From Pseudomonadales bacterium (lineage in GTDB: Bacteria; Pseudomonadota; Gammaproteobacteria; Pseudomonadales; Azotimanducaceae), in the NCBI GenBank assembly GCA_022825925.1, contig JAJDVW010000022.1, forward strand, positions 124,001 through 188,000: a stretch of DNA of 64,000 bases, given 5' to 3'. This document shows, piece by piece, positions 1 through 64,000 of the stretch. The notes beneath the pieces are model-generated. The model ran no database searches. It saw only the letters and a program-made list of their open reading frames with translations, and had not been told where the DNA came from. Within the stretch, counting starts at the first letter, position 1. The number at the start of each line of letters is the position of its first letter. The position numbers were made by a program, and so were the translations under genes.

Positions 1-447
1 GCATGTCGGCGAGCGATGCATAGAGGTTGGGGGCCGCCGAGAGGGCGGGATAGGCGAACAGGCGGTCGACGTTGCGCACGGTGATCGCGTCGGCGTCGAT
101 GAACACCACGCGCTCGTACTCCTCCATCTCCCAGAGGCGCAGCTTGACGAAGTTGTCGAGGGGATCGTGGAAGGCCGGCTTCGTGCCCTTGTCGAACGGG
201 GACTGCGCATGCTGCGCCTCCCGGGTGTGCCGGCGCCGGAACGCGTCGGACACCTCGGGCCGCGCCACCTCGCGCACCCGGCAACCCTCCGCTTCAAGGC
301 GGTCGAGGCCGGGCGTCCCGGGCGGGGCGAGCACGACCAGCGGCCAGGCGGAGGAGACGCGTTTCAGGGACCGGGCGAGCGCCGTCGCGCCGAGGGCATA
401 GTCGGCGTTGGTGACGAGGGTCGCGTAGGCGAACACGCCCGGCACAC
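1..447 (-). CDS. sqdD: Glycosyltransferase family 8 (glycogenin-like), SqdD-like; truncated by left window edge
   Basis: Reverse-strand reading from GTG at 447: VPGVFAYATLVTNADYALGATALARSLKRV...NFVKLRLWEMEEYERVVFIDADAITVRNVDRLF (GT8 DxD region); directly abuts the stop of the sqdB-like gene. Confidence 0.75.
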
Positions 448-1674
448 CTAAGGAGCACCGTCCCCGTTGGCCCGGTCCAGTTCCGCGGCCCGTTCGCGGG
501 TCCAGGCGGAGGTGCACGGGATGCGCGAGCGGTCGATGCGGTGGGCGTAGCGGCGCGCCACGTCGACCAGCTCCTCCAGCAGGCCGTCCTCGAGGGTCGT
601 GGGCGTGAGCCCGAGCGCCAGCAACTGGTCGTTGCAGACCTCGAGGTCGTTCTCCGCGGCCTCGTTGCGCGGGTTGGGGACGTGGTCGATGGTCGCCCCG
701 GTCAGCTTCGCGACGAGCTCCGCGAGGTCGCGGACGCGGTGGGTCTCCGTCATCTGGTTGAAGATGCGCGTGCGCTCGCCGGCCCCGGGAGGATGGGCGA
801 GGGCGAGTTCGATGCAGCGCACCGAGTCCTGGATGTGGATGAACGCGCGCGTCTGGCCGCCGGTGCCGTGCACGGTCAGGGGATGGCCGATGGCCGCCTG
901 GATCAGGAACCGGTTGAGCACGGTGCCGTAGTCGCCGTCGTAGTCGAAGCGGTTGATGAGCTGTTCGTGGCGCCGGGTCTGGTCGGTGTGCGTGCCCCAG
1001 ACCACGCCCTGGTGCAGGTCCGTGATCCTGAGCCCGTCGTTCTTCGCGTAGAACTGGAAGAGGAGCTGGTCGAGGCACTTCGTCAGGTGATACACGCTCC
1101 CCGGGTTGGCCGGGTAGAGGATCTCCTGCTCCGCGGAACGCCCCGCGCCCAGCGGCACGGCAACCTTCAGGTAGCCCTCCGGAATCGGGGCCCCGATGTC
1201 CGAGTAGCCGTAGACGCCCATCGTGCCCATGTGCACGACGTGGGCGTCTTGCCCCAGGGCGACCAGGGCCGCGAGGAGGCTCTCGGTGCCGTTGACGTTG
1301 TTGGCGACCGTGTAGTTCTTGTGCGTGTCGGTCTTCATCGAGTACGGGGCGGCGCGTTGCTGGGCGAGGTGCACGACCGCGTCGGGACGGAAGTCGTCGA
1401 GCCAGGCCCGGAACCGCTCGTACTCGCTCGCGACGTCGATGCGCTCGAACCCGATCTCGCGTCCGCCGACGGCGCGCCACACGCGGCGGCGCTCCTGGAT
1501 GGAGTCCATGGGCGTCAGGGACTGGACGCCGAGTTCCGTGTCGATCCAGCGCCGGCTCAGGTTGTCGACGATCGTCACGTCGTGGCCGCGGTCGGAGAGG
1601 TGCAGCGACGTGGGCCAGCCGATGAACCCGTCTCCTCCCAGTACCGCAATGCGCACTTCGGAACCTCGTCCCAA
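448..1674 (-). CDS. sqdB: UDP-sulfoquinovose synthase-like NAD-dependent epimerase
   Basis: GGDGFIGWPTSLHLSDRGHDVTIVDNLSRR...SLTPMDSI...QQRAAPYSM...GTMGVYGYSDI...DLHQGVVWG...LNRFLIQAAIGHPLTVHGTGGQTRAFIHIQD, the SQD1/SqdB pattern. Confidence 0.88.
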   Translation of the reverse strand: MGRGSEVRIAVLGGDGFIGWPTSLHLSDRGHDVTIVDNLSRRWIDTELGVQSLTPMDSIQERRRVWRAVGGREIGFERIDVASEYERFRAWLDDFRPDAVVHLAQQRAAPYSMKTDTHKNYTVANNVNGTESLLAALVALGQDAHVVHMGTMGVYGYSDIGAPIPEGYLKVAVPLGAGRSAEQEILYPANPGSVYHLTKCLDQLLFQFYAKNDGLRITDLHQGVVWGTHTDQTRRHEQLINRFDYDGDYGTVLNRFLIQAAIGHPLTVHGTGGQTRAFIHIQDSVRCIELALAHPPGAGERTRIFNQMTETHRVRDLAELVAKLTGATIDHVPNPRNEAAENDLEVCNDQLLALGLTPTTLEDGLLEELVDVARRYAHRIDRSRIPCTSAWTRERAAELDRANGDGAP

Positions 1675-1755
1675 TCCAGCGGCGGACGCCGGGCGGCCAT
1701 TCTACCGCGTGACCCGATCGCCGACCCGGAGGAACGCGCTCGTGCGGAGCTGTCG

Positions 1756-2178
1756 CTACCCCCGCGCGGCCTCCCTCGAGAGCCGCACGACGCGCCGTCG
1801 CGACAGCAGGTCGGGCCACGCCCGGCGCTGCCGGTCCGCCAGCAGCCACACGTGCCCGAGGAGGAGGCAGGCGAGGCTCAGGACGCCGCCGAGGAGCCGC
1901 AGGTGCACCTCGCGGAAGCTGATCGCGCCGTCGTCGGGATGGAAGCGCAGGCGCCAGGCCACCATGCCGAGGGTCTGTCCGCGGCGGATCCAGAAGAACG
2001 CGAAGAAGGCGTAGGCCTCGAGCGCCAGCAACGCCTGGAGCCACGGGCCCGTCACTTCGTCTCCGGTCGCGGTGACGAGGGCGACGATGGTGAGGACCCA
2101 GATGCCGGTCAGGGCGACGCCGTCGTAGAGCATCGAGGCCAGTCGGACGCGGAGTGGCGCCGGGACGGCTTCCGTCAC
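1756..2178 (-). CDS. RDD family membrane protein
   Basis: RLASMLYDGVAL... and FFWIRRGQTLGMVAWRLR typical of RDD proteins. Confidence 0.8.
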   Translation of the reverse strand: MTEAVPAPLRVRLASMLYDGVALTGIWVLTIVALVTATGDEVTGPWLQALLALEAYAFFAFFWIRRGQTLGMVAWRLRFHPDDGAISFREVHLRLLGGVLSLACLLLGHVWLLADRQRRAWPDLLSRRRVVRLSREAARG

Positions 2179-2209
2179 GATGCCTGCCTGCCGCGCGGCC
2201 GGAACGCGC

Positions 2210-3682
2210 TCAGAAAGTGAGCGCGCCCTGTGCGTCGAGACGCGCCGGCCGGCCGCAGAACTCCTCGGAGATCATGGCGTCGAGCACGTCCGGGTCCCGG
2301 GTATTGCCCCACGTGCGCCCGCCGTCGTCGAGACGGCACGCCGCGAGCCCCACCGACGGACCGTCGCGGTCGAACATCACGGTGTAGCCCTCGATCTCGA
2401 CGGGTCCCTCGAACGTTTCGGCGAGCTTCCGCGTCGGCAGCGCGTCGATCTCTTCCTGCGGACTGTCGCTCCGGAACTCGCCGTGCGGAGGCGGCTCGGT
2501 GGAGTAGACGCCGAAAGCGTGCTTCGTCAGGAAGCCGCCGTTGCTGGTGACGAGGCCGAGGTCGCCCGGGTTCTCGCGGAGCACCTCGGCCATCCGCGCG
2601 ATCGCCTGCATGACGTAGTTGTTGAGGGGCCCGCCGCCGAAGGTGAGTCCGCCGGTGACGGTGAGCGGCCGCTCCTCGCCGAGCCCGAGTTCCGTGGCCG
2701 CGACCTGCACGGCCGACGGGAAGCAGCTATAGACGTCCACGTGGTCGAGGTCGGACACGTCGAGTTCGGCGAGGTCGAGGCAGCGCCGGCCGGTGATGCG
2801 CAGGCCCGGGGCGCTGTGGAGGTTGTCCCGCGAGGAGACGATGTACGTGTCGTGGCCCTCCGTGGCCGCCCAGGGACGGATCCACCGCGACTCGGGAATC
2901 CCGAGCCGCCGCGCGGCGCCAACGGAGGCGAGGATCAGCGCCGACGCCTGGTCCACGTTGCTGTTCGAGTTCATGAACTTGGGGTAGGGGAAGGACACCG
3001 CGCGGTTCACGGCGCTCGGCGTACGGATCTCCTCGGCGGTGAGCGGGTCGCGGATCCACGCGTGCGGATTGTCGGCCGCCACCCGGCTGAACCCGGCCCA
3101 CAGCTCGGAGACGCGCTCGATGTGCTCGGACAGGGTCTCGCCCCGCGCGTGGCGGATGGCGTTCTCGAAGATCGCGTACATGTGCATGGGTTCCACGATG
3201 CCGCGCTGGGCCTCGAGGCGGTGGCGCATCTTCAGTTCGACGCCGAAACGGCGGTCCGGTTCGCCCGGGGCCTTGCTCCATTCGAGCTCCACGCCGGCGC
3301 GGCGCGCCTTCGCCTGCGTGTTGCCGCACTCCGCCCCCGTCAGCACGACGATCTCCCGCGCCCCGCGCCGGATCTCGTGGGCGCTCTCGGTGAAGACCGA
3401 CTGCACGGAGTTGCCGCCCCAGGTGGTGACGCCGGTCTCGGCCCCCGGGTTCCCCACCGCGTCCGCGATCACGCGCGCGGGGTCCTCGTACGGCCACATG
3501 CCCCGCGTGACGCGGAAGGAGGATGCCTCGCCGAGCAGCGCCGGCGCTCCCGCATCCTCGGCGGCGAGCCGCACCGCGTCGATCATGAGGTCGAGGGGTT
3601 CCCGGGCGCTGAGCGGGTCGTCCGCGCGCTGGTCGAGTTGGGAGACGCCCACGAGGACGGGCGCCCGATCTTCAGGGGTCAT
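2210..3682 (-). CDS. Thiolase-like / acetyl-CoA acetyltransferase family protein
   Basis: MTPEDRAPVLVGVSQLDQRADDPLSAREPLDLMIDAVRLAAEDAG..., DVYSCFPSAVQVAATELGL, GGLTFGGGPLNNYVMQAIA; start chosen at ATG 3682. Confidence 0.75.
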   Translation of the reverse strand: MTPEDRAPVLVGVSQLDQRADDPLSAREPLDLMIDAVRLAAEDAGAPALLGEASSFRVTRGMWPYEDPARVIADAVGNPGAETGVTTWGGNSVQSVFTESAHEIRRGAREIVVLTGAECGNTQAKARRAGVELEWSKAPGEPDRRFGVELKMRHRLEAQRGIVEPMHMYAIFENAIRHARGETLSEHIERVSELWAGFSRVAADNPHAWIRDPLTAEEIRTPSAVNRAVSFPYPKFMNSNSNVDQASALILASVGAARRLGIPESRWIRPWAATEGHDTYIVSSRDNLHSAPGLRITGRRCLDLAELDVSDLDHVDVYSCFPSAVQVAATELGLGEERPLTVTGGLTFGGGPLNNYVMQAIARMAEVLRENPGDLGLVTSNGGFLTKHAFGVYSTEPPPHGEFRSDSPQEEIDALPTRKLAETFEGPVEIEGYTVMFDRDGPSVGLAACRLDDGGRTWGNTRDPDVLDAMISEEFCGRPARLDAQGALTF

Positions 3683-3867
3683 GGACAGGGGGAACGTGCT
3701 GCGGGCCGGCCGCGGTCGGGCGATGATACTCGAACGTTGCGGCGGCTCGACGCGCCGGACGGGCGCCGGCGCTTGCGAGGGGGCGAACCAAGGCTGTATG
3801 TTGCGCCGCTTATCGTTCGCACGGCGCAAGCCACGGACGCGCGGCGCAGCTACCTGCAGGGAGACAC

Positions 3868-6069
3868 ATGACGGAGCGAGTACAGCGCGGCGGCCTCGCG
3901 GTCGCGAAAGTCCTGGACGATCTGGTCGTCGAGCGGATGCTTCCGGGGACGGGCATCGGCCCGGATGCCTTCTGGTCCGGTTTCGAGTCCATCGTGACCG
4001 ACCTCACGCCGAAGAACCGCGCGCTGCTCGCGCACCGCGACGCCCTGCAGGAGCGGATCGACGCCTGGCACGCGGATCGCCGGGGCCGTGCGCACGACGC
4101 GGCGGCCTACAAGGCGTTCCTGACCGAGATCGGCTACCTGATGCCGGAGGGCGGAGACTTCGAGATCGCCACCGCCAACGTGGACCCCGAGATCGCCCGC
4201 ATCGCGGGACCGCAGCTCGTCGTGCCGGTCATGAACGCCCGGTACGCCCTCAATGCCGCCAACGCGCGCTGGGGGAGCCTCTACGACGCCTTCTACGGCA
4301 CCGACATCATTCCCGAGACGCCCGGGCGCGAGAAGGGCTCGAGCTACAACCCGGCCCGCGGCGAACTGGTGGTGGAGGAAACGGCCGGTGTGCTGGACAC
4401 CCTGGTGCCGCTGGCCGGCGCCTCGCATCGCGACGTGACGGCGTACCGCGTGGAACGGGCCGGGCAGGGCTTCGCCTTCTCGGCATCCCTGGCGGATGGC
4501 GGCGCGGCCGGGCTGGCGGACGCGTCGCAGTTCGCCGGATTCGTCGGCACCACGCGCGAAGAGGGCGAAGAGGCCGAGGCCGTGCTGTTCGGCCACAACG
4601 GCCTGCACATCGAGATCCAGATCGACCGCGGTCACGATGTCGGCGCGGCGCACGCCGCCGGCGTGAAGGACGTCGTCCTCGAGTCCGCCGTCACCGTCAT
4701 CCAGGACTGCGAGGACTCCGTCGCGGCCGTCGACGCCGACGACAAGAGCCTTGTCTACGGCAACTGGCTCGGCCTGATGAAGGGCGATCTCACCGAGGCG
4801 TTCGAGAAGGGCGGGGCGACCGTCCGGCGCCGCCTGGTGGCGGACCGTTCCTACACCGCTCCGGACGGTTCGGCGCTGACGCTGCCCGGCCGCAGCCTGA
4901 TGCTCGTGCGCAACGTCGGCCACCTCATGACGAACGACGCCGTGCTCGACGCCAACGGCGACGAGGTGTTCGAGGGCATCCTGGACGCGGCCATGACGAG
5001 CCTCGCGGCGGTGCACGACCTGAAGGGCGACGGCGCGTTCGTCAACAGCCGCGCCGGCAGCGTCTACATCGTCAAGCCCAAGATGCACGGACCGGAAGAG
5101 GTCGCGTTCGCGTGCGAACTCTTCGCCCGTACGGAGGACGTCCTTGGGCTGGCCCGGAACACCCTCAAGATCGGCATCATGGACGAGGAGCGCCGCACCA
5201 GCCTCAACCTGCGCGAGTGCATCCGCGTGGCGCGCGAGCGCGTCGTCTTCATCAACACCGGCTTCCTCGACCGCACCGGGGACGAGATCCACACGAGCAT
5301 GCAGGCCGGCGCGATGGTGCGGAAGGACCCGATGAAGCAGGAGACCTGGATCGCGGCGTACGAGGATGCGAACGTCGACGCGGGTCTCGCGGCCGGCTTC
5401 CCGGGCCGGGCCCAGATCGGCAAGGGGATGTGGCCGAAGCCGGACGAGATGAAGGAGATGCTCGCGGTGAAGTCGAACCACCCCGACGCCGGCGCGGACT
5501 GCGCGTGGGTGCCGTCGCCGACCGCCGCGACGCTGCACGCGCTGCACTACCACGAGGTCGACGTCGCGGCGCGGCAGGAGGCGCTCCAGTCGCGTGCGCG
5601 GGCGAGCGTCGACGACATCCTGACGATCCCGCTGCTGTCCGGCGAGAACCTGTCCGCCGAAGAGGTGCAGTCCGAACTCGACAACAACGCCCAGGGGATC
5701 CTCGGTTACGTGGTCCGCTGGATCGATCACGGTGTCGGCTGCTCCAAGGTGCCGGACATCCACGACGTGGGCCTCATGGAGGACCGCGCGACGTGCCGCA
5801 TCTCGAGCCAGCACATCGCCAACTGGCTGCACCACGGGATCGCCTCGGAGCGCCAGGTGCGCTCGACGATGGAGCGCATGGCGGGCGTGGTGGACCGGCA
5901 GAACGCCGACGACGACGCCTACACGAACATGGCGCCCGACTTCGAGGACAGCATCGCCTTCCAGGCGGCCTGCGACCTGGTCTTCAAGGGGCTCGAGCAG
6001 CCGAACGGCTACACGGAGCCCATCCTGCACGCCCGGCGGCGCGAGCTGAAGGCGCGGCAGGGCGGCTGA
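3868..6069 (+). CDS. glcB: Malate synthase G
   Basis: 733 aa; [73 protein letters not shown]. Confidence 0.96.
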
Positions 6070-6105
6070 ACGGACGGTAAGGGGACCGACTGGGAACCTT
6101 CCTCT

Positions 6106-7344
6106 GTGGAGAAAGGAGCGGAGATCGGACGCTACGACGCGGCGCGGGACGCCGAAGCCGTCCAGCGCATCTGGCGCGAGGTCGGCTGGATCGACGCCGA
6201 GCGGGCGGGGATCGTCTCCCGCTACTTCGAATGCGGCGACGCCTGGGTGTTCCGTCTGCACGACGAGGCCGAGTGCGCGGTGCACACGACGCCGGGGGCG
6301 ATGCGCCACGGGACCGAGGACCTCGAACTCGCGGCGGTGACGGCCGTCACGACGAGCCGCGTCGCCCGCAAGCTCGGTGCGGCGGGCCGCCTGACCGCCC
6401 GCGCGCTGGCGGCGCAGGCGGCGGCCGGCGCGGAAGTGGCGGCCCTCGGCATGTTCGAGCAGGGCTTCTACGACCGCGTGGGTTTCGGCTCGGGCGCGTA
6501 CGAGCACTACTTCGCCTTCGATCCGGCCTCGCTCAACGTCGGCCGCGGGTTCCGGCCCCCACGGCGCCTGACGCAGGCGGACTGGGCCGACGTGCACGCC
6601 TGCATGCTGCGCCGCCGCCGGGGTCATGGCGGCTGCACGCTCACGCCGCCACGCGTGGTCGAGTGCGAGATGGCGTGGACGGACGACGCGTTCGGCCTCG
6701 GCTACCGCGATGCGGCGGACGGCGGCCTGTCGCACTTCGTGTGGGGCGAGGCGCCCGGCGAACACGGGCCGTACGAGATCAACTGGGTCGGCTACGAGAG
6801 CGTCGATCAGCTCATGGAGCTGCTGGCCCTCATCCGCGGCCTCGGGGACCAGGTCTCTTCCGTGGCGATGCTCGAGCCCCCGGACATCCAGTTGCAGGAC
6901 CTGCTCAAGCAGCCGTTCCGGCAGCGCCGCAACACCGGGCGCGGCAAGTTCGCGAACCGCCACGAGACGATGGCGCACTGGCAACTGCGGATCCTGGACG
7001 TGCCGAAGTGCCTGGCGAAGACGCGGCTCCCCGGCCCGGAGCTCCGGTTCAACCTCGAGCTCACCGACCCGGTGACGGAGTACCTGGACGGTGACAACGA
7101 GTGGCCGGGCGCCGGCGGGGACTACGTCGTGACGCTCGGCGAGGACTCGTCCGCGGAACGCGGTTCGTCACCGGGACTGCCGACCCTGCACGCCTCGGTG
7201 GGCGCGTTCAGCCGCATGTGGTGCGGCGTGCGCGGCGCCACCGTCCTCTCGGCCACCGCGGACCTGCGCGGAGACGGGGTGCTCCTGGGCGCGCTCGATG
7301 AGAAGATCCACCTGCCGCAGCCGAAGCTCGGGTGGGATTTCTGA
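6106..7344 (+). CDS. Eis-like GNAT acetyltransferase
   Basis: GTG start; N-terminal GNAT-like region and a C-terminal domain, 412 aa, Eis-like architecture. Confidence 0.6.
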   Translation: MEKGAEIGRYDAARDAEAVQRIWREVGWIDAERAGIVSRYFECGDAWVFRLHDEAECAVHTTPGAMRHGTEDLELAAVTAVTTSRVARKLGAAGRLTARALAAQAAAGAEVAALGMFEQGFYDRVGFGSGAYEHYFAFDPASLNVGRGFRPPRRLTQADWADVHACMLRRRRGHGGCTLTPPRVVECEMAWTDDAFGLGYRDAADGGLSHFVWGEAPGEHGPYEINWVGYESVDQLMELLALIRGLGDQVSSVAMLEPPDIQLQDLLKQPFRQRRNTGRGKFANRHETMAHWQLRILDVPKCLAKTRLPGPELRFNLELTDPVTEYLDGDNEWPGAGGDYVVTLGEDSSAERGSSPGLPTLHASVGAFSRMWCGVRGATVLSATADLRGDGVLLGALDEKIHLPQPKLGWDF

Positions 7345-7366
7345 CAGGTTGGGAGGGAGGAACGGC

Positions 7367-7981
7367 ATGACTGCACAAGAGGGCATCGCTTTCCGACCGA
7401 TGGTGGAGGCGGACATCGACCACTACCCGATCGGCTGCCAGGGGCCGAGGGAGGAGATCGCGGCGCGCATCCGCGACCTCGGCGCCAGCGCGATCCTGGC
7501 CTTCGACGGCGCGCGTCATGTGGGACAGCTGCAGTTCCGGCGCTACGACCCGGACCTGCGTTCCCCCAAGGGCGTGTACGAACCGGCCTACTGGGGAGAC
7601 TTCGGCGAGCGCGCGCCGGACCTGGGCGACAACGCCCTGGCCGTGTTCTGTTATCACGTGGGGCAGACCGACGACTCCGAGCGGCGCGATCCGGCGTACT
7701 TCGGCCGCGGCATCGGCCTCGGGCTGCTCGACCACTTGCTCGACTGGGCGGGGGAGCGGGGCTTTGACGCCGTCGTCGCCAAGGCGACCCCCGCGGCACG
7801 GCCGGTCATGACGATGATGGGCGGGCAGCCGGCGGAGGCGTACCGGGGGCGGGGCTTCGAGATCGCCGCCACCTGGACCGACGAGCAGGTGCGCGAGATG
7901 GTCCTCGAGCGCGGCCTGGTGCCTCCCGACGCGGACCCGGCCGACGCGTGGCAGGTGAGTTGCTGCGTGAAGGCGCTGTAA
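7367..7981 (+). CDS. GNAT family N-acetyltransferase
   Basis: MTAQEGIAFRPMVEADID...; GRGIGLGLLDHLLDWAGERGFDAVVAKAT; RBS gggagggagg upstream. Confidence 0.7.
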   Translation: MTAQEGIAFRPMVEADIDHYPIGCQGPREEIAARIRDLGASAILAFDGARHVGQLQFRRYDPDLRSPKGVYEPAYWGDFGERAPDLGDNALAVFCYHVGQTDDSERRDPAYFGRGIGLGLLDHLLDWAGERGFDAVVAKATPAARPVMTMMGGQPAEAYRGRGFEIAATWTDEQVREMVLERGLVPPDADPADAWQVSCCVKAL

Positions 7982-7985
7982 AGCC

Positions 7986-8876
7986 GTGGTCACGATCCTG
8001 GACGGCGCCATGGGCGGCGAACTCATCCGGCGCGGGTTCGCCGAGCGCACCGGGCTCTGGTCCGCGAAGCCCCTGTTGGAGAATCCCGACGCGGTGGTGC
8101 GGGCCCACCTCGACTACATCGCCGCCGGGGCGCAGGTCATCACGACCAACAGCTACTCGACGATCCCGAGCTACCTCTGCAAGGAGCACCTGGAGTCGCG
8201 CTACGTGGAGCTCACGGCGCTGGCCGGCGAACTGGCGCGCCGGGCCGTGCGGGAGTCGGGCGCGCGGGTGCAGGTGGCGGGGTGCCTGCCGCCCCTCTCC
8301 GAGAGCTACCGGGCCGATCTCGTGCCGTCCGAGGAGGAGGCGCGGCCGATTTACGCGAACCTCGCCCGTGCCCTCGAGCCGAACGTCGATCTCTTCCTGT
8401 GCGAGACGATGTCGTCGGCGCGGGAGGCCCGCAATGCGGCGCTCGCCGGGCGGGCGGCGGGTCGGGCACGGGGCCTGCCCGTCTACGTCTCGTGGACGTT
8501 GTCGGAGACACCGGGCGGTGGACTGCGCAGCGGCGAGACGATCCCGCGGGCGCTCGATGCCGTGGCGGACCTCGCCATCGACGGGTTCCTCTTCAACTGC
8601 ACGACCCGCGAGGCCATCGCGGCCGGGATGACGACCCTGGCCGGCCTGACGGACAAGCCGTTCGGGGGCTACCCGAACCGCATGCACATCCCCGACGACT
8701 GGACCCTCGACAACGAGGCGGAGGCGGAGCACCACCAGGAGCTCGGCATGCACGCGTTCGTCGAGGGCGCGCTGGAAGCCTTCGCGAACGGCGCGTCGCT
8801 CTACGGGGGATGCTGCGGAGTGGGGCCGGAGGACATTGCGGCGCTTGCCGAGGCGCTCGCCAAAGTCACCGCCTGA
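7986..8876 (+). CDS. Homocysteine S-methyltransferase family protein
   Basis: ILDGAMGGELIRRG, TTNSYST, C-terminal GGCCGVGPEDI zinc-binding cysteine motif. Confidence 0.88.
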   Translation: MVTILDGAMGGELIRRGFAERTGLWSAKPLLENPDAVVRAHLDYIAAGAQVITTNSYSTIPSYLCKEHLESRYVELTALAGELARRAVRESGARVQVAGCLPPLSESYRADLVPSEEEARPIYANLARALEPNVDLFLCETMSSAREARNAALAGRAAGRARGLPVYVSWTLSETPGGGLRSGETIPRALDAVADLAIDGFLFNCTTREAIAAGMTTLAGLTDKPFGGYPNRMHIPDDWTLDNEAEAEHHQELGMHAFVEGALEAFANGASLYGGCCGVGPEDIAALAEALAKVTA

Positions 8877-8910
8877 GGTGCAGGAAGCAGTTCGGGAAAG
8901 CCCATCCCGG

Positions 8911-9362
8911 ATGGGACGTTTCGATTCCTGCCTGATCTGCGCCACCCCGCGCACGGGCGGTACCCTGTTGTGTGGATTGCTGGCGTCCACGGAGGTCGCG
9001 GGTTACCCGGACCGATCAGGCGGAGCCGAACCGGCCGGAACAGGAACCACGCTTCGACTTCGACCAGATCCGCAAGCTGGCGCAGACGATAGAAGAGCAC
9101 AACTCGGCCTGGCGGGCGTGGTTCGCTTCCGTCGGGGTTCGGCCGCACGTGGCGCGCTACGAAGACCTTGACGCCGACCCTGTCGGGACACCCCGCGAAA
9201 TCCTGGACTTCCTCGGCCTCGAACGGCCGTCCGCGCCCGATCGAGACGCGCAACAGGCGCCTGGCGGACGCACTCAACGCCCGCTGGATCGACCGCTATC
9301 GAGACGAACTCAAAGAACGGCTGGTTGTGTCCCCGGGGTCGGGAAAGGGCGCATTCGAATAA
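8911..9362 (+). pseudogene. Stf0-type sulfotransferase remnant (internal deletion and frameshifts)
   Basis: FDSCLICATPRTGGTLLCGLLASTEVAGYPD in one frame; EPRFDFDQIRKLAQTIEEHNSAWRAWFASVGVRPHVARYEDLDADPVGTPREILDFLGLE in another; NRRLADALNARWIDRYRDELKERL in a third. Confidence 0.75.
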
Positions 9363-9381
9363 CGCTAAACTGCCTGGCCGG

Positions 9382-9618
9382 CTAGTGGAGAAAGCTCTTC
9401 TGCCGGAGCGCTGGCACGACAGACGCGATGCGTCCGAAGTCCCGGTCATGGTGGAGCGGTATGAGGTCGGCATCGATCGCGGATTGCGCGATCAGGCAGT
9501 CGAAGCCGGGCCGGACCGTTACTCCGTGCCGGCGGCAGTCCAGGTCGATGCGCGCGGCTGCCTCGCGGCTGGCGAGCGGGTCCTCACCAGTTCTCGCCGA
9601 ACGGCCGGATGACCGCAT
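9382..9618 (-). pseudogene. Truncated PIN-domain (VapC-type) toxin, C-terminal half only
   Basis: CRRHGVTVRPGFDCLIAQSAIDADLIPLHHDRDFGRIASVVP matches a VapC C-terminus; no N-terminal DxN region; overlaps the 3' end of the SDR gene. Confidence 0.65.
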
Positions 9619-10297
9619 CGAACGTCCATGCCGACCGCGGCTGGTGGGCGAGGTGCCACACCTCCCCGGCGATGTCGTCGGGCTTGCAGTAGTAGTCGTC
9701 CGGCGCGTCGGGATTGCGGCGCCGCGTCCACTCGAGGTCGATCACCGCGTCGATGGCGACGTACCCGACGTGTACGCCCTGCGGGCCGAGGGCGCGCGCC
9801 ATGGACTCGGCCAGGATGCGCTGCGCCGCCTTGGTGGGGGCGAAGCCAGCGAAGGCCGGCTTGCCGCGGTAGGCGGACGTATTGCCGGTACAGACGATGG
9901 CGCCGGCGCCGCGCTCCACCATGGCCGGGGCGAGCATCTTCCCGAGGTGCAGCAACGCGAGGGTGTTCACCTGGAAGTTGCGTTCGAGCACCTCGGCATC
10001 GATGTCGAGGAAGTCGCCGAACGCGCCGCCGACGGCGTTGTGCACCAGCACGTCGGGGTGGCCGAGTTGGCCGCGGACCGCGTCGACGACGGCCCCGAGG
10101 CGCTCGGTGTCGGTGACGTCGCAGGGAAACGCGGTGGCGCCCTCGATCTGCGCCTCGAGCGTGGCGAGCCGCGTGGCGTCGCGGGCGAGCATCGCGACGC
10201 GATACCCGCCGGCGGCGAAGCGGCGCGTGATGGCGGCGCCGGTCCCTGGCCCGACTCCGGTGACGAGACACACGCCTCTGGGCTCGGTCGATGACAT
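9584..10297 (-). CDS. SDR family oxidoreductase
   Basis: LVTGVGPGTGAAITRRFAAGG nucleotide-binding motif; ATG at 10297. Confidence 0.82.
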   Translation of the reverse strand: MSSTEPRGVCLVTGVGPGTGAAITRRFAAGGYRVAMLARDATRLATLEAQIEGATAFPCDVTDTERLGAVVDAVRGQLGHPDVLVHNAVGGAFGDFLDIDAEVLERNFQVNTLALLHLGKMLAPAMVERGAGAIVCTGNTSAYRGKPAFAGFAPTKAAQRILAESMARALGPQGVHVGYVAIDAVIDLEWTRRRNPDAPDDYYCKPDDIAGEVWHLAHQPRSAWTFDAVIRPFGENW

Positions 10298-10408
10298 GAA
10301 CGCTTCCTCCCGCGGCAGCGGGCGCAGTGTGTCCGAGCGGAGACCTCCGCGGCAAGTTCGGGCCAGCGGGGCCTCGGCGCGCCTGGGTGAGTTGCCCATC
10401 GCCGACCT

Positions 10409-11026
10409 TTAGAACGGCAGTTCGGACGGGGCGCCATGGCAGGCGTCCGCGGCCGTGCCGCCGTCGAGGGAGTGGAGCGGCCATCCGTCCGGGTCGGTGT
10501 GGGCGTCCGCGGTCCCGTGAAGGAACCGCAGACCCGCGTAAAGGTCGTCGGAAGCCCGCCCTTCGATCTTCTCCTGGACGAACGTGACGAAGTCGTAGTT
10601 GCCAGGCGTGCGGCGCGGCGCGGACAGCCAATCCTCGAACCAGTCCTCCTCGATCATCGACTCGGGCGGGTACTGCCACCGCGCCAGGCACACGCGGCGC
10701 GCGAGCTTCCAGGACAGGGCGGCGGGTCCGCGTTCCATCTCGACGACCCCGTCGCGGGACCGGCGGTACCACCAGTCCGGGCGCGACGCCCAGATCTCCT
10801 TCAGTTCGATCATGGCCTCGAGGGTCTGCACGTCGAGTCCGGCGGCGGCCGCATCGCGCAGGGCGCGGTAGGTCGACTGGTGGCCGTGGCGCTCGAAGAG
10901 GTCCGCGAGCAGGGCCCGGGCGCGTTCCCGTTCGGCCGTCGTGCCGGGGTCCAACAGGTTCGCGACCGTCTCGACCCGGTTGCGCAGCTTCGCGGCGTCC
11001 TGTGCATCTCGTACGTGGCCGGTCAT
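10409..11026 (-). CDS. Hypothetical protein
   Basis: 205-aa uninterrupted ORF fitting the strand layout; no family recognised. Confidence 0.6.
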   Translation of the reverse strand: MTGHVRDAQDAAKLRNRVETVANLLDPGTTAERERARALLADLFERHGHQSTYRALRDAAAAGLDVQTLEAMIELKEIWASRPDWWYRRSRDGVVEMERGPAALSWKLARRVCLARWQYPPESMIEEDWFEDWLSAPRRTPGNYDFVTFVQEKIEGRASDDLYAGLRFLHGTADAHTDPDGWPLHSLDGGTAADACHGAPSELPF

Positions 11027-11151
11027 GGGGCTTCCTCGCGGAACGGATTTCGAACCGCGAGCGTAGATGTGCGCCCGGCCCGGGTCTGTGGGACAAGTCT
11101 GAAACTTGCGTGCGCCGGCGGCCGGCGGTTGGGGGCGAGATTTCCGGGGCG

Positions 11152-11793
11152 TCAGACGAACGTGATGTAGGGCACGAGCGACGCGGCCATCGACATGACG
11201 TAGCCGAACACCGGCACGCCGAGGACGGCGAGGAGGATCAGCGCGAGCAGCGCGTACACGCCGAACCGCTGGTTGTACTCGCGGTACGTCCGCGCCGCGC
11301 CGGCCGGCAGGAAGTGGGGGAGGATGTAATGGCCGTCCAGCGGGCCGAGCGGGATCAGGTTGAACACCATGAGGAGCAGGTTCACCTGCACGAGCACGAC
11401 GAAGAAGGTCTGCGGTCCCGGCGCCGCGAAGTACTCGACGCCCGCCATGCGCATGCCGAGGAAGAAGTTCCAGGCGATTGCCGCGAGCAGGAGGTTCATG
11501 GCGGGACCGGCGGCGGCGACCCAGAGGTCGGCACGCTTCGACCGGAAGTTGCGCGGGTCGGTGGGGACCGGCTTCGCGTATCCGAAACCCACCAGCACCA
11601 CCATCGCGAGGCCCATGAGGTCGATATGGGCGAGGGGATTGAGCGTGAGCCGGCCGGCGCGCTCGGCGGTGGGGTCGCCGTACAGCTTGGCGACGAATGC
11701 GTGCCCGAACTCGTGGAAGGTCAGGGACAGGATCAGGGCGAAGAGCAGCAGCGCGAAGAGCAGGAACTCGCCCTGCTGGATCAGGACGATCAC
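11152..11793 (-). CDS. Site-2 protease family (M50) intramembrane metalloprotease
   Basis: LTFHEFGHAFVAKLYGDPTAERAGRLTLNPLAHID (HExxH) and NLIPLGPLDG; GTG start at 11793. Confidence 0.88.
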   Translation of the reverse strand: MIVLIQQGEFLLFALLLFALILSLTFHEFGHAFVAKLYGDPTAERAGRLTLNPLAHIDLMGLAMVVLVGFGYAKPVPTDPRNFRSKRADLWVAAAGPAMNLLLAAIAWNFFLGMRMAGVEYFAAPGPQTFFVVLVQVNLLLMVFNLIPLGPLDGHYILPHFLPAGAARTYREYNQRFGVYALLALILLAVLGVPVFGYVMSMAASLVPYITFV

Positions 11794-12359
11794 GGGTCGT
11801 GGTCGCGCGGCCGCTCGAGGGCCACTGCGGCCCGCGCGGCCGCCATCCCGGCGAGCAGGCCGAAGAGGTGCGCTTCCCAGGAAGTGCCGTCCCCCTGTGG
11901 CACGACGCCCCAGATGAGGCTGCCGTAGAAGACGAACACGAGCAGCGCGATGGCCGTCGATCCGGGCCGCCGCTCGTAGAGCCCGCGCACGACGAGAAAC
12001 GCCGCGAAGCCGAAAACCAGCCCGCTCGAACCGATGTGGGCGGCGTCGCGCCCGAGCGCCCAGACGCCGAGCCCTCCCACCAGGACGATCGTCGCCGTCA
12101 CGGCCAGGTAGTAGCGCACGCCGCGGAACAGGACCAGGGCGCCGAGCACCAGCAGCGGACCGGAGTTCGCCAGCAGGTGGGCCCACGAGCGGTGCACGAA
12201 GGGCATCCCGATCACGCCCGGCAGCCCGTCCGCCCGCCGCGGCAACAGCGCGAGGTCGTACAGCATGCCCGGGTCCAGGAGGATCCCGTAGAGAGAGACC
12301 GCCCAGATAAGCCCGGTACTCGCGAGGAGGACGATCGCGCGCGCCGCAACGCTACCCAT
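11790..12359 (-). CDS. Rhomboid family intramembrane serine protease
   Basis: FVHRSWAHLLANSGPLLVLG, GSSGLVFG (GxSG), SWEAHLFGLLAG (catalytic His). Confidence 0.85.
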   Translation of the reverse strand: MGSVAARAIVLLASTGLIWAVSLYGILLDPGMLYDLALLPRRADGLPGVIGMPFVHRSWAHLLANSGPLLVLGALVLFRGVRYYLAVTATIVLVGGLGVWALGRDAAHIGSSGLVFGFAAFLVVRGLYERRPGSTAIALLVFVFYGSLIWGVVPQGDGTSWEAHLFGLLAGMAAARAAVALERPRDHDP

Positions 12360-12370
12360 GGGAGCAGTCT

Positions 12371-12509
12371 AGGGACTTGCGCCGTAGAACGGAACGCCAG
12401 TGGAGTTCTTCGGCGCGAGCCCCCAGGGTGGTGGGGGCTGGGCCAGACCCCGAGCGTCAGCGAGGAGTCTGGCGGCGCTAAGGGACTTGCGCCGCGGAAC
12501 GGAACGCCA
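12371..12509. repeat. Direct repeat pair (29 nt, 27 matching) with an imperfect hairpin between copies
   Basis: agggacttgcgccgtagaacggaacgcca (12371-12399) and agggacttgcgccgcggaacggaacgcca (12481-12509); ccagacc...gagtctgg between them. Confidence 0.7.
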
Positions 12510-12540
12510 ATTGGGGAGGGGCTTGCCCCGTCCCGCGAGG

Positions 12541-12769
12541 ATCCGACGGGCGATCTACACGACCAACGCGGTCGAGAGCCTGAACAGCACCGTGCGCCGG
12601 GCGGTGCGTACGCGCGGGCACTTCCCGAACGATCGCGGCGACCAAGCTGATCTATCTGGCGCTGGGGCGCCTGAAGCATGGTTGGCGGGCGCCGCCGCTG
12701 CACTGGCACCAGGTCCGGCCGGAGTTCGCGATCCGCGTCGGCGAGCGTTTCGTGGTGGATGCCTCGTGA
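12541..12769 (+). mobile_element. IS256-family transposase C-terminal remnant, frameshifted
   Basis: [31 protein letters not shown], then after a frameshift [15 protein letters not shown]...FAIRVGERF. Confidence 0.8.
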
Positions 12770-13026
12770 CCGGGCGCCGCGATTCCCACCGCCTGCCCAC
12801 CGGCGCTCTACTGTTTCGGGGGACCGCGCCCGTGGACGCGCCTGCAGGCGGCCCGTGGAAGTCGCTCCGTGCCCAGTTCGGCGTCCGAGTTCAACCGGCG
12901 TTCGGGGGACTCGGATCGGCAAGGCCGGCCCAAATGTCAAAATTGGTGAGATGTCGGTGAGAGCGAGTCGGACCAATCAGGTTCGGCACGAAACGGCCCT
13001 GACACGGAATTCCTGACACTCCTCGG

Positions 13027-13110
13027 CTATGTGCGGCACGGCACGACCACGCTGTTCGGGGGGCTCGACATCGCCACCGGCGAGGTCAAGACGCAGTGCC
13101 GGCAGCGTCA
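13027..13110 (+). mobile_element. IS630-type transposase fragment
   Basis: GYVRHGTTTLFGGLDIATGEVKTQCRQRH resembles the IS630/DDE_3 core (RHGTTxLFAALDxATGKV). Confidence 0.65.
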
Positions 13111-13160
13111 CCGCCACGCTCCATTTGCGTTCCCGATTTTCCCCTTCTATCCTCCCGCCC

Positions 13161-13430
13161 ATGACCGCCGACACCGCCACAATCCGTTCCACGCTCGAGG
13201 ATCTCACCGGGCTCCCCGTGCCCATCCACGGCTGGGACATTCGCGAAGGGGTCGACTCGACGGACGACCCCGCCGTCTGGGTCTGGGCCGTCATTGAAGA
13301 AGACGACTTCAACCGCGAGGTCTCTCTCGAAATCACCGACACCGTTCGCGCGGCCCTGCGATCCGCTACTCCACACCTCTGGCCCTACGTCCTCATCCGC
13401 GGCCTCCACGAGGAATCTCCGATCACGTGA
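13161..13430 (+). CDS. Small hypothetical protein, probable partner of the HEPN protein
   Basis: MTADTATIRSTLEDLTGLPVPIHGWDIREGVDSTDDPAVWVWAVIEEDDF...; stop overlaps the GTG of the next ORF (gtga). Confidence 0.6.
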   Translation: MTADTATIRSTLEDLTGLPVPIHGWDIREGVDSTDDPAVWVWAVIEEDDFNREVSLEITDTVRAALRSATPHLWPYVLIRGLHEESPIT

Positions 13431-13941
13431 GTCTCCATCACGACCTGCTCGAGCAGGCGCGCCAGCTCGCCACCCGCGAACGCACCCGCCCCAAACAGTC
13501 AAGCCTGCGCCGCAGCGTCTCCGCGTCCTACTACGCACTCTTCCACCTGCTTCTCGACACCGCCACCCGCCGCCTCGTTTCCGGCAACGACCGCCAGGCC
13601 CTCCGTTACGTCCTCCGCCGCGCCTTCTCGCACGCCTCGATGAAGAACACGGCCGCCGGCTTCACGAGCGGCGCCGGCGGCGTCGTCGAAACACTCCGCC
13701 CAGGTCTGAACAACCTCCAGCTGCAACCTGAACTCATGCGCGTAGCCGCCATGTTCCGCGACCTCCAGGAACTCCGCCACGAGGCCGACTACGACCTCTC
13801 GCGCCCCTTCACCCGCCTCGAAGCCCTCGACCTCTACCACGGCGTCAAGCGCGCGTTCGACGACTGGCGTACCGTTGCCGGTACGCCCAGGCCGACACCT
13901 TCGTTGTCGGCCTCCTCACCATTAACCAGCTGCGCTCCTGA
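13427..13941 (+). CDS. HEPN domain (UPF0332-like) protein, probable C-terminal frameshift
   Basis: SVSASYYALFHLLLDTATRRL; RDLQELRHEADYD (R-x6-H). Annotated frame runs on to 14074, but frame shift at about 13.88 kb restores YAQADTFVVGLLTINQLRS*. Confidence 0.65.
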
Positions 13942-14049
13942 CCTTCGCTACGCTAGGCCCCCGAAGCCTCGTCCGATTGATACCCATAAGGGGCCGGGCT
14001 TCCCGCAAACCGCGTATATTGCGAAGCATCACCCACGAGGAGCGACCGA

Positions 14050-14874
14050 ATGGAACTGCGGGACAGGACGGTAGTGGTGACGGGCGGCGCGAGCGGCATC
14101 GGCGCGGCGTGCGTGCGGGCCTTCGCGGCGGAGGGCGCGCACGTGGTCGTCGCCGATGTCCAGGACGATCTCGCCGCAACCGTCGCGGCCGAGACCGGCG
14201 GCCACGCGGTGCACTGCGACGTGGGGAGCGAAGCGGACGTCAACGCCCTCGTTGCCGAGACGGAGGCGCGTTTCGGGCCGATCGCGCTGTTCTTCTCCAA
14301 CGCCGCGGTCGCAACCGGCGGGGACCCGCTGACTACGGACATCGACGTCTGGGACGAGCAGTGGCGCATCAACCTCATGGCGCACGTCTACGCCGTTCGC
14401 GCGGTCCTGCCGGGCATGCTCGAGCGCGGCTGGGGCTACCTCCTGCACACGGCGTCCATGGCCGGCATCCTGACGTCCCAGGGCAACGCGACCTACGCCG
14501 TCACGAAGCACGCGGTGGTGGGCCTTGCGGAGTGGATGGCCATCGCCTACCACGATCGCGGCGTACGCGTGTCCCTGCTTGCGCCGCTCGGCGTGAACAC
14601 CCCGATGCTGGGCGGTATGGCGGCGCCCAGGCGCCCCGCCACGGCGCGCACGCGTGTGGGTGACCGCCGCTCTTCGGCCTCGCTGTCGGCGGTGGGGCCG
14701 GTGAAGGAACCGGAGGAGGTCGCCCGGCAGGTCCTCGACGCGGTGCACGAGGAGCGGTTCCTGATCCTGACGGATCCGATCGCGCAGACCTGGATGGAAC
14801 GCAAGACGAACGACCCCGAGCGCTGGCTGCACGGCATGCGCAGGCTGCAGCGGAGGATGGCGGAGGGCGAATAG
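14050..14874 (+). CDS. SDR family oxidoreductase
   Basis: VVVTGGASGIGAACVRAFAAEGAHVVVADV; TYAVTKHAVVG. Confidence 0.9.
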   Translation: MELRDRTVVVTGGASGIGAACVRAFAAEGAHVVVADVQDDLAATVAAETGGHAVHCDVGSEADVNALVAETEARFGPIALFFSNAAVATGGDPLTTDIDVWDEQWRINLMAHVYAVRAVLPGMLERGWGYLLHTASMAGILTSQGNATYAVTKHAVVGLAEWMAIAYHDRGVRVSLLAPLGVNTPMLGGMAAPRRPATARTRVGDRRSSASLSAVGPVKEPEEVARQVLDAVHEERFLILTDPIAQTWMERKTNDPERWLHGMRRLQRRMAEGE

Positions 14875-14937
14875 GTCGCTGCGGGGGCCTGGTCGGTGGA
14901 CTGATCGAAAGCAAGAGAACCGGAGGAGGGAGACGCG

Positions 14938-15747
14938 ATGGCGGAGCGTTACCAGGGCTACGAGCGGCTGAAGTTCGACTATCCCGACGAGCGGATACTG
15001 CGCATCACCATCTCGCGCCCGGAGCGGTTCAACGCCCTGGACGCCGCCGGCCACCGGGAGCTGACCTATGTCTGGCGGGAGGTCGACGAGGATCCGGACA
15101 TCGACTGCGTCGTGCTCACCGGCGAGGGGCGCGCGTTCTCGGCCGGCGGCGACTTCGACATGATCGAGCGCAACATGAACGACTACGAGGCCTTGGTCGG
15201 CACGTGGAAGGAAGCGCGGGACCTGGTCTACAACGTGATCGACTGCGGCAAGCCCACGATCTCGGCGATCAATGGCCCCGCCGTCGGCGCCGGCCTCGTG
15301 GCCGCGCTCCTCTGCGACGTCTCCATCGCCGCCCGGTCCGTCTTCATCACGGACGGCCACACGCGCCTGGGCGTCGCCGCCGGCGACCACGCGGCCATCG
15401 TCTGGCCGCTCCTGTGCGGCATGGCCAAGGCCAAGTACTACCTCTTGACGTGTGACCGCCTGCCCGCGGAGGAGGCGGAGCGCATCGGCCTGATCTCGCT
15501 CTGCGTCGATGACGCCGAGCTTGGCGAGCGGACCATGGAAGTGGCCCGCAAGCTCGCGCGCGGCGCCCCGAACGCCATCCGCTGGACCAAGTACGCACTG
15601 AACAACTGGCTGCGTCTCGCGGGCCCGACCTACGACGCCTCCACCGCGCTCGAGATGCTGGGCTTCCTCGGACCGGAGAGCAGGGAAGGGCTGGCCGCCC
15701 TGCGCGAGAAGCGCGAGCCGGACTTTCCGCGGGGATCGCCGATCTGA
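14938..15747 (+). CDS. Enoyl-CoA hydratase/isomerase family protein
   Basis: [39 protein letters not shown] ggaggga. Confidence 0.9.
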
Positions 15748-15754
15748 TGTCGGC

Positions 15755-15880
15755 GCCGCCCGGACGCGGCGATCCGGTTCTACCGGGAAGCGTTCGGCGC
15801 GACGGAGAAGTTCCGCCTGGTGGAACCCGGCGGCCGCGTCGGTCACGCGGAGGTCTGCGAGGGCCAGACGATCGCGGCCC
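15755..15880 (+). pseudogene. VOC/glyoxalase domain N-terminal fragment
   Basis: DAAIRFYREAFGATEKFRLVEPGGRVGHAEV; truncated afterwards. Confidence 0.6.
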
Positions 15881-16215
15881 CGGCCGGCGCCACCACGGGG
15901 ACGGCCTCGGTGTTGGCGTCGTTGCCCGCGGGCACGCGCTCCGCGGGGGTCGGCTGCCGCGCCAGCTTGTGGCTGCCGGGGACGAGCGCCAGGCAGCCCG
16001 ACTCCTCGGTCACGTCGGTGAGGAGATGTTGACGGTGGTGGATGCGTAGTACCTCGGATGCGGCTGCGGATCGTCGCCGTGCAGGGGCAGGTAGCCGTGT
16101 GGCATCTCCTTGGATGGGCCCCGGCCCCGGATGTGGGTCGTGAGGGTGCTGAGGATGCAGTCCTGCCCGATGAGGTAGTCGACTGCCGCTATCTCACTTG
16201 CGGTTGCCGGTTCGT
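15880..16215 (-). pseudogene. Phytanoyl-CoA dioxygenase fragment with frameshift
   Basis: Minus strand: DYLIGQDCILSTLTTHIRGRGPSKEMP..PLHGDDPQPHPRYYASTTVNIS, then in another frame DVTEESGCLALVPGSHKLARQPTPAERVPAGN. Confidence 0.75.
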
Positions 16216-16262
16216 GCAACTGCTCCGCAGCCGGCGTCGCCCCCGATCGTGCAGAATCGCGG

Positions 16263-18125
16263 ATGGTTTCCCACGGTGTTCCGCCCCGACCCATGCGTGC
16301 CCACTGGTTCCTGGCTCTCGCGCTGCTGACGGCGGCCGCGTCCGCGGAGCCGCGGTTCAGCCACGGCGTCCCGAGCTTCGGCACGCTGAAGTACCCGGAG
16401 GGGTTCCCGCACTTCGAGTACGTGAACCCCAACGCGCCGAAGGGCGGCACCCTGGTGCTGCCCACGGCGCAGAACTTCGACAGCTTCACGCCGAACATCG
16501 ACAAGGGCATCCGCCCGCCCGGCGCGCACGTGATCGAGCTGGCGATGCTCTACGACCCGCTGTTCTGGCCGTCGGACGACGAGCCGGGGAGCTTCTACGG
16601 CAACCTCGTGGAGAGCGTCGCGCTGGCGGACGACTACTCGTGGGCGATCTTCCGGCTGCGCCCGGAAGCGCGCTGGCACGACGGGGTCCCGGTCACGGCC
16701 CGCGACGTGCAGTTCACGTTCGACTGGATCGCGGAGCACGGCGCGGGCGGCGTGCGGCAGGCGTTCCAGTTCATCGACGGCAGCGAGATTCTCGGCGAGC
16801 GTGAGATCCGGTTCCGCTTCCGGGACCTCTCCGGGCTGAGCGCCAACAACGTGATCGTGATGGCGAAGTGGCCGATCGTGCCCGAGCACTACTGGCGGGA
16901 CCGGGACAGGACGAAGACGACCCTGGACCCGCCGCTCGGCAGCGGTCCCTACCGGGTGGCCGAGTTCCGGCCGGGGCGCTACATCCGTTACGAACGCGTG
17001 CCCGGGTACTGGGGACGCCACCTGGGCATCCACCGCGGTCGACACAACTTCGACTCCATCCGCTACGACGTCTACCGCGATGCCACCATCGCCCGGGAAG
17101 CGCTCCGCAAGGGCCTGGTCGACTTCCGCATCGAGACGGACTCCCGTTACTGGGCCGACGGCTACGACATTCCGGCCCGCGAGAAGGGCTGGCTCGTGCT
17201 GCGGCAGCACACCCGCATGTCCTATGTGGGGCTGGCCCGCGCCCTGGCCTTCAACACGCGCCGCGAGAAGCTTGCGGACCGGCGCGTGCGGCGGGCGCTC
17301 AGCATGGCGTTCGACTACGAGTGGGCCAACCGCGCCCTGAATCACGGCCTGTACGAGCGGCCGATGAGCTACTTCCCGGGCTCCTACCTCGCGGCGACCG
17401 GTCTGCCCACGGAGGCGGAGCGACGGCTGCTCGAGCCGTTCCGCGCGTCGCTGCCGGGGCGTCTTTTCACCGACCCGTTCGACCTGCCGCGGTCGACCGG
17501 CTTCGGCGCCAACCGGGCGGCCCTGCTCGCGGCGGTCGAGCTGCTCGCCGAAGCGGGCTGGCGCCTCCGCGACGGCGTGCTCCGCGACGCCCGGGGAGAA
17601 CCGTTCACGCTGCGTTTCGTGATCCGCACCCCGGACGAACGGCGCACGCTGCTGCCCTACGTGCGCCACCTGGAGCGCCTCGGCATCGCATGGACGATCC
17701 GCCTGGTCGAGACCTCCCAGTACGTGAACATCCTGACCGAGGGGAACTTCGACCTGGCGTTCAGTCGTTTCGGGGCGGCCATCACCCCGGAGTTCGGGCT
17801 GCGGGGCTGGCTGCACTCGGCGGCGGTGTCGTCCGCCTTGACGAACACGGCTGGCGTCGCCCATCCCGCCGTGGACAAGATGCTGGAGAAGGTGCTCGGC
17901 GCGCGCACGATGGACGACCTGACGACCGCCGCCCACGCCCTCGACCGGGTCCTCCTCTGGCACCACTACCACATCCCGCTGGTCGCCGTGGCCGGGCCGC
18001 GGGTCGTGTACTGGGACAAGTTCGGCCGGCCGGAAGACCCGCCGTTCCGCACCGGCTTCCCGGACGCCTGGTGGTGGGACGAGGCGAAGGCGCAACGGAT
18101 CGCGCCGGGTTCGGCGGCGCAGTAA
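16263..18125 (+). CDS. ABC transporter substrate-binding protein, family 5 (YejA-like)
   Basis: Signal peptide; HGVPSFGTLKYPEGFPHFEYVNPNAPKGG; GSGPYRVAEFRPGRYIRYERVPGYWGR. Confidence 0.9.
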   Translation: MVSHGVPPRPMRAHWFLALALLTAAASAEPRFSHGVPSFGTLKYPEGFPHFEYVNPNAPKGGTLVLPTAQNFDSFTPNIDKGIRPPGAHVIELAMLYDPLFWPSDDEPGSFYGNLVESVALADDYSWAIFRLRPEARWHDGVPVTARDVQFTFDWIAEHGAGGVRQAFQFIDGSEILGEREIRFRFRDLSGLSANNVIVMAKWPIVPEHYWRDRDRTKTTLDPPLGSGPYRVAEFRPGRYIRYERVPGYWGRHLGIHRGRHNFDSIRYDVYRDATIAREALRKGLVDFRIETDSRYWADGYDIPAREKGWLVLRQHTRMSYVGLARALAFNTRREKLADRRVRRALSMAFDYEWANRALNHGLYERPMSYFPGSYLAATGLPTEAERRLLEPFRASLPGRLFTDPFDLPRSTGFGANRAALLAAVELLAEAGWRLRDGVLRDARGEPFTLRFVIRTPDERRTLLPYVRHLERLGIAWTIRLVETSQYVNILTEGNFDLAFSRFGAAITPEFGLRGWLHSAAVSSALTNTAGVAHPAVDKMLEKVLGARTMDDLTTAAHALDRVLLWHHYHIPLVAVAGPRVVYWDKFGRPEDPPFRTGFPDAWWWDEAKAQRIAPGSAAQ

Positions 18126-18131
18126 CGCCGG

Positions 18132-18965
18132 TCAACTGGGTCTTTCGAGGTGTTCGCGGAGACGGCCTCGGCCTGCGCGCCAGTGGTGACCCAACGATGC
18201 CTCGTAGTCGAGGTCGTCGGCACCCATCCTGCAGGCGTGGTTCAGGAAGTAGCCCCAACTGGCCCCCGGCGAAATCTGACGGCCGTACCGTGCGAGGGCC
18301 TTGAGGTCGATTCGTTCGTCGAGGGTGAAGCTGGCGATGAACTTGAGCAGTTGACGGTACGCTGGAGTCTCGAAGTAGAAGTCCTGATCTTCCGGCGACA
18401 GTATCCGAACTCCGCTGGGCCTTGGCTGTACGGTCTCGATCACGGAGTCAACGGTCTTCCTGAAGGCGTCATACGCGTCGATGGCCCGCTGGACCGTCTC
18501 GTCCTGGATGACGAGCGAGGTAGCGGCTGCGGCAATGCGCTGAACGATTTCGGCTTCGCCGATGTTCCAGACGTCAACCGTCGGATATGCCTCTGCGGCC
18601 CGCCGGGCCAGCCTCTCGTCCGCCGTGACCAGGGGTGCCGCCCACCCTTCGGCACAGGTGAGATAGATGCAGTCGTACACGGGGTGGTCGATCTGGACGG
18701 CCAAGGCGGTCGCCTCGACGACAAGCTCGGTCGAAGGTTGCAGTGCGACGGCGTCCGTCATGTTCGCGAACTCGTCAACGTAAGGCTGAGCCGAAGCAAT
18801 CTCCTTGCGCCGGGCCTTCTTCCAGACGACGTTGGCGACTTCGGTCAGGATGAAGTCCGGTGCATGGAGGACGATGCGCGGGGCGAGGAGCTGCCGGGCT
18901 TCCTGCGAAAGAGGCTCGGCGATGAGCCACTTGACGGCGACGCTCGCGTCGACGATGAGCCTCAC
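18132..18965 (-). CDS. PIN-domain (VapC-type) toxin with a C-terminal extension of about 140 aa
   Basis: MRLIVDASVAVKWL...DFILTEVANVVWKK...DHPVYDCIYLTCAEGWAAPLVTADERL; extra domain ILSPEDQDFYFETPAYRQLLKFIASFTLDERIDLKALARYGR. Confidence 0.82.
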   Translation of the reverse strand: MRLIVDASVAVKWLIAEPLSQEARQLLAPRIVLHAPDFILTEVANVVWKKARRKEIASAQPYVDEFANMTDAVALQPSTELVVEATALAVQIDHPVYDCIYLTCAEGWAAPLVTADERLARRAAEAYPTVDVWNIGEAEIVQRIAAAATSLVIQDETVQRAIDAYDAFRKTVDSVIETVQPRPSGVRILSPEDQDFYFETPAYRQLLKFIASFTLDERIDLKALARYGRQISPGASWGYFLNHACRMGADDLDYEASLGHHWRAGRGRLREHLERPS

Positions 18966-19198
18966 CGGGCGCGGTCTTCCCGGATCAGGGCGACGCTATC
19001 TGTCTGAGGGGTACCTTCGGTGAGCGACTGGAGCCGCTCCGTACGCTCCCGGAACTCCTCAAGTCGCGCCGAGCGAAGCGCCTGTTGAGTGAGAACGTGG
19101 CGAATTTCGCCTTCCAGCGAGCGATGGTTGGCCTTCGCCTGTGCCTTCAAAGAGGCGATGACCTGATCGTCAATGTTGCGGACAGTCACGTTCGCCAT
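18962..19198 (-). CDS. FitA-like ribbon-helix-helix antitoxin
   Basis: MANVTVRNIDDQVIASLKAQAKANHRSLEGEIRHVL; 4-nt overlap with the PIN gene; RBS ggaggag. Confidence 0.85.
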   Translation of the reverse strand: MANVTVRNIDDQVIASLKAQAKANHRSLEGEIRHVLTQQALRSARLEEFRERTERLQSLTEGTPQTDSVALIREDRAR

Positions 19199-19280
19199 GG
19201 TCGCGCTCCTCCAATGAGGGCATTATGATGGCATATTGCAGGCAACGCTCCATCCGTTACTGTACGAATCGGTCTGGAAC

Positions 19281-20509
19281 TCAGCCAGCGTCCGCCGCCC
19301 CGCCGCAATACTCCAGAAACGCCCGCGTCTGCGCGTCCACCGCGTCCGTCCCGAGGACCAGCCCCTTCACCAGCCGCCCGGCGTTGGTTCCGAGGCCGAT
19401 CCCGTTGCCGTTGCCCACGAATCGCCGTCACGACGTTCTCGTGTTCCGGAACTTGGGTGACGATCGGCTGCCCGTGGACGGTCGCGCAGATGGGTCCGCC
19501 CCAGCAGCTTCGATCCGCACGTTGCCGAGGGACGGGTAGCGCCGGAGCATCTCCGCGTGGACGTGGCGGAACTTCGCCTCGTTGCGGTCCGGGGCCATGC
19601 GGTCGGGCGCCGGGGCCGGCGTGGTGCCCCCGCCGCCGAAGAAGAGGCGCCCGTCTCCCCGCAGGCGCTGGTAGAAGTGGTCCTCGTCCCGGTCGGCCGC
19701 CATGTCGTAGATGAGGAGGTCCCGGGCGCGCGGAGGACCGAGGGTCCTGGCCGTGTCTTCGTCCAGGGGTTCGGTGACGATCGTGTAGGTGTGCAGTAAC
19801 CCCGCAGGAACGGGAACTGGCCGGAGTAGGCGTTCAGGGCCAGCACGGCCTTCGGCGCGCGCAGCGTGCCCCCCGGCGTCGTCACCGTGACCCGCGGGCC
19901 GCCCTCGACCGACGTCACCGGCGTCCCCTCGTAGAGGCGCACGCCCTTGCGCAGCACGGCGTCGCGCAACCCGCGGACCATGCGATAGGGGTGCGCCCGC
20001 GCCTGGTCCTGCAGCACCACCGCGCCCCAGGTCCGGAAGGTGACGAGATCGAAGTCCTCGGCCGGGACCGAGCGTGCGGGGACGCCGAGCCCGGCGTAGT
20101 ACCCGGCGACGCGTCGTACCACCTCCGCTTCCGCCTCCGTGGCCGCCGGCAGCCAGAACGGGCAGCGCGCGAAGTCGCAGTCGATGTCCTCCCTGGCCAG
20201 CAGTTCCTCGATCCAGTCGAGACAGCCGTGCGCCCACGCGGCGAGCACGTGCGGTTCGTTGCTGCCGTAGTTCCACATGTGCGGCGTGAGATGGCCCATG
20301 TGCCGTCCGCTCGAGGCGAAGCCCACGTGGTCGCGCTCGACGACGGCGACCTCGAGTCCTGCCTCGCGCAGGACGTACGCGCAGGAGAGCCCGACGATCC
20401 CGGCGCCGACGATCACGACGTCCGCGGTGCCGTCCTCGGTCAACGCCGCCGTCCGCGCGGGGCGCGGCTCGTCGGCGAAGAAGTTCGTGCTGAACGGTAG
20501 GGTCTGCAT
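19281..20509 (-). pseudogene. FAD-dependent oxidoreductase (DAO family), disrupted by about three frameshifts
   Basis: VVIVGAGIVGLSCAYVLREAGLEVAVVERDHVGFASSGRHMGHLTPHMW intact; homology then changes frame near 19.80, 19.51 and 19.41 kb. Confidence 0.75.
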
Positions 20510-20520
20510 GGTCTGCTCCT

Positions 20521-21315
20521 TCAGTCGATGTCGCGCGCCGAGTCGTACACGCCGTCGACGTAGTCCACCACGATGCGGTCGAAGGCCTCGGGCTGTTCGT
20601 AGAGCGGCCAGTGTCCGCAGTCCTCGAGGATCGCCAGTTCGCAGGACGGCATGCTGCCCTGGAAGAACGTGTGGTTGCGCACGGGCGTGATCGGGTCGTC
20701 CGCCCCGCACACCGCGAGACACGGCGTGCGGACGGCCCAGAGCCGGGACAGGAAGTCGAACGAGTCGTCCGCGATCCAGTCCCGGTAGACGAGTTCCGGC
20801 GAGACGTCGCCGAGATCCCGGTAGACCCGGTCGATGACGCTGTCGGGGGTGCTCGGCGAGAAGGTCCAGCGGCGGTCCAGGGGAGGGACTTCGGCGCCCG
20901 CGGCCGCGAGGCGCGCGCTCTCGAGCACTTCGGGAGCGACCCGCAGACGCCCGCCGGTGTCGACGAGCACCATCGCCGCGAGCCTGGCCGGGTGGTAGAC
21001 CGCATGGGTGAGCGCGATCGCGCCGCCGAGCGAGTGCCCCACGATGACGAAGCGGTCCCAGCCGAGACCGTCGGCGAGGCTCTCGATGACGAACGCGTGG
21101 TCAGCCGTGCCCCGGAAGCCCGCTCCGCCGGATCTGCCATGGCCGGCGAGGTCGACGCAGACGTACTGGCAGTCGGACGGCAGGGCCTGGCAGTGCCTTT
21201 CCCACACGCGGGCGTTGCAGCCGGTGCCATGGACGTACAGCAGGCGCTTCGGTGCGTCCCGGGGACCTCCCTGGACGAAGTGGATGTCGAGTCCGTCGAT
21301 CCGGTGGTTTGGCAT
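20521..21315 (-). CDS. Alpha/beta hydrolase
   Basis: YVHGTGCNARVWE, VIVGHSLGGAIAL nucleophile elbow, EDCGHWPLYEQPEAF. Confidence 0.85.
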   Translation of the reverse strand: MPNHRIDGLDIHFVQGGPRDAPKRLLYVHGTGCNARVWERHCQALPSDCQYVCVDLAGHGRSGGAGFRGTADHAFVIESLADGLGWDRFVIVGHSLGGAIALTHAVYHPARLAAMVLVDTGGRLRVAPEVLESARLAAAGAEVPPLDRRWTFSPSTPDSVIDRVYRDLGDVSPELVYRDWIADDSFDFLSRLWAVRTPCLAVCGADDPITPVRNHTFFQGSMPSCELAILEDCGHWPLYEQPEAFDRIVVDYVDGVYDSARDID

Positions 21316-21331
21316 GTGCGAGAGCCCTCTG

Positions 21332-22522
21332 CTACGGCGACGGGTACGCGTGCGCCCGCGCGACCGTCTCGTCGAGTTCCACGCCCAGTCCCGGTGTGCT
21401 GGGCGGGATGATGAAGCCGTCCTCCCACTCGAATGGGCGTGTCAGGAGCTCGGCGTGAAAGCCGTCCAGCCGGCCGATGCTCTCCTGGATCAGGAAGTTG
21501 GGGGAGCAGGTGTCGAGCTGGACGTTGGCGGCCAGCTCGATCGGCCCGCAGTACAGGTGCGGCGCGACCTGGGCGTAGTGGGCTTCGGCCATCCCGGCGA
21601 TCTTCTTCGCCTCGAGGATGCCGCCGACGCGTCCGAGGGCCGGCTGCAGGATCGTTGCGGCCTGCTGTTCGAGCAGCAGCCGGAACTCGTACTTGGTGGC
21701 CAGTCGTTCACCGGTGGCGACCGGGATGGTCGTGTGGCGTGCGACGCGCGCCATCTCGTCCACGTTTTCCGGCGGCACCGGCTCCTCGAACCAGAGCGGA
21801 TCGAACCGCTCGACGCGCCGCGCGAAACGCACCGCGGCCGAGGTGGTGGTCTGGCCGTGGGTCCCGATCAGGATGTCGCACCGGCCCCCCACGGCCTCGC
21901 GCACGCTGCGCACCACGGCTTCCGCGTTGTCGAACCGGTCCAGGGGCGGTTCGCGCGGGTCTTCGTTGCCCATGGCGTCGATCAGGGGATCGAACTTGAC
22001 GGCGGTGAAGCCCTGCTCCACGCAGGCGGCTGCGCTGCTGGCCGCCTGTTCCGGATCGGTGAACGGCGAACGCCGGGGGCGGGTATCGGGCTCCGGATCG
22101 AGAGGGGGATACAGGTAGGTGTAGGAGCGCAGCCGGTCGTGATATCTGCCACCGAGCAGGTTGTAGACCGGCTGTTCGAGCGCCTTGCCGACGATGTCCC
22201 AGCAGGCCATCTCCAACGCGCTCAGGACCCCGAGCACGGCGTGGTCGGGATGCTGGTGGGCGACCAGGCGTTCGTACCCGTCTCCGTAGTACGCGTGGCG
22301 CCACAGCCGTTCGATCTGAAACGGATCCCGGCCGACGGCATAGGTCTCGCCGAAGTCCTCGATCATGCTGGCCACCGTGAGCGGATGGAAGGGCACCTGG
22401 TAGACCTCGCCGTAGCCGTGGATGCCGTTGTCGGCGGTCAGCTTGACGAATATCCAGCAGCGGCCGCCCCGGTGCGGCGGTGGCGTGGCGACGACGAACG
22501 TTTCTACGTCGGTGATCTTCAA
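21332..22522 (-). CDS. Mandelate racemase/muconate lactonizing enzyme (enolase superfamily)
   Basis: LKITDVETFVVATPP (TTG start), AVKFDPL, FEEPVPPEN, ATGERLATKYEF. Confidence 0.87.
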   Translation of the reverse strand: MKITDVETFVVATPPPHRGGRCWIFVKLTADNGIHGYGEVYQVPFHPLTVASMIEDFGETYAVGRDPFQIERLWRHAYYGDGYERLVAHQHPDHAVLGVLSALEMACWDIVGKALEQPVYNLLGGRYHDRLRSYTYLYPPLDPEPDTRPRRSPFTDPEQAASSAAACVEQGFTAVKFDPLIDAMGNEDPREPPLDRFDNAEAVVRSVREAVGGRCDILIGTHGQTTTSAAVRFARRVERFDPLWFEEPVPPENVDEMARVARHTTIPVATGERLATKYEFRLLLEQQAATILQPALGRVGGILEAKKIAGMAEAHYAQVAPHLYCGPIELAANVQLDTCSPNFLIQESIGRLDGFHAELLTRPFEWEDGFIIPPSTPGLGVELDETVARAHAYPSP

Positions 22523-22618
22523 GGCGGCCTCCCGGGGCGATACGTCACGCGACGACCATAACGGAAGCGGCGTCCGGGCGGCTACAATCGACCCGATTCG
22601 TCGGAGGAGGGCCAGGTC

Positions 22619-23095
22619 ATGCGGCTCAACGTGAACGGCAAGGAGCACGAACTCGAAGGCGTCGACCCGAACGCGCCCCTCCTTTGGGTGCTGCGCGACG
22701 GGCTGGGCCTGGTCGGGGCCAAGTTCGGCTGCGGCATCAGCCAGTGCGGCGCCTGTACGGTGCTGGTGGACGGCCAGCCGGTCCGCTCGTGCTCGTATCC
22801 GGTGGCCGCCGCGGTGGAGGCGGAGGTGTCCACGGTGGAAGGTTTCGCCGGGCCCGATGGCGAGTTGAGCGCGGTGCAGCAGGCCTGGGTCAACCTCGAC
22901 GTCGCCCAGTGCGGCTACTGCCAGGCGGGTCAGATCATGGCGGCCGAAGCGCTGCTGCGGGAGAACCCCTCGCCGAGCGACGCCGACATCGACCGGGCCA
23001 TGGCCCCGAACCTCTGCCGTTGCGGGACGTATCTCCGCATTCGCGAGGCGATCAGGACGGCAGCCGCGAAACGTACGGAAGGAGGGCAGTCATGA
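22619..23095 (+). CDS. iorA: (2Fe-2S)-binding subunit, isoquinoline 1-oxidoreductase alpha type
   Basis: GAKFGCGISQCGACTVLVDGQPVRSC; CGYCQAGQIM; MAPNLCRCGTYLRI. Confidence 0.85.
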   Translation: MRLNVNGKEHELEGVDPNAPLLWVLRDGLGLVGAKFGCGISQCGACTVLVDGQPVRSCSYPVAAAVEAEVSTVEGFAGPDGELSAVQQAWVNLDVAQCGYCQAGQIMAAEALLRENPSPSDADIDRAMAPNLCRCGTYLRIREAIRTAAAKRTEGGQS

Positions 23096-25332
23096 AGCGC
23101 GCTTTCGATACGGCAGGGGACCTTGCGGTCGACGTCGAAGCGGCGGTCGACGGGATGGAGACGCCCTCCATCGCAAAGATCGGCCGGCGCGACTTCCTCA
23201 AGCTCACCGGCCTGGCCGGCGGCGGGTTGATGCTCTCGTTCACGGGCCTGCGGGCCGCCGCGACGGGCGGCGCGCTGCACCCGAACGGGTTCCTGCGCAT
23301 CGACTCGGAAGGCATCACGCTCTACGCCAAGAACCCGGAGATCGGCCAGGGCGTCAAGACGTCGCTGCCGATGATCGTCGCCGAGGAACTGGACGCGGCC
23401 TGGGAGGACGTCGCGGTCGTCCAGTCCCCGATCGACGCCGCCACCTACGGACCGCAGGCGGCCGGCGGATCGAACTCGGTCCGTGTGAACTGGGACCTGC
23501 TGCGGACGGCCGGAGCCACCGCCCGCGCCATGCTGGTCGGCGCCGCCGCGGTGCGTCTCGGGGTCCCGCCGGCTGAACTTGCCACGCGGGACAGTCACGT
23601 CGTACACGAACGGACGGGCGCCCGGCTCGCCTACACGGAATTGGCGGACGCGGCCGCCGCGATGCCGGTGCCGGACGCGGGCACGCTGCCGCTGAAGTCC
23701 CCCGACCAGTTCCGCCTGCTCGGCACGCGTATCACCGGTGTCGACAACGAGGCCCTGGTACGCGGCGAGCCGCTGTTCGGCATCGATCAGTACCTGCCGG
23801 GAATGAAGTACGCGGTGTACCAGAAGTGCCCTGCCCAGGGCGGGCGCGTCAAGTCCTTCAATGAAAGTGAAATCAAGGCGTTGCCGGGTGTACAGGATGT
23901 GTTTTCTCTGGAAGGGAACGGCAATCCCCTGGAACTGATGCCCGGCGTCGCGATCGTGGCCGATTCCACCTGGGCGGCCCTCGCGGCGAAGCGGCAGCTC
24001 CGGGTGGACTGGGACGAGAGCACCGCCGCCCGGGACAGTTGGAGCGACGCCGTGGCGCAGGCCGGGCGGCTCCGTCACGAGGCCGGTGCGACCCGGGTCG
24101 TGGATGCCGGGGACGTCGACGCCGCCCTCGCCGCGGGCGCGCAGCGCCTCGAGTCCTTCTACACCTACCACTTCGCGAGCCACGCCCAGCTCGAACCGCA
24201 GAACTGCGTGGCCCGGTTCGCGAACGGGGCCGTCGAACTCTGGGCGCCGACCCAGACCCCGCACCGCGGCATCGGCAACGTCGCGAGCACCCTGGGTATC
24301 GCGCCCGAGCGTGTGACGGTCCACCAGACGCGCTGCGGCGGCGGCTTCGGGCGCCGGCTGTACAACGACTTCATGTGCGAGGCGGCCGCCATCGCGGCCC
24401 GCGTCGACGCGCCGGTCAAGCTGCAGTGGACGCGCGAAGACGACATGTCGCACGACCTGTTCCGGGCGGGCGGCTTCCACCAGCTCGAAGGGTCGCTCGA
24501 CGGCGAGGGCAGGGTTTCCGGCCTTCGGGACCACTTCATCACCTTCGCCGACCGGGGCCGCCCGGTCAGCGGCGGGAGCTTCAGGCCCGGCGTCTTCCCG
24601 ACCGGCCTCATCGACAACCTGCGTCTCGAGGAGACGGCGCTCGAATGGCGCACCCGGTGCGGGGCGTGGCGGGCCCCGTTCTCCAACGTCTTCGGTTTCG
24701 TCATCGAGAGCTTCATCCACGAACTGGCGACGGCCGCCGGACGCGATCACCTGGAGGTGATGCTCGAGATCTTCGGGGAACCGCGCTGGCTGGAGCCGGG
24801 GAATCCCCGGGCGCTGCACACGGGCCGCGCCGCCGGCGTCGTCCGGCTCGCGACGGAGAAGGCCGGTTGGGGCCGCCCCATGCCCGCCGGCCGGGGCCTC
24901 GGCCTCGCGTTTTACTTCAGCCACGCCGGCCACGTCGCCGAGGTGGCCGACGTCAGCGTGGATGCCGGGAAGAAGATCAAGGTGCACCGCGTCACGGTCG
25001 CCGCCGACGTGGGCCCGATCGTCAACCTCTCCGGGGCCGAGAACCAGCTCGAGGGGTCGGTGATCGACGGGTTGTCCACCATGGCCGGCCTGTCGGTGAC
25101 GTTCGAGAACGGCCGCGTCGAGCAGTCCAACTTCGACGCGTACCCCATGCTGCGGATGCCCGATGCGCCGCAGGTCGACGTCCACTTCGTGGCGAGCGAC
25201 TTCCCGCCGAGCGGCCTCGGCGAACCCGGCCTGCCGCCGCTGGCGCCCGCCGTGTGCAACGCGGTCTTCGCGGCCACCGGGCACCGCATCCGCACGCTGC
25301 CGATCAGCGAAGAAGGGTTCTCGATCGGATAG
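23092..25332 (+). CDS. iorB: Molybdopterin-binding oxidoreductase large subunit, isoquinoline 1-oxidoreductase beta type, Tat signal
   Basis: IGRRDFLKLTGLAGGGLMLSF Tat motif; APTQTPHRGIGNVASTLGI; CGGGFGRRLYNDF; 4-nt overlap with iorA. Confidence 0.88.
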   Translation: MKRAFDTAGDLAVDVEAAVDGMETPSIAKIGRRDFLKLTGLAGGGLMLSFTGLRAAATGGALHPNGFLRIDSEGITLYAKNPEIGQGVKTSLPMIVAEELDAAWEDVAVVQSPIDAATYGPQAAGGSNSVRVNWDLLRTAGATARAMLVGAAAVRLGVPPAELATRDSHVVHERTGARLAYTELADAAAAMPVPDAGTLPLKSPDQFRLLGTRITGVDNEALVRGEPLFGIDQYLPGMKYAVYQKCPAQGGRVKSFNESEIKALPGVQDVFSLEGNGNPLELMPGVAIVADSTWAALAAKRQLRVDWDESTAARDSWSDAVAQAGRLRHEAGATRVVDAGDVDAALAAGAQRLESFYTYHFASHAQLEPQNCVARFANGAVELWAPTQTPHRGIGNVASTLGIAPERVTVHQTRCGGGFGRRLYNDFMCEAAAIAARVDAPVKLQWTREDDMSHDLFRAGGFHQLEGSLDGEGRVSGLRDHFITFADRGRPVSGGSFRPGVFPTGLIDNLRLEETALEWRTRCGAWRAPFSNVFGFVIESFIHELATAAGRDHLEVMLEIFGEPRWLEPGNPRALHTGRAAGVVRLATEKAGWGRPMPAGRGLGLAFYFSHAGHVAEVADVSVDAGKKIKVHRVTVAADVGPIVNLSGAENQLEGSVIDGLSTMAGLSVTFENGRVEQSNFDAYPMLRMPDAPQVDVHFVASDFPPSGLGEPGLPPLAPAVCNAVFAATGHRIRTLPISEEGFSIG

Positions 25333-25380
25333 GCGCGCGCCAACATGCCGAACAGCCGCCGCAACCGCCGCTCGAGATCA

Positions 25381-25583
25381 TGACCTGGGTGGGCACCAAG
25401 GGGTTCAACTGCGAGGCGACGCTGGAGTACCTCGGCTTCCTGGAGGGCTTGAGCGTTCCCGCGGAACGGCTGATCGCGCCGGGCGTGGACCACAACCCAT
25501 ACTGGTTCTACGAGATGCTGGGCGTGGAGCTGTTGCGATTCCACGACCGGCACTGGGGCACGGCCGAGGCGCCTGCGCCGTAG
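25381..25583 (+). pseudogene. C-terminal fragment of a putative esterase/hydrolase
   Basis: TWVGTKGFNCEATLEYLGFLEGLSVPAERLIAPGVDHNPYWFYEMLGVELLRFHDRHW; no 5' part present. Confidence 0.5.
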
Positions 25584-25645
25584 GAGTTTCGCGCCAGCGA
25601 AACTCCCACCCATCCGCCCCGATGGGCCGCGACCGGCAGGTCGCG
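25583..25645. repeat. Three consecutive hairpins between convergent genes (REP-like)
   Basis: GGAGTTTCGC-gcca-GCGAAACTCC; CCCATC-cgcccc-GATGGG; CGCGACC-ggca-GGTCGCG. Confidence 0.6.
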
Positions 25646-25648
25646 CGG

Positions 25649-26467
25649 TTAGCCCACCGCAAGGGTGTCGCCGACGCGGATCGTCGCTTCCCCTTCAACG
25701 CCCATGTAGGCGCCGAACAGCACGCCTCCCCCGTAACCGTCTTCACGGTGGCGGTAGGACCTGAGCGTTTGCAGGGGCTCGGGGCTCCGCTCGCCGGTTT
25801 CCTGGTCCGTGCACGTCACGGCGCACCGCTCGCAGTGCGTCGCGCGGACGAGGCGCAGGGCATCGTTGTGCAGGTCCGAGACGGCGTCTTCGGCGAAGGC
25901 GCCAAGGCCGTCGATGACGACGTTCGGCCGGAACCGGTTCATCGGTATCGGCGTGTCGAGGCGCGCGTTCAGGTCGGCGAGGGATGCCTCGTTGGTGACG
26001 AGAATCGGAGCCACGTCGACGAAACGCGACTGGTCGATGCCGTCCACCACGGCGAACTCCTCGAGGGGGACGGACCGGCGAAAGGTCGACTGCAGCGCCG
26101 CTATCCGGAGGTCCGTTCCAACGGCCCGCGAGATCCACCCGGCGACCGCGTCGCCCTGGTCTACGACCGGCACGCTGTTGCCGTAGTAGGCGACCGTGGA
26201 ACCCGCGCCATGTGCGGTGACGGTGTGGACGAAGGACGCGCCGTCGGCGGCATGGAACGCGATCGTGGTTGGGCTGACCCGCCGGGTGGCGACCGTCGCG
26301 AGCTTGGGCAGCCGGGCCTGGTTCACGGGCTTGCCCTGGACCAGGACGATGAGCTGGCGGTCGCCGTCGACCCCCGTCGGCGAGATCGTGGCCGACTCGA
26401 CAGCCGTGCCGCGGCAGCTCTTGACCGGGTAGGTGTAGAGTGCGGTCACCTGACAGCGCTTGGGCAA
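25649..26467 (-). CDS. MOSC domain protein
   Basis: ALYTYPVKSCRGTAVESATISPTGVDGDRQ; MNRFRPNVVIDG; CERCAVTCTDQETGERSPEPLQTLRSYR. Confidence 0.9.
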   Translation of the reverse strand: MPKRCQVTALYTYPVKSCRGTAVESATISPTGVDGDRQLIVLVQGKPVNQARLPKLATVATRRVSPTTIAFHAADGASFVHTVTAHGAGSTVAYYGNSVPVVDQGDAVAGWISRAVGTDLRIAALQSTFRRSVPLEEFAVVDGIDQSRFVDVAPILVTNEASLADLNARLDTPIPMNRFRPNVVIDGLGAFAEDAVSDLHNDALRLVRATHCERCAVTCTDQETGERSPEPLQTLRSYRHREDGYGGGVLFGAYMGVEGEATIRVGDTLAVG

Positions 26468-26499
26468 GTTGGGTTCCTCTGCGTCGATCGGAGAGAGGC

Positions 26500-27492
26500 A
26501 TGGACGAGGCGCGACTCGCGAGAGTCTACACGCCCTTGGCCCGGCGGGTGCTCGAGGAGTGGGGGCTCGCCACCGCCGAGGTCGAGTTCGTCCATGTCAT
26601 GGAGAACGTCACGTTCCGGGCGGAGCTTGGCGGGCGGAAGTACGCACTCCGGTTCCACCGGCCGGGTTACAACACCCTTGAGGAGATGGTCTCGGAGCGG
26701 CTTTGGCTGCGCGCCCTGGCGGCGGCGGGGCTGAACGTTCCGCACGGTGTCCCGACGCCGGATGGCCGGGAGTTCGTGGCGGTCGGGGTCGACGGAGAGG
26801 AGCGGCTGGTCGGCCTGGCGCGCTGGGTGGAGGGGAAGCCCCTCGACCGGATTCTGGCCGGGACCGACGACGTCGAGCGGATCGAGGGACACTTCGAGGC
26901 GATCGGACGCCTCGCGGCCGGGCTGCACGACGCGTCCTCGGCATGGGCGCCGCCGCCGGAGTTCACCCGGCGCGCCTGGGACGCCGACGGCCTCGTCGGG
27001 GAGTCGCCGCTGTGGGGGCGCTTCTGGGAGGTGCCGGACTTCTCCGCGCAAGAGTGCCGGATCCTGGCGCGGGCGCGCACGCTGATTCGTGAGCGGCTTC
27101 TGGAGTATGGCGCCGGTCGCTCGACCTACGGGATCATCCATGCCGACCTGCATCCCGGCAACGTGCTCGTCGACGGCGAGCACACCCGGCTCATCGACTT
27201 CGACGACGCGGGGTTCGGCTGGCACGTGCACGAACTGGCGGTCGCGCTCTTCAACAACCAGACCTCGCCCCACTTCGGGGCGATGCAAAGGGGGCTGGTT
27301 CGCGGCTACCGGAGCCGGCGCGAACCCGCCGACGAGGACCTGGCGCTGTTGCCGCTCTTCCTGCTGATGCGGAACCTGATGGTGATCGGCTGGGTCGAGC
27401 AGCGCCCGGAGTTGGGCGCCCCGGTCCGTCGGTTCCGCGACAGCGTGAAGGCGAGCGCCCTGGCGCGGATCGAGGCGCTCGGCCTGGCGTAG
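26500..27492 (+). CDS. Aminoglycoside phosphotransferase / SrkA-like kinase
   Basis: YGIIHADLHPGNVLVDGEHTRLIDFDDAGFGWHVHELA; ATG at 26500 after gagagag. Confidence 0.88.
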   Translation: MDEARLARVYTPLARRVLEEWGLATAEVEFVHVMENVTFRAELGGRKYALRFHRPGYNTLEEMVSERLWLRALAAAGLNVPHGVPTPDGREFVAVGVDGEERLVGLARWVEGKPLDRILAGTDDVERIEGHFEAIGRLAAGLHDASSAWAPPPEFTRRAWDADGLVGESPLWGRFWEVPDFSAQECRILARARTLIRERLLEYGAGRSTYGIIHADLHPGNVLVDGEHTRLIDFDDAGFGWHVHELAVALFNNQTSPHFGAMQRGLVRGYRSRREPADEDLALLPLFLLMRNLMVIGWVEQRPELGAPVRRFRDSVKASALARIEALGLA

Positions 27493-27502
27493 GGCCTTCC
27501 GG

Positions 27503-28462
27503 TCAGTCGTACCAACCCGTCGCCATTCGCCCCATCTGGGCGAAGTCCGGTCCTTCCCGCTGCCACCCGTACGCGTCGTCGACCGCCAGCAAACGCTTGA
27601 AGCGTTCGTCGTTGGCGTGGCGATCGAGCACTTCCCGGGGCACCACGTCCTTGTGGCGTTCCTGGGTCACGACGTGACTCCGTGCGAAATAAACCGCCAG
27701 ATTCATCCGCACGCCCGGGATCTCCCGCTCGAACGAACCGTGCCAGGTGTGCCCATGCCACACCACGCAGTCGCCGGGCGCCAGGTCCGCGGGCACCGCC
27801 GCGGGATTGCACTGCTCGCCGGTCAGGGCGGACTCCGCCAGCGTCGGCTGGCGCGCGTACTTGTGGCTGCCCGGCACCAGGGCGGTCGCACCCGCTTCGC
27901 GGGTGTAAGGCGTCAACGCGTAGTTCACGTTGGCGGTCTGGGCGTGGGTGGCGAACGGCTGCGGTCCCCTCGTGTCCGCGTGCAATGCCACGATGCCGGT
28001 CGGGCCCGGGGCCTTGAAGTGACAGCCGAGGCTGGACAGCACGCAGCTCTCGCCCACCAGGTAGCTCACGATGGCCAGGGGTTCCTCGGCCATCAGGATT
28101 TCTTCGAACACCGGGTCTTCGTACAGCATGTAGTGCAGGTAGTCCATGCTGGCGCCCATGGAGCTCTGGAAGTCGGTGGCCGTTTCGATGTCGACTCGCT
28201 GGCCGGTGTTCTCCTCGACCCGGTTCAACAGCGCGCTTTTGGCACGCTCGACCTGGTCCTCGGACAACACCCCGCGGATGGTGGTGTACCCCTGCGTATC
28301 GAGTTCGACGAGGTTGTCGCCGAGACCCAGCCGGTCGATGGTGGCCAACGTACGCGCCAGCGCCTGCTTGTCCAATCCGTCGACCGACGATGCGACGATT
28401 CGCTCAACCGGCCGCGTCGCCGATTCGTGTTGGTCCGTTACTTCGGTCACTTGCTCGGACAT
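27503..28462 (-). CDS. Phytanoyl-CoA dioxygenase family protein
   Basis: GIVALHADTRGPQPF, ATALVPGSHKYARQPT, DCVVWHGHTWHGSFEREIPGVRMNLAVYFARSH. Confidence 0.87.
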   Translation of the reverse strand: MSEQVTEVTDQHESATRPVERIVASSVDGLDKQALARTLATIDRLGLGDNLVELDTQGYTTIRGVLSEDQVERAKSALLNRVEENTGQRVDIETATDFQSSMGASMDYLHYMLYEDPVFEEILMAEEPLAIVSYLVGESCVLSSLGCHFKAPGPTGIVALHADTRGPQPFATHAQTANVNYALTPYTREAGATALVPGSHKYARQPTLAESALTGEQCNPAAVPADLAPGDCVVWHGHTWHGSFEREIPGVRMNLAVYFARSHVVTQERHKDVVPREVLDRHANDERFKRLLAVDDAYGWQREGPDFAQMGRMATGWYD

Positions 28463-28515
28463 GGCAGCCCCCCGTTTCCTGATGCGCTGCATGACGCCAC
28501 GGCCGGGAGCCGTTG

Positions 28516-29988
28516 TCAATCCATCGGTGGGGGTTGAAACCCCCCGATCTCCCGCGCCAGCAGCCGCGTGAAGTCGATGGTCCGGTAATCCTGGTAGGCG
28601 TCGCCGACGGCTTGCAGACCGATCGGCAGGCCCTGTCTCGACAGCCCGGTGGGGAACACCGTGCTCGGCAGGTAGGGCGCGGTGACGAGACCGGACCAGA
28701 ACGCCTGCTGGAAGTACGGCTGCGGCTCGCCGTTGACGGGGACGGTCCGCTCTTCGATGGGCATGGTGTGGTCGTGCTCGAACGCCGGCACCGCCATCTG
28801 CGGGCAGATCAGGATGTCCCAGTCCCGAAAGAACTCCGCCCAGCGCAGGCGCAGCCGGCCACGCCGGGCGTCGGCCCGTATCCAGTCGGCGTGGCTCAAC
28901 ACCATCGAGCGTGCGCTGACCGCGCGGTCCGACCTGTCGCTCGCGGGGTAGCGTTCGGCCTCGCGCCTGTTGCGCTCGTACTCCTCCGGCGGGACGGAGG
29001 CGAACACCACGGAGTACGACAGGTTCCGATACGTCTCGTGGCTGTGTTGCGGGTCGATGTCCGGGCGCGCCACCTCCGACACCGTGGCGCCCGCGTCCCG
29101 CAGCGCCTAGGCGACCATGCGGGCGCGGTCGGCGATCTCGTCGTCGACCGGCGCCATGTCGTCGGACGGCCAGACGGCCACGCGAAACTCGTCCAGCCGG
29201 GTCTGCGCCGGCGCCGGCAGGTCCAGCCGCCAACCGCTGTTCCAGACCGACGGCCCGGCCACGACGCGTAGCGCCTGCGCCAGGTCCTCCGGCGTCCGGG
29301 CAAGGGGACCGCACACCACCAGGTCCACGTCGGGTGTCGGGTGTTTCAGCACGGTCGTATGGCCGCATTGGGACACGATGCCCCAGGTGGGCTTGTGGCC
29401 GTAGACGCCGCAGAAGTGCGCGGGGTTGCGGATGGAGCCGGCGATGTCGGAGCCTGCCTCGAGAGGCGTGAAACCGGCGGCAAGCGCGGCGGCCGACCCC
29501 CCGGAGGAGCCGCCCGGAGCGCGCGAGCGATCCCAGGGATTGTTCGTGGTGCCGTAGAGATCGTTGTAGGTCTGGAAGTCCGCACCCCCGAGCGGCACGT
29601 TGGTCTTTCCCATGATCACCGCACCGGCCGCCTGCAGTGCGGTCGCCATGTCGGAGTCCCATCTCGGGACGTTTCGGGCGAGTTCGGGATAGCCGAAGGT
29701 GGTCGGCAGGCCGGCGCGGTGATACTGCTCCTTGATGGTCATCGGCAGGCCGTGCAGTGGCCCCACGCCGTCGCCCCTGGCCAGTTGCCTGTCGCGCTCC
29801 CTGGCGTCGTCCCGGGCGCGGTCGAAGTCGCGCACCACGACGGCGTTGATGTCCGCGTCCCGCGCCTCGATGCGGCCGATGAAGAGATCGGTGGCCTCCA
29901 GGCTGGTCAACTGCTTCTTGCGAATCCGCTCGGCCAGTTGACGCGCGGGCAGGAAGGCGACATCGGCGTCGGACATGTTGGTATCCAC
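28516..29988 (-). pseudogene. Amidase family protein split by one in-frame TAG
   Basis: PMTIKEQYH, RAPGGSSGGSAAALAAGFTPLEAGSDIAGSIRNPAHFCGVYGHKPT, then ...ARMVA*ALRDAGATVSEV continuing in the same frame through VFPTGLSRQGLPIGLQAVG. Confidence 0.85.
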
Positions 29989-30123
29989 TTGCCGGGTGTT
30001 GGGTCGTTATCGACCGGGAGGATAGCGCGGGTTTGCCTGCAGGAGTCAATGTGGTGAAACTGCTTTGCCCAGCGCCGAAACCGGCGAAATGGTCCTGCAA
30101 CACCGTTGATACGGGCCACCCGT

Positions 30124-30300
30124 ATGAAGACCACGATAGACCTTCCCGACGAGTTGCTGGAGCAGGTCCGGCGCGTGGCCCGAAGCGAGGGTGCCACTCT
30201 TCGCGGACTGGTGGAGGAAGGCCTGCAGCGCAGCCTTGAAGCGCGCCGCAGCACCGCGCGGCGGCAGCTCGACTTTCCGAGCTACGGGGCCGTGACGCGG
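30124..30300 (+). pseudogene. Orphan VapB-like antitoxin; tail diverges before a hairpin
   Basis: MKTTIDLPDELLEQVRRVARSEGATLRGLVEEGLQRSLEARR...LDFPSYG; no PIN partner follows. Confidence 0.55.
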
Positions 30301-30333
30301 AGACGGACTGCGCCGGCCGCGCCCTCGGCGGTC

Positions 30334-30366
30334 TTTTGGCCCCTGTGTACCGCACAGGGGCCAAAA
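30334..30366. repeat. Perfect 14-bp inverted repeat, 5-nt loop
   Basis: ttttggcccctgtg-taccg-cacaggggccaaaa. Confidence 0.85.
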
Positions 30367-30413
30367 TCCTCGCCGATCATCGCGGCCCCTGGTGAGAAAT
30401 GCGGGCTAGTCGT

Positions 30414-30902
30414 CTACGTCCCTTCCTTGATCGTCGCCGTCATGGTCTTCTCGGAGGGAATCCCGTAGACCGCGTCGGTGGCCCACGAGCCGTTGCTGCG
30501 CTGCATCTCGAAGTCACTCAGCCTCAGCTTGAATGTCTCGCCGCCATCCGCCACCGAGTCCGCATGCGTCTTGACGGATACGGACTCGGTCGTGTCGCCG
30601 GCGGCGACCACCAGATGGCCGCTCGAGGCCTGATAGTCGCTTCCGGAGGTCGCCGTGCCGTCTTCGGTCTCGTACTTCCACCGTATGGCGACGGCCATCC
30701 CGTGCGGCAGCGTGACGGTGAACGTCGCGTCGTTCCCTTCCTGCACCTCGATGTCGGGGGCCTGGAAGCCCTGAGCCGAGGCCACGGTGGCGACCACGGC
30801 GGCGAGGGCTGCCGCCACGATCCGCGCCCACCGGCCGGTTGTCCTCACGGTTCCGACGGTCGCGTACCCCCTGAACCCCGCATGTCCCGTTGATTTCTTC
30901 AT
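30414..30902 (-). CDS. Secreted single Calx-beta-like domain protein
   Basis: Signal region ending ASAQG; ATFTVTLPHGMAVAIRWKYETEDGTATSGSDYQASSGHLVVAAGDTTESVSVKTHADSVADGGETFKLRLSD. Confidence 0.75.
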   Translation of the reverse strand: MKKSTGHAGFRGYATVGTVRTTGRWARIVAAALAAVVATVASAQGFQAPDIEVQEGNDATFTVTLPHGMAVAIRWKYETEDGTATSGSDYQASSGHLVVAAGDTTESVSVKTHADSVADGGETFKLRLSDFEMQRSNGSWATDAVYGIPSEKTMTATIKEGT

Positions 30903-31049
30903 GGCATTGCTCTCTCATAGCACCAGTTCGGTTGCGTCCATCAAACTCTGGAAACGCACGGGGAGACTGTACCAGCAGGGCACTTCGGCCGCCATGATCG
31001 TTCTGCCGTCGCAGTTTCAGGACCCCCGGGACATCGAGGCCCTGCCGGA

Positions 31050-32810
31050 GTGATTGCGGCCCCTTCGTTGCACGGCAACATCCTGGACAACATGGACGAC
31101 GGCGTGGTCACCGTGGATGGCCAGGGCCTGATCACGAGCTTCAACCCCGCCGCCGGAGACATCCTCGGGATTGCGCCGGACGGCTGTCTGGGGCGCCTGT
31201 TCGCGGAGGTCTTCGTCGTTGCCGAAGGGCTCGACCAGTTCACCCAGTCGATGCTCGACGCGATCGACAACAGCGAACTGGGCCGCAGGACCGTCGAGAT
31301 CGACGTGGGCGGCGAGCGTCGGCTGCTGACGGTCAGCGCGTCGTACTTTCCCGATATCGCGCCGGCTCGTTCCGGCGGCGACGAGGCGGGCGCCGCCGGA
31401 GTCGTCGCCGTATTCACCGACATCAGCGAGGAAATGCGGCTGAGGGAGACGGTCGAGAGCCAGTTTGCCGAACTGCAGCAGGCCTACCGGGGCATCGACG
31501 AAGCCAACGGCGACCTCTCCGATGCACTGCGCAAGGCGCAGGTCGTGCGCGCCGTGGCGACGGCGGCGGTGATCGTCGTGTGCCTGGGCGTCGGCTGGTA
31601 TGCGTGGGACGCGGGCGACCCTCGCGAGGGGTCCGCCCCCCGGGCGGCGCCGGCGGGGGCGCCCGCGACGTTCGTCGTCAGGCCGCGGCGGGTCGTCTCC
31701 GAACTGACCGTGCCGGGGCGGCTCGCTCCGCGCCGGGAGACCGACGTGCAGAGCCCGGTGGACGGCAGCGTGGCAAGCCTGAACTTCCGCTACGGCGACG
31801 CGGTCGAGGCGGGCCAGCTGCTGATGGAACTCGATGCCTCGGTGGCCCGCCGCGAGCGTCGTTCGATGCGGGCGCGGCACATCGTCGCGCTGCGTCGCGT
31901 CGAAGAGCTTTCCGCCTGGGAGAACAGCCGCGTCGTCGCGTCCTCCAGAAGATCGCTCGCCCGCACCGAACGCGCCCTGCAGCAGCAGGGGCATCGGCTC
32001 ACGGAGACGGAGTTCCTGCTCGACCAGGGCATCGTTCCGAGGTCCGAACACGACGCCGCCCGGGAACGTTACGAGAGCCTGCGGCTCGACGTCGAGGCGG
32101 CGCGGCAGGATCTGCGCGAGGCGCGCCGCGCCGGCGACGCCGAGACGCTGGAGGCCGCGCGTCTCGAGTCCCGCAACCTCGAGGAGGAGCTGCGCGAACT
32201 CGACCTGGCCATCGCCTCGGCGAGCGTGCGCGCGCCGACCGCCGGCGTCGTGCTGCGACCGCCCGCGGCGGCCGACGGCGGCGGCCCCGTGCTCAGGGGG
32301 TCGTCCGTGGGCCGCGGTCAACTGCTGCTCACGGTGGCCGATGTCCAGGCCCTGTCGGTCTCCGCCCTTGTCGATGAGGTCGAAATCGCGACGATCCGGC
32401 AGGGCCAGCCCGTCGCGGTGACGGCGGATGCCCTGCCCAGCCTCGAACTGGCCGGAAAGGTCGTCAACGTTGCCGCCCAGGCAAGCAACGCGGGGCGCCC
32501 TCCGGGGCAGCCCGCGCTGTTCGCGGTCGTCGCGGCGCTCGACGACGACATCGATTCCGGGGTCCGCGGCGATCTGCGACTCGGCATGTCGGTGGACATG
32601 CGCGTGGTGACCGCCGACCGAAAGGACGCGCTGCTGGTGCCGATCGGCGCCGTGCTCGCGGGCGAAGGCGGTCCGAGCGTTCGGGTCCGGTCCCCGCAAA
32701 CGGGCAAGTTCGCGGCCGTGCCGGTCGAAACCGGCCAGACGACCCCGGGCGGCGTCGAAATCGTCGCCGGCGTCGAGTCCGGCGACGAACTGCTGCTCCA
32801 GGCCGAGTAG
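31050..32810 (+). CDS. PAS domain - TM - HlyD/MacA-type periplasmic adaptor fusion
   Basis: NILDNMDDGVVTVDGQGLITSFNPAAGDILGI (PAS); TM AVATAAVIVVCLGVGWYAW; adaptor ELTVPGRLAPRRETDVQSPVDGSVASLNFRYGDAVEAGQLLMELD...GVESGDELLLQ. Confidence 0.82.
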   Translation: MIAAPSLHGNILDNMDDGVVTVDGQGLITSFNPAAGDILGIAPDGCLGRLFAEVFVVAEGLDQFTQSMLDAIDNSELGRRTVEIDVGGERRLLTVSASYFPDIAPARSGGDEAGAAGVVAVFTDISEEMRLRETVESQFAELQQAYRGIDEANGDLSDALRKAQVVRAVATAAVIVVCLGVGWYAWDAGDPREGSAPRAAPAGAPATFVVRPRRVVSELTVPGRLAPRRETDVQSPVDGSVASLNFRYGDAVEAGQLLMELDASVARRERRSMRARHIVALRRVEELSAWENSRVVASSRRSLARTERALQQQGHRLTETEFLLDQGIVPRSEHDAARERYESLRLDVEAARQDLREARRAGDAETLEAARLESRNLEEELRELDLAIASASVRAPTAGVVLRPPAAADGGGPVLRGSSVGRGQLLLTVADVQALSVSALVDEVEIATIRQGQPVAVTADALPSLELAGKVVNVAAQASNAGRPPGQPALFAVVAALDDDIDSGVRGDLRLGMSVDMRVVTADRKDALLVPIGAVLAGEGGPSVRVRSPQTGKFAAVPVETGQTTPGGVEIVAGVESGDELLLQAE

Positions 32811-32881
32811 GGCGCAGAACGTAGAGTGGGGGTTGTCGGCGTGTCCTTCGCCGGCGGCCAGCTTGCCGTATCGACGCGTGC

Positions 32882-33376
32882 CTATCGACGCGTCAGATTG
32901 CCGCCGGCGTCGACGGTCAGCTTGCCGTTCAGCGGCAGGTCGGCATCGACGCTGTCGGCGCCGCCGCTGGATGAGTCGACAGTGCAGGTCAACTCGAGCG
33001 TGACATCGGAGGCACTGTAGCTGAAGCCCCGTACGGCCGTGCACTTCGCGCTGATGTCGTTGTTGTCGTCCCGCGTGGCATCCCAGGTGAATACCTCCGT
33101 TGCGGTGTTCCAGACAACCTCGCCGGAAAGGTCCATCGACGTGGACTTGGTCGTGCCGCTGCCGCCTACCCCGGTGCCTTTGTGGTTGCACTGCGCCGAG
33201 ACGGTAAGGCTCGTGCCGGCGACGATCGCGGCGCTGAAGCCGGTACACTGATTTTGCAGGTTGCCGTTCAGAGCCGAACTGTCGTAGTAGGAGTTCGCGT
33301 TTGCGGTCTGCGCCGCCATGCCAAGGAGAACAGCGGCACCGAATGCCGCGCACGTGTCGATCACGCTGTTTCGCAT
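32882..33376 (-). CDS. Secreted CVNH (cyanovirin-N homology)-like protein
   Basis: Signal peptide MRNSVIDTCAAFGAAVLLGMAAQTANA; NGNLQNQCTGFSAAIVAGTSLTVSAQC...SMDLSGEVVWN...ISAKCTAVRGFSYSASDVTLELTC...DLPLNGKLTVDAGGNLT. Confidence 0.5.
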   Translation of the reverse strand: MRNSVIDTCAAFGAAVLLGMAAQTANANSYYDSSALNGNLQNQCTGFSAAIVAGTSLTVSAQCNHKGTGVGGSGTTKSTSMDLSGEVVWNTATEVFTWDATRDDNNDISAKCTAVRGFSYSASDVTLELTCTVDSSSGGADSVDADLPLNGKLTVDAGGNLTRR

Positions 33377-33588
33377 CTTGCCGTTCCAATTGCCCCAAGG
33401 TTCCCAATGTAGCAGCTTCGCCGGTTGGGGCAAGCTGCCGGCGACGTGCATCGGTTTGAAATCCCGGCACGCTCCGCCGCCTTGGACTTGCCCGTCTCCA
33501 AACGCCTCTCCAAACCTCTCCAAACTGTCTGGACCGAACCGCACGGGAGCCGCTACGCTAGTACGCCGCCCCTCATCGGATCAATTCC

Positions 33589-35580
<1,992 letters not shown>

Positions 35581-36075
35581 TCGGCTCGTCGCGAGTGTCG
35601 TGGAGTTCCCCGAACCGCTCGTAACCATGGCGTTCACGGAAAGCTGGGGCAGTCGTGATCTGGCTCGTTGCTACCTGGCACGCGGGGGGTGCTTGGATTC
35701 CACAGCCATGGCCTCATCGCCAAGTACCCGCACTCGCGCCGCTGGAGAACCACGGCCCTCGGCCGACGCCTCATGGCCACCGCCATACAATTCCGAGAGA
35801 TCAACTTCCCTCAGCTGCTCGCTACCGCAGCTTGACTCGAGGAACTTCTTGCAGAAAAGCAAAGAAGTCACAGACAAACAACCTATCCTTAGATCGCGAA
35901 ATCTCACGCGTTCTCCGTCGCCCAATGCTTCAACCTCACCGGATCGCTGGAGCCTCCGCGCCCTCGCACCCCGACTTTGACGGGTCCCTGTCTGGGATTC
36001 CACAGCAGAGCAGAGCAGTTGACAGCCTGACCTTCCGTACCCGAGACTGCCGAGGGGCCAGGACGGGTAAAGAGA

Positions 36076-36981
36076 ATGGCAGAACAAGAGAGCCTCGTCG
36101 CGGAAGTGGCCGCGCGTGCTCTGGCACCCGGAGAGGTGTCCGACTCACTGCGGCCGCGCATCGATGAGCTCGATCTGTGGCGCAACGTCGAGGAGCTGCG
36201 AGAGCACGGAGCCACCGTCGTCACCGACGCCGTCCCACTCGACTTGCTCGACGAGCTCCGAGCCTTGATCCACGAGGAGGTCGAACGCTTGGGGACACAT
36301 GAACACACGGGAGCAGGAGCCGGCCATGCGCGAGGCGTTGCCGAGTGCTCCATGCTGCTCGGGAAACCGGTGGTCGATCGAGTGGTCGCGTTGCCCAAGA
36401 TCCAGGCCATGTGGGAGTTCAACGTCGGGAAGGGTTTTCGCGCCGGAACCATGGCCGGGACGATCCTGCAGCAATCCCAGCCCGGCGGGGAATACATGGG
36501 CGTTCCGCTCCACGCCGATCATGCCTGGCTTCCGCAACCCTGGCCCGAGCACATCTGCGTCTCCACCATCTGTCTCCCCTGCGAGGGAATGACCGAAGAG
36601 GAGGGGGCGACCCGTTTCGTTCCGGGCAGCCACCGGCACCGGCGCTTGCCGTATGCGGCGGAGGCCGCGGAGGCGAAGAGCGTTCCGCTTGTGGTCCCGA
36701 AAGGGGGGTTTGCCATGTGGAACGGCTCGACCTGGCACGAGACGGGTGTGCGTACCGTTCCGGGCGTCCGCACCCTGCTGCATGCGAGTTGTCAGCGCCT
36801 CTACACGCAGCCCGTCGAGGACTACACGCATCTGTTGCGCGACGAGGCGTATATGGCCGCTGCGTCCGAGGCGATCCGTGGCCTGGTCGGTGCCGACCTG
36901 CTCTTTGGATCCGTAAGCCCGCATGGCGTCGCCCCCGACCCCGACAAGACGATGAAGACGCTGCTCATGTCGCAGCAATGA
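36076..36981 (+). CDS. Phytanoyl-CoA dioxygenase family protein
   Basis: MGVPLHADHAWLPQPWPEHICVSTICLPCEGMTEEEGATRFVPGSHRHRRLP; AMWNGSTWHETGVRTVPGVRTLLHAS. Confidence 0.87.
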   Translation: MAEQESLVAEVAARALAPGEVSDSLRPRIDELDLWRNVEELREHGATVVTDAVPLDLLDELRALIHEEVERLGTHEHTGAGAGHARGVAECSMLLGKPVVDRVVALPKIQAMWEFNVGKGFRAGTMAGTILQQSQPGGEYMGVPLHADHAWLPQPWPEHICVSTICLPCEGMTEEEGATRFVPGSHRHRRLPYAAEAAEAKSVPLVVPKGGFAMWNGSTWHETGVRTVPGVRTLLHASCQRLYTQPVEDYTHLLRDEAYMAAASEAIRGLVGADLLFGSVSPHGVAPDPDKTMKTLLMSQQ

Positions 36982-37137
36982 GCCGGGCAGAGCGGGAAGG
37001 GAGTAGTCAAATGTCCGATCCAGAGAAGGTCGAGCTCGCAAGCCCGGAATGGTACGAGCTCGCGACCAGGATCCTCGCCGAGGCGGCCTGAATCCGGCAG
37101 CAGCGCTGCGTTTGCAACCGCCACAAGGAGACAGACG

Positions 37138-38019
37138 ATGAGATTAGGCGGCCCTTTCGCTGCAGAGGTGTTCGCTGCGGAGACCGACGACCCGGCCGCG
37201 CTGGCCAAAGGGCACCGCGCCAAGGGCTATGGGGCTGCGTTTTGCCCCGACATCTCGCTGAAAGACCCCGGGCACATCCGCGCCGTCGAGACGGCTTTCG
37301 CCGCGGAGGATGTTCTGATTGCGGAGCTTCATGGCCTGATCTCCTTTGAGGAGGCCGGCAATCTGATCGACCCCGATTCGGAAAAGCGTGCGGCATGGCA
37401 CGAACATCTTTGCGAACGCTTTGCGCTGGCCGACGAGGTCGGTGCCCGGTGCTTCCTGGAAATGCCCGGCACCTGTGATCCCGACTCGTTTTACATGCCC
37501 CATCCAAAGAACCTGACCGACGAGTGCCGGGACATGATCGTGGAAAGGGTGCGCGAGGTAATCGACGCGGTGCGGCCCCGGCGAACGAAGTTCGCGCTGG
37601 AGATGATGCCCTTTATCCACCCGAGCGATCCCGACAGCTATGTCGCCTTGCTGAAGGCGGTGGACAGGGAGAGTTTCGGTGTGCATCTCGATCCGGTGAA
37701 TATCCTGAACTCGCCTGATCGCTGCTTCAACAACGGCAAGCTCATCAAGGAATGCTTCGACAAGCTCGGTCGTGGCATCCTCAGCTGCCATGTCAAGGAC
37801 GTGACACTACGGCCCGCCACGTTCCCCCTCGGGATTGAGCAATGCCGGACGGGAACCGGTCTCGTGGACTACCGGACGTACCTGAGCGAGCTGAATCGCC
37901 TGCCGCCCGATACGCCCCTGCTGACCGAGCCCATGACGGGCATGCAGGAACACGACTACGACCTCGCCAGAGACTACATCACCGGTGTTGCGGCCGAGAT
38001 GGGCCTGTCATTCCTGTAA
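37138..38019 (+). CDS. Sugar phosphate isomerase/epimerase-like TIM barrel
   Basis: KFALEMMPFIHPSDPDSYVALLKAVDRESFGVHLDPVNILNSPDRC; CHVKDVTLRP; GTGLVDYRTYL. Confidence 0.85.
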   Translation: MRLGGPFAAEVFAAETDDPAALAKGHRAKGYGAAFCPDISLKDPGHIRAVETAFAAEDVLIAELHGLISFEEAGNLIDPDSEKRAAWHEHLCERFALADEVGARCFLEMPGTCDPDSFYMPHPKNLTDECRDMIVERVREVIDAVRPRRTKFALEMMPFIHPSDPDSYVALLKAVDRESFGVHLDPVNILNSPDRCFNNGKLIKECFDKLGRGILSCHVKDVTLRPATFPLGIEQCRTGTGLVDYRTYLSELNRLPPDTPLLTEPMTGMQEHDYDLARDYITGVAAEMGLSFL

Positions 38020-38203
38020 ACGGCCGCTGCTCGTCAATGGGTGTCGCTGTCGATATCGACTCCCTCACGACAGGCAGGGCCGCAGGAGCCTTCAGCCGGG
38101 GAAGCTCCCTCGGCCGTTGATGCGTAAGGAAGTGTCGGCGTTGCTCCCTTCGGCGGATGCGTACTTCCTTGCAAGCTCGATCCGGTTCGACTGGGGAGGA
38201 CAC

Positions 38204-40126
38204 GTGAGAACGTTCGTTCGAAGATACGGCTGGGTCGCCGCAACGGCGCTGCTGGCCGCGGGATGCGAGCAGGCAGCGGAACGACCCGGGCTGGCGGGCG
38301 TCGAAGCGAAGGCTCCAGAGCACCGAGCGGCTCCGGCCAGTGCGGCCGGCGCGAGCGCGCCGCGCCACGCCTACTTCGGCGATCTGCACATTCACACGCA
38401 GAACTCGATCGACTCCTACAACTTCGGTGTCCGAGCCACCCCCGACGACGCGTACCGCTTCGCCAAAGGAGAGGCCCTCGCCCACCCGCTCGGCTACTCG
38501 ATCCGGCTTCAGGGCGGGCCGCTCGACTTTCTGGCGGTCACCGACCACGGGGAGTATCTTGGCGTCGCCGCTGCGCTGGCGGACCCCGAACATCCCCAGG
38601 CCAGCCACCCCGTGGCGGTGAAGCTGCGGAGCAGCGACCCGCAGGAGCGCTGGGAAGCTGGCCTCGCACTCGACGGGTGGGTGCGAGGCAAACCCGTCTC
38701 CGGCCTCGACCCCTCACCGATCGTTCGCTCGATCTGGCAGGAAACGGTCGCGGCGGCAGAGCGCCACGACGATCCGGGACGCTTCACCACCTTCGTGGCC
38801 TACGAATTCTCCTCCACGCCGGGCGGTGTGAACCTGCACCGCAACGTGATCTTTTCCGGCAACGACGTGCCCGCGCTGCCGTTCAGCGCTGTCGACTCGG
38901 TCAACCCCGAAGACCTCTGGACGTGGCTCGACGAGCAACGCGCCAACGGGATCGAAGCGCTCGCGATCCCGCACAACTCGAACTGGAGCCAGGGCAGGAT
39001 GTTCGATCGCACCGACTGGGCTGGCGAGCCGATCGATGCGGCCTATGCGGAGCAACGACGGCGCAATGAGCCGCTGGTGGAGATCACACAGGGCAAGGGG
39101 ACCTCGGAGACGCATCCGGCGCTGTCGCCGAACGACGAGTGGGCCGATTTCGAGCTCTGGAGGAAGAACTCGATGACGTACGGCGAAGACGGATCGATAG
39201 TGTTCGCCGAAGGTGCGACCACCGGGGCCTACGCCCGAGACGCGCTGCGGGCCGGTCTCGAGCTAGAGCGCGAGATCGCGGCGAACCCCTACCGCTTCGG
39301 CTTCATCGGTGCGAGCGACGGCCACAATGCGGCCGGATCGGTGGAGGAGGACCAGCACTTCGGCCATGCGGGCAAGATGGACGGCACTCCCGCGGCTCGC
39401 GGCAGTCTGCCCGACGGGCGACAAGGGCTGGGGCAGATGCAGTTCGAACTCGAAATGATCGAGTGGGGCGCCTCGGGGCTGACCGGTGTGTGGGCCGAGG
39501 AGAACACGCGCGAGTCGATCTACGCGGCCTTCCGCCGCAAGGAGGCGTTTGCCACGTCGGGCCCGCGCATACGCGTGCGGTTCTTCGCCGGCTTCGACTA
39601 TCCCGACGATCTCCCGAACCAGCACCACGCGGCCGAACGGGCGTACGCCGGCGGCGTGCCGATGGGTGGCGAACTCGCGGCGCAGCCCGGCAACGCGCCG
39701 CGCTTCTTCGTCCAGGCCGCCCGCGCCCCGCGGGAAGCCTGGCTACAGCGAGCGCAGGTCGTCAAGAGCTGGATCGACGGAAGCGGCGAGACCCACGAGC
39801 GCGTCTTCGACGTCGCCTGCTCCGACGGCCTCACGCCCGACCCGAAGACGCATCGATGCCCGGACAACGGCGCCAGCGTCGACCTCGACGACTGCTCGAT
39901 CTCGCTCGACAAGGGAGACGTCGAGCTCGTGACCTTGTGGAGCGACCCGACGTTCGATCCGACCGAGCGGGCTCTCTACTACGCCCGGGTGCTGCAGAAC
40001 CCGACCTGTCGCTGGTCGACCTGGGAAGCGATCCGCGCCGGCGTCGAGCCGACGTCAAAGGTGCCCGCGACGATCCAGGAGCGAGCCTGGAGCTCGCCGA
40101 TCTGGATCGCCCCCGCAGTGCGATGA
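38204..40126 (+). CDS. DUF3604 domain lipoprotein
   Basis: GTG start after ggggagga; lipobox LLAAGC; YFGDLHIHTQNSIDSYNFG; FLAVTDHGEYLG; GFIGASDGHNAA. Confidence 0.9.
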   Translation: MRTFVRRYGWVAATALLAAGCEQAAERPGLAGVEAKAPEHRAAPASAAGASAPRHAYFGDLHIHTQNSIDSYNFGVRATPDDAYRFAKGEALAHPLGYSIRLQGGPLDFLAVTDHGEYLGVAAALADPEHPQASHPVAVKLRSSDPQERWEAGLALDGWVRGKPVSGLDPSPIVRSIWQETVAAAERHDDPGRFTTFVAYEFSSTPGGVNLHRNVIFSGNDVPALPFSAVDSVNPEDLWTWLDEQRANGIEALAIPHNSNWSQGRMFDRTDWAGEPIDAAYAEQRRRNEPLVEITQGKGTSETHPALSPNDEWADFELWRKNSMTYGEDGSIVFAEGATTGAYARDALRAGLELEREIAANPYRFGFIGASDGHNAAGSVEEDQHFGHAGKMDGTPAARGSLPDGRQGLGQMQFELEMIEWGASGLTGVWAEENTRESIYAAFRRKEAFATSGPRIRVRFFAGFDYPDDLPNQHHAAERAYAGGVPMGGELAAQPGNAPRFFVQAARAPREAWLQRAQVVKSWIDGSGETHERVFDVACSDGLTPDPKTHRCPDNGASVDLDDCSISLDKGDVELVTLWSDPTFDPTERALYYARVLQNPTCRWSTWEAIRAGVEPTSKVPATIQERAWSSPIWIAPAVR

Positions 40127-40148
40127 GGACCCACCGCGACACCCTGTT

Positions 40149-40316
40149 CCTTCCCCGCTCGGCCCGGCTCACTGTTGCGCCATGAGCAGCGTCTTCGCCA
40201 CCTTCTCGGGGTCGGGGGCGATGCCCGTCGAGCTTTCGGATCCAAAGAACAGGTCGGCACCGACCAGGCCACGGATCCCCTCGGGCGCAGCGGCCAGATA
40301 CGCCTCGTCGCGCAAC
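40149..40316 (-). pseudogene. Inverted partial copy of the PhyH 3' end (copy of about 36834-37001)
   Basis: Minus: gttgcgcgacgaggcgtatctggccgctgcg...gacgctgctcatggcgcaacagtgagccgggc, encoding LRDEAYLAAAPEGIRGLVGADLFFGSESSTGIAPDPEKVAKTLLMAQQ*. Confidence 0.9.
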
Positions 40317-40318
40317 AT

Positions 40319-42511
40319 TCAATCGAATGTGTATTCCAACGTCACACCTACCGAACGCCGATCCCAGCGGTACAACAAACTGCCGGCAGAAATCGCAGCA
40401 GGACCTTCATCGTCGGTGAGGTTCCTGCCCCAAAGCGTTGCCCGCCAGTTCTGGTTGGCGAGTGCAAGGCGCAGGCTCAAATCAGAAACGACGGGGGAGG
40501 TCAGCGGTGTGCTGAAGTCTGACTGGCCGTCACGGCGAAAATAGGATGCGCTGGCGTACGCAGTCCAGTCGCCCATCACCGGCCACTCATAGTCGACACC
40601 GATGCGAAAATCCCATTCCGGCACGTTCGGCAATTGATTGCCATCCTCGAGACCCTGCAGCAACGCATCGGCAGCGGCGTCGATCGCCTCGACCTTGGTG
40701 CTGCTTGCCGAACCGATCATGGACAGCGATAAACCCTCAACGGGCGTATTCCATTGCAGCAACAGCTCGGCGCCGGTGGCTTTGACTTCTTCGATGCCGA
40801 TTCGCACGACGCTACCGGCGAGCGTACCGCTAAACTGATAGTCCTCGTAGTCGGCCAGATACAGGCTGGGTTCCATGAGCAGACTGTCATCGAGAAGACT
40901 GAAGCGGCCACCCACCTCATAACTCCAAACGGTAGATTCGGGCACCGTCACGTCCAAGGCTATGCCGAGCGCATCCACGGCCGCTACAACGCCCGGTGCG
41001 TTGAACGTGCCGCTGCGGAATCCGCGGCCGATATTCAGGAAGAACATGGTCTCATCGGACGGCGTGATGCGCAGATTGAATCTGGGACTGACCAGACTGA
41101 ATCGCTCATCGACATCGACGTTTTGTAGTGGAATCACGAAGCCACCCACCGCGAACGTCGAGATGATATCCTTGTCGCGGTCGTCACGGAAATAGCGCAA
41201 ACCGATCAGCGGTGTGATCAAGCCGTCCATGAACGAACGCGAGACCTCACCGAACCAGGCCATCTGCGTACTCTCGGTTACGATTTCATCCGTTGCCGTG
41301 CCGGCAAAGGCCGGTGGCTCCAGATAGTCGAGCACGCTAGAGTTTGGATGCTCGCCTCGGGTGTAACTGACGCCGGTGATCCAGTCCCACTCTCCGTCGC
41401 CATTGGAAGTCAGGCGCAGTTCCTGATTAAACGTCTTGACGTCGTCACGATCGGCGATGTAGCTAACGAGAAAGTTGCCCAAGTTGGGATCAAAGAAGGA
41501 AAAGCCACTACTATGCAAGTACTCATAGGTCATATAGCTGCTGCTGCTGGTCAGCGTGGCGAAGTGGGCGTCCCACTCGATATTGAGGCCGTACAGGTCC
41601 AGTTCGGTATCCGTGCCGGACTCGATGCCGCCTGAGGCCCCCAGCAGTGGCGGATCGACGCTCGCATAGGTGCCGCGGAATGCACCTTCGTCAAGATCAC
41701 GGCGCTGAATGAGCCCGGTGACGCTCAGTTCATCGGATGGCTGCCACAGCAGCTTAAGGCGCGCGTACCAGCGATCGTCTTCGTCCAAATCACTGCCCGG
41801 TAAATCAATGCCCTCGGCCAGGCCTGGATCGCGCGAGGCACCGGCGGTCAGGCTCGCCGCCAAAGTACCTTCAATCAACGGCACACTGATGCTGGCATCG
41901 TAAATTTGGCCGTCGCCGCCCTTGTGCATGCGCGAAGCGCCGGCGCGCGCGCGTGCGCGAAACTGTTCAAGGTCGGGCTGGGCAGTGGTGATCAATATTG
42001 TGCCGCCCTGGGCGCCTTGGCCGTATAGGGTGCCCTGGGGCCCGCGCAGGACCTGAATGGATTCCAGGTCGAAGACCTCGGTGTCTGGGCCAAACGGTAA
42101 ATCGACGATGTAGTGCGGCATGCCATCGATATAGAAGCCAACGGCGCTGTCATTGGTCCTGACGGCACCGGTACCCCGGACGTTATAGCGGCGAGTGGAC
42201 GCGACGCCGGTCGGCAGCGATACGCCGGGAATCAGCTGCACGATCTGAGCCAGATTCTGCACGCCGGAGCCTTCCAGCTCCTCGCCCGACAGATACTGAA
42301 TGGACTGCGCGACATCCATGAGGCCTTCTTCACGCTTGCTGGCAGTGACGACGATCTCTTCAACTATCCCAGGCTGTATTTGTCCGTCCTCGGCATAGGC
42401 GACACCCGTGCCGAACAATGCCAGGCCAATCGCCACTCCGGCCACACGGGTACACCAGGCCTGGATCCAATACAAAGTCGAGCAAGAGACGGATGACTTG
42501 CGTAGTTTCAT
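40319..42511 (-). CDS. TonB-dependent receptor
   Basis: EEIVVTASKREEGLMDVAQSIQYLSGEEL; YNVRGTGAVRTNDSAVGFYIDGMP; LESIQVLRGPQGTLYGQGAQGGTI; C-terminal RRSVGVTLEYTFD. Confidence 0.94.
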   Translation of the reverse strand: MKLRKSSVSCSTLYWIQAWCTRVAGVAIGLALFGTGVAYAEDGQIQPGIVEEIVVTASKREEGLMDVAQSIQYLSGEELEGSGVQNLAQIVQLIPGVSLPTGVASTRRYNVRGTGAVRTNDSAVGFYIDGMPHYIVDLPFGPDTEVFDLESIQVLRGPQGTLYGQGAQGGTILITTAQPDLEQFRARARAGASRMHKGGDGQIYDASISVPLIEGTLAASLTAGASRDPGLAEGIDLPGSDLDEDDRWYARLKLLWQPSDELSVTGLIQRRDLDEGAFRGTYASVDPPLLGASGGIESGTDTELDLYGLNIEWDAHFATLTSSSSYMTYEYLHSSGFSFFDPNLGNFLVSYIADRDDVKTFNQELRLTSNGDGEWDWITGVSYTRGEHPNSSVLDYLEPPAFAGTATDEIVTESTQMAWFGEVSRSFMDGLITPLIGLRYFRDDRDKDIISTFAVGGFVIPLQNVDVDERFSLVSPRFNLRITPSDETMFFLNIGRGFRSGTFNAPGVVAAVDALGIALDVTVPESTVWSYEVGGRFSLLDDSLLMEPSLYLADYEDYQFSGTLAGSVVRIGIEEVKATGAELLLQWNTPVEGLSLSMIGSASSTKVEAIDAAADALLQGLEDGNQLPNVPEWDFRIGVDYEWPVMGDWTAYASASYFRRDGQSDFSTPLTSPVVSDLSLRLALANQNWRATLWGRNLTDDEGPAAISAGSLLYRWDRRSVGVTLEYTFD

Positions 42512-42801
42512 CTTGTGTTCTCCCCAATTCCAACGTACTGCAAAAGTTGCAGCTTTCGATGCATCGTGACGGCGGGCACCGGCGGTAGCGCCCCGTCGAT
42601 GGGCGCGCCGGCGACGTTCTCTTCGACATGGCCGTGGGCCTGGCACCACCTGAGCGGCGGCGTCCGTCGACCGTCACACGCGGTATTGTGCGCTACATCC
42701 AAATTCTTGTCTAGATACGGTGTCTCGCTATCAAATGGACAAAAAACAAGTACTTATAGGTATTTTTCGGGTCATGATGAGAAGGCATGGAACGTGGGGA
42801 A

Positions 42802-42888
42802 TGGTGCCTGGGGAGAGACTCGAACTCTCACAGGGTCGCCCCTACCAGATTTTGAGTCTGGCGCGTCTACCAATTTCGCCACCCAGGC
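42802..42888 (-). tRNA. tRNA-Leu (CAA), CCA encoded
   Basis: gcctgggtggcgaaattggtagacgcgccagactcaaaatctggtaggggcgaccctgtgagagttcgagtctctccccaggcacca; anticodon loop ctCAAaa, long variable arm, TTCGAGTC. Confidence 0.95.
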
Positions 42889-43042
42889 AGGCGGCGGCAT
42901 CCGGGATGCCGTGCGGGCGCACGCCCGCTCCGGATATTGTATCCGCGTTCGCGCCCGGACGAACTCGGGACGGCGGGGCGCCGCCGGTTCGGCGCATGCC
43001 TGTATAGTTGCGTCACGCGTCCCCCGTTGGTCGGTCAAGCCA

Positions 43043-45517
<2,475 letters not shown>

Positions 45518-45538
45518 CGGCCACGGCCCGAACGCCTG

Positions 45539-47443
45539 ATGGCTGAGCGCGGGATCCTCGGCGAGAACCTGTTCGGCACCCGCGAGTCGACGCGCGGACC
45601 GATCAACCGCTACCCCCTCTGGCGCTACCTGCTCATCCTGCTGGTCGTCGCGCTCGGCTTCCTGTACGCCGCGCCGAACCTGTTCCCGCCGGACTACGCG
45701 CTGCAGATCTCGCCGGACGGCAGCGACCGCCCCGTGGACGAGGTGTTCCTGGGGGACGCCGTCGCGGCCCTTGAGGTTGCGGGCGTCGATGTCGTCGGCA
45801 GCGAACTCATGCCCCGCGGGGCGCTCATCCGGGTCGGGTCCAACGAGGACCAGTTGCGCGGCCGGGCGGTGCTCGATGCGGCGCTGAACCCCACGGGAGA
45901 GGTGCGGGCGTTCGTCATCGCCCTCAACCTCGCCTCCACCACGCCCGCCTGGCTCGAGTCCATCGGCGGCAAGCCCATGGCGAAGGGTCTGGACCTGTCG
46001 GGCGGCATCCACTTCGTCCTCGAGGTGGACATCGACAGCGCGATCGGGAAGCGCCTGGACGACGAGGCGGAAAACGTGCGGGTGCGTCTGCGCGAGGAGC
46101 GCATCCGCTACGTGCGCACCGGGGACATGGTCGCCGGCAACGCGATCCGCCTGGCGTTCGCGGACGCGCCGCAGCGCGACCGGGCGCTGGCGGTGCTCGC
46201 GGAAGACTATCCGCAGCCCAACTACACGATCGGCCCCGGGGAAGTCGCGGGCCGCCCGGGGCTCGCCATCGAGATCGACCAGGCGCAGATCGACGAGATC
46301 GAGGACTACGCCATCAACCAGAACATGGTGAGCCTGCGCAACCGCGTGGACGAGATCGGCGTGTCGGAACCCCTGGTGCAGCGGCTCGGCAGCAACCGCA
46401 TCGTCGTGGACCTGCCGGGCGTGCAGGACGCCTCCGCCGCGAAGCGCATCCTCGACAAGTTCGCCAATCTCGAGTTCCACCTGCTCGCGATGCCCGACGA
46501 CCGGCCGTCGGAGATCGAGGAGATGGTCTACGAGGGCCGGGTGCGGCGGCTGCAGAAGACGATCATCGTGACCGGGGACCGGGTGACGAATGCCCAACAG
46601 GGATACGACCCGCAGACCTCGCTGCCACAGGTGAACATCACCCTCGACAGCATCGGGGGCGAACGGATGCACGACTTCACGGCGCCCAACGTGGGGCACT
46701 CGATGGCGATCGTGTTCATCGAACAGCAGCAGGTGAAGCAGGCGGACGGTTCGGTGGACCTGCGGGACACCCGGCGCCTGATCAGCGTCGCCACCATCCA
46801 GGCGGCGCTCGGCTACAGTTTCCGGATCACGGGGCTTTCCGCCCGCGAGGCCCAGGAGCTGGCGCTGCTCCTGCGCGCGGGCGCGCTGGCGGCGCCGATG
46901 CGCATCGTCGAGGAGCGGACCGTGGGGGCCTCCCTCGGCGAGGAGAACATCGAACGGGGCATGTACGCGGTGGGCGCCGGCTTCCTCCTGGTGCTGATCT
47001 TCATGCCCATCTACTACAAGGTGTTCGGGCTGATCGCGGATGCGGCCCTGACGCTCAACCTCATCATCCTCGTGGCCGTGATGTCGATCCTCGGCGCGAC
47101 GCTGACGTTGCCGGGCATCGCGGGGATCGTGCTCACGGTGGGCATGGCCGTCGACGCCAACGTGCTGATCTTCTCCCGCATCCGGGAGGAGCAGGCGCGC
47201 TCGCCGCCGCAGCGCGCCATCCAGGCGGGGTACGACCGCGCCTTCCTGACGATTCTCGACGCCAACGTGACGACGCTGTTCGTGGCGCTGATCCTGCTGT
47301 CGATCGGCAGCGGGCCGGTGGCCGGCTTCGCCGTGACGCTGGCCATCGGCATCGTGACGTCGATGTTCACGGCGATCATGGGATCGCGGGCGGTCGTCAA
47401 CCTCATCTACGGCGGCCGCCGGGTCGAGGCCCTGGCGATCTGA
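45539..47443 (+). CDS. secD: Protein translocase subunit SecD
   Basis: GLDLSGGIHFVLEVD; RIVVDLPGVQD; ANVLIFSRIREE. Confidence 0.97.
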   Translation: MAERGILGENLFGTRESTRGPINRYPLWRYLLILLVVALGFLYAAPNLFPPDYALQISPDGSDRPVDEVFLGDAVAALEVAGVDVVGSELMPRGALIRVGSNEDQLRGRAVLDAALNPTGEVRAFVIALNLASTTPAWLESIGGKPMAKGLDLSGGIHFVLEVDIDSAIGKRLDDEAENVRVRLREERIRYVRTGDMVAGNAIRLAFADAPQRDRALAVLAEDYPQPNYTIGPGEVAGRPGLAIEIDQAQIDEIEDYAINQNMVSLRNRVDEIGVSEPLVQRLGSNRIVVDLPGVQDASAAKRILDKFANLEFHLLAMPDDRPSEIEEMVYEGRVRRLQKTIIVTGDRVTNAQQGYDPQTSLPQVNITLDSIGGERMHDFTAPNVGHSMAIVFIEQQQVKQADGSVDLRDTRRLISVATIQAALGYSFRITGLSAREAQELALLLRAGALAAPMRIVEERTVGASLGEENIERGMYAVGAGFLLVLIFMPIYYKVFGLIADAALTLNLIILVAVMSILGATLTLPGIAGIVLTVGMAVDANVLIFSRIREEQARSPPQRAIQAGYDRAFLTILDANVTTLFVALILLSIGSGPVAGFAVTLAIGIVTSMFTAIMGSRAVVNLIYGGRRVEALAI

Positions 47444-47459
47444 GGCGGGAACAGGGGAC

Positions 47460-48374
47460 ATGAAGACTCCGAACTTCGATTTCATGGGTGCGCGGACGAT
47501 CGCGACCGCCGTCTCTGCCGTGCTGATCGCCGTGTCGATCGGCACCATCGCCTTCGCCGGCCTGAACCAGGGGCTCGACTTCACGGGCGGGGCGCTCGTC
47601 GAGGTCGGCTTCGACGGCGCGGCGGACCTGCCGGCCGTCCGCGAGCACCTCGACGCGAGCGGCTTCGGGAACGCCGTGGTGCAGAACTTCGGGGCGGAGA
47701 CGGAGGTGCTCATCCGCGTGCCGCCGGTCGCGGACACGGACCAGTCCACCATCGGCGACGAGATCCTCGAGGCCCTCCGGAGCGCCTGGCCGGGGGTGGC
47801 GCCCCGGCGTTCGGAAGTGGTCGGGCCGACGGTCGGCGAGGAGCTGACCGAGCAGGGCGGCATCGCCATGCTGGTGGCGCTCTTCGTCGTGATGGTCTAC
47901 ATCATGTTCCGGTTCACGGGGAAGTTCGCGATCGGGGCGGTGACGGCCCTGGTGCACGACGTCATAGTCACGCTTGGCGCGTTCGCGGTGTTCCGGTGGA
48001 CCTTCAACCTGGCGGAGCTCGCGGCCGTGCTGGCCGTGATCGGGTACTCGCTGAACGACACGATCGTCGTGTCGGACCGTATCCGGGAGAACTTCCGGAT
48101 CGTGCGGCGCGGCAAACCGATCGAGATCATCAACCGGTCGCTCAACGAGATGCTCGGACGCACGCTGGTCACTTCGTTGACCACGCTGCTGGTGCTGATC
48201 GCGCTCCTGGCGGCCGGCGGCGAGCAGATCCGCGGCTTCGCGACGGCGTTGACCATCGGCGTCGTGGTCGGGACCTACTCCTCCATCTACGTCGCGGCAA
48301 ACATGCTCCTCGCCCTCGGCGTGACGAAGGAGGACCTGATGCTGCCGGAGAAGGAAGCGGCGGACACGTCCTGA
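47460..48374 (+). CDS. secF: Protein translocase subunit SecF
   Basis: NQGLDFTGGALVEVGF; VVGPTVGEELTEQG; GYSLNDTIVVSDRIREN. Confidence 0.97.
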   Translation: MKTPNFDFMGARTIATAVSAVLIAVSIGTIAFAGLNQGLDFTGGALVEVGFDGAADLPAVREHLDASGFGNAVVQNFGAETEVLIRVPPVADTDQSTIGDEILEALRSAWPGVAPRRSEVVGPTVGEELTEQGGIAMLVALFVVMVYIMFRFTGKFAIGAVTALVHDVIVTLGAFAVFRWTFNLAELAAVLAVIGYSLNDTIVVSDRIRENFRIVRRGKPIEIINRSLNEMLGRTLVTSLTTLLVLIALLAAGGEQIRGFATALTIGVVVGTYSSIYVAANMLLALGVTKEDLMLPEKEAADTS

Positions 48375-48392
48375 CCGGGCCGGCGCTCCGGC

Positions 48393-48803
48393 TCACAGGC
48401 ACAGCGTGACGCCGGCGGCGCGGCCGGCCTCCGCGAGCTTCCGATCGAGGGTCGCCAGCGGCAGGCCGCGCCGTGTTGCGAGTTCGAGATACGTGGCGTC
48501 GTAGACGGTCAGCGCGTAACGGTTGGCCATCGGCAGCACCCGCTCCAGTACGGCCGACAGGTCGACGGGATCGATCTCGATGGGCAGCGCCTCGAGTTGC
48601 CGGCGGAGCTTCGGCCACGCTTCGACCGCAACGCGTCCGCGCCTCGTTGCGGCCAGCAGGGCGTTTGCCAACTCGGCCGGCCAGAGGGCCGGGGCCACGG
48701 CGGGCGCTTCCGTCAGCGAGTCCCGGAGGGCGTCCGCGCCAGCGTGTGCTTCGTCCGCGAACAGCCAGGCCATGGACACCGAGCAGTCCAGCACGAAGGC
48801 CAT
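48393..48803 (-). CDS. PIN-domain (VapC-type) toxin
   Basis: MAFVLDCSVSMAWLFADE; RYALTVYDATYLELATRRGLPLATLDRKL. Confidence 0.88.
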   Translation of the reverse strand: MAFVLDCSVSMAWLFADEAHAGADALRDSLTEAPAVAPALWPAELANALLAATRRGRVAVEAWPKLRRQLEALPIEIDPVDLSAVLERVLPMANRYALTVYDATYLELATRRGLPLATLDRKLAEAGRAAGVTLCL

Positions 48804-49045
48804 CAGTACCTGCGGCCCTCCTCGATCAGGTCGCGGACGGAGAGGTCCCCCAGAGTGTGGCGCCGCTGGAAGGCCCTCAGACCCTCGATGGCTGCCAGCA
48901 CCGTTTCCGAATCCGCCTTGCGCACGGGGATGAGTTCCGCCACCGGATGGCCGTGCTTCGTGATCACGAAGCTGGCCCCGTTGCGGACCTGCTCCAGTAA
49001 CTTGGGCAGGTGGGTCTTGGCCTCGAAGGCGCCTACCTGATTCAT
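48803..49045 (-). CDS. Phd/YefM-type antitoxin
   Basis: MNQVGAFEAKTHLPKLLEQVRNGASFVITKHGHPVAELIPV; abuts the toxin. Confidence 0.88.
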   Translation of the reverse strand: MNQVGAFEAKTHLPKLLEQVRNGASFVITKHGHPVAELIPVRKADSETVLAAIEGLRAFQRRHTLGDLSVRDLIEEGRRY

Positions 49046-49065
49046 GGGAGAGTTCAGACCAGATT

Positions 49066-49077
49066 CAGACTAGTCTG
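49066..49077. promoter_or_regulatory. 12-bp perfect palindrome, candidate TA operator
   Basis: cagactagtctg upstream of the antitoxin ATG at 49045. Confidence 0.45.
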
Positions 49078-49178
49078 TATCGACCGCGTTTACGCGTCAA
49101 GCAGTCGCGGCCTTTGTGTCGCGGCCTTTGGTGGCTTGGTACGCGGTCGGTGGGTCATCGGGGCAGGCGGACACCGCG

Positions 49179-49997
49179 CTACCCGCGCGCCAGCAGCTCG
49201 TCTCCGCTCTCGCGGACCGCCCCCCGCAGCGTCTTCATGAGCTGCCGGAACACCGTGGGGTTCGCGGCGACCAGGTTGCCGGTCTCCATGAAGCGGTCGC
49301 CGCCGGCGATGTCGGCGACGAAGCCGCCGGCCTCCCGCACGATCACGGTCGGCGCCGCCATGTCCCAGGGCTGCAGCCCGACCTGGAAGAAGGCGTCCGT
49401 GCGCCCCGCAGCCACGTAGGCGAGGTCGAGGGCGGCGGCGCCCATGGCACGGACCGAACGGCAGCCGCCGCGGCAGGCGCGCAGCATCTCGGTGTAGCTC
49501 GCCAGGTGGCGCTCCAGTTGTGCGTAGGGGATGCCGGTGGACACGATGGCGCGCTCGAGGGCGCGGGTGTTGGTGACGCGGATGCGCGCGTCGTTCATGC
49601 GGGCGCCCGCCCCGCGGGTCGCGGAGAACTCCTCGTTGTGCACCGGGTCGACGACGACGCCGTGCTCGAGGACGGCGCCCTTGCGCACGGCGATCGCGAT
49701 GCAGAAATGGGGGATGCCGGCCAGGAAGTTGGTGGTGCCGTCGAGGGGGTCGATGATCCAGGTGTACTCGGCGTCGGGACGCGCGGCGCCGCGCTCTTCG
49801 CCGAGTACGCCATGGTCCGGATAGGCGCGCATGATGGTGTCCACGATGGCGTCTTCGGCGGCGCGGTCGATCTCGGAGACGAAGTCGTTCTTCGCCTTTT
49901 CCTCGACGCGCAGGCTCCCGGCCCGGTCCATGGCGCGCACCACGATCCGGCCGGCCCGCCGCGCCGCGCGCAACGCGATGTTGACCATGGGGTGCAT
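49179..49997 (-). CDS. suhB: Inositol monophosphatase family protein
   Basis: MHPMVNIALRAARRAGRIV; GEERG; WIIDPLDGTTNFLAGIPHFCIAIAV; QPWDMAAPTVIVREAGG. Confidence 0.95.
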   Translation of the reverse strand: MHPMVNIALRAARRAGRIVVRAMDRAGSLRVEEKAKNDFVSEIDRAAEDAIVDTIMRAYPDHGVLGEERGAARPDAEYTWIIDPLDGTTNFLAGIPHFCIAIAVRKGAVLEHGVVVDPVHNEEFSATRGAGARMNDARIRVTNTRALERAIVSTGIPYAQLERHLASYTEMLRACRGGCRSVRAMGAAALDLAYVAAGRTDAFFQVGLQPWDMAAPTVIVREAGGFVADIAGGDRFMETGNLVAANPTVFRQLMKTLRGAVRESGDELLARG

Positions 49998-50078
49998 GCG
50001 GCGGGGGCGTTCCCGGGGGCACAGGGGGGATAGGACGCTATGCTATCACCGTCCTTTCACGACGAGACGGTCAAACAG

Positions 50079-50819
50079 ATGGGCGAGGTCCGGATCGTGC
50101 TGGTCGAACCCAGCCATCCCGGGAACATCGGCGGCGCGGCGCGCGCCATGAAGACGATGGGTCTCGACGCGCTCTACCTCGTGCGCCCGGGCCGGTTCCC
50201 GGACCCGCAGGCGGACTGGAGGGCGTCGCAGGCGGTGGACGTCGTGGCGGCCGCGGCAGTCGTCGACACCATCGACGACGCGATCGGCGACTGCGCGCTC
50301 GCGATCGGGACCAGCACCCGAGAGCGCCGCATTCCCTGGCCGCAGGCCAATGCGGAGGAGGTCGCCGCGAAGATCGTCGCCGGCGGCTACGAGCAGCCGG
50401 TCGCGATCCTCTTCGGGCGCGAGACGAGCGGGCTCAGCAACGAGGAACTGCAGCGCTGCCACCTGCACCTGACGATCCCCGCGAACCCGGCGTACCCGTC
50501 CCTGAACCTGGCGATGGCCGTGCAGGTGGTGTGCTACGAACTCTTCAAGGCGCGCGGGGCCGCCTCCGCGCCCCTGCCGTCCGATCGCCGGCATGCCACG
50601 GTCACGGAACTCGAGGCGTTCTTCGCGCATCTCGAGACGGCGTTGCTGCGCGTGGGCTTCCTCAATCCCAAGGCGCCGCGGCAGGTGATGACCCGCATGC
50701 GGCGCCTGTTCGGGCGCGTGGGTCTCGACGAGACGGAACTCGGCATGCTGCGGGGCATGCTGTCGCACATCGAGTCGGTCGCGAAGCGACCGGACGCCAA
50801 CGCGCGTCGACTGGAATGA
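50079..50819 (+). CDS. trmJ: tRNA (cytidine/uridine-2'-O-)-methyltransferase
   Basis: VRIVLVEPSHPGNIGGAARAMKTMGL; ILFGRETSGLSNEELQRCHLHLTIPANPAYPSLNLAMAVQVVCYEL. Confidence 0.95.
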   Translation: MGEVRIVLVEPSHPGNIGGAARAMKTMGLDALYLVRPGRFPDPQADWRASQAVDVVAAAAVVDTIDDAIGDCALAIGTSTRERRIPWPQANAEEVAAKIVAGGYEQPVAILFGRETSGLSNEELQRCHLHLTIPANPAYPSLNLAMAVQVVCYELFKARGAASAPLPSDRRHATVTELEAFFAHLETALLRVGFLNPKAPRQVMTRMRRLFGRVGLDETELGMLRGMLSHIESVAKRPDANARRLE

Positions 50820-51284
50820 ACGTTGGAATAGTAGCCAATGGCGGGAACGACGCCGCTCCCGACCCTAGATGTCGGTTGGCTTGCGTCGAGAAGCTCGAAT
50901 GGCTGAAGGACGAGGGGACCGTTGCCGTGGACGACAAACTACTCGTCTTCGACGAGTACGGGAAGCACCTGAACTTGGGGGGACAGCCGGGCGTCGGCGA
51001 TGCGTTTGAAGCACATCCACGACGAACAGTGCAGAGAAGACAAGGTGAGGAGATTCGTGATTACGCCGTCGGACGACGAGGGAAGGGGATTCGACGAGCT
51101 CCCGGAGAACTCCTTCGATCCTTCCGACCGGAAGTTCCTGGCGGTAGCCGTGGTGGCCAATGCCGTAGTAGTCAACGCCGTCGACGGTGACTGGGGAGAG
51201 GCGCGGCGGTTGATGGACGAGCTCGAGGTAAAGGTGAAGGAACTCTGTCCGCACCTTCCGCAGATTCGGGCGTCGACCCAATAG
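50816..51284 (+). pseudogene. PIN-like nuclease family gene, one frameshift at about 51.0 kb
   Basis: CVEKLEWLKDEGTVAVDDKLLVFDEYGKHLNLGGQPGVGDAF in one frame; KHIHDEQCREDKVRRFVITPSDDEGRGFDELPENSFDPSDRKFLAVAVVANAVVVNAVDGDW in the next; one missing base joins them. Confidence 0.6.
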
Positions 51285-51303
51285 ATGGGGCAGCGTCCGA
51301 GCG

Positions 51304-51975
51304 TTGCGATCGCGTTTCGTGAACCCGAGATACCCGAGAACGCGCTATTGGTCCCACTCGCCCACCGTCGGCAGCGGGGATCTTGTGCATGCCGACCCGG
51401 AGCGTTTCGTGGGGCAACCTGTCGTGGCCACGGAGAAGCTGGACGGCGGCAACACGCTCCTGCATCGGGGGAAGGTCTACGCCCGCAGCGTCTACTCGCC
51501 CTCGGAAGGGAAATGGATGGCCATGGTCAAGAAACACCATGCCTGGAAGGTCCGCGAGCCCGACGTGTACCTCTACGGAGAGGACATCTACGGGGTGCAC
51601 AGCATCGAGTACGACCCGGTTGGGGAGGGAGAGACCTTCTACGCCTTCGCGCTCCGGGATGGCGAGGGCGCGTTTGCGTCGTTCGGGGATCTCGAGGCCT
51701 ACGCTGCGTCGAAGAACATTCCGGTCGTCCCCGTGCTGTACCACGGACGTTTCGCCTCCATCGGGGAGATTCGGGCCTTCATGGAGACCGCGCACCGAGA
51801 ACCGTCGGCGCTCGGGGGCGCTCGGGAGGGGATCGTCCTGCGGCTGGCCAGAGGGTTTCCGGCCTCGGAGTTCGCGAGCAATGTCTGCAAGAGCGTTCGA
51901 GAGGGTCACGTGCAGAGCGAGGAACACTGGACCCGGGACTGGCGCCCGTGCCGTATCGCGGCCCCGCGGTCGTGA
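51304..51975 (+). CDS. RNA ligase family protein (covalent nucleotidyltransferase)
   Basis: VVATEKLDGGNTLLHRGKVYARS (motif I KxDG); YLYGEDIYGVHSIEY (motif III); REGIVLRLA (motif IV); NVCKSVREGHV (motif V); start codon uncertain (TTG 51304 or GTG 51319). Confidence 0.85.
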   Translation: MRSRFVNPRYPRTRYWSHSPTVGSGDLVHADPERFVGQPVVATEKLDGGNTLLHRGKVYARSVYSPSEGKWMAMVKKHHAWKVREPDVYLYGEDIYGVHSIEYDPVGEGETFYAFALRDGEGAFASFGDLEAYAASKNIPVVPVLYHGRFASIGEIRAFMETAHREPSALGGAREGIVLRLARGFPASEFASNVCKSVREGHVQSEEHWTRDWRPCRIAAPRS

Positions 51976-52069
51976 AGCCGCTGGCCCGATAAGCCGGGGC
52001 CTCCGACTGGAACGGACACCGTCGCTATTGCATACTCTCGGCCGGTTCTCGCGGCGCGGGTCGTGGATC

Positions 52070-52531
52070 ATGCGGCTGACAACCAAGGGCCGTTACGCGG
52101 TGACGGCAGTGCTCGATCTGGCGCTGCACGGCGAGCGGGGCCCCGTGCCCCTGTCGGACATCTCCCGGCGCCAGGGCATCTCCCGACCCTACCTCGAACA
52201 GTTGTTCGGCAAGCTGAAACAGGAAGGCTACATCGACAGCGTGCGGGGGCCCGGGGGCGGATACCGGCTGGACTGCGCCTTGGACGACCTGAGCGTCTCC
52301 GACATCGTCTGCGCGGTGGGGGAGGGCGTGGACGCCACCCGTTGCGGAGGTACCGGCGACTGCCAGGACGGCGAGATCTGTTTGACGCACGAACTCTGGG
52401 CCGACCTGTCGCAGCAGATCGACCTCTTTCTCAAACGCATCACGTTCGCGTCGCTGGTGGCGCGCCGCGACGTGGCCCATGTGGCGAGACGGCAGGACGA
52501 CGGCAACCTGATCGACTCGCGCATGCTGTGA
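52070..52531 (+). CDS. iscR: Rrf2 family regulator IscR
   Basis: [58 protein letters not shown] cysteine motif. Confidence 0.94.
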
Positions 52532-52547
52532 CTCCCGTCGGGACCAC

Positions 52548-53705
52548 GTGACGCCCGCCAAGGCCGTTTACCTCGACTACTCCGCCACGACGCCAGTAGA
52601 CCCGCGCGTCGCGCAGCGCATGAGCGGGTGCCTGCTGACGGAGGGCGTCTTCGGCAACCCGGCGTCGCGGTCGCACGTGTACGGGTGGGAAGCGGAGGAG
52701 CTGGTGGAGGAGGCCCGTGCGCGGGTCGCCGCGCTCTTCAACGCGGACCCCCGCGAGGTGGTGTGGACGTCCGGCGCCACCGAGTCCGACAACCTCGCCG
52801 TCAAGGGCGTGGTCGAGGCGGCGGGCGGCCGCCACGTGGTGACGACGAGCTACGAGCACAAGGCGGTGCTCGACACATGCGCCTGGCTGGAGACCCTGGG
52901 CGTGGAGGTGACGTACGTCGATCCCGACGCCGACGGCCTGGTCGCCCCGGCGGCGGTCGAGGACGCGCTCCGGGACGACACGGCGCTGGTGTCGGTGATG
53001 CACGCCAACAACGAGATCGGCGTCGTCAACGAGATCCGCGCGATCGGCGCCGCGTGCCGGCGGCGCGGCGTGACGTTCCACACCGACGCAGCGCAGAGCG
53101 CCGGCAAGATCCCGATCGACATGCGTGGGGACAACCTCGACCTGGTCAGCGTGTCGGGCCACAAGATCTACGGTCCGAAGGGGGTCGGTGCGCTCCTCGT
53201 GCGCCGGGAGCCGCCGCTCCGCGTGGCCGCGCAGATCCACGGTGGCGGCCACGAGCGGGGCATGCGGTCCGGCACGCTCGCGACGCACCAGATCGTCGGC
53301 CTCGGCGAGGCCTGCCGCATCTGCCACGAGGACATGGAGCGCGAGGGGGACCGCATCCGCGCGCTGCGGGACCGGCTGTGGCGCTGTCTGGCGCAACTCC
53401 CCGGCGTGCGGCTGAACGGCTCGGAGGAGCACCGCCTGCCGGGTACGCTGAACGCGTCCTTTGCCGACGTGGACGGCGAGACGCTGCTCCTGGCGCTGGA
53501 CGACGTGGCGGTCTCGACCGGCTCCGCGTGCACGTCGGCCACGGTGGAACCGTCCTACGTGCTCAAGGTGCTCGGCGTTCCCGACGCGCTCGCCCACGCC
53601 TCGATCCGCTTCACGGTGGGACGCTACACGTCCGATCGCGACATCGATTTCGCGGGGCGCCGCGTCGTCGAGGTGGTGGAGAAGCTGCGGGGCGGGCGCG
53701 TATAA
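52548..53705 (+). CDS. iscS: Cysteine desulfurase
   Basis: [67 protein letters not shown]. Confidence 0.96.
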
Positions 53706-53787
53706 TCCGCGCCTGCCCGAGCCTCGGGTTCAGGCGACGCATCTGGTCGGCGGCCGGCAAGGCCACGCGCTTCGACGGAGACACTCC

Positions 53788-54246
53788 ATGGCCCTGGAAC
53801 GCACGCTTTCGATCGTGAAGCCCGACGCCGTGGAACGGAACATCGTCGGCGAGGTCTACTCGCGGTTCGAGAAGGCCGGGCTGCGCATCGTCGCGGCGAA
53901 GATGATGCGGCTGTCCCGGGACGCCGCGGCCGGTTTCTACGCCGAGCACCAGGGCAAGCCCTTCTACGACAACCTGCTGTCCTACATGAGTTCCGGACCG
54001 GTGATGGTCCAGGTCCTCGAGGGCGACGACGCGATCCTGGTCAACCGCCGGCTGATGGGTGCGACCGATCCGCGGGAGGCGGCGCCGGGCACCATCCGGG
54101 CCGACTTCGCCGACTCGGTGGACGCGAACGCGGTGCACGGCTCGGACTCCCCGGCGAGCGCCGAACGCGAGATCGCCTACTTCTTCTGCGACGCCGAGAT
54201 CTGCGCGCGGGGGCGGGGGTCGCGGGGGCGGGGGTCGCAGGAATAG
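53788..54246 (+). CDS. ndk: Nucleoside diphosphate kinase
   Basis: [44 protein letters not shown]; extra C-terminal [12 protein letters not shown]. Confidence 0.96.
54207..54235 (+). repeat. 15-nt direct repeat with four G5 runs at the ndk 3' end
   Basis: cgcgggggcgggggt repeated twice in tandem. Confidence 0.75.
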
Positions 54247-54258
54247 AAGGGCGGCGCC

Positions 54259-55350
54259 GTGGTCAATCTCCTTGGCCTCGACCGCGCCGCGCTCACGCGG
54301 TACTTCGCGGGTCTCGGCGAGACGCCCTACCGAGCGCGGATCCTGATGCGCTGGGTGTACAAGCGCGGCGTCACCGATTTCGCGGCCATGACGGATTTCT
54401 CGAAAGCCCTGCGGGCACGGCTCGCGGCCGAGGCGGAACTGCGGGCGCCCGAAGTGGCGGATCGCCAGTGCTCGGCCGACGGGACCGTGAAGTGGTCCAT
54501 GCGCACGGATGCCGGCGATCTCGTCGAGACGGTGCTCATCCCGGACGGCGGCCGCAACACGCTGTGCATCTCGTCCCAGGCCGGTTGCGCGCTCGACTGC
54601 GCCTTCTGTGCGACCGGCAAGCAGGGTTTCAACGGCAACCTGTCGCCGGCGGAGATCGGCGGTCAGGTCTGGCTGGCCGCGCAGGAACTCGCGTCCCGCG
54701 GCGATGCGCGCGGGATCACCAATGTCGTCTTCATGGGCATGGGCGAGCCGCTACTGAACTTCGACGCGACGACGACGGTGGCAAACCTGCTGATCGACGA
54801 CTACGCGTATGGAATCTCGAAGCGCCGCGTGACCGTGAGCACGGCGGGGGTCGTCCCGCGGATCCGGGAACTCGCCCGGCACGCGGACTGCGCGCTGGCG
54901 GTGAGCCTGCACGCGCCTGACGACGCGCTCCGGAACGAACTCGTGCCGCTCAATCGCCGCTATCCGCTGGCGGAACTCCTCGACGCATGCGGCGAGTATC
55001 TCTCCGGCGTCGGCGAGCGGCGCTCGGTGACGATGGAGTACGCCCTCATCAAGGGCTGGAACGACAGCCTCGAGCACGCGCGCGCGCTCGCGAAGCTGCT
55101 GCGTCCCCTGCGTGCGAAGATCAACCTGATCCCGTTCAACCCGTTTCCGGACAGCGGCTTCGAGCGCCCCGACGACGACGTGCTGCGCGCCTTCCAGACC
55201 AGCCTGATGAACGCGGGCTACACCGCGACGCTGCGCACCACGCGGGGCGCCGACATCGCCGCGGCCTGCGGGCAGCTCGTCGGCGCGGTCCGTGACCGCA
55301 CGAACCGCAGCGCGCGCCTCGCACGCATCCGCGCACGCGAAGTCGCGTAG
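54259..55350 (+). CDS. rlmN: 23S rRNA (adenine2503-C2)-methyltransferase
   Basis: SSQAGCALDCAFCATGKQGFNGNL; GMGEPLLNFD; YALIKGWNDS; LIPFNPFPDSGFERP. Confidence 0.97.
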   Translation: MVNLLGLDRAALTRYFAGLGETPYRARILMRWVYKRGVTDFAAMTDFSKALRARLAAEAELRAPEVADRQCSADGTVKWSMRTDAGDLVETVLIPDGGRNTLCISSQAGCALDCAFCATGKQGFNGNLSPAEIGGQVWLAAQELASRGDARGITNVVFMGMGEPLLNFDATTTVANLLIDDYAYGISKRRVTVSTAGVVPRIRELARHADCALAVSLHAPDDALRNELVPLNRRYPLAELLDACGEYLSGVGERRSVTMEYALIKGWNDSLEHARALAKLLRPLRAKINLIPFNPFPDSGFERPDDDVLRAFQTSLMNAGYTATLRTTRGADIAAACGQLVGAVRDRTNRSARLARIRAREVA

Positions 55351-55360
55351 TCGCGCCGGC

Positions 55361-55400
55361 AGGCAGGTAGCAGGTAGGCAGGTAGCACGTAGACAGGTGG
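55361..55400. repeat. Degenerate short tandem repeats between rlmN and rodZ
   Basis: aggcaggtagcaggtaggcaggtagcacgtagacaggtgg. Confidence 0.6.
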
Positions 55401-55412
55401 AGAGAAGCGAGG

Positions 55413-56426
55413 ATGGCGGACCCAGGCGAAAGCACGGCGAACGGTCCCGGCCCGGCATTGCGCACGGCCCGGGAGGCGCTCGGCATCACGCTGGAGGACG
55501 TGGCGGACGCCATGAACGTGCCGGTCGGGACGGTCCACCACATCGAGGAGAACGCCTTCGACCTGTTGCCGGCGCCCCCGTTCACGAGGGGCTACATCCG
55601 GACGTACGCACGCCTGCTCCGCCTTGATGGCGATGTCCTGGTGCGCGAGTACGGGGAGGCGATCCTCGACGAAGCCGAGGCGAAGCTCGTGGTCGAGGTG
55701 GAGAAGCCGTCCCTCGCCGAGCTGCCCCAGCGGCACCCCGGCTGGGTGTTCGGCGGCGCCGTGTTCGCGGTGGCGGTCGCGGGAGCGCTGGTGCTGTGGT
55801 GGGCGTGGCCGCAGGAGCCGGAGCCGCGCGCTGCCACGAGTCCGGTCGCGGCGGCGGAAACGCCGCGCGCCGCACCGGGTGCGTCACGGACTCCGGTCGC
55901 CACCCCGGCGCCTGCACCGCCCCCGGAAGCCGGGCCGCCGGCAGATGCGGCGACGCTGACCGCGGCCGAAGCGCCAACGGTGTCTCCCGAACTTCCGCTG
56001 CCCACGCCGGCTCCGGATGCGCGTGCACTGCCCGATGCGGAAACGGAACCGGGTCCCGTGGTGGCGCCCGAAACGGTCCCGGAAACCGTGTCCCTGCGGG
56101 AGATTCTGCAAGCCCAGCCGGAGCGGGACGAGGCGCCCGAGCCGGATCCGTTCGGTGGGCCTTCCCTGGAGCCGCTGGCCGCCGGCGCGGACCTGCTGGA
56201 ACTCGCTTTCGTGGGCGACTGCTGGGTGGAGGTGTTCGACCGCGAAGGCCGCATCGTGCACATGGACATGAGCCTGGCCGGCGATTCCCTGCGCCTGCAG
56301 GGCGAGGCGCCGTTCTCGATTCGGCTCGGCAACGCTCCCGCCGCGACGCTGGCATTCAACGGCGAATCCGTGGAGCTCGCGCCGCACATTCGCGCGAACG
56401 TCGCGAACCTGGTGCTCGGGGACTAG
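55413..56426 (+). CDS. rodZ: RodZ-like HTH/membrane protein
   Basis: LRTAREALGITLEDVADAMNVPVGTVHHIEENAFDLLPAPPFTRGYIRTYARLL; TM; DCWVEVFDREGRIVHMDM C-terminal domain. Confidence 0.88.
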   Translation: MADPGESTANGPGPALRTAREALGITLEDVADAMNVPVGTVHHIEENAFDLLPAPPFTRGYIRTYARLLRLDGDVLVREYGEAILDEAEAKLVVEVEKPSLAELPQRHPGWVFGGAVFAVAVAGALVLWWAWPQEPEPRAATSPVAAAETPRAAPGASRTPVATPAPAPPPEAGPPADAATLTAAEAPTVSPELPLPTPAPDARALPDAETEPGPVVAPETVPETVSLREILQAQPERDEAPEPDPFGGPSLEPLAAGADLLELAFVGDCWVEVFDREGRIVHMDMSLAGDSLRLQGEAPFSIRLGNAPAATLAFNGESVELAPHIRANVANLVLGD

Positions 56427-56430
56427 TCCG

Positions 56431-57696
56431 ATGGAGTTCAGGCGGGTCCGGGGAATGCGCGACCTCGTGGCGGGGGACGCCGAACGCGCGCGGCGCGTCG
56501 AGGAGGCGCTTGTCGACGCGATGCGCTCCTATGGATACGAGGAAGTGCGCCTGCCGCTGCTCGAGGCGTCGGAGCTCTTCAGCCGCGGCGTGGGCGAGGC
56601 GACGGACATCGTCGAGAAGGAGATGTACACGTTCCTCGACCGGGGCGGCAAGCAGCTTTCGCTGCGGCCGGAGGGCACCGCCAGTTGCGTGCGCGCGGGG
56701 ATCGAGCAGGGCCTGTTCCACCGCCGCAGCCGGCGCCTCTGGTACGCGGGCCCGATGTTCCGCTACGAGCGCCCGCAGAAAGGCCGCTTTCGCCAGTTCG
56801 ACCAAGTGGGAGCGGAGGTGTTCGGCGTCGCGGGGCCGGAAGCCGAGGCGGAACTCGTGCAGATGGTCTGGTCGATCTGGGACCGGCTCGGCATCGCGGA
56901 CGGCATCGCGCTCGAGATCAACACCGTCGGAGCGGGGCGGTCGCGCCAGGTCTTCCGCGACGCCCTGGTCGCGTTTCTCGCGCCGCGGGCCGACGCGCTC
57001 GACGCGGACAGCCGGCGACGGCTCGACACCAACCCGCTGCGCATCCTGGACAGCAAGGTGCCGTCCACCCGCGCGCTGCTCGAGGGCGCGCCGGAACTGC
57101 ACGACTTCCTGGACGACTCGGACAAGGTGCACTTCGACGAAATGCGGCGCCTGCTCGACGAGTTGCGGATGCCGTACCGCGTGAACCCGCGTCTCGTGCG
57201 GGGCCTCGACTACTACACGCACACGGTGTTCGAGTGGGTCACGGACGGCGTCGGCGCCCAGGACGCCGTGTGCGCCGGAGGGCGCTACGACGGGCTGGTC
57301 GAGAGCCTGGGGGGCCGGGCGACGCCGGCGGCGGGGTTCGCCATCGGTGTCGACCGGGTCGTGCTGCTGGCCTCCGAAACGCAGGGCAAGATCGACTATC
57401 GTCCGGTAGACGCGTATTGGGTCGTGCTCGACCGGAGGTTCATGGGCCGGGTACTGGATATGGCGCAGCGGTTGCGCGACAGTGTCCCCGGGCTGCGCGT
57501 GCGTACGGACACCGCGGGCGGCAAGCCGGCGGCGCAGTTCCGGCGCGCCGACGAGAGCGGCGCCCGCTGGGCGCTGATCGTGGGCGAGGACGAGATCGCC
57601 CGGGACCGGGTGTCCGTGAAGTGGCTGCGCGAGGAGCGGGAGCAGGCGATGCTGCCGTTCGAGGAACTCGGCGGCGCGCTGCGCACCACGTGTTGA
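56431..57696 (+). CDS. hisS: Histidyl-tRNA synthetase
   Basis: VRGMRDLVAGDAERARRVEEAL; LRPEGTASCVRAGIEQGL; PQKGRFRQFDQVGAEVFG; RGLDYYTHTVFEW. Confidence 0.97.
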   Translation: MEFRRVRGMRDLVAGDAERARRVEEALVDAMRSYGYEEVRLPLLEASELFSRGVGEATDIVEKEMYTFLDRGGKQLSLRPEGTASCVRAGIEQGLFHRRSRRLWYAGPMFRYERPQKGRFRQFDQVGAEVFGVAGPEAEAELVQMVWSIWDRLGIADGIALEINTVGAGRSRQVFRDALVAFLAPRADALDADSRRRLDTNPLRILDSKVPSTRALLEGAPELHDFLDDSDKVHFDEMRRLLDELRMPYRVNPRLVRGLDYYTHTVFEWVTDGVGAQDAVCAGGRYDGLVESLGGRATPAAGFAIGVDRVVLLASETQGKIDYRPVDAYWVVLDRRFMGRVLDMAQRLRDSVPGLRVRTDTAGGKPAAQFRRADESGARWALIVGEDEIARDRVSVKWLREEREQAMLPFEELGGALRTTC

Positions 57697-57716
57697 GGAC
57701 GGATCTTGGCGGAATA

Positions 57717-58499
57717 GTGGCGGAATACCTGTCGGACGAAGAAGTAACGGAGCGGCTGAAGCGCTGGTGGTCGGAGAACGGTACCGGCCTCCTGGTCGGC
57801 ATCGTCCTGGCGATCGGCGGCGTCGTCGGCTGGCGGTGGTTCGACGGGTGGCGCGTCGAGCGCGCGGAGGCCGCGTCGGACCGATACGCCGAGTACACGG
57901 AAGCCCGCGCGGCGGGGGAGGACGTCACGGACGTCGCGGCGCACATCGCCGAAGAGTTCCCGGACTCCGCCTATCGCGTCTTCACGCTCCTGCACCAGGC
58001 CAGGGACGCGGTCGAGGGCGAGGAATGGGAGAGCGCCGCGGACCTCCTTCGCCAGTCCGTGGACATCGCCTCGGAGAGCGTGCTGCAGGACGTGGCCCGC
58101 GTTCGCCTGGCGCGCGTGCTGCACCAGCTCGAGCGGCCCGAGGACGCGCTTGCCGTACTGCGCGAAGTGGACGGCCAGGGGTTCGCCGCCACGGTGGCGG
58201 AGCTCACCGGGGACATAGAGTTGCGCCGGGGTGCGCTCCCGGCGGCCCGCGCGGCCTACCAGGCCGCCCTCGACGAGACGGGCGCGGGGCAGGGCGGCGT
58301 GCTGCTGCGGCTCAAGCTCGCGAGCGTCCCGCGCGAAGCGGCGGACGACGGGGCGGCGTCGGAAGCCCCCGCTCCGGCGCCTTCGGAAGAGGCCGCCGCT
58401 GACGATGCGGACGAGCCGGCGGCGACGGTGGATTCGGAGGAAACGGAGGAAATGGAGGAAACGGGGGAAATGGAGGAAACGGCGGAGGCTGACGAGTGA
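57717..58499 (+). CDS. yfgM: YfgM-like TPR-type membrane protein
   Basis: YLSDEEVTERLKRWWSENGTGLLVGIVLAIGGVVGWRWF; hisS-bamB synteny; C-terminal acidic EETEEMEETGEMEET repeat. Confidence 0.85.
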   Translation: MAEYLSDEEVTERLKRWWSENGTGLLVGIVLAIGGVVGWRWFDGWRVERAEAASDRYAEYTEARAAGEDVTDVAAHIAEEFPDSAYRVFTLLHQARDAVEGEEWESAADLLRQSVDIASESVLQDVARVRLARVLHQLERPEDALAVLREVDGQGFAATVAELTGDIELRRGALPAARAAYQAALDETGAGQGGVLLRLKLASVPREAADDGAASEAPAPAPSEEAAADDADEPAATVDSEETEEMEETGEMEETAEADE

Positions 58500-59746
58500 T
58501 CGCGCGGGTCCGCATTCATCCACTTTGCCTGGCGCTGCTGGCGCCGCTGTTCCTCGTCACGGGCTGCACTTGGTTCGACTGGCTGCCCTGGATCGGCGAC
58601 GACGAGGAAGACGACGACAAGGCGGACGAACCGACGCCCCTGGTCGAGTTCCCCGCCGAAGCGGATATCGAGCGCGTGTGGCGCGCCAGCATCGGTGACG
58701 GCCTCGGGCGGAAGTACCTGCGTCTCAACCCCGCGGTCGTGGCGGACCGCGTCTACGCGGCGGACGCGTACGGCGTCGTCGAGGCCCGCAACCGGTTCGA
58801 CGGCCGGCGCCTGTGGCGCGTCCAGGTCGACGAGCCGGACTCGCGGGCGTTCTACAAGTTCTGGGACCGGCGCGACCCGGCGTTCCTGACGGGCGGCGTG
58901 GGCGTCGGCGACGGGCGCGTGCTGGTCGGCACGACCCGCGGCGAGGTGATCGCGCTCGACGCCGCGGACGGCCGCGTCCTGTGGCGGAGCCCGGTGAGCA
59001 GCGAAGTGCTGGCCCGCCCGGTGGCCGACGACGACATCGTCGTCGTGCAGACCGGCGACGGGCGCATCACGCTGCTCGAAGGGGACGACGGGGCGCTGCG
59101 CTGGAGCTTCGACACCCAGGTGCCCGTGCTCACGCTGCGCGGCACGGCGGCGCCCGTGCTGCGCGACGGACTGGTGTACGCGGGCTTCGCGACCGGGAAG
59201 ATCGTCGCCATCCGGGCGGAGGACGGCCAGCCCGTGTGGGAGCAGCGCGTGATGCTCCCCGAGGGGCGCTCGGAGCTCGACCGCATGGTGGACGTCGACA
59301 GCACGCCGCTGGTCGGACGCAGCTTCATCTTCGCCGTCAGCTACCAGGGACGCATCCGGGCCTTTCGGCGCAGCGACGGAGCGCCGATCTGGGAGCAGGA
59401 CGCCTCCTCGTTCCTGGACCTCGCCGAGGGGTACGGACAGGTCTACGTGGTCTCCGAGGACGATGTCGTGCGCGCCATCGACCAGGGCGACGCCGTCGTG
59501 GTGTGGGAGCAGGAGGCGTTGCGCAACCGGCGTCTGTCGAGCCCGCTCGCGTTCGGCAACTACGTCCTGGTCGGCGACGACGAAGGCTACCTGCATGTGA
59601 TCGCTCAGAGTGATGGCCGCTTCGTCGCCCGCCGCAAGATCGGCGGCAGCGGGCTGCGCTCCGGAATGATAGAGGCGGACGGCACCGTGTACGTGCTGAG
59701 CAACGACGGTCGCCTGGAGGCGCTGGAGATCCGGCGCCGGGGATGA
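58496..59746 (+). CDS. bamB: Outer membrane assembly lipoprotein BamB
   Basis: Lipobox LVTGC; repeated PQQ-like motifs; GVGVGDGRVLVGTTRGEVIALDAADGRVLWRSPV. Confidence 0.95.
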   Translation: MIARVRIHPLCLALLAPLFLVTGCTWFDWLPWIGDDEEDDDKADEPTPLVEFPAEADIERVWRASIGDGLGRKYLRLNPAVVADRVYAADAYGVVEARNRFDGRRLWRVQVDEPDSRAFYKFWDRRDPAFLTGGVGVGDGRVLVGTTRGEVIALDAADGRVLWRSPVSSEVLARPVADDDIVVVQTGDGRITLLEGDDGALRWSFDTQVPVLTLRGTAAPVLRDGLVYAGFATGKIVAIRAEDGQPVWEQRVMLPEGRSELDRMVDVDSTPLVGRSFIFAVSYQGRIRAFRRSDGAPIWEQDASSFLDLAEGYGQVYVVSEDDVVRAIDQGDAVVVWEQEALRNRRLSSPLAFGNYVLVGDDEGYLHVIAQSDGRFVARRKIGGSGLRSGMIEADGTVYVLSNDGRLEALEIRRRG

Positions 59747-61131
59747 CCGTCGTCGCGCTGGTGGGGCGCCCCAACGTCGGGAAATCCACCCTGTTCAACC
59801 GGCTCACGGGGACGCGGGACGCGCTCGTCGCCAACCGTCCGGGACTCACCCGCGACCGCCGCTACGGACGCATGGACATCGCGGGGCGCAACGTCGCCGT
59901 GGTCGACACCGGAGGCCTCAAGGGCGACGAGGGCGCGATGTCCGAGGTCGTGACCGCCCAGGCCCACGCGGCGATCGCCGAAGCGGCGCTCGTCGTGCTC
60001 CTGGTCGACGCGCGCGACGGACGCACGGCGACGGACGAGGAGATCGTCGCGGACCTGCGCAAGCGCGGCGCCGCGATGCTGCTCGTCGCCAACAAGATCG
60101 ACGGCGTCCCGCCCGAGGCCGCCGTCGGCGACTTCGCGGCGCTGGGCCTCGGCGCGCCGCTCATGATCTCCGCGACCCAGGGCAGGGGAATGGCGGGGCT
60201 GCGGGACGCCGTGGCCGACCTCCTCCCCGACGACGATCTGCCGGACGAGAGTGCCGCGGCGCCGGGCCCGCGCGTCGCGGTCGTGGGACGTCCGAACGTA
60301 GGCAAGTCCACCCTCTTCAACCGGCTGCTGGGCGACGAGCGGCAGGTGGTGTCCGACGAGCCGGGCACCACGCGCGACGCCATCGAGGCGCCGTTCGAGC
60401 GGGACGGGCGGCCGTACGTGCTGATCGACACGGCCGGCGTGCGCCGCCGGGGGCGGGTGTCCGACTTCGTGGAGAAGTTCTCGGTCGTCAAGTCCCTGGA
60501 CGCGATGGACCGCGCGGACGTCGCCTTCGTACTCGTCGACGCCCGGGAGGGCATCGTCGAGCAGGACCTGCACCTGATCGGCTACACGGCGGACGCCGGC
60601 ACGGGGGTCGTGCTGGTGGTGAACAAGTGGGACGGACTCTCCGCCGCGGAGCGCGCCGATGTCCGAAGCGGTCTCGACCGGCGCCTGGTCTTCGCGCCGT
60701 GGGTCCCGGTGGCGTTCGTCTCCGCCTTGCACGGCAGCGGCGTCGGGAGCCTCATGCGGACGGTGGACGAGGTCCATGCCGCGGGGACGCTCGAGACCTC
60801 GGCCACCGCACTGACCGAAATCCTGGAGCGGGCCGTGGCGGACCATCCGCCGCCGAGCGTGGGCGGGCGGGCCGTCAAGCTGCGCTACGCGCACCGCGCG
60901 GGTTCGCATCCGCCGACCATCGTCGTGCACGGCAACCGGACCGACGCGCTGCCCGCGTCCTACGTGCGGTACCTCGAGAACGTGTATCGCGAGGCGCTGG
61001 GGATGGTCGGGATGCCGGTCCGGATCTCGCTCCGGACGGGCGAGAACCCCTACGCGGGAAAGCGCAACGAACTCACGCGCCGCCAGCGGCTGCACCGCAA
61101 GCGAGTGATCCGGCGCGACCGCGGTCGCTGA
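59743..61131 (+). CDS. der: Ribosome-associated GTPase Der
   Basis: Two G domains: VALVGRPNVGKSTLFNRLTG and VAVVGRPNVGKSTLFNRLLG; VVNKWDGL; NPYAGKRNELTRRQ. Confidence 0.98.
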   Translation: MTVVALVGRPNVGKSTLFNRLTGTRDALVANRPGLTRDRRYGRMDIAGRNVAVVDTGGLKGDEGAMSEVVTAQAHAAIAEAALVVLLVDARDGRTATDEEIVADLRKRGAAMLLVANKIDGVPPEAAVGDFAALGLGAPLMISATQGRGMAGLRDAVADLLPDDDLPDESAAAPGPRVAVVGRPNVGKSTLFNRLLGDERQVVSDEPGTTRDAIEAPFERDGRPYVLIDTAGVRRRGRVSDFVEKFSVVKSLDAMDRADVAFVLVDAREGIVEQDLHLIGYTADAGTGVVLVVNKWDGLSAAERADVRSGLDRRLVFAPWVPVAFVSALHGSGVGSLMRTVDEVHAAGTLETSATALTEILERAVADHPPPSVGGRAVKLRYAHRAGSHPPTIVVHGNRTDALPASYVRYLENVYREALGMVGMPVRISLRTGENPYAGKRNELTRRQRLHRKRVIRRDRGR

Positions 61132-61157
61132 ACGCTCCTTGCCAGCAGGCTGCCAGG

Positions 61158-61937
61158 TCACTCGCCGGTGGCGAGGCCGGCGAGGATCTCCGCGAGCGCG
61201 TCCGGGTCCACCTTCGCCCCGTGCAGGCTCACCGTCCAGTGCAGGTGGGGTCCCGTGGCGCGGCCGGTCGCCCCGACGAGCCCGATCTCGCCGCCCCGCG
61301 GGAGCTCGTCGCCTTCCTCGACGCGGATCTCGTCGAGGTGGCAGTACATCGTCACCAGTCCCTCGCCGTGGTCCACCATGACGGTGTTGCCGTTGAAGAA
61401 GAAGTCGCCGGTCACGAGGACGCGGCCCGGCGCGGGGGCGTGGATGGGCGTACCGGTGTCGGCGGCGATGTCCAGCCCGGAGTGCGGGCTGCGGGGCTCG
61501 CCGTTCAGGATGCGGCGGCGGCCGAAGGGGCTCGAAACCACCCCGGGCAGGGGCCGCAGGAAGGGATGGGGGTCGCCCCGCCGCGGGCCGACGACGCCGT
61601 AGGCGTGCCCCATCAGCGCGGCCTCCCGGCGGTAGCGCGCGAGGTCTTCCGGCAGCGGGTTCACGTGGCGCGGGTTCGGGATCGTGAGACGCTGTACCGG
61701 GTACTCCTTCGGGGTGACCTCGAACGGCGCCTGCCAGGCAGTCCCGTCCGTGCGCTCCACCAGGAGTTCGTACCGGCCGGCGGCGGTGTCGAGGGGCAGC
61801 CCGACAATGGCGTGGCCGCGGTACAGCCACGCGGGCCGGTCCTCGAAGCGCGCCTCGGCGGCATCGGTTCCAACGGGGATGGCGACCACGCCGCCAGGCA
61901 CGGTCGCCACGGCGAGGAGCAGGGCGAACAGGGTCAT
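61158..61937 (-). CDS. M23 family metallopeptidase
   Basis: FGRRRILNGEPRSPHSGLDIAADTGTPIHAPAPGRV; YCHLDEIRVEEG; GATGRATGPHLHWTVSL. Confidence 0.92.
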   Translation of the reverse strand: MTLFALLLAVATVPGGVVAIPVGTDAAEARFEDRPAWLYRGHAIVGLPLDTAAGRYELLVERTDGTAWQAPFEVTPKEYPVQRLTIPNPRHVNPLPEDLARYRREAALMGHAYGVVGPRRGDPHPFLRPLPGVVSSPFGRRRILNGEPRSPHSGLDIAADTGTPIHAPAPGRVLVTGDFFFNGNTVMVDHGEGLVTMYCHLDEIRVEEGDELPRGGEIGLVGATGRATGPHLHWTVSLHGAKVDPDALAEILAGLATGE

Positions 61938-63370
61938 CGTCGATCCTCCACAGGTGCATCGGCCGCTGGCTCGACCTCGCCGCGGGCGAGCGCTGCGGCA
62001 TCCTCGACGCGGCCCTCCGTCACGGTGGCGGCCACGGTGCCGGAAGCCAGGTGGGCATGAATGGGCTCGCCGGCGGCGAGGCCACCCGCGTCGTTCACCA
62101 CGGCGCCCCAGCGCGTCCCGTCCGGGCGGGAGACGATCGCGTAACCACGATCCAGGGTCGCGAGGGGGCTGACGGCGTGCAGCGTGCGCACCGTTCCGCT
62201 CAGCGCACGCCGGGCGATGTCCACCCGGCGGCGCGCCCCCGTGGCGAGCGCGTCGAGCCCGCGCCGCGTACGCTCCCGAGCGGCGTCGATGGCCAGTGCC
62301 GGATTCGAGCGGTAGAGCAACCTGCGCGTCGCCGCGAGGCGCCCGCGGGGCGCGGCCACGCGCTCCGCCATGGCCCGGCCCAGGCGTTCGCGCAGGTCGT
62401 CCGCGCGCTGCATCTGCTGTTCGAGGGCGCGCACCGGGTCTACCAGCCGCCCCGACGCGGCGCGCAGCCGGACGCGCTCGAGGCCGATGCGCTCCTGCAT
62501 GCGGGCGGACAGCCGCGTCTCGGATCCGGCGAGCCGCCGGAGCAGGTCTTCACGCTCGGGGGCGATGAGTTCCGCCGCCGCGGAGGGCGTGGCGGCGCGC
62601 CGGTCGGCAACGAGGTCGGCGATCGTGACATCGACCTCGTGGCCGACGGCCGAGACCACCGGGATCGCGCATGCCGCGATGCGGCGGGCGACGGCTTCCG
62701 AGTTGAAGGCCGCGAGGTCTTCGAGGGAACCGCCGCCGCGGGTGAGCAGGAGCAGGTCCGGGCGCTCGGCGGTCCGTTGGGCCCGGTCGAGTGCGGCGAC
62801 GATCTGTGACACCGCCTCGGGCCCCTGGACGGCGACCGGGAAGCAGGTTACTTCCACACACGGGAAGCGCCGCCGCAAGACCGCCAGCACGTCCTGGAGG
62901 GCCGCCCCGGACAGGGAACTCACGACGCCGACGTGCCCAGGGAACGCCGGCAGCGGCCGCTTGCGCTCCGCGGCGAAGAGGCCTTCGCGCTCGAGCCGTC
63001 CGCGCAATCGGTCGAATGCGGCCCGCAGGGCGCCTTCGCCGGCGGGCTCGATGTGGTCGACGATGCCCTGGAACTCGCCGCGCCCCTCGTACAGCGAGAG
63101 ACGGCAGCGGACGAGGACGCGCATGCCGTCGCCGATGCGCGTCCGCACGAAGCGGTTGCGGCTCGCGAACATCACGCAACGCAACTGCGCCCGGGCGTCC
63201 GCGAGGCTGAAGTACCAGTGACCCGAAGCCGGACGGCGCAGGTTCGACACCTCGCCCTCCACCCAGACGACCGGGAAGGTCTCCTCGATCGCCAGGCGCG
63301 CGGCGGCGGTCAGTTCGCTGACCGCGTAGACGTGGCGTACGTTGGACGCTTCGAAAAGGTCCCCCGTCAT
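61934..63370 (-). CDS. xseA: Exodeoxyribonuclease VII large subunit
   Basis: VYAVSELTAAARLAIEETFPVVWVEGEVSNLRRPASGHWYFSLADARAQLRCVMF; LLLTRGGGSLEDLAAFNSEAVARRIAACAIPVVSAVGHEVDVTIADLVADRRAATPSAAAE. Confidence 0.97.
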   Translation of the reverse strand: MTGDLFEASNVRHVYAVSELTAAARLAIEETFPVVWVEGEVSNLRRPASGHWYFSLADARAQLRCVMFASRNRFVRTRIGDGMRVLVRCRLSLYEGRGEFQGIVDHIEPAGEGALRAAFDRLRGRLEREGLFAAERKRPLPAFPGHVGVVSSLSGAALQDVLAVLRRRFPCVEVTCFPVAVQGPEAVSQIVAALDRAQRTAERPDLLLLTRGGGSLEDLAAFNSEAVARRIAACAIPVVSAVGHEVDVTIADLVADRRAATPSAAAELIAPEREDLLRRLAGSETRLSARMQERIGLERVRLRAASGRLVDPVRALEQQMQRADDLRERLGRAMAERVAAPRGRLAATRRLLYRSNPALAIDAARERTRRGLDALATGARRRVDIARRALSGTVRTLHAVSPLATLDRGYAIVSRPDGTRWGAVVNDAGGLAAGEPIHAHLASGTVAATVTEGRVEDAAALARGEVEPAADAPVEDRR

Positions 63371-63397
63371 GCGGCCCGCCCGTCCGAGGGCCGGGCG

Positions 63398-64000
63398 TCA
63401 CGCATAGATGTTGTCGCCGACGCCGATCATGCGCCGGTTGCCCTTGAGGTTCCCGGGCGCGTCGGGGCCGTCACGGTCTGTGGGATAGGGGTGCCACAGG
63501 CCGAGCAGGTCCTCGAGTTCGGGGTACTTCTCGAGGAAGCCCCGGTTGTCGCCCTCGCGGATCACCTCGCTCCAGGTATGGATCGGCTGGAGATAGCTGC
63601 GTCCGTAGATGAAGGGCAGGGTGATGCGCATGCCTTCCGTGGTGCGGGGACGGGAGCCGTGCCACAGGCTGCCATGCCAGATGGCCAGCGAACCGGCTTT
63701 CCCGGAGAGGGAGACCGGCTGCACGGGCGCGCCTTCCTCCCACCACAGCGCCTCGTCGGGGCGGGGCATGCGACCCCAGCGATGGCTGCCGGGGACCAGC
63801 ACGGTCGGACCGTCCTCGGGCCCGTTGTAGTCGGTGAGGAGCCACGAGAGGTTGATGAGCTGCGCCCATTCCGGCAGCGGCGACGGCACGCCGTGGGTGT
63901 CGGTGTGCAGGCGCATGTAGCCGCCGGTGTCCTGGCGGTACTCGCCGCCGTCGCGCGTCTTGACGATCGCGGGCGTGCCCTGCAGGACGACGTTGCGCCC
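63398..64000 (-). CDS. Phytanoyl-CoA dioxygenase family protein, truncated by right edge
   Basis: MRLHTDTHGV...WLLTDYNGPEDGPTVLVPGSHRWGRMP; LAIWHGSLWHGSRPRTTEGMRITLPFIYGRSY; frame open to 64000. Confidence 0.85.
   Translation of the reverse strand, partial: GRNVVLQGTPAIVKTRDGGEYRQDTGGYMRLHTDTHGVPSPLPEWAQLINLSWLLTDYNGPEDGPTVLVPGSHRWGRMPRPDEALWWEEGAPVQPVSLSGKAGSLAIWHGSLWHGSRPRTTEGMRITLPFIYGRSYLQPIHTWSEVIREGDNRGFLEKYPELEDLLGLWHPYPTDRDGPDAPGNLKGNRRMIGVGDNIYA

Follow-up and report, generated by a model that had tools for sequence, protein, structure and literature searches.

A gene in the 64,000-nucleotide stretch of DNA that we analysed (the window) encodes the adaptor of a tripartite ABC exporter like MacAB-TolC, with a cytoplasmic PAS domain that is joined by a coiled coil to the membrane helix and probably senses a signal and gates the pump. 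In the mechanism that we propose, an intracellular signal would change the packing of the PAS domain, the likely signal being a small molecule that the PAS core binds; a twist or shift would then run along the coil, cross the membrane in the TM helix and reach the adaptor ring that encircles MacB, and either ATP turnover by MacB or sealing of the tripartite channel would be raised or lowered as a result. Such control would act on the assembled pump, beyond transcription alone. In the solved pump, MacA, MacB and TolC stand at 6:2:3; therefore six PAS domains, perhaps arranged as three dimers, could surround the MacB nucleotide-binding domains. Since the fusion is kept at 22 loci in several bacterial groups, the pump may be switched directly by an intracellular signal and not only by turning its genes on or off. 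We see an even chance that these loci represent a class of exporters in which an exchangeable cytoplasmic sensor (PAS, once GAF) drives the adaptor ring directly by way of coil and TM helix. The assembled pump would then be switched from within the cell without transcription, in effect as a one-component sensor that has a channel complex as its output. If the family does have a built-in cytoplasmic sensor, then cells can gate export pumps from within by post-translational means. The family would also be a natural tool for work on adaptor control of ABC exporters, with sensor, linker register and output in one chain and separately testable.

The adaptor gene is a single uninterrupted frame from the GTG at 31050 to the TAG at 32808-32810, and its product consists, in order, of a PAS domain, a charged coiled coil, a TM helix and a MacA/HlyD-type adaptor (Table 1). 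This is the architecture that the initial annotation had read from the letters (a PAS-like module, a charged helical linker, one TM segment and a full adaptor in one frame), and Pfam, NCBIfam and hydropathy all bear it out, with PAS_4 and HlyD_D23, two of the domain families it had named, both above the Pfam cut-off. An AlphaFold model built from 19 relatives (mean pLDDT 84, pTM 0.46) has a PAS-like alpha/beta domain at residues 7-124 and one continuous helix at 126-187, followed by the adaptor. No second hydrophobic segment above threshold is present in the window protein, and the positive-inside charge pattern over the 22 relatives places the PAS domain on the cytoplasmic side.

Table 1. Features of the PAS-adaptor operon in the window and of a related GAF-bearing operon (positions are those of the window unless a locus is named).
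Feature	Position	Strand	Basis or remark
Remnant of lost OMF (TolC-like) gene: last 7 codons DIEALPE + TGA	31030..31053	+	DNA alignment to G003 OMF/adaptor junction begins at 31030
PAS - coiled coil - TM - membrane fusion protein (periplasmic adaptor)	31050..32810	+	586 aa, GTG start; Pfam, NCBIfam, orthologue alignment
PAS domain, residues 7-127	31068..31430	+	Pfam PF00989/PAS_4, Foldseek, profile match 3a0r E 2e-8; ends at invariant D124 of DI[ST] motif
Charged coiled-coil linker, residues 128-164	31431..31541	+	DIT Asp to ELxxAY = 17 residues, vs 24 in most relatives
Single TM helix, residues 165-183	31542..31598	+	Hydropathy and flanking charge over 22 relatives; N-terminus cytoplasmic
Periplasmic adaptor, residues 206-586: lipoyl, alpha-hairpin (about 263-390), beta-barrel, membrane-proximal domains	31665..32807	+	Pfam, TIGR01730, Foldseek
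Insert between adaptor and MacB, 0.8 kb	32811..33588	.	Absent from orthologues (about 0.1 kb there)
MacB-type ABC exporter, ABC_tran + MacB_PCD + FtsX in one chain, 663 aa	33589..35580	+	Pfam; 76-77% identity to orthologous ATPase/permease
GAF - coil - TM - adaptor in homologous OMF/ABC operon; GAF-GGDEF-reading gene after operon	L114 4011-5921 and 7930-9855		

The use of GTG 31050, on which the presence of the PAS domain in the protein depends, is upheld by the orthologues. In G003 (L037, the same contig as L050) the adaptor begins with ATG at the site homologous to the window GTG, and L049 likewise has ATG there. The G003 ATG overlaps the OMF stop codon by 4 nt (ATGA); the window equivalent is GTGA at 31050-31053, and the codons just ahead of the overlap read DIEALPE in the window against DVEALQE at the OMF end in G003. 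Because orthologues start at the same site in the same 4-nt overlap, GTG 31050 is the natural start, and a start downstream of the PAS region is ruled out. A chimeric assembly or chance fusion is likewise ruled out by the occurrence of the fusion at 22 loci in independent MAGs.

The identity of the N-terminal domain is supported by several kinds of match. PF00989 (PAS) scored 37.2 bits against a cut-off of 22.6, within residues 10-128; PAS_8 was also above its Pfam cut-off on the 586-residue protein, and the NCBIfam model for the PAS sensory box, TIGR00229, gave 36 bits against 22.9. In profile comparison this part matched the histidine-kinase PAS domain 3a0r, FixL and PYP. A second model, of residues 1-190 (pLDDT 75), matched the PAS structures of WalK, FixL, LOV and DosP in Foldseek with E values from 3e-8 to 1e-6, so the fold match whose lack, for the initial annotation, would have refuted its reading is present.

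The remainder of the protein is a complete adaptor of the MacA/HlyD type. HlyD_D23 scored 47.6 bits (cut-off 30) and HlyD_3 51.9 bits (22.2) over residues 219-500, and RND_mfp (TIGR01730) 111 bits against 94.9. Both the sequence search and the fold comparison put MacA first among PDB entries (Foldseek 9qgy, MacAB-TolC, E 3e-25). In the MacB-type gene downstream, PF00005, PF12704 and PF02687 were all above cut-off, and it is this protein that matches the ATPase and permease parts adjoining the orthologous adaptor. The NCBIfam equivalog models for MacA (PRK11578, 47.6 of 342 bits) and MacB (PRK10535, 401.7 of 966 bits) were not reached, nor was the type_I_hlyD cut-off by the adaptor (53 of 208.65 bits). 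On these scores we regard the window exporter as a relative of MacA/MacB, not MacA/MacB themselves.

The association with a MacB-type exporter, which the initial annotation had drawn from the window and proposed to survey, recurs throughout the family. An ABC ATPase gene lies near the adaptor in 21 of the 22 loci, an OMF gene directly precedes the adaptor in 18, and the complete order OMF, PAS-adaptor, ATPase, permease is found in 15. L063 shows the same order until its contig ends inside the ATPase gene; in L117 the ABC gene is on the opposite strand; and in L052 no ABC gene was found in the 4.4 kb after the adaptor. L118 and L119 have no OMF gene beside the adaptor, and L062 has undergone a separate OMF loss, with a remnant of its own OMF tail just before 6953, ahead of the adaptor. 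The ATPase and the permease, which form one chain in the window, are two genes in most relatives. Luciferase-like monooxygenase genes occur near four PAS-adaptor loci (upstream in L050, at 5953-6909 in L062, in L065 and at 8989-9915 in L118), probably by chance.

The window copy of the operon is itself altered. A minus-strand ORF with a Calx-beta domain (30414-30902) now occupies the place of the lost OMF gene, of which only the tail remains, and the insert between the adaptor and MacB genes carries a second minus-strand ORF (32882-33544) that is secreted-protein-like. A reading of this ORF by eye as CVNH-like is unsupported; its sole match is a weak one to DUF3617, below cut-off (E 0.007). 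Because the OMF gene is lost and the operon is interrupted by an insert, the window copy has to use an OMF encoded elsewhere, or may have decayed in part; other OMFs are present in the genome. Elsewhere in the window, the short stretch 38073-38174, whose translation is 76% similar to the beginning of the OMF frame of the adaptor's own paralogue, is probably a dispersed repeat.

We then consider what the PAS domain does. A signalling role is favoured over that of a passive anchor by three features that can be read from the sequences: the spacing of the linker, purifying selection and a GAF swap. In every one of the 22 proteins, the Asp of the PAS DI[ST] motif lies exactly 17 or 24 residues from ELxxAY. 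From residue 127 to the end of the TM helix this set has only two indels, each of exactly seven residues, one in the window clade and one in L064, which belong to separate clades of the tree; indels elsewhere in the protein range from 1 to 18 residues. Along the coil, hydrophobicity recurs most strongly every 3.5 residues (permutation p 0.016). The PAS-adaptors thus show the two marks of a signalling coiled coil, lengths that differ by multiples of seven and heptad periodicity, and such linker lengths have been reported for PAS/LOV receptors with signalling coiled coils (PMC6798134). A purely structural coil would also keep its register, so that a heptad-stepped linker, while showing a coiled coil, only favours signalling.

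As for selection, pN/pS in a comparison of the window, L049 and L050 was 0.26-0.29 for the PAS domain, 0.14-0.29 for the adaptor hairpin and 0.20-0.39 for the C-terminal barrel; the PAS domain is under purifying selection like the adaptor domains. The swap was found in G747 (L111/L114), where a similar coil, a TM helix and a homologous adaptor are preceded by a GAF domain (PF01590, 47.5 bits against a cut-off of 22.4) instead of PAS, and where the gene again lies between the OMF gene and the ABC ATPase and permease genes. This observation comes from one genome of 76% completeness, and no further GAF forms were found in 47 other genomes of its order. As PAS and GAF share mainly the property of being small sensor domains, their exchange points to input and not to scaffolding.

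These features bear on an alternative that we consider unlikely, namely that PAS and coil receive no signal and are a structural module that dimerises adaptor chains and assists in the assembly or anchoring of the hexameric ring at MacB. Dimerisation is a common role of PAS domains and coils, the heptad steps of the linker would suit a purely structural coil too, and the PAS domain has no conserved cofactor signature. However, the presence of a GAF domain at this position in a homologous operon is easier to reconcile with an exchangeable input than with a fixed scaffold, and the Asp of the DI[ST] motif (D124), which is typical of signalling PAS domains, is retained in all 22 proteins. Moreover, homologous adaptors lack any such module. 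Their occurrence in the same tripartite arrangement also counts against the gating sensor, since it shows that PAS is not needed for the pump as such.

With regard to the signal itself, the initial annotation had suggested a cytoplasmic ligand or redox sensor. The sensory part of this suggestion gains from the heptad-preserving linker, the GAF swap and purifying selection; the redox part fares worst. Across the 22 relatives, none of the PAS columns has a His, Cys, Met or Trp with a conservation of 85% or more; hence sensing by heme, LOV flavin or thiol redox chemistry is not indicated, and a PAS of the heme, LOV-flavin, redox or PYP type was rejected for want of a conserved ligand residue (His/Met, Cys). 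What remains as a candidate input, given no cofactor signature, is a freely exchanging small ligand, or none.

Two further alternatives to a PAS sensor that gates the pump were weighed. The small cytoplasmic domain of HlyD binds substrate (PMC13328181), and the PAS domain could similarly dock an export substrate or a partner protein in the cytoplasm, serving cargo selection or partner recruitment and not small-molecule sensing; we hold this to be distinctly improbable. Against it, no genes other than those for OMF, ATPase and permease are conserved around the adaptor in the 22 loci, so that a conserved cargo or partner gene beside the operon is lacking. Furthermore, MacB-type exporters are thought to load their substrate on the periplasmic side, and binding of cargo in the cytoplasm is accordingly less likely. 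Finally, it is very doubtful that the pump acts as a receptor whose adaptor relays the periplasmic or pump state inward for PAS to report in the cytoplasm: coiled-coil TM linkers can carry signals in both directions, and a GGDEF-type gene follows the operon in the sole GAF-bearing relative, but no output domain follows the PAS domain, and the surroundings of the operon contain neither a response regulator nor any other conserved output gene.

A gating PAS sensor would set this exporter apart from the systems that it most resembles. It shares with MacAB-TolC (PDB 5nik, 9qgy) the hairpin, lipoyl and barrel domains of the adaptor, the ABC_tran-MacB_PCD-FtsX partner and, in the operons of relatives, a TolC-like OMF; it works like MacAB-TolC and is related to it. 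The differences are that its scores fall far below the MacA/MacB equivalog cut-offs, that ATPase and permease are separate chains in most relatives, and that MacA is without a cytoplasmic domain, whereas PAS and coil in the window protein amount to about 165 residues. This absence is stated in a 2026 review (PMC13328181), according to which MacA-type adaptors answer stress mainly through transcription, and it supports the view of the initial annotation that such adaptors normally have no more than a short cytoplasmic N-terminus. HlyD likewise has an N-terminal TM helix and a cytoplasmic N-terminus, but its cytoplasmic part is short and substrate-binding, and the partner in the window is MacB-type, not HlyB-type. 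The PAS fold, the DI[ST] motif and the heptad-step coil downstream recall the PAS-coil modules of histidine kinases such as ThkA, WalK, FixL and AtoS (PMC6798134); in contrast to these, the window protein has no kinase or other catalytic output, and its coil leads outward via the TM helix into a periplasmic adaptor.

As a precedent for the fusion of a sensor to an adaptor, the GAF-HlyD proteins of SecA_DEAD/Peptidase_M50 loci come closest; they were suggested in 2015 to have a sensory role (PMC4452313). They too combine a cytosolic-type sensor domain with HlyD/biotin_lipoyl domains in one chain; however, the sensor is GAF and not PAS, and in those loci, which contain SecA_DEAD and M50 genes, no ABC transporter was found. 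The PAS-adaptor loci, with their conserved neighbours limited to OMF, ATPase and permease genes, differ from what defines the SecA_DEAD loci. No PAS-MacA or PAS-HlyD fusion was found in the literature searched, which largely excludes subscription papers.

The 22 loci, which were counted after removal of duplicates, come from MAGs of Gammaproteobacteria, Alphaproteobacteria and Acidobacteriota. The genome of the window holds a full-length PAS-adaptor paralogue (G000:C37, 41% identical), and full-length PAS-adaptors are also present in G003 (one) and G020 (two). Named genomes contribute 18 loci, including three Alphaproteobacteria MAGs and two Acidobacteriota MAGs, several of them being the same records as those with G handles. 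A TolC-adaptor fusion suggested by a 1148-residue open frame in the window's paralogue was discarded: the OMF is in another frame, and the extension is merely an open GC-rich frame. Within the window's own family, PAS-adaptors occur in 13 of 207 genomes. When the class and the phylum were sampled evenly (369 and 399 genomes), none was found outside the window's own genome at the thresholds used, and these samples otherwise gave PAS-less adaptors and one GAF form. Plasmids carried no PAS-adaptor, all plasmid matches being PAS-less adaptors, and a match in Armatimonadetes (L069) proved to be an ordinary adaptor without PAS. The trait is uncommon and patchy.

The tree unites all PAS-adaptors but the divergent L063 in one group (96/98). 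L060 and L066, the two copies from Acidobacteriota, are nested in a group of mostly gammaproteobacterial members (100/100), a placement that points to transfer between phyla (in symbionts) or a binning error. Many of the named MAGs carry the bin prefixes RHO, COS and CAR, which fit the sponge species of PMC8163846; to judge by these names, they would be sponge symbionts.
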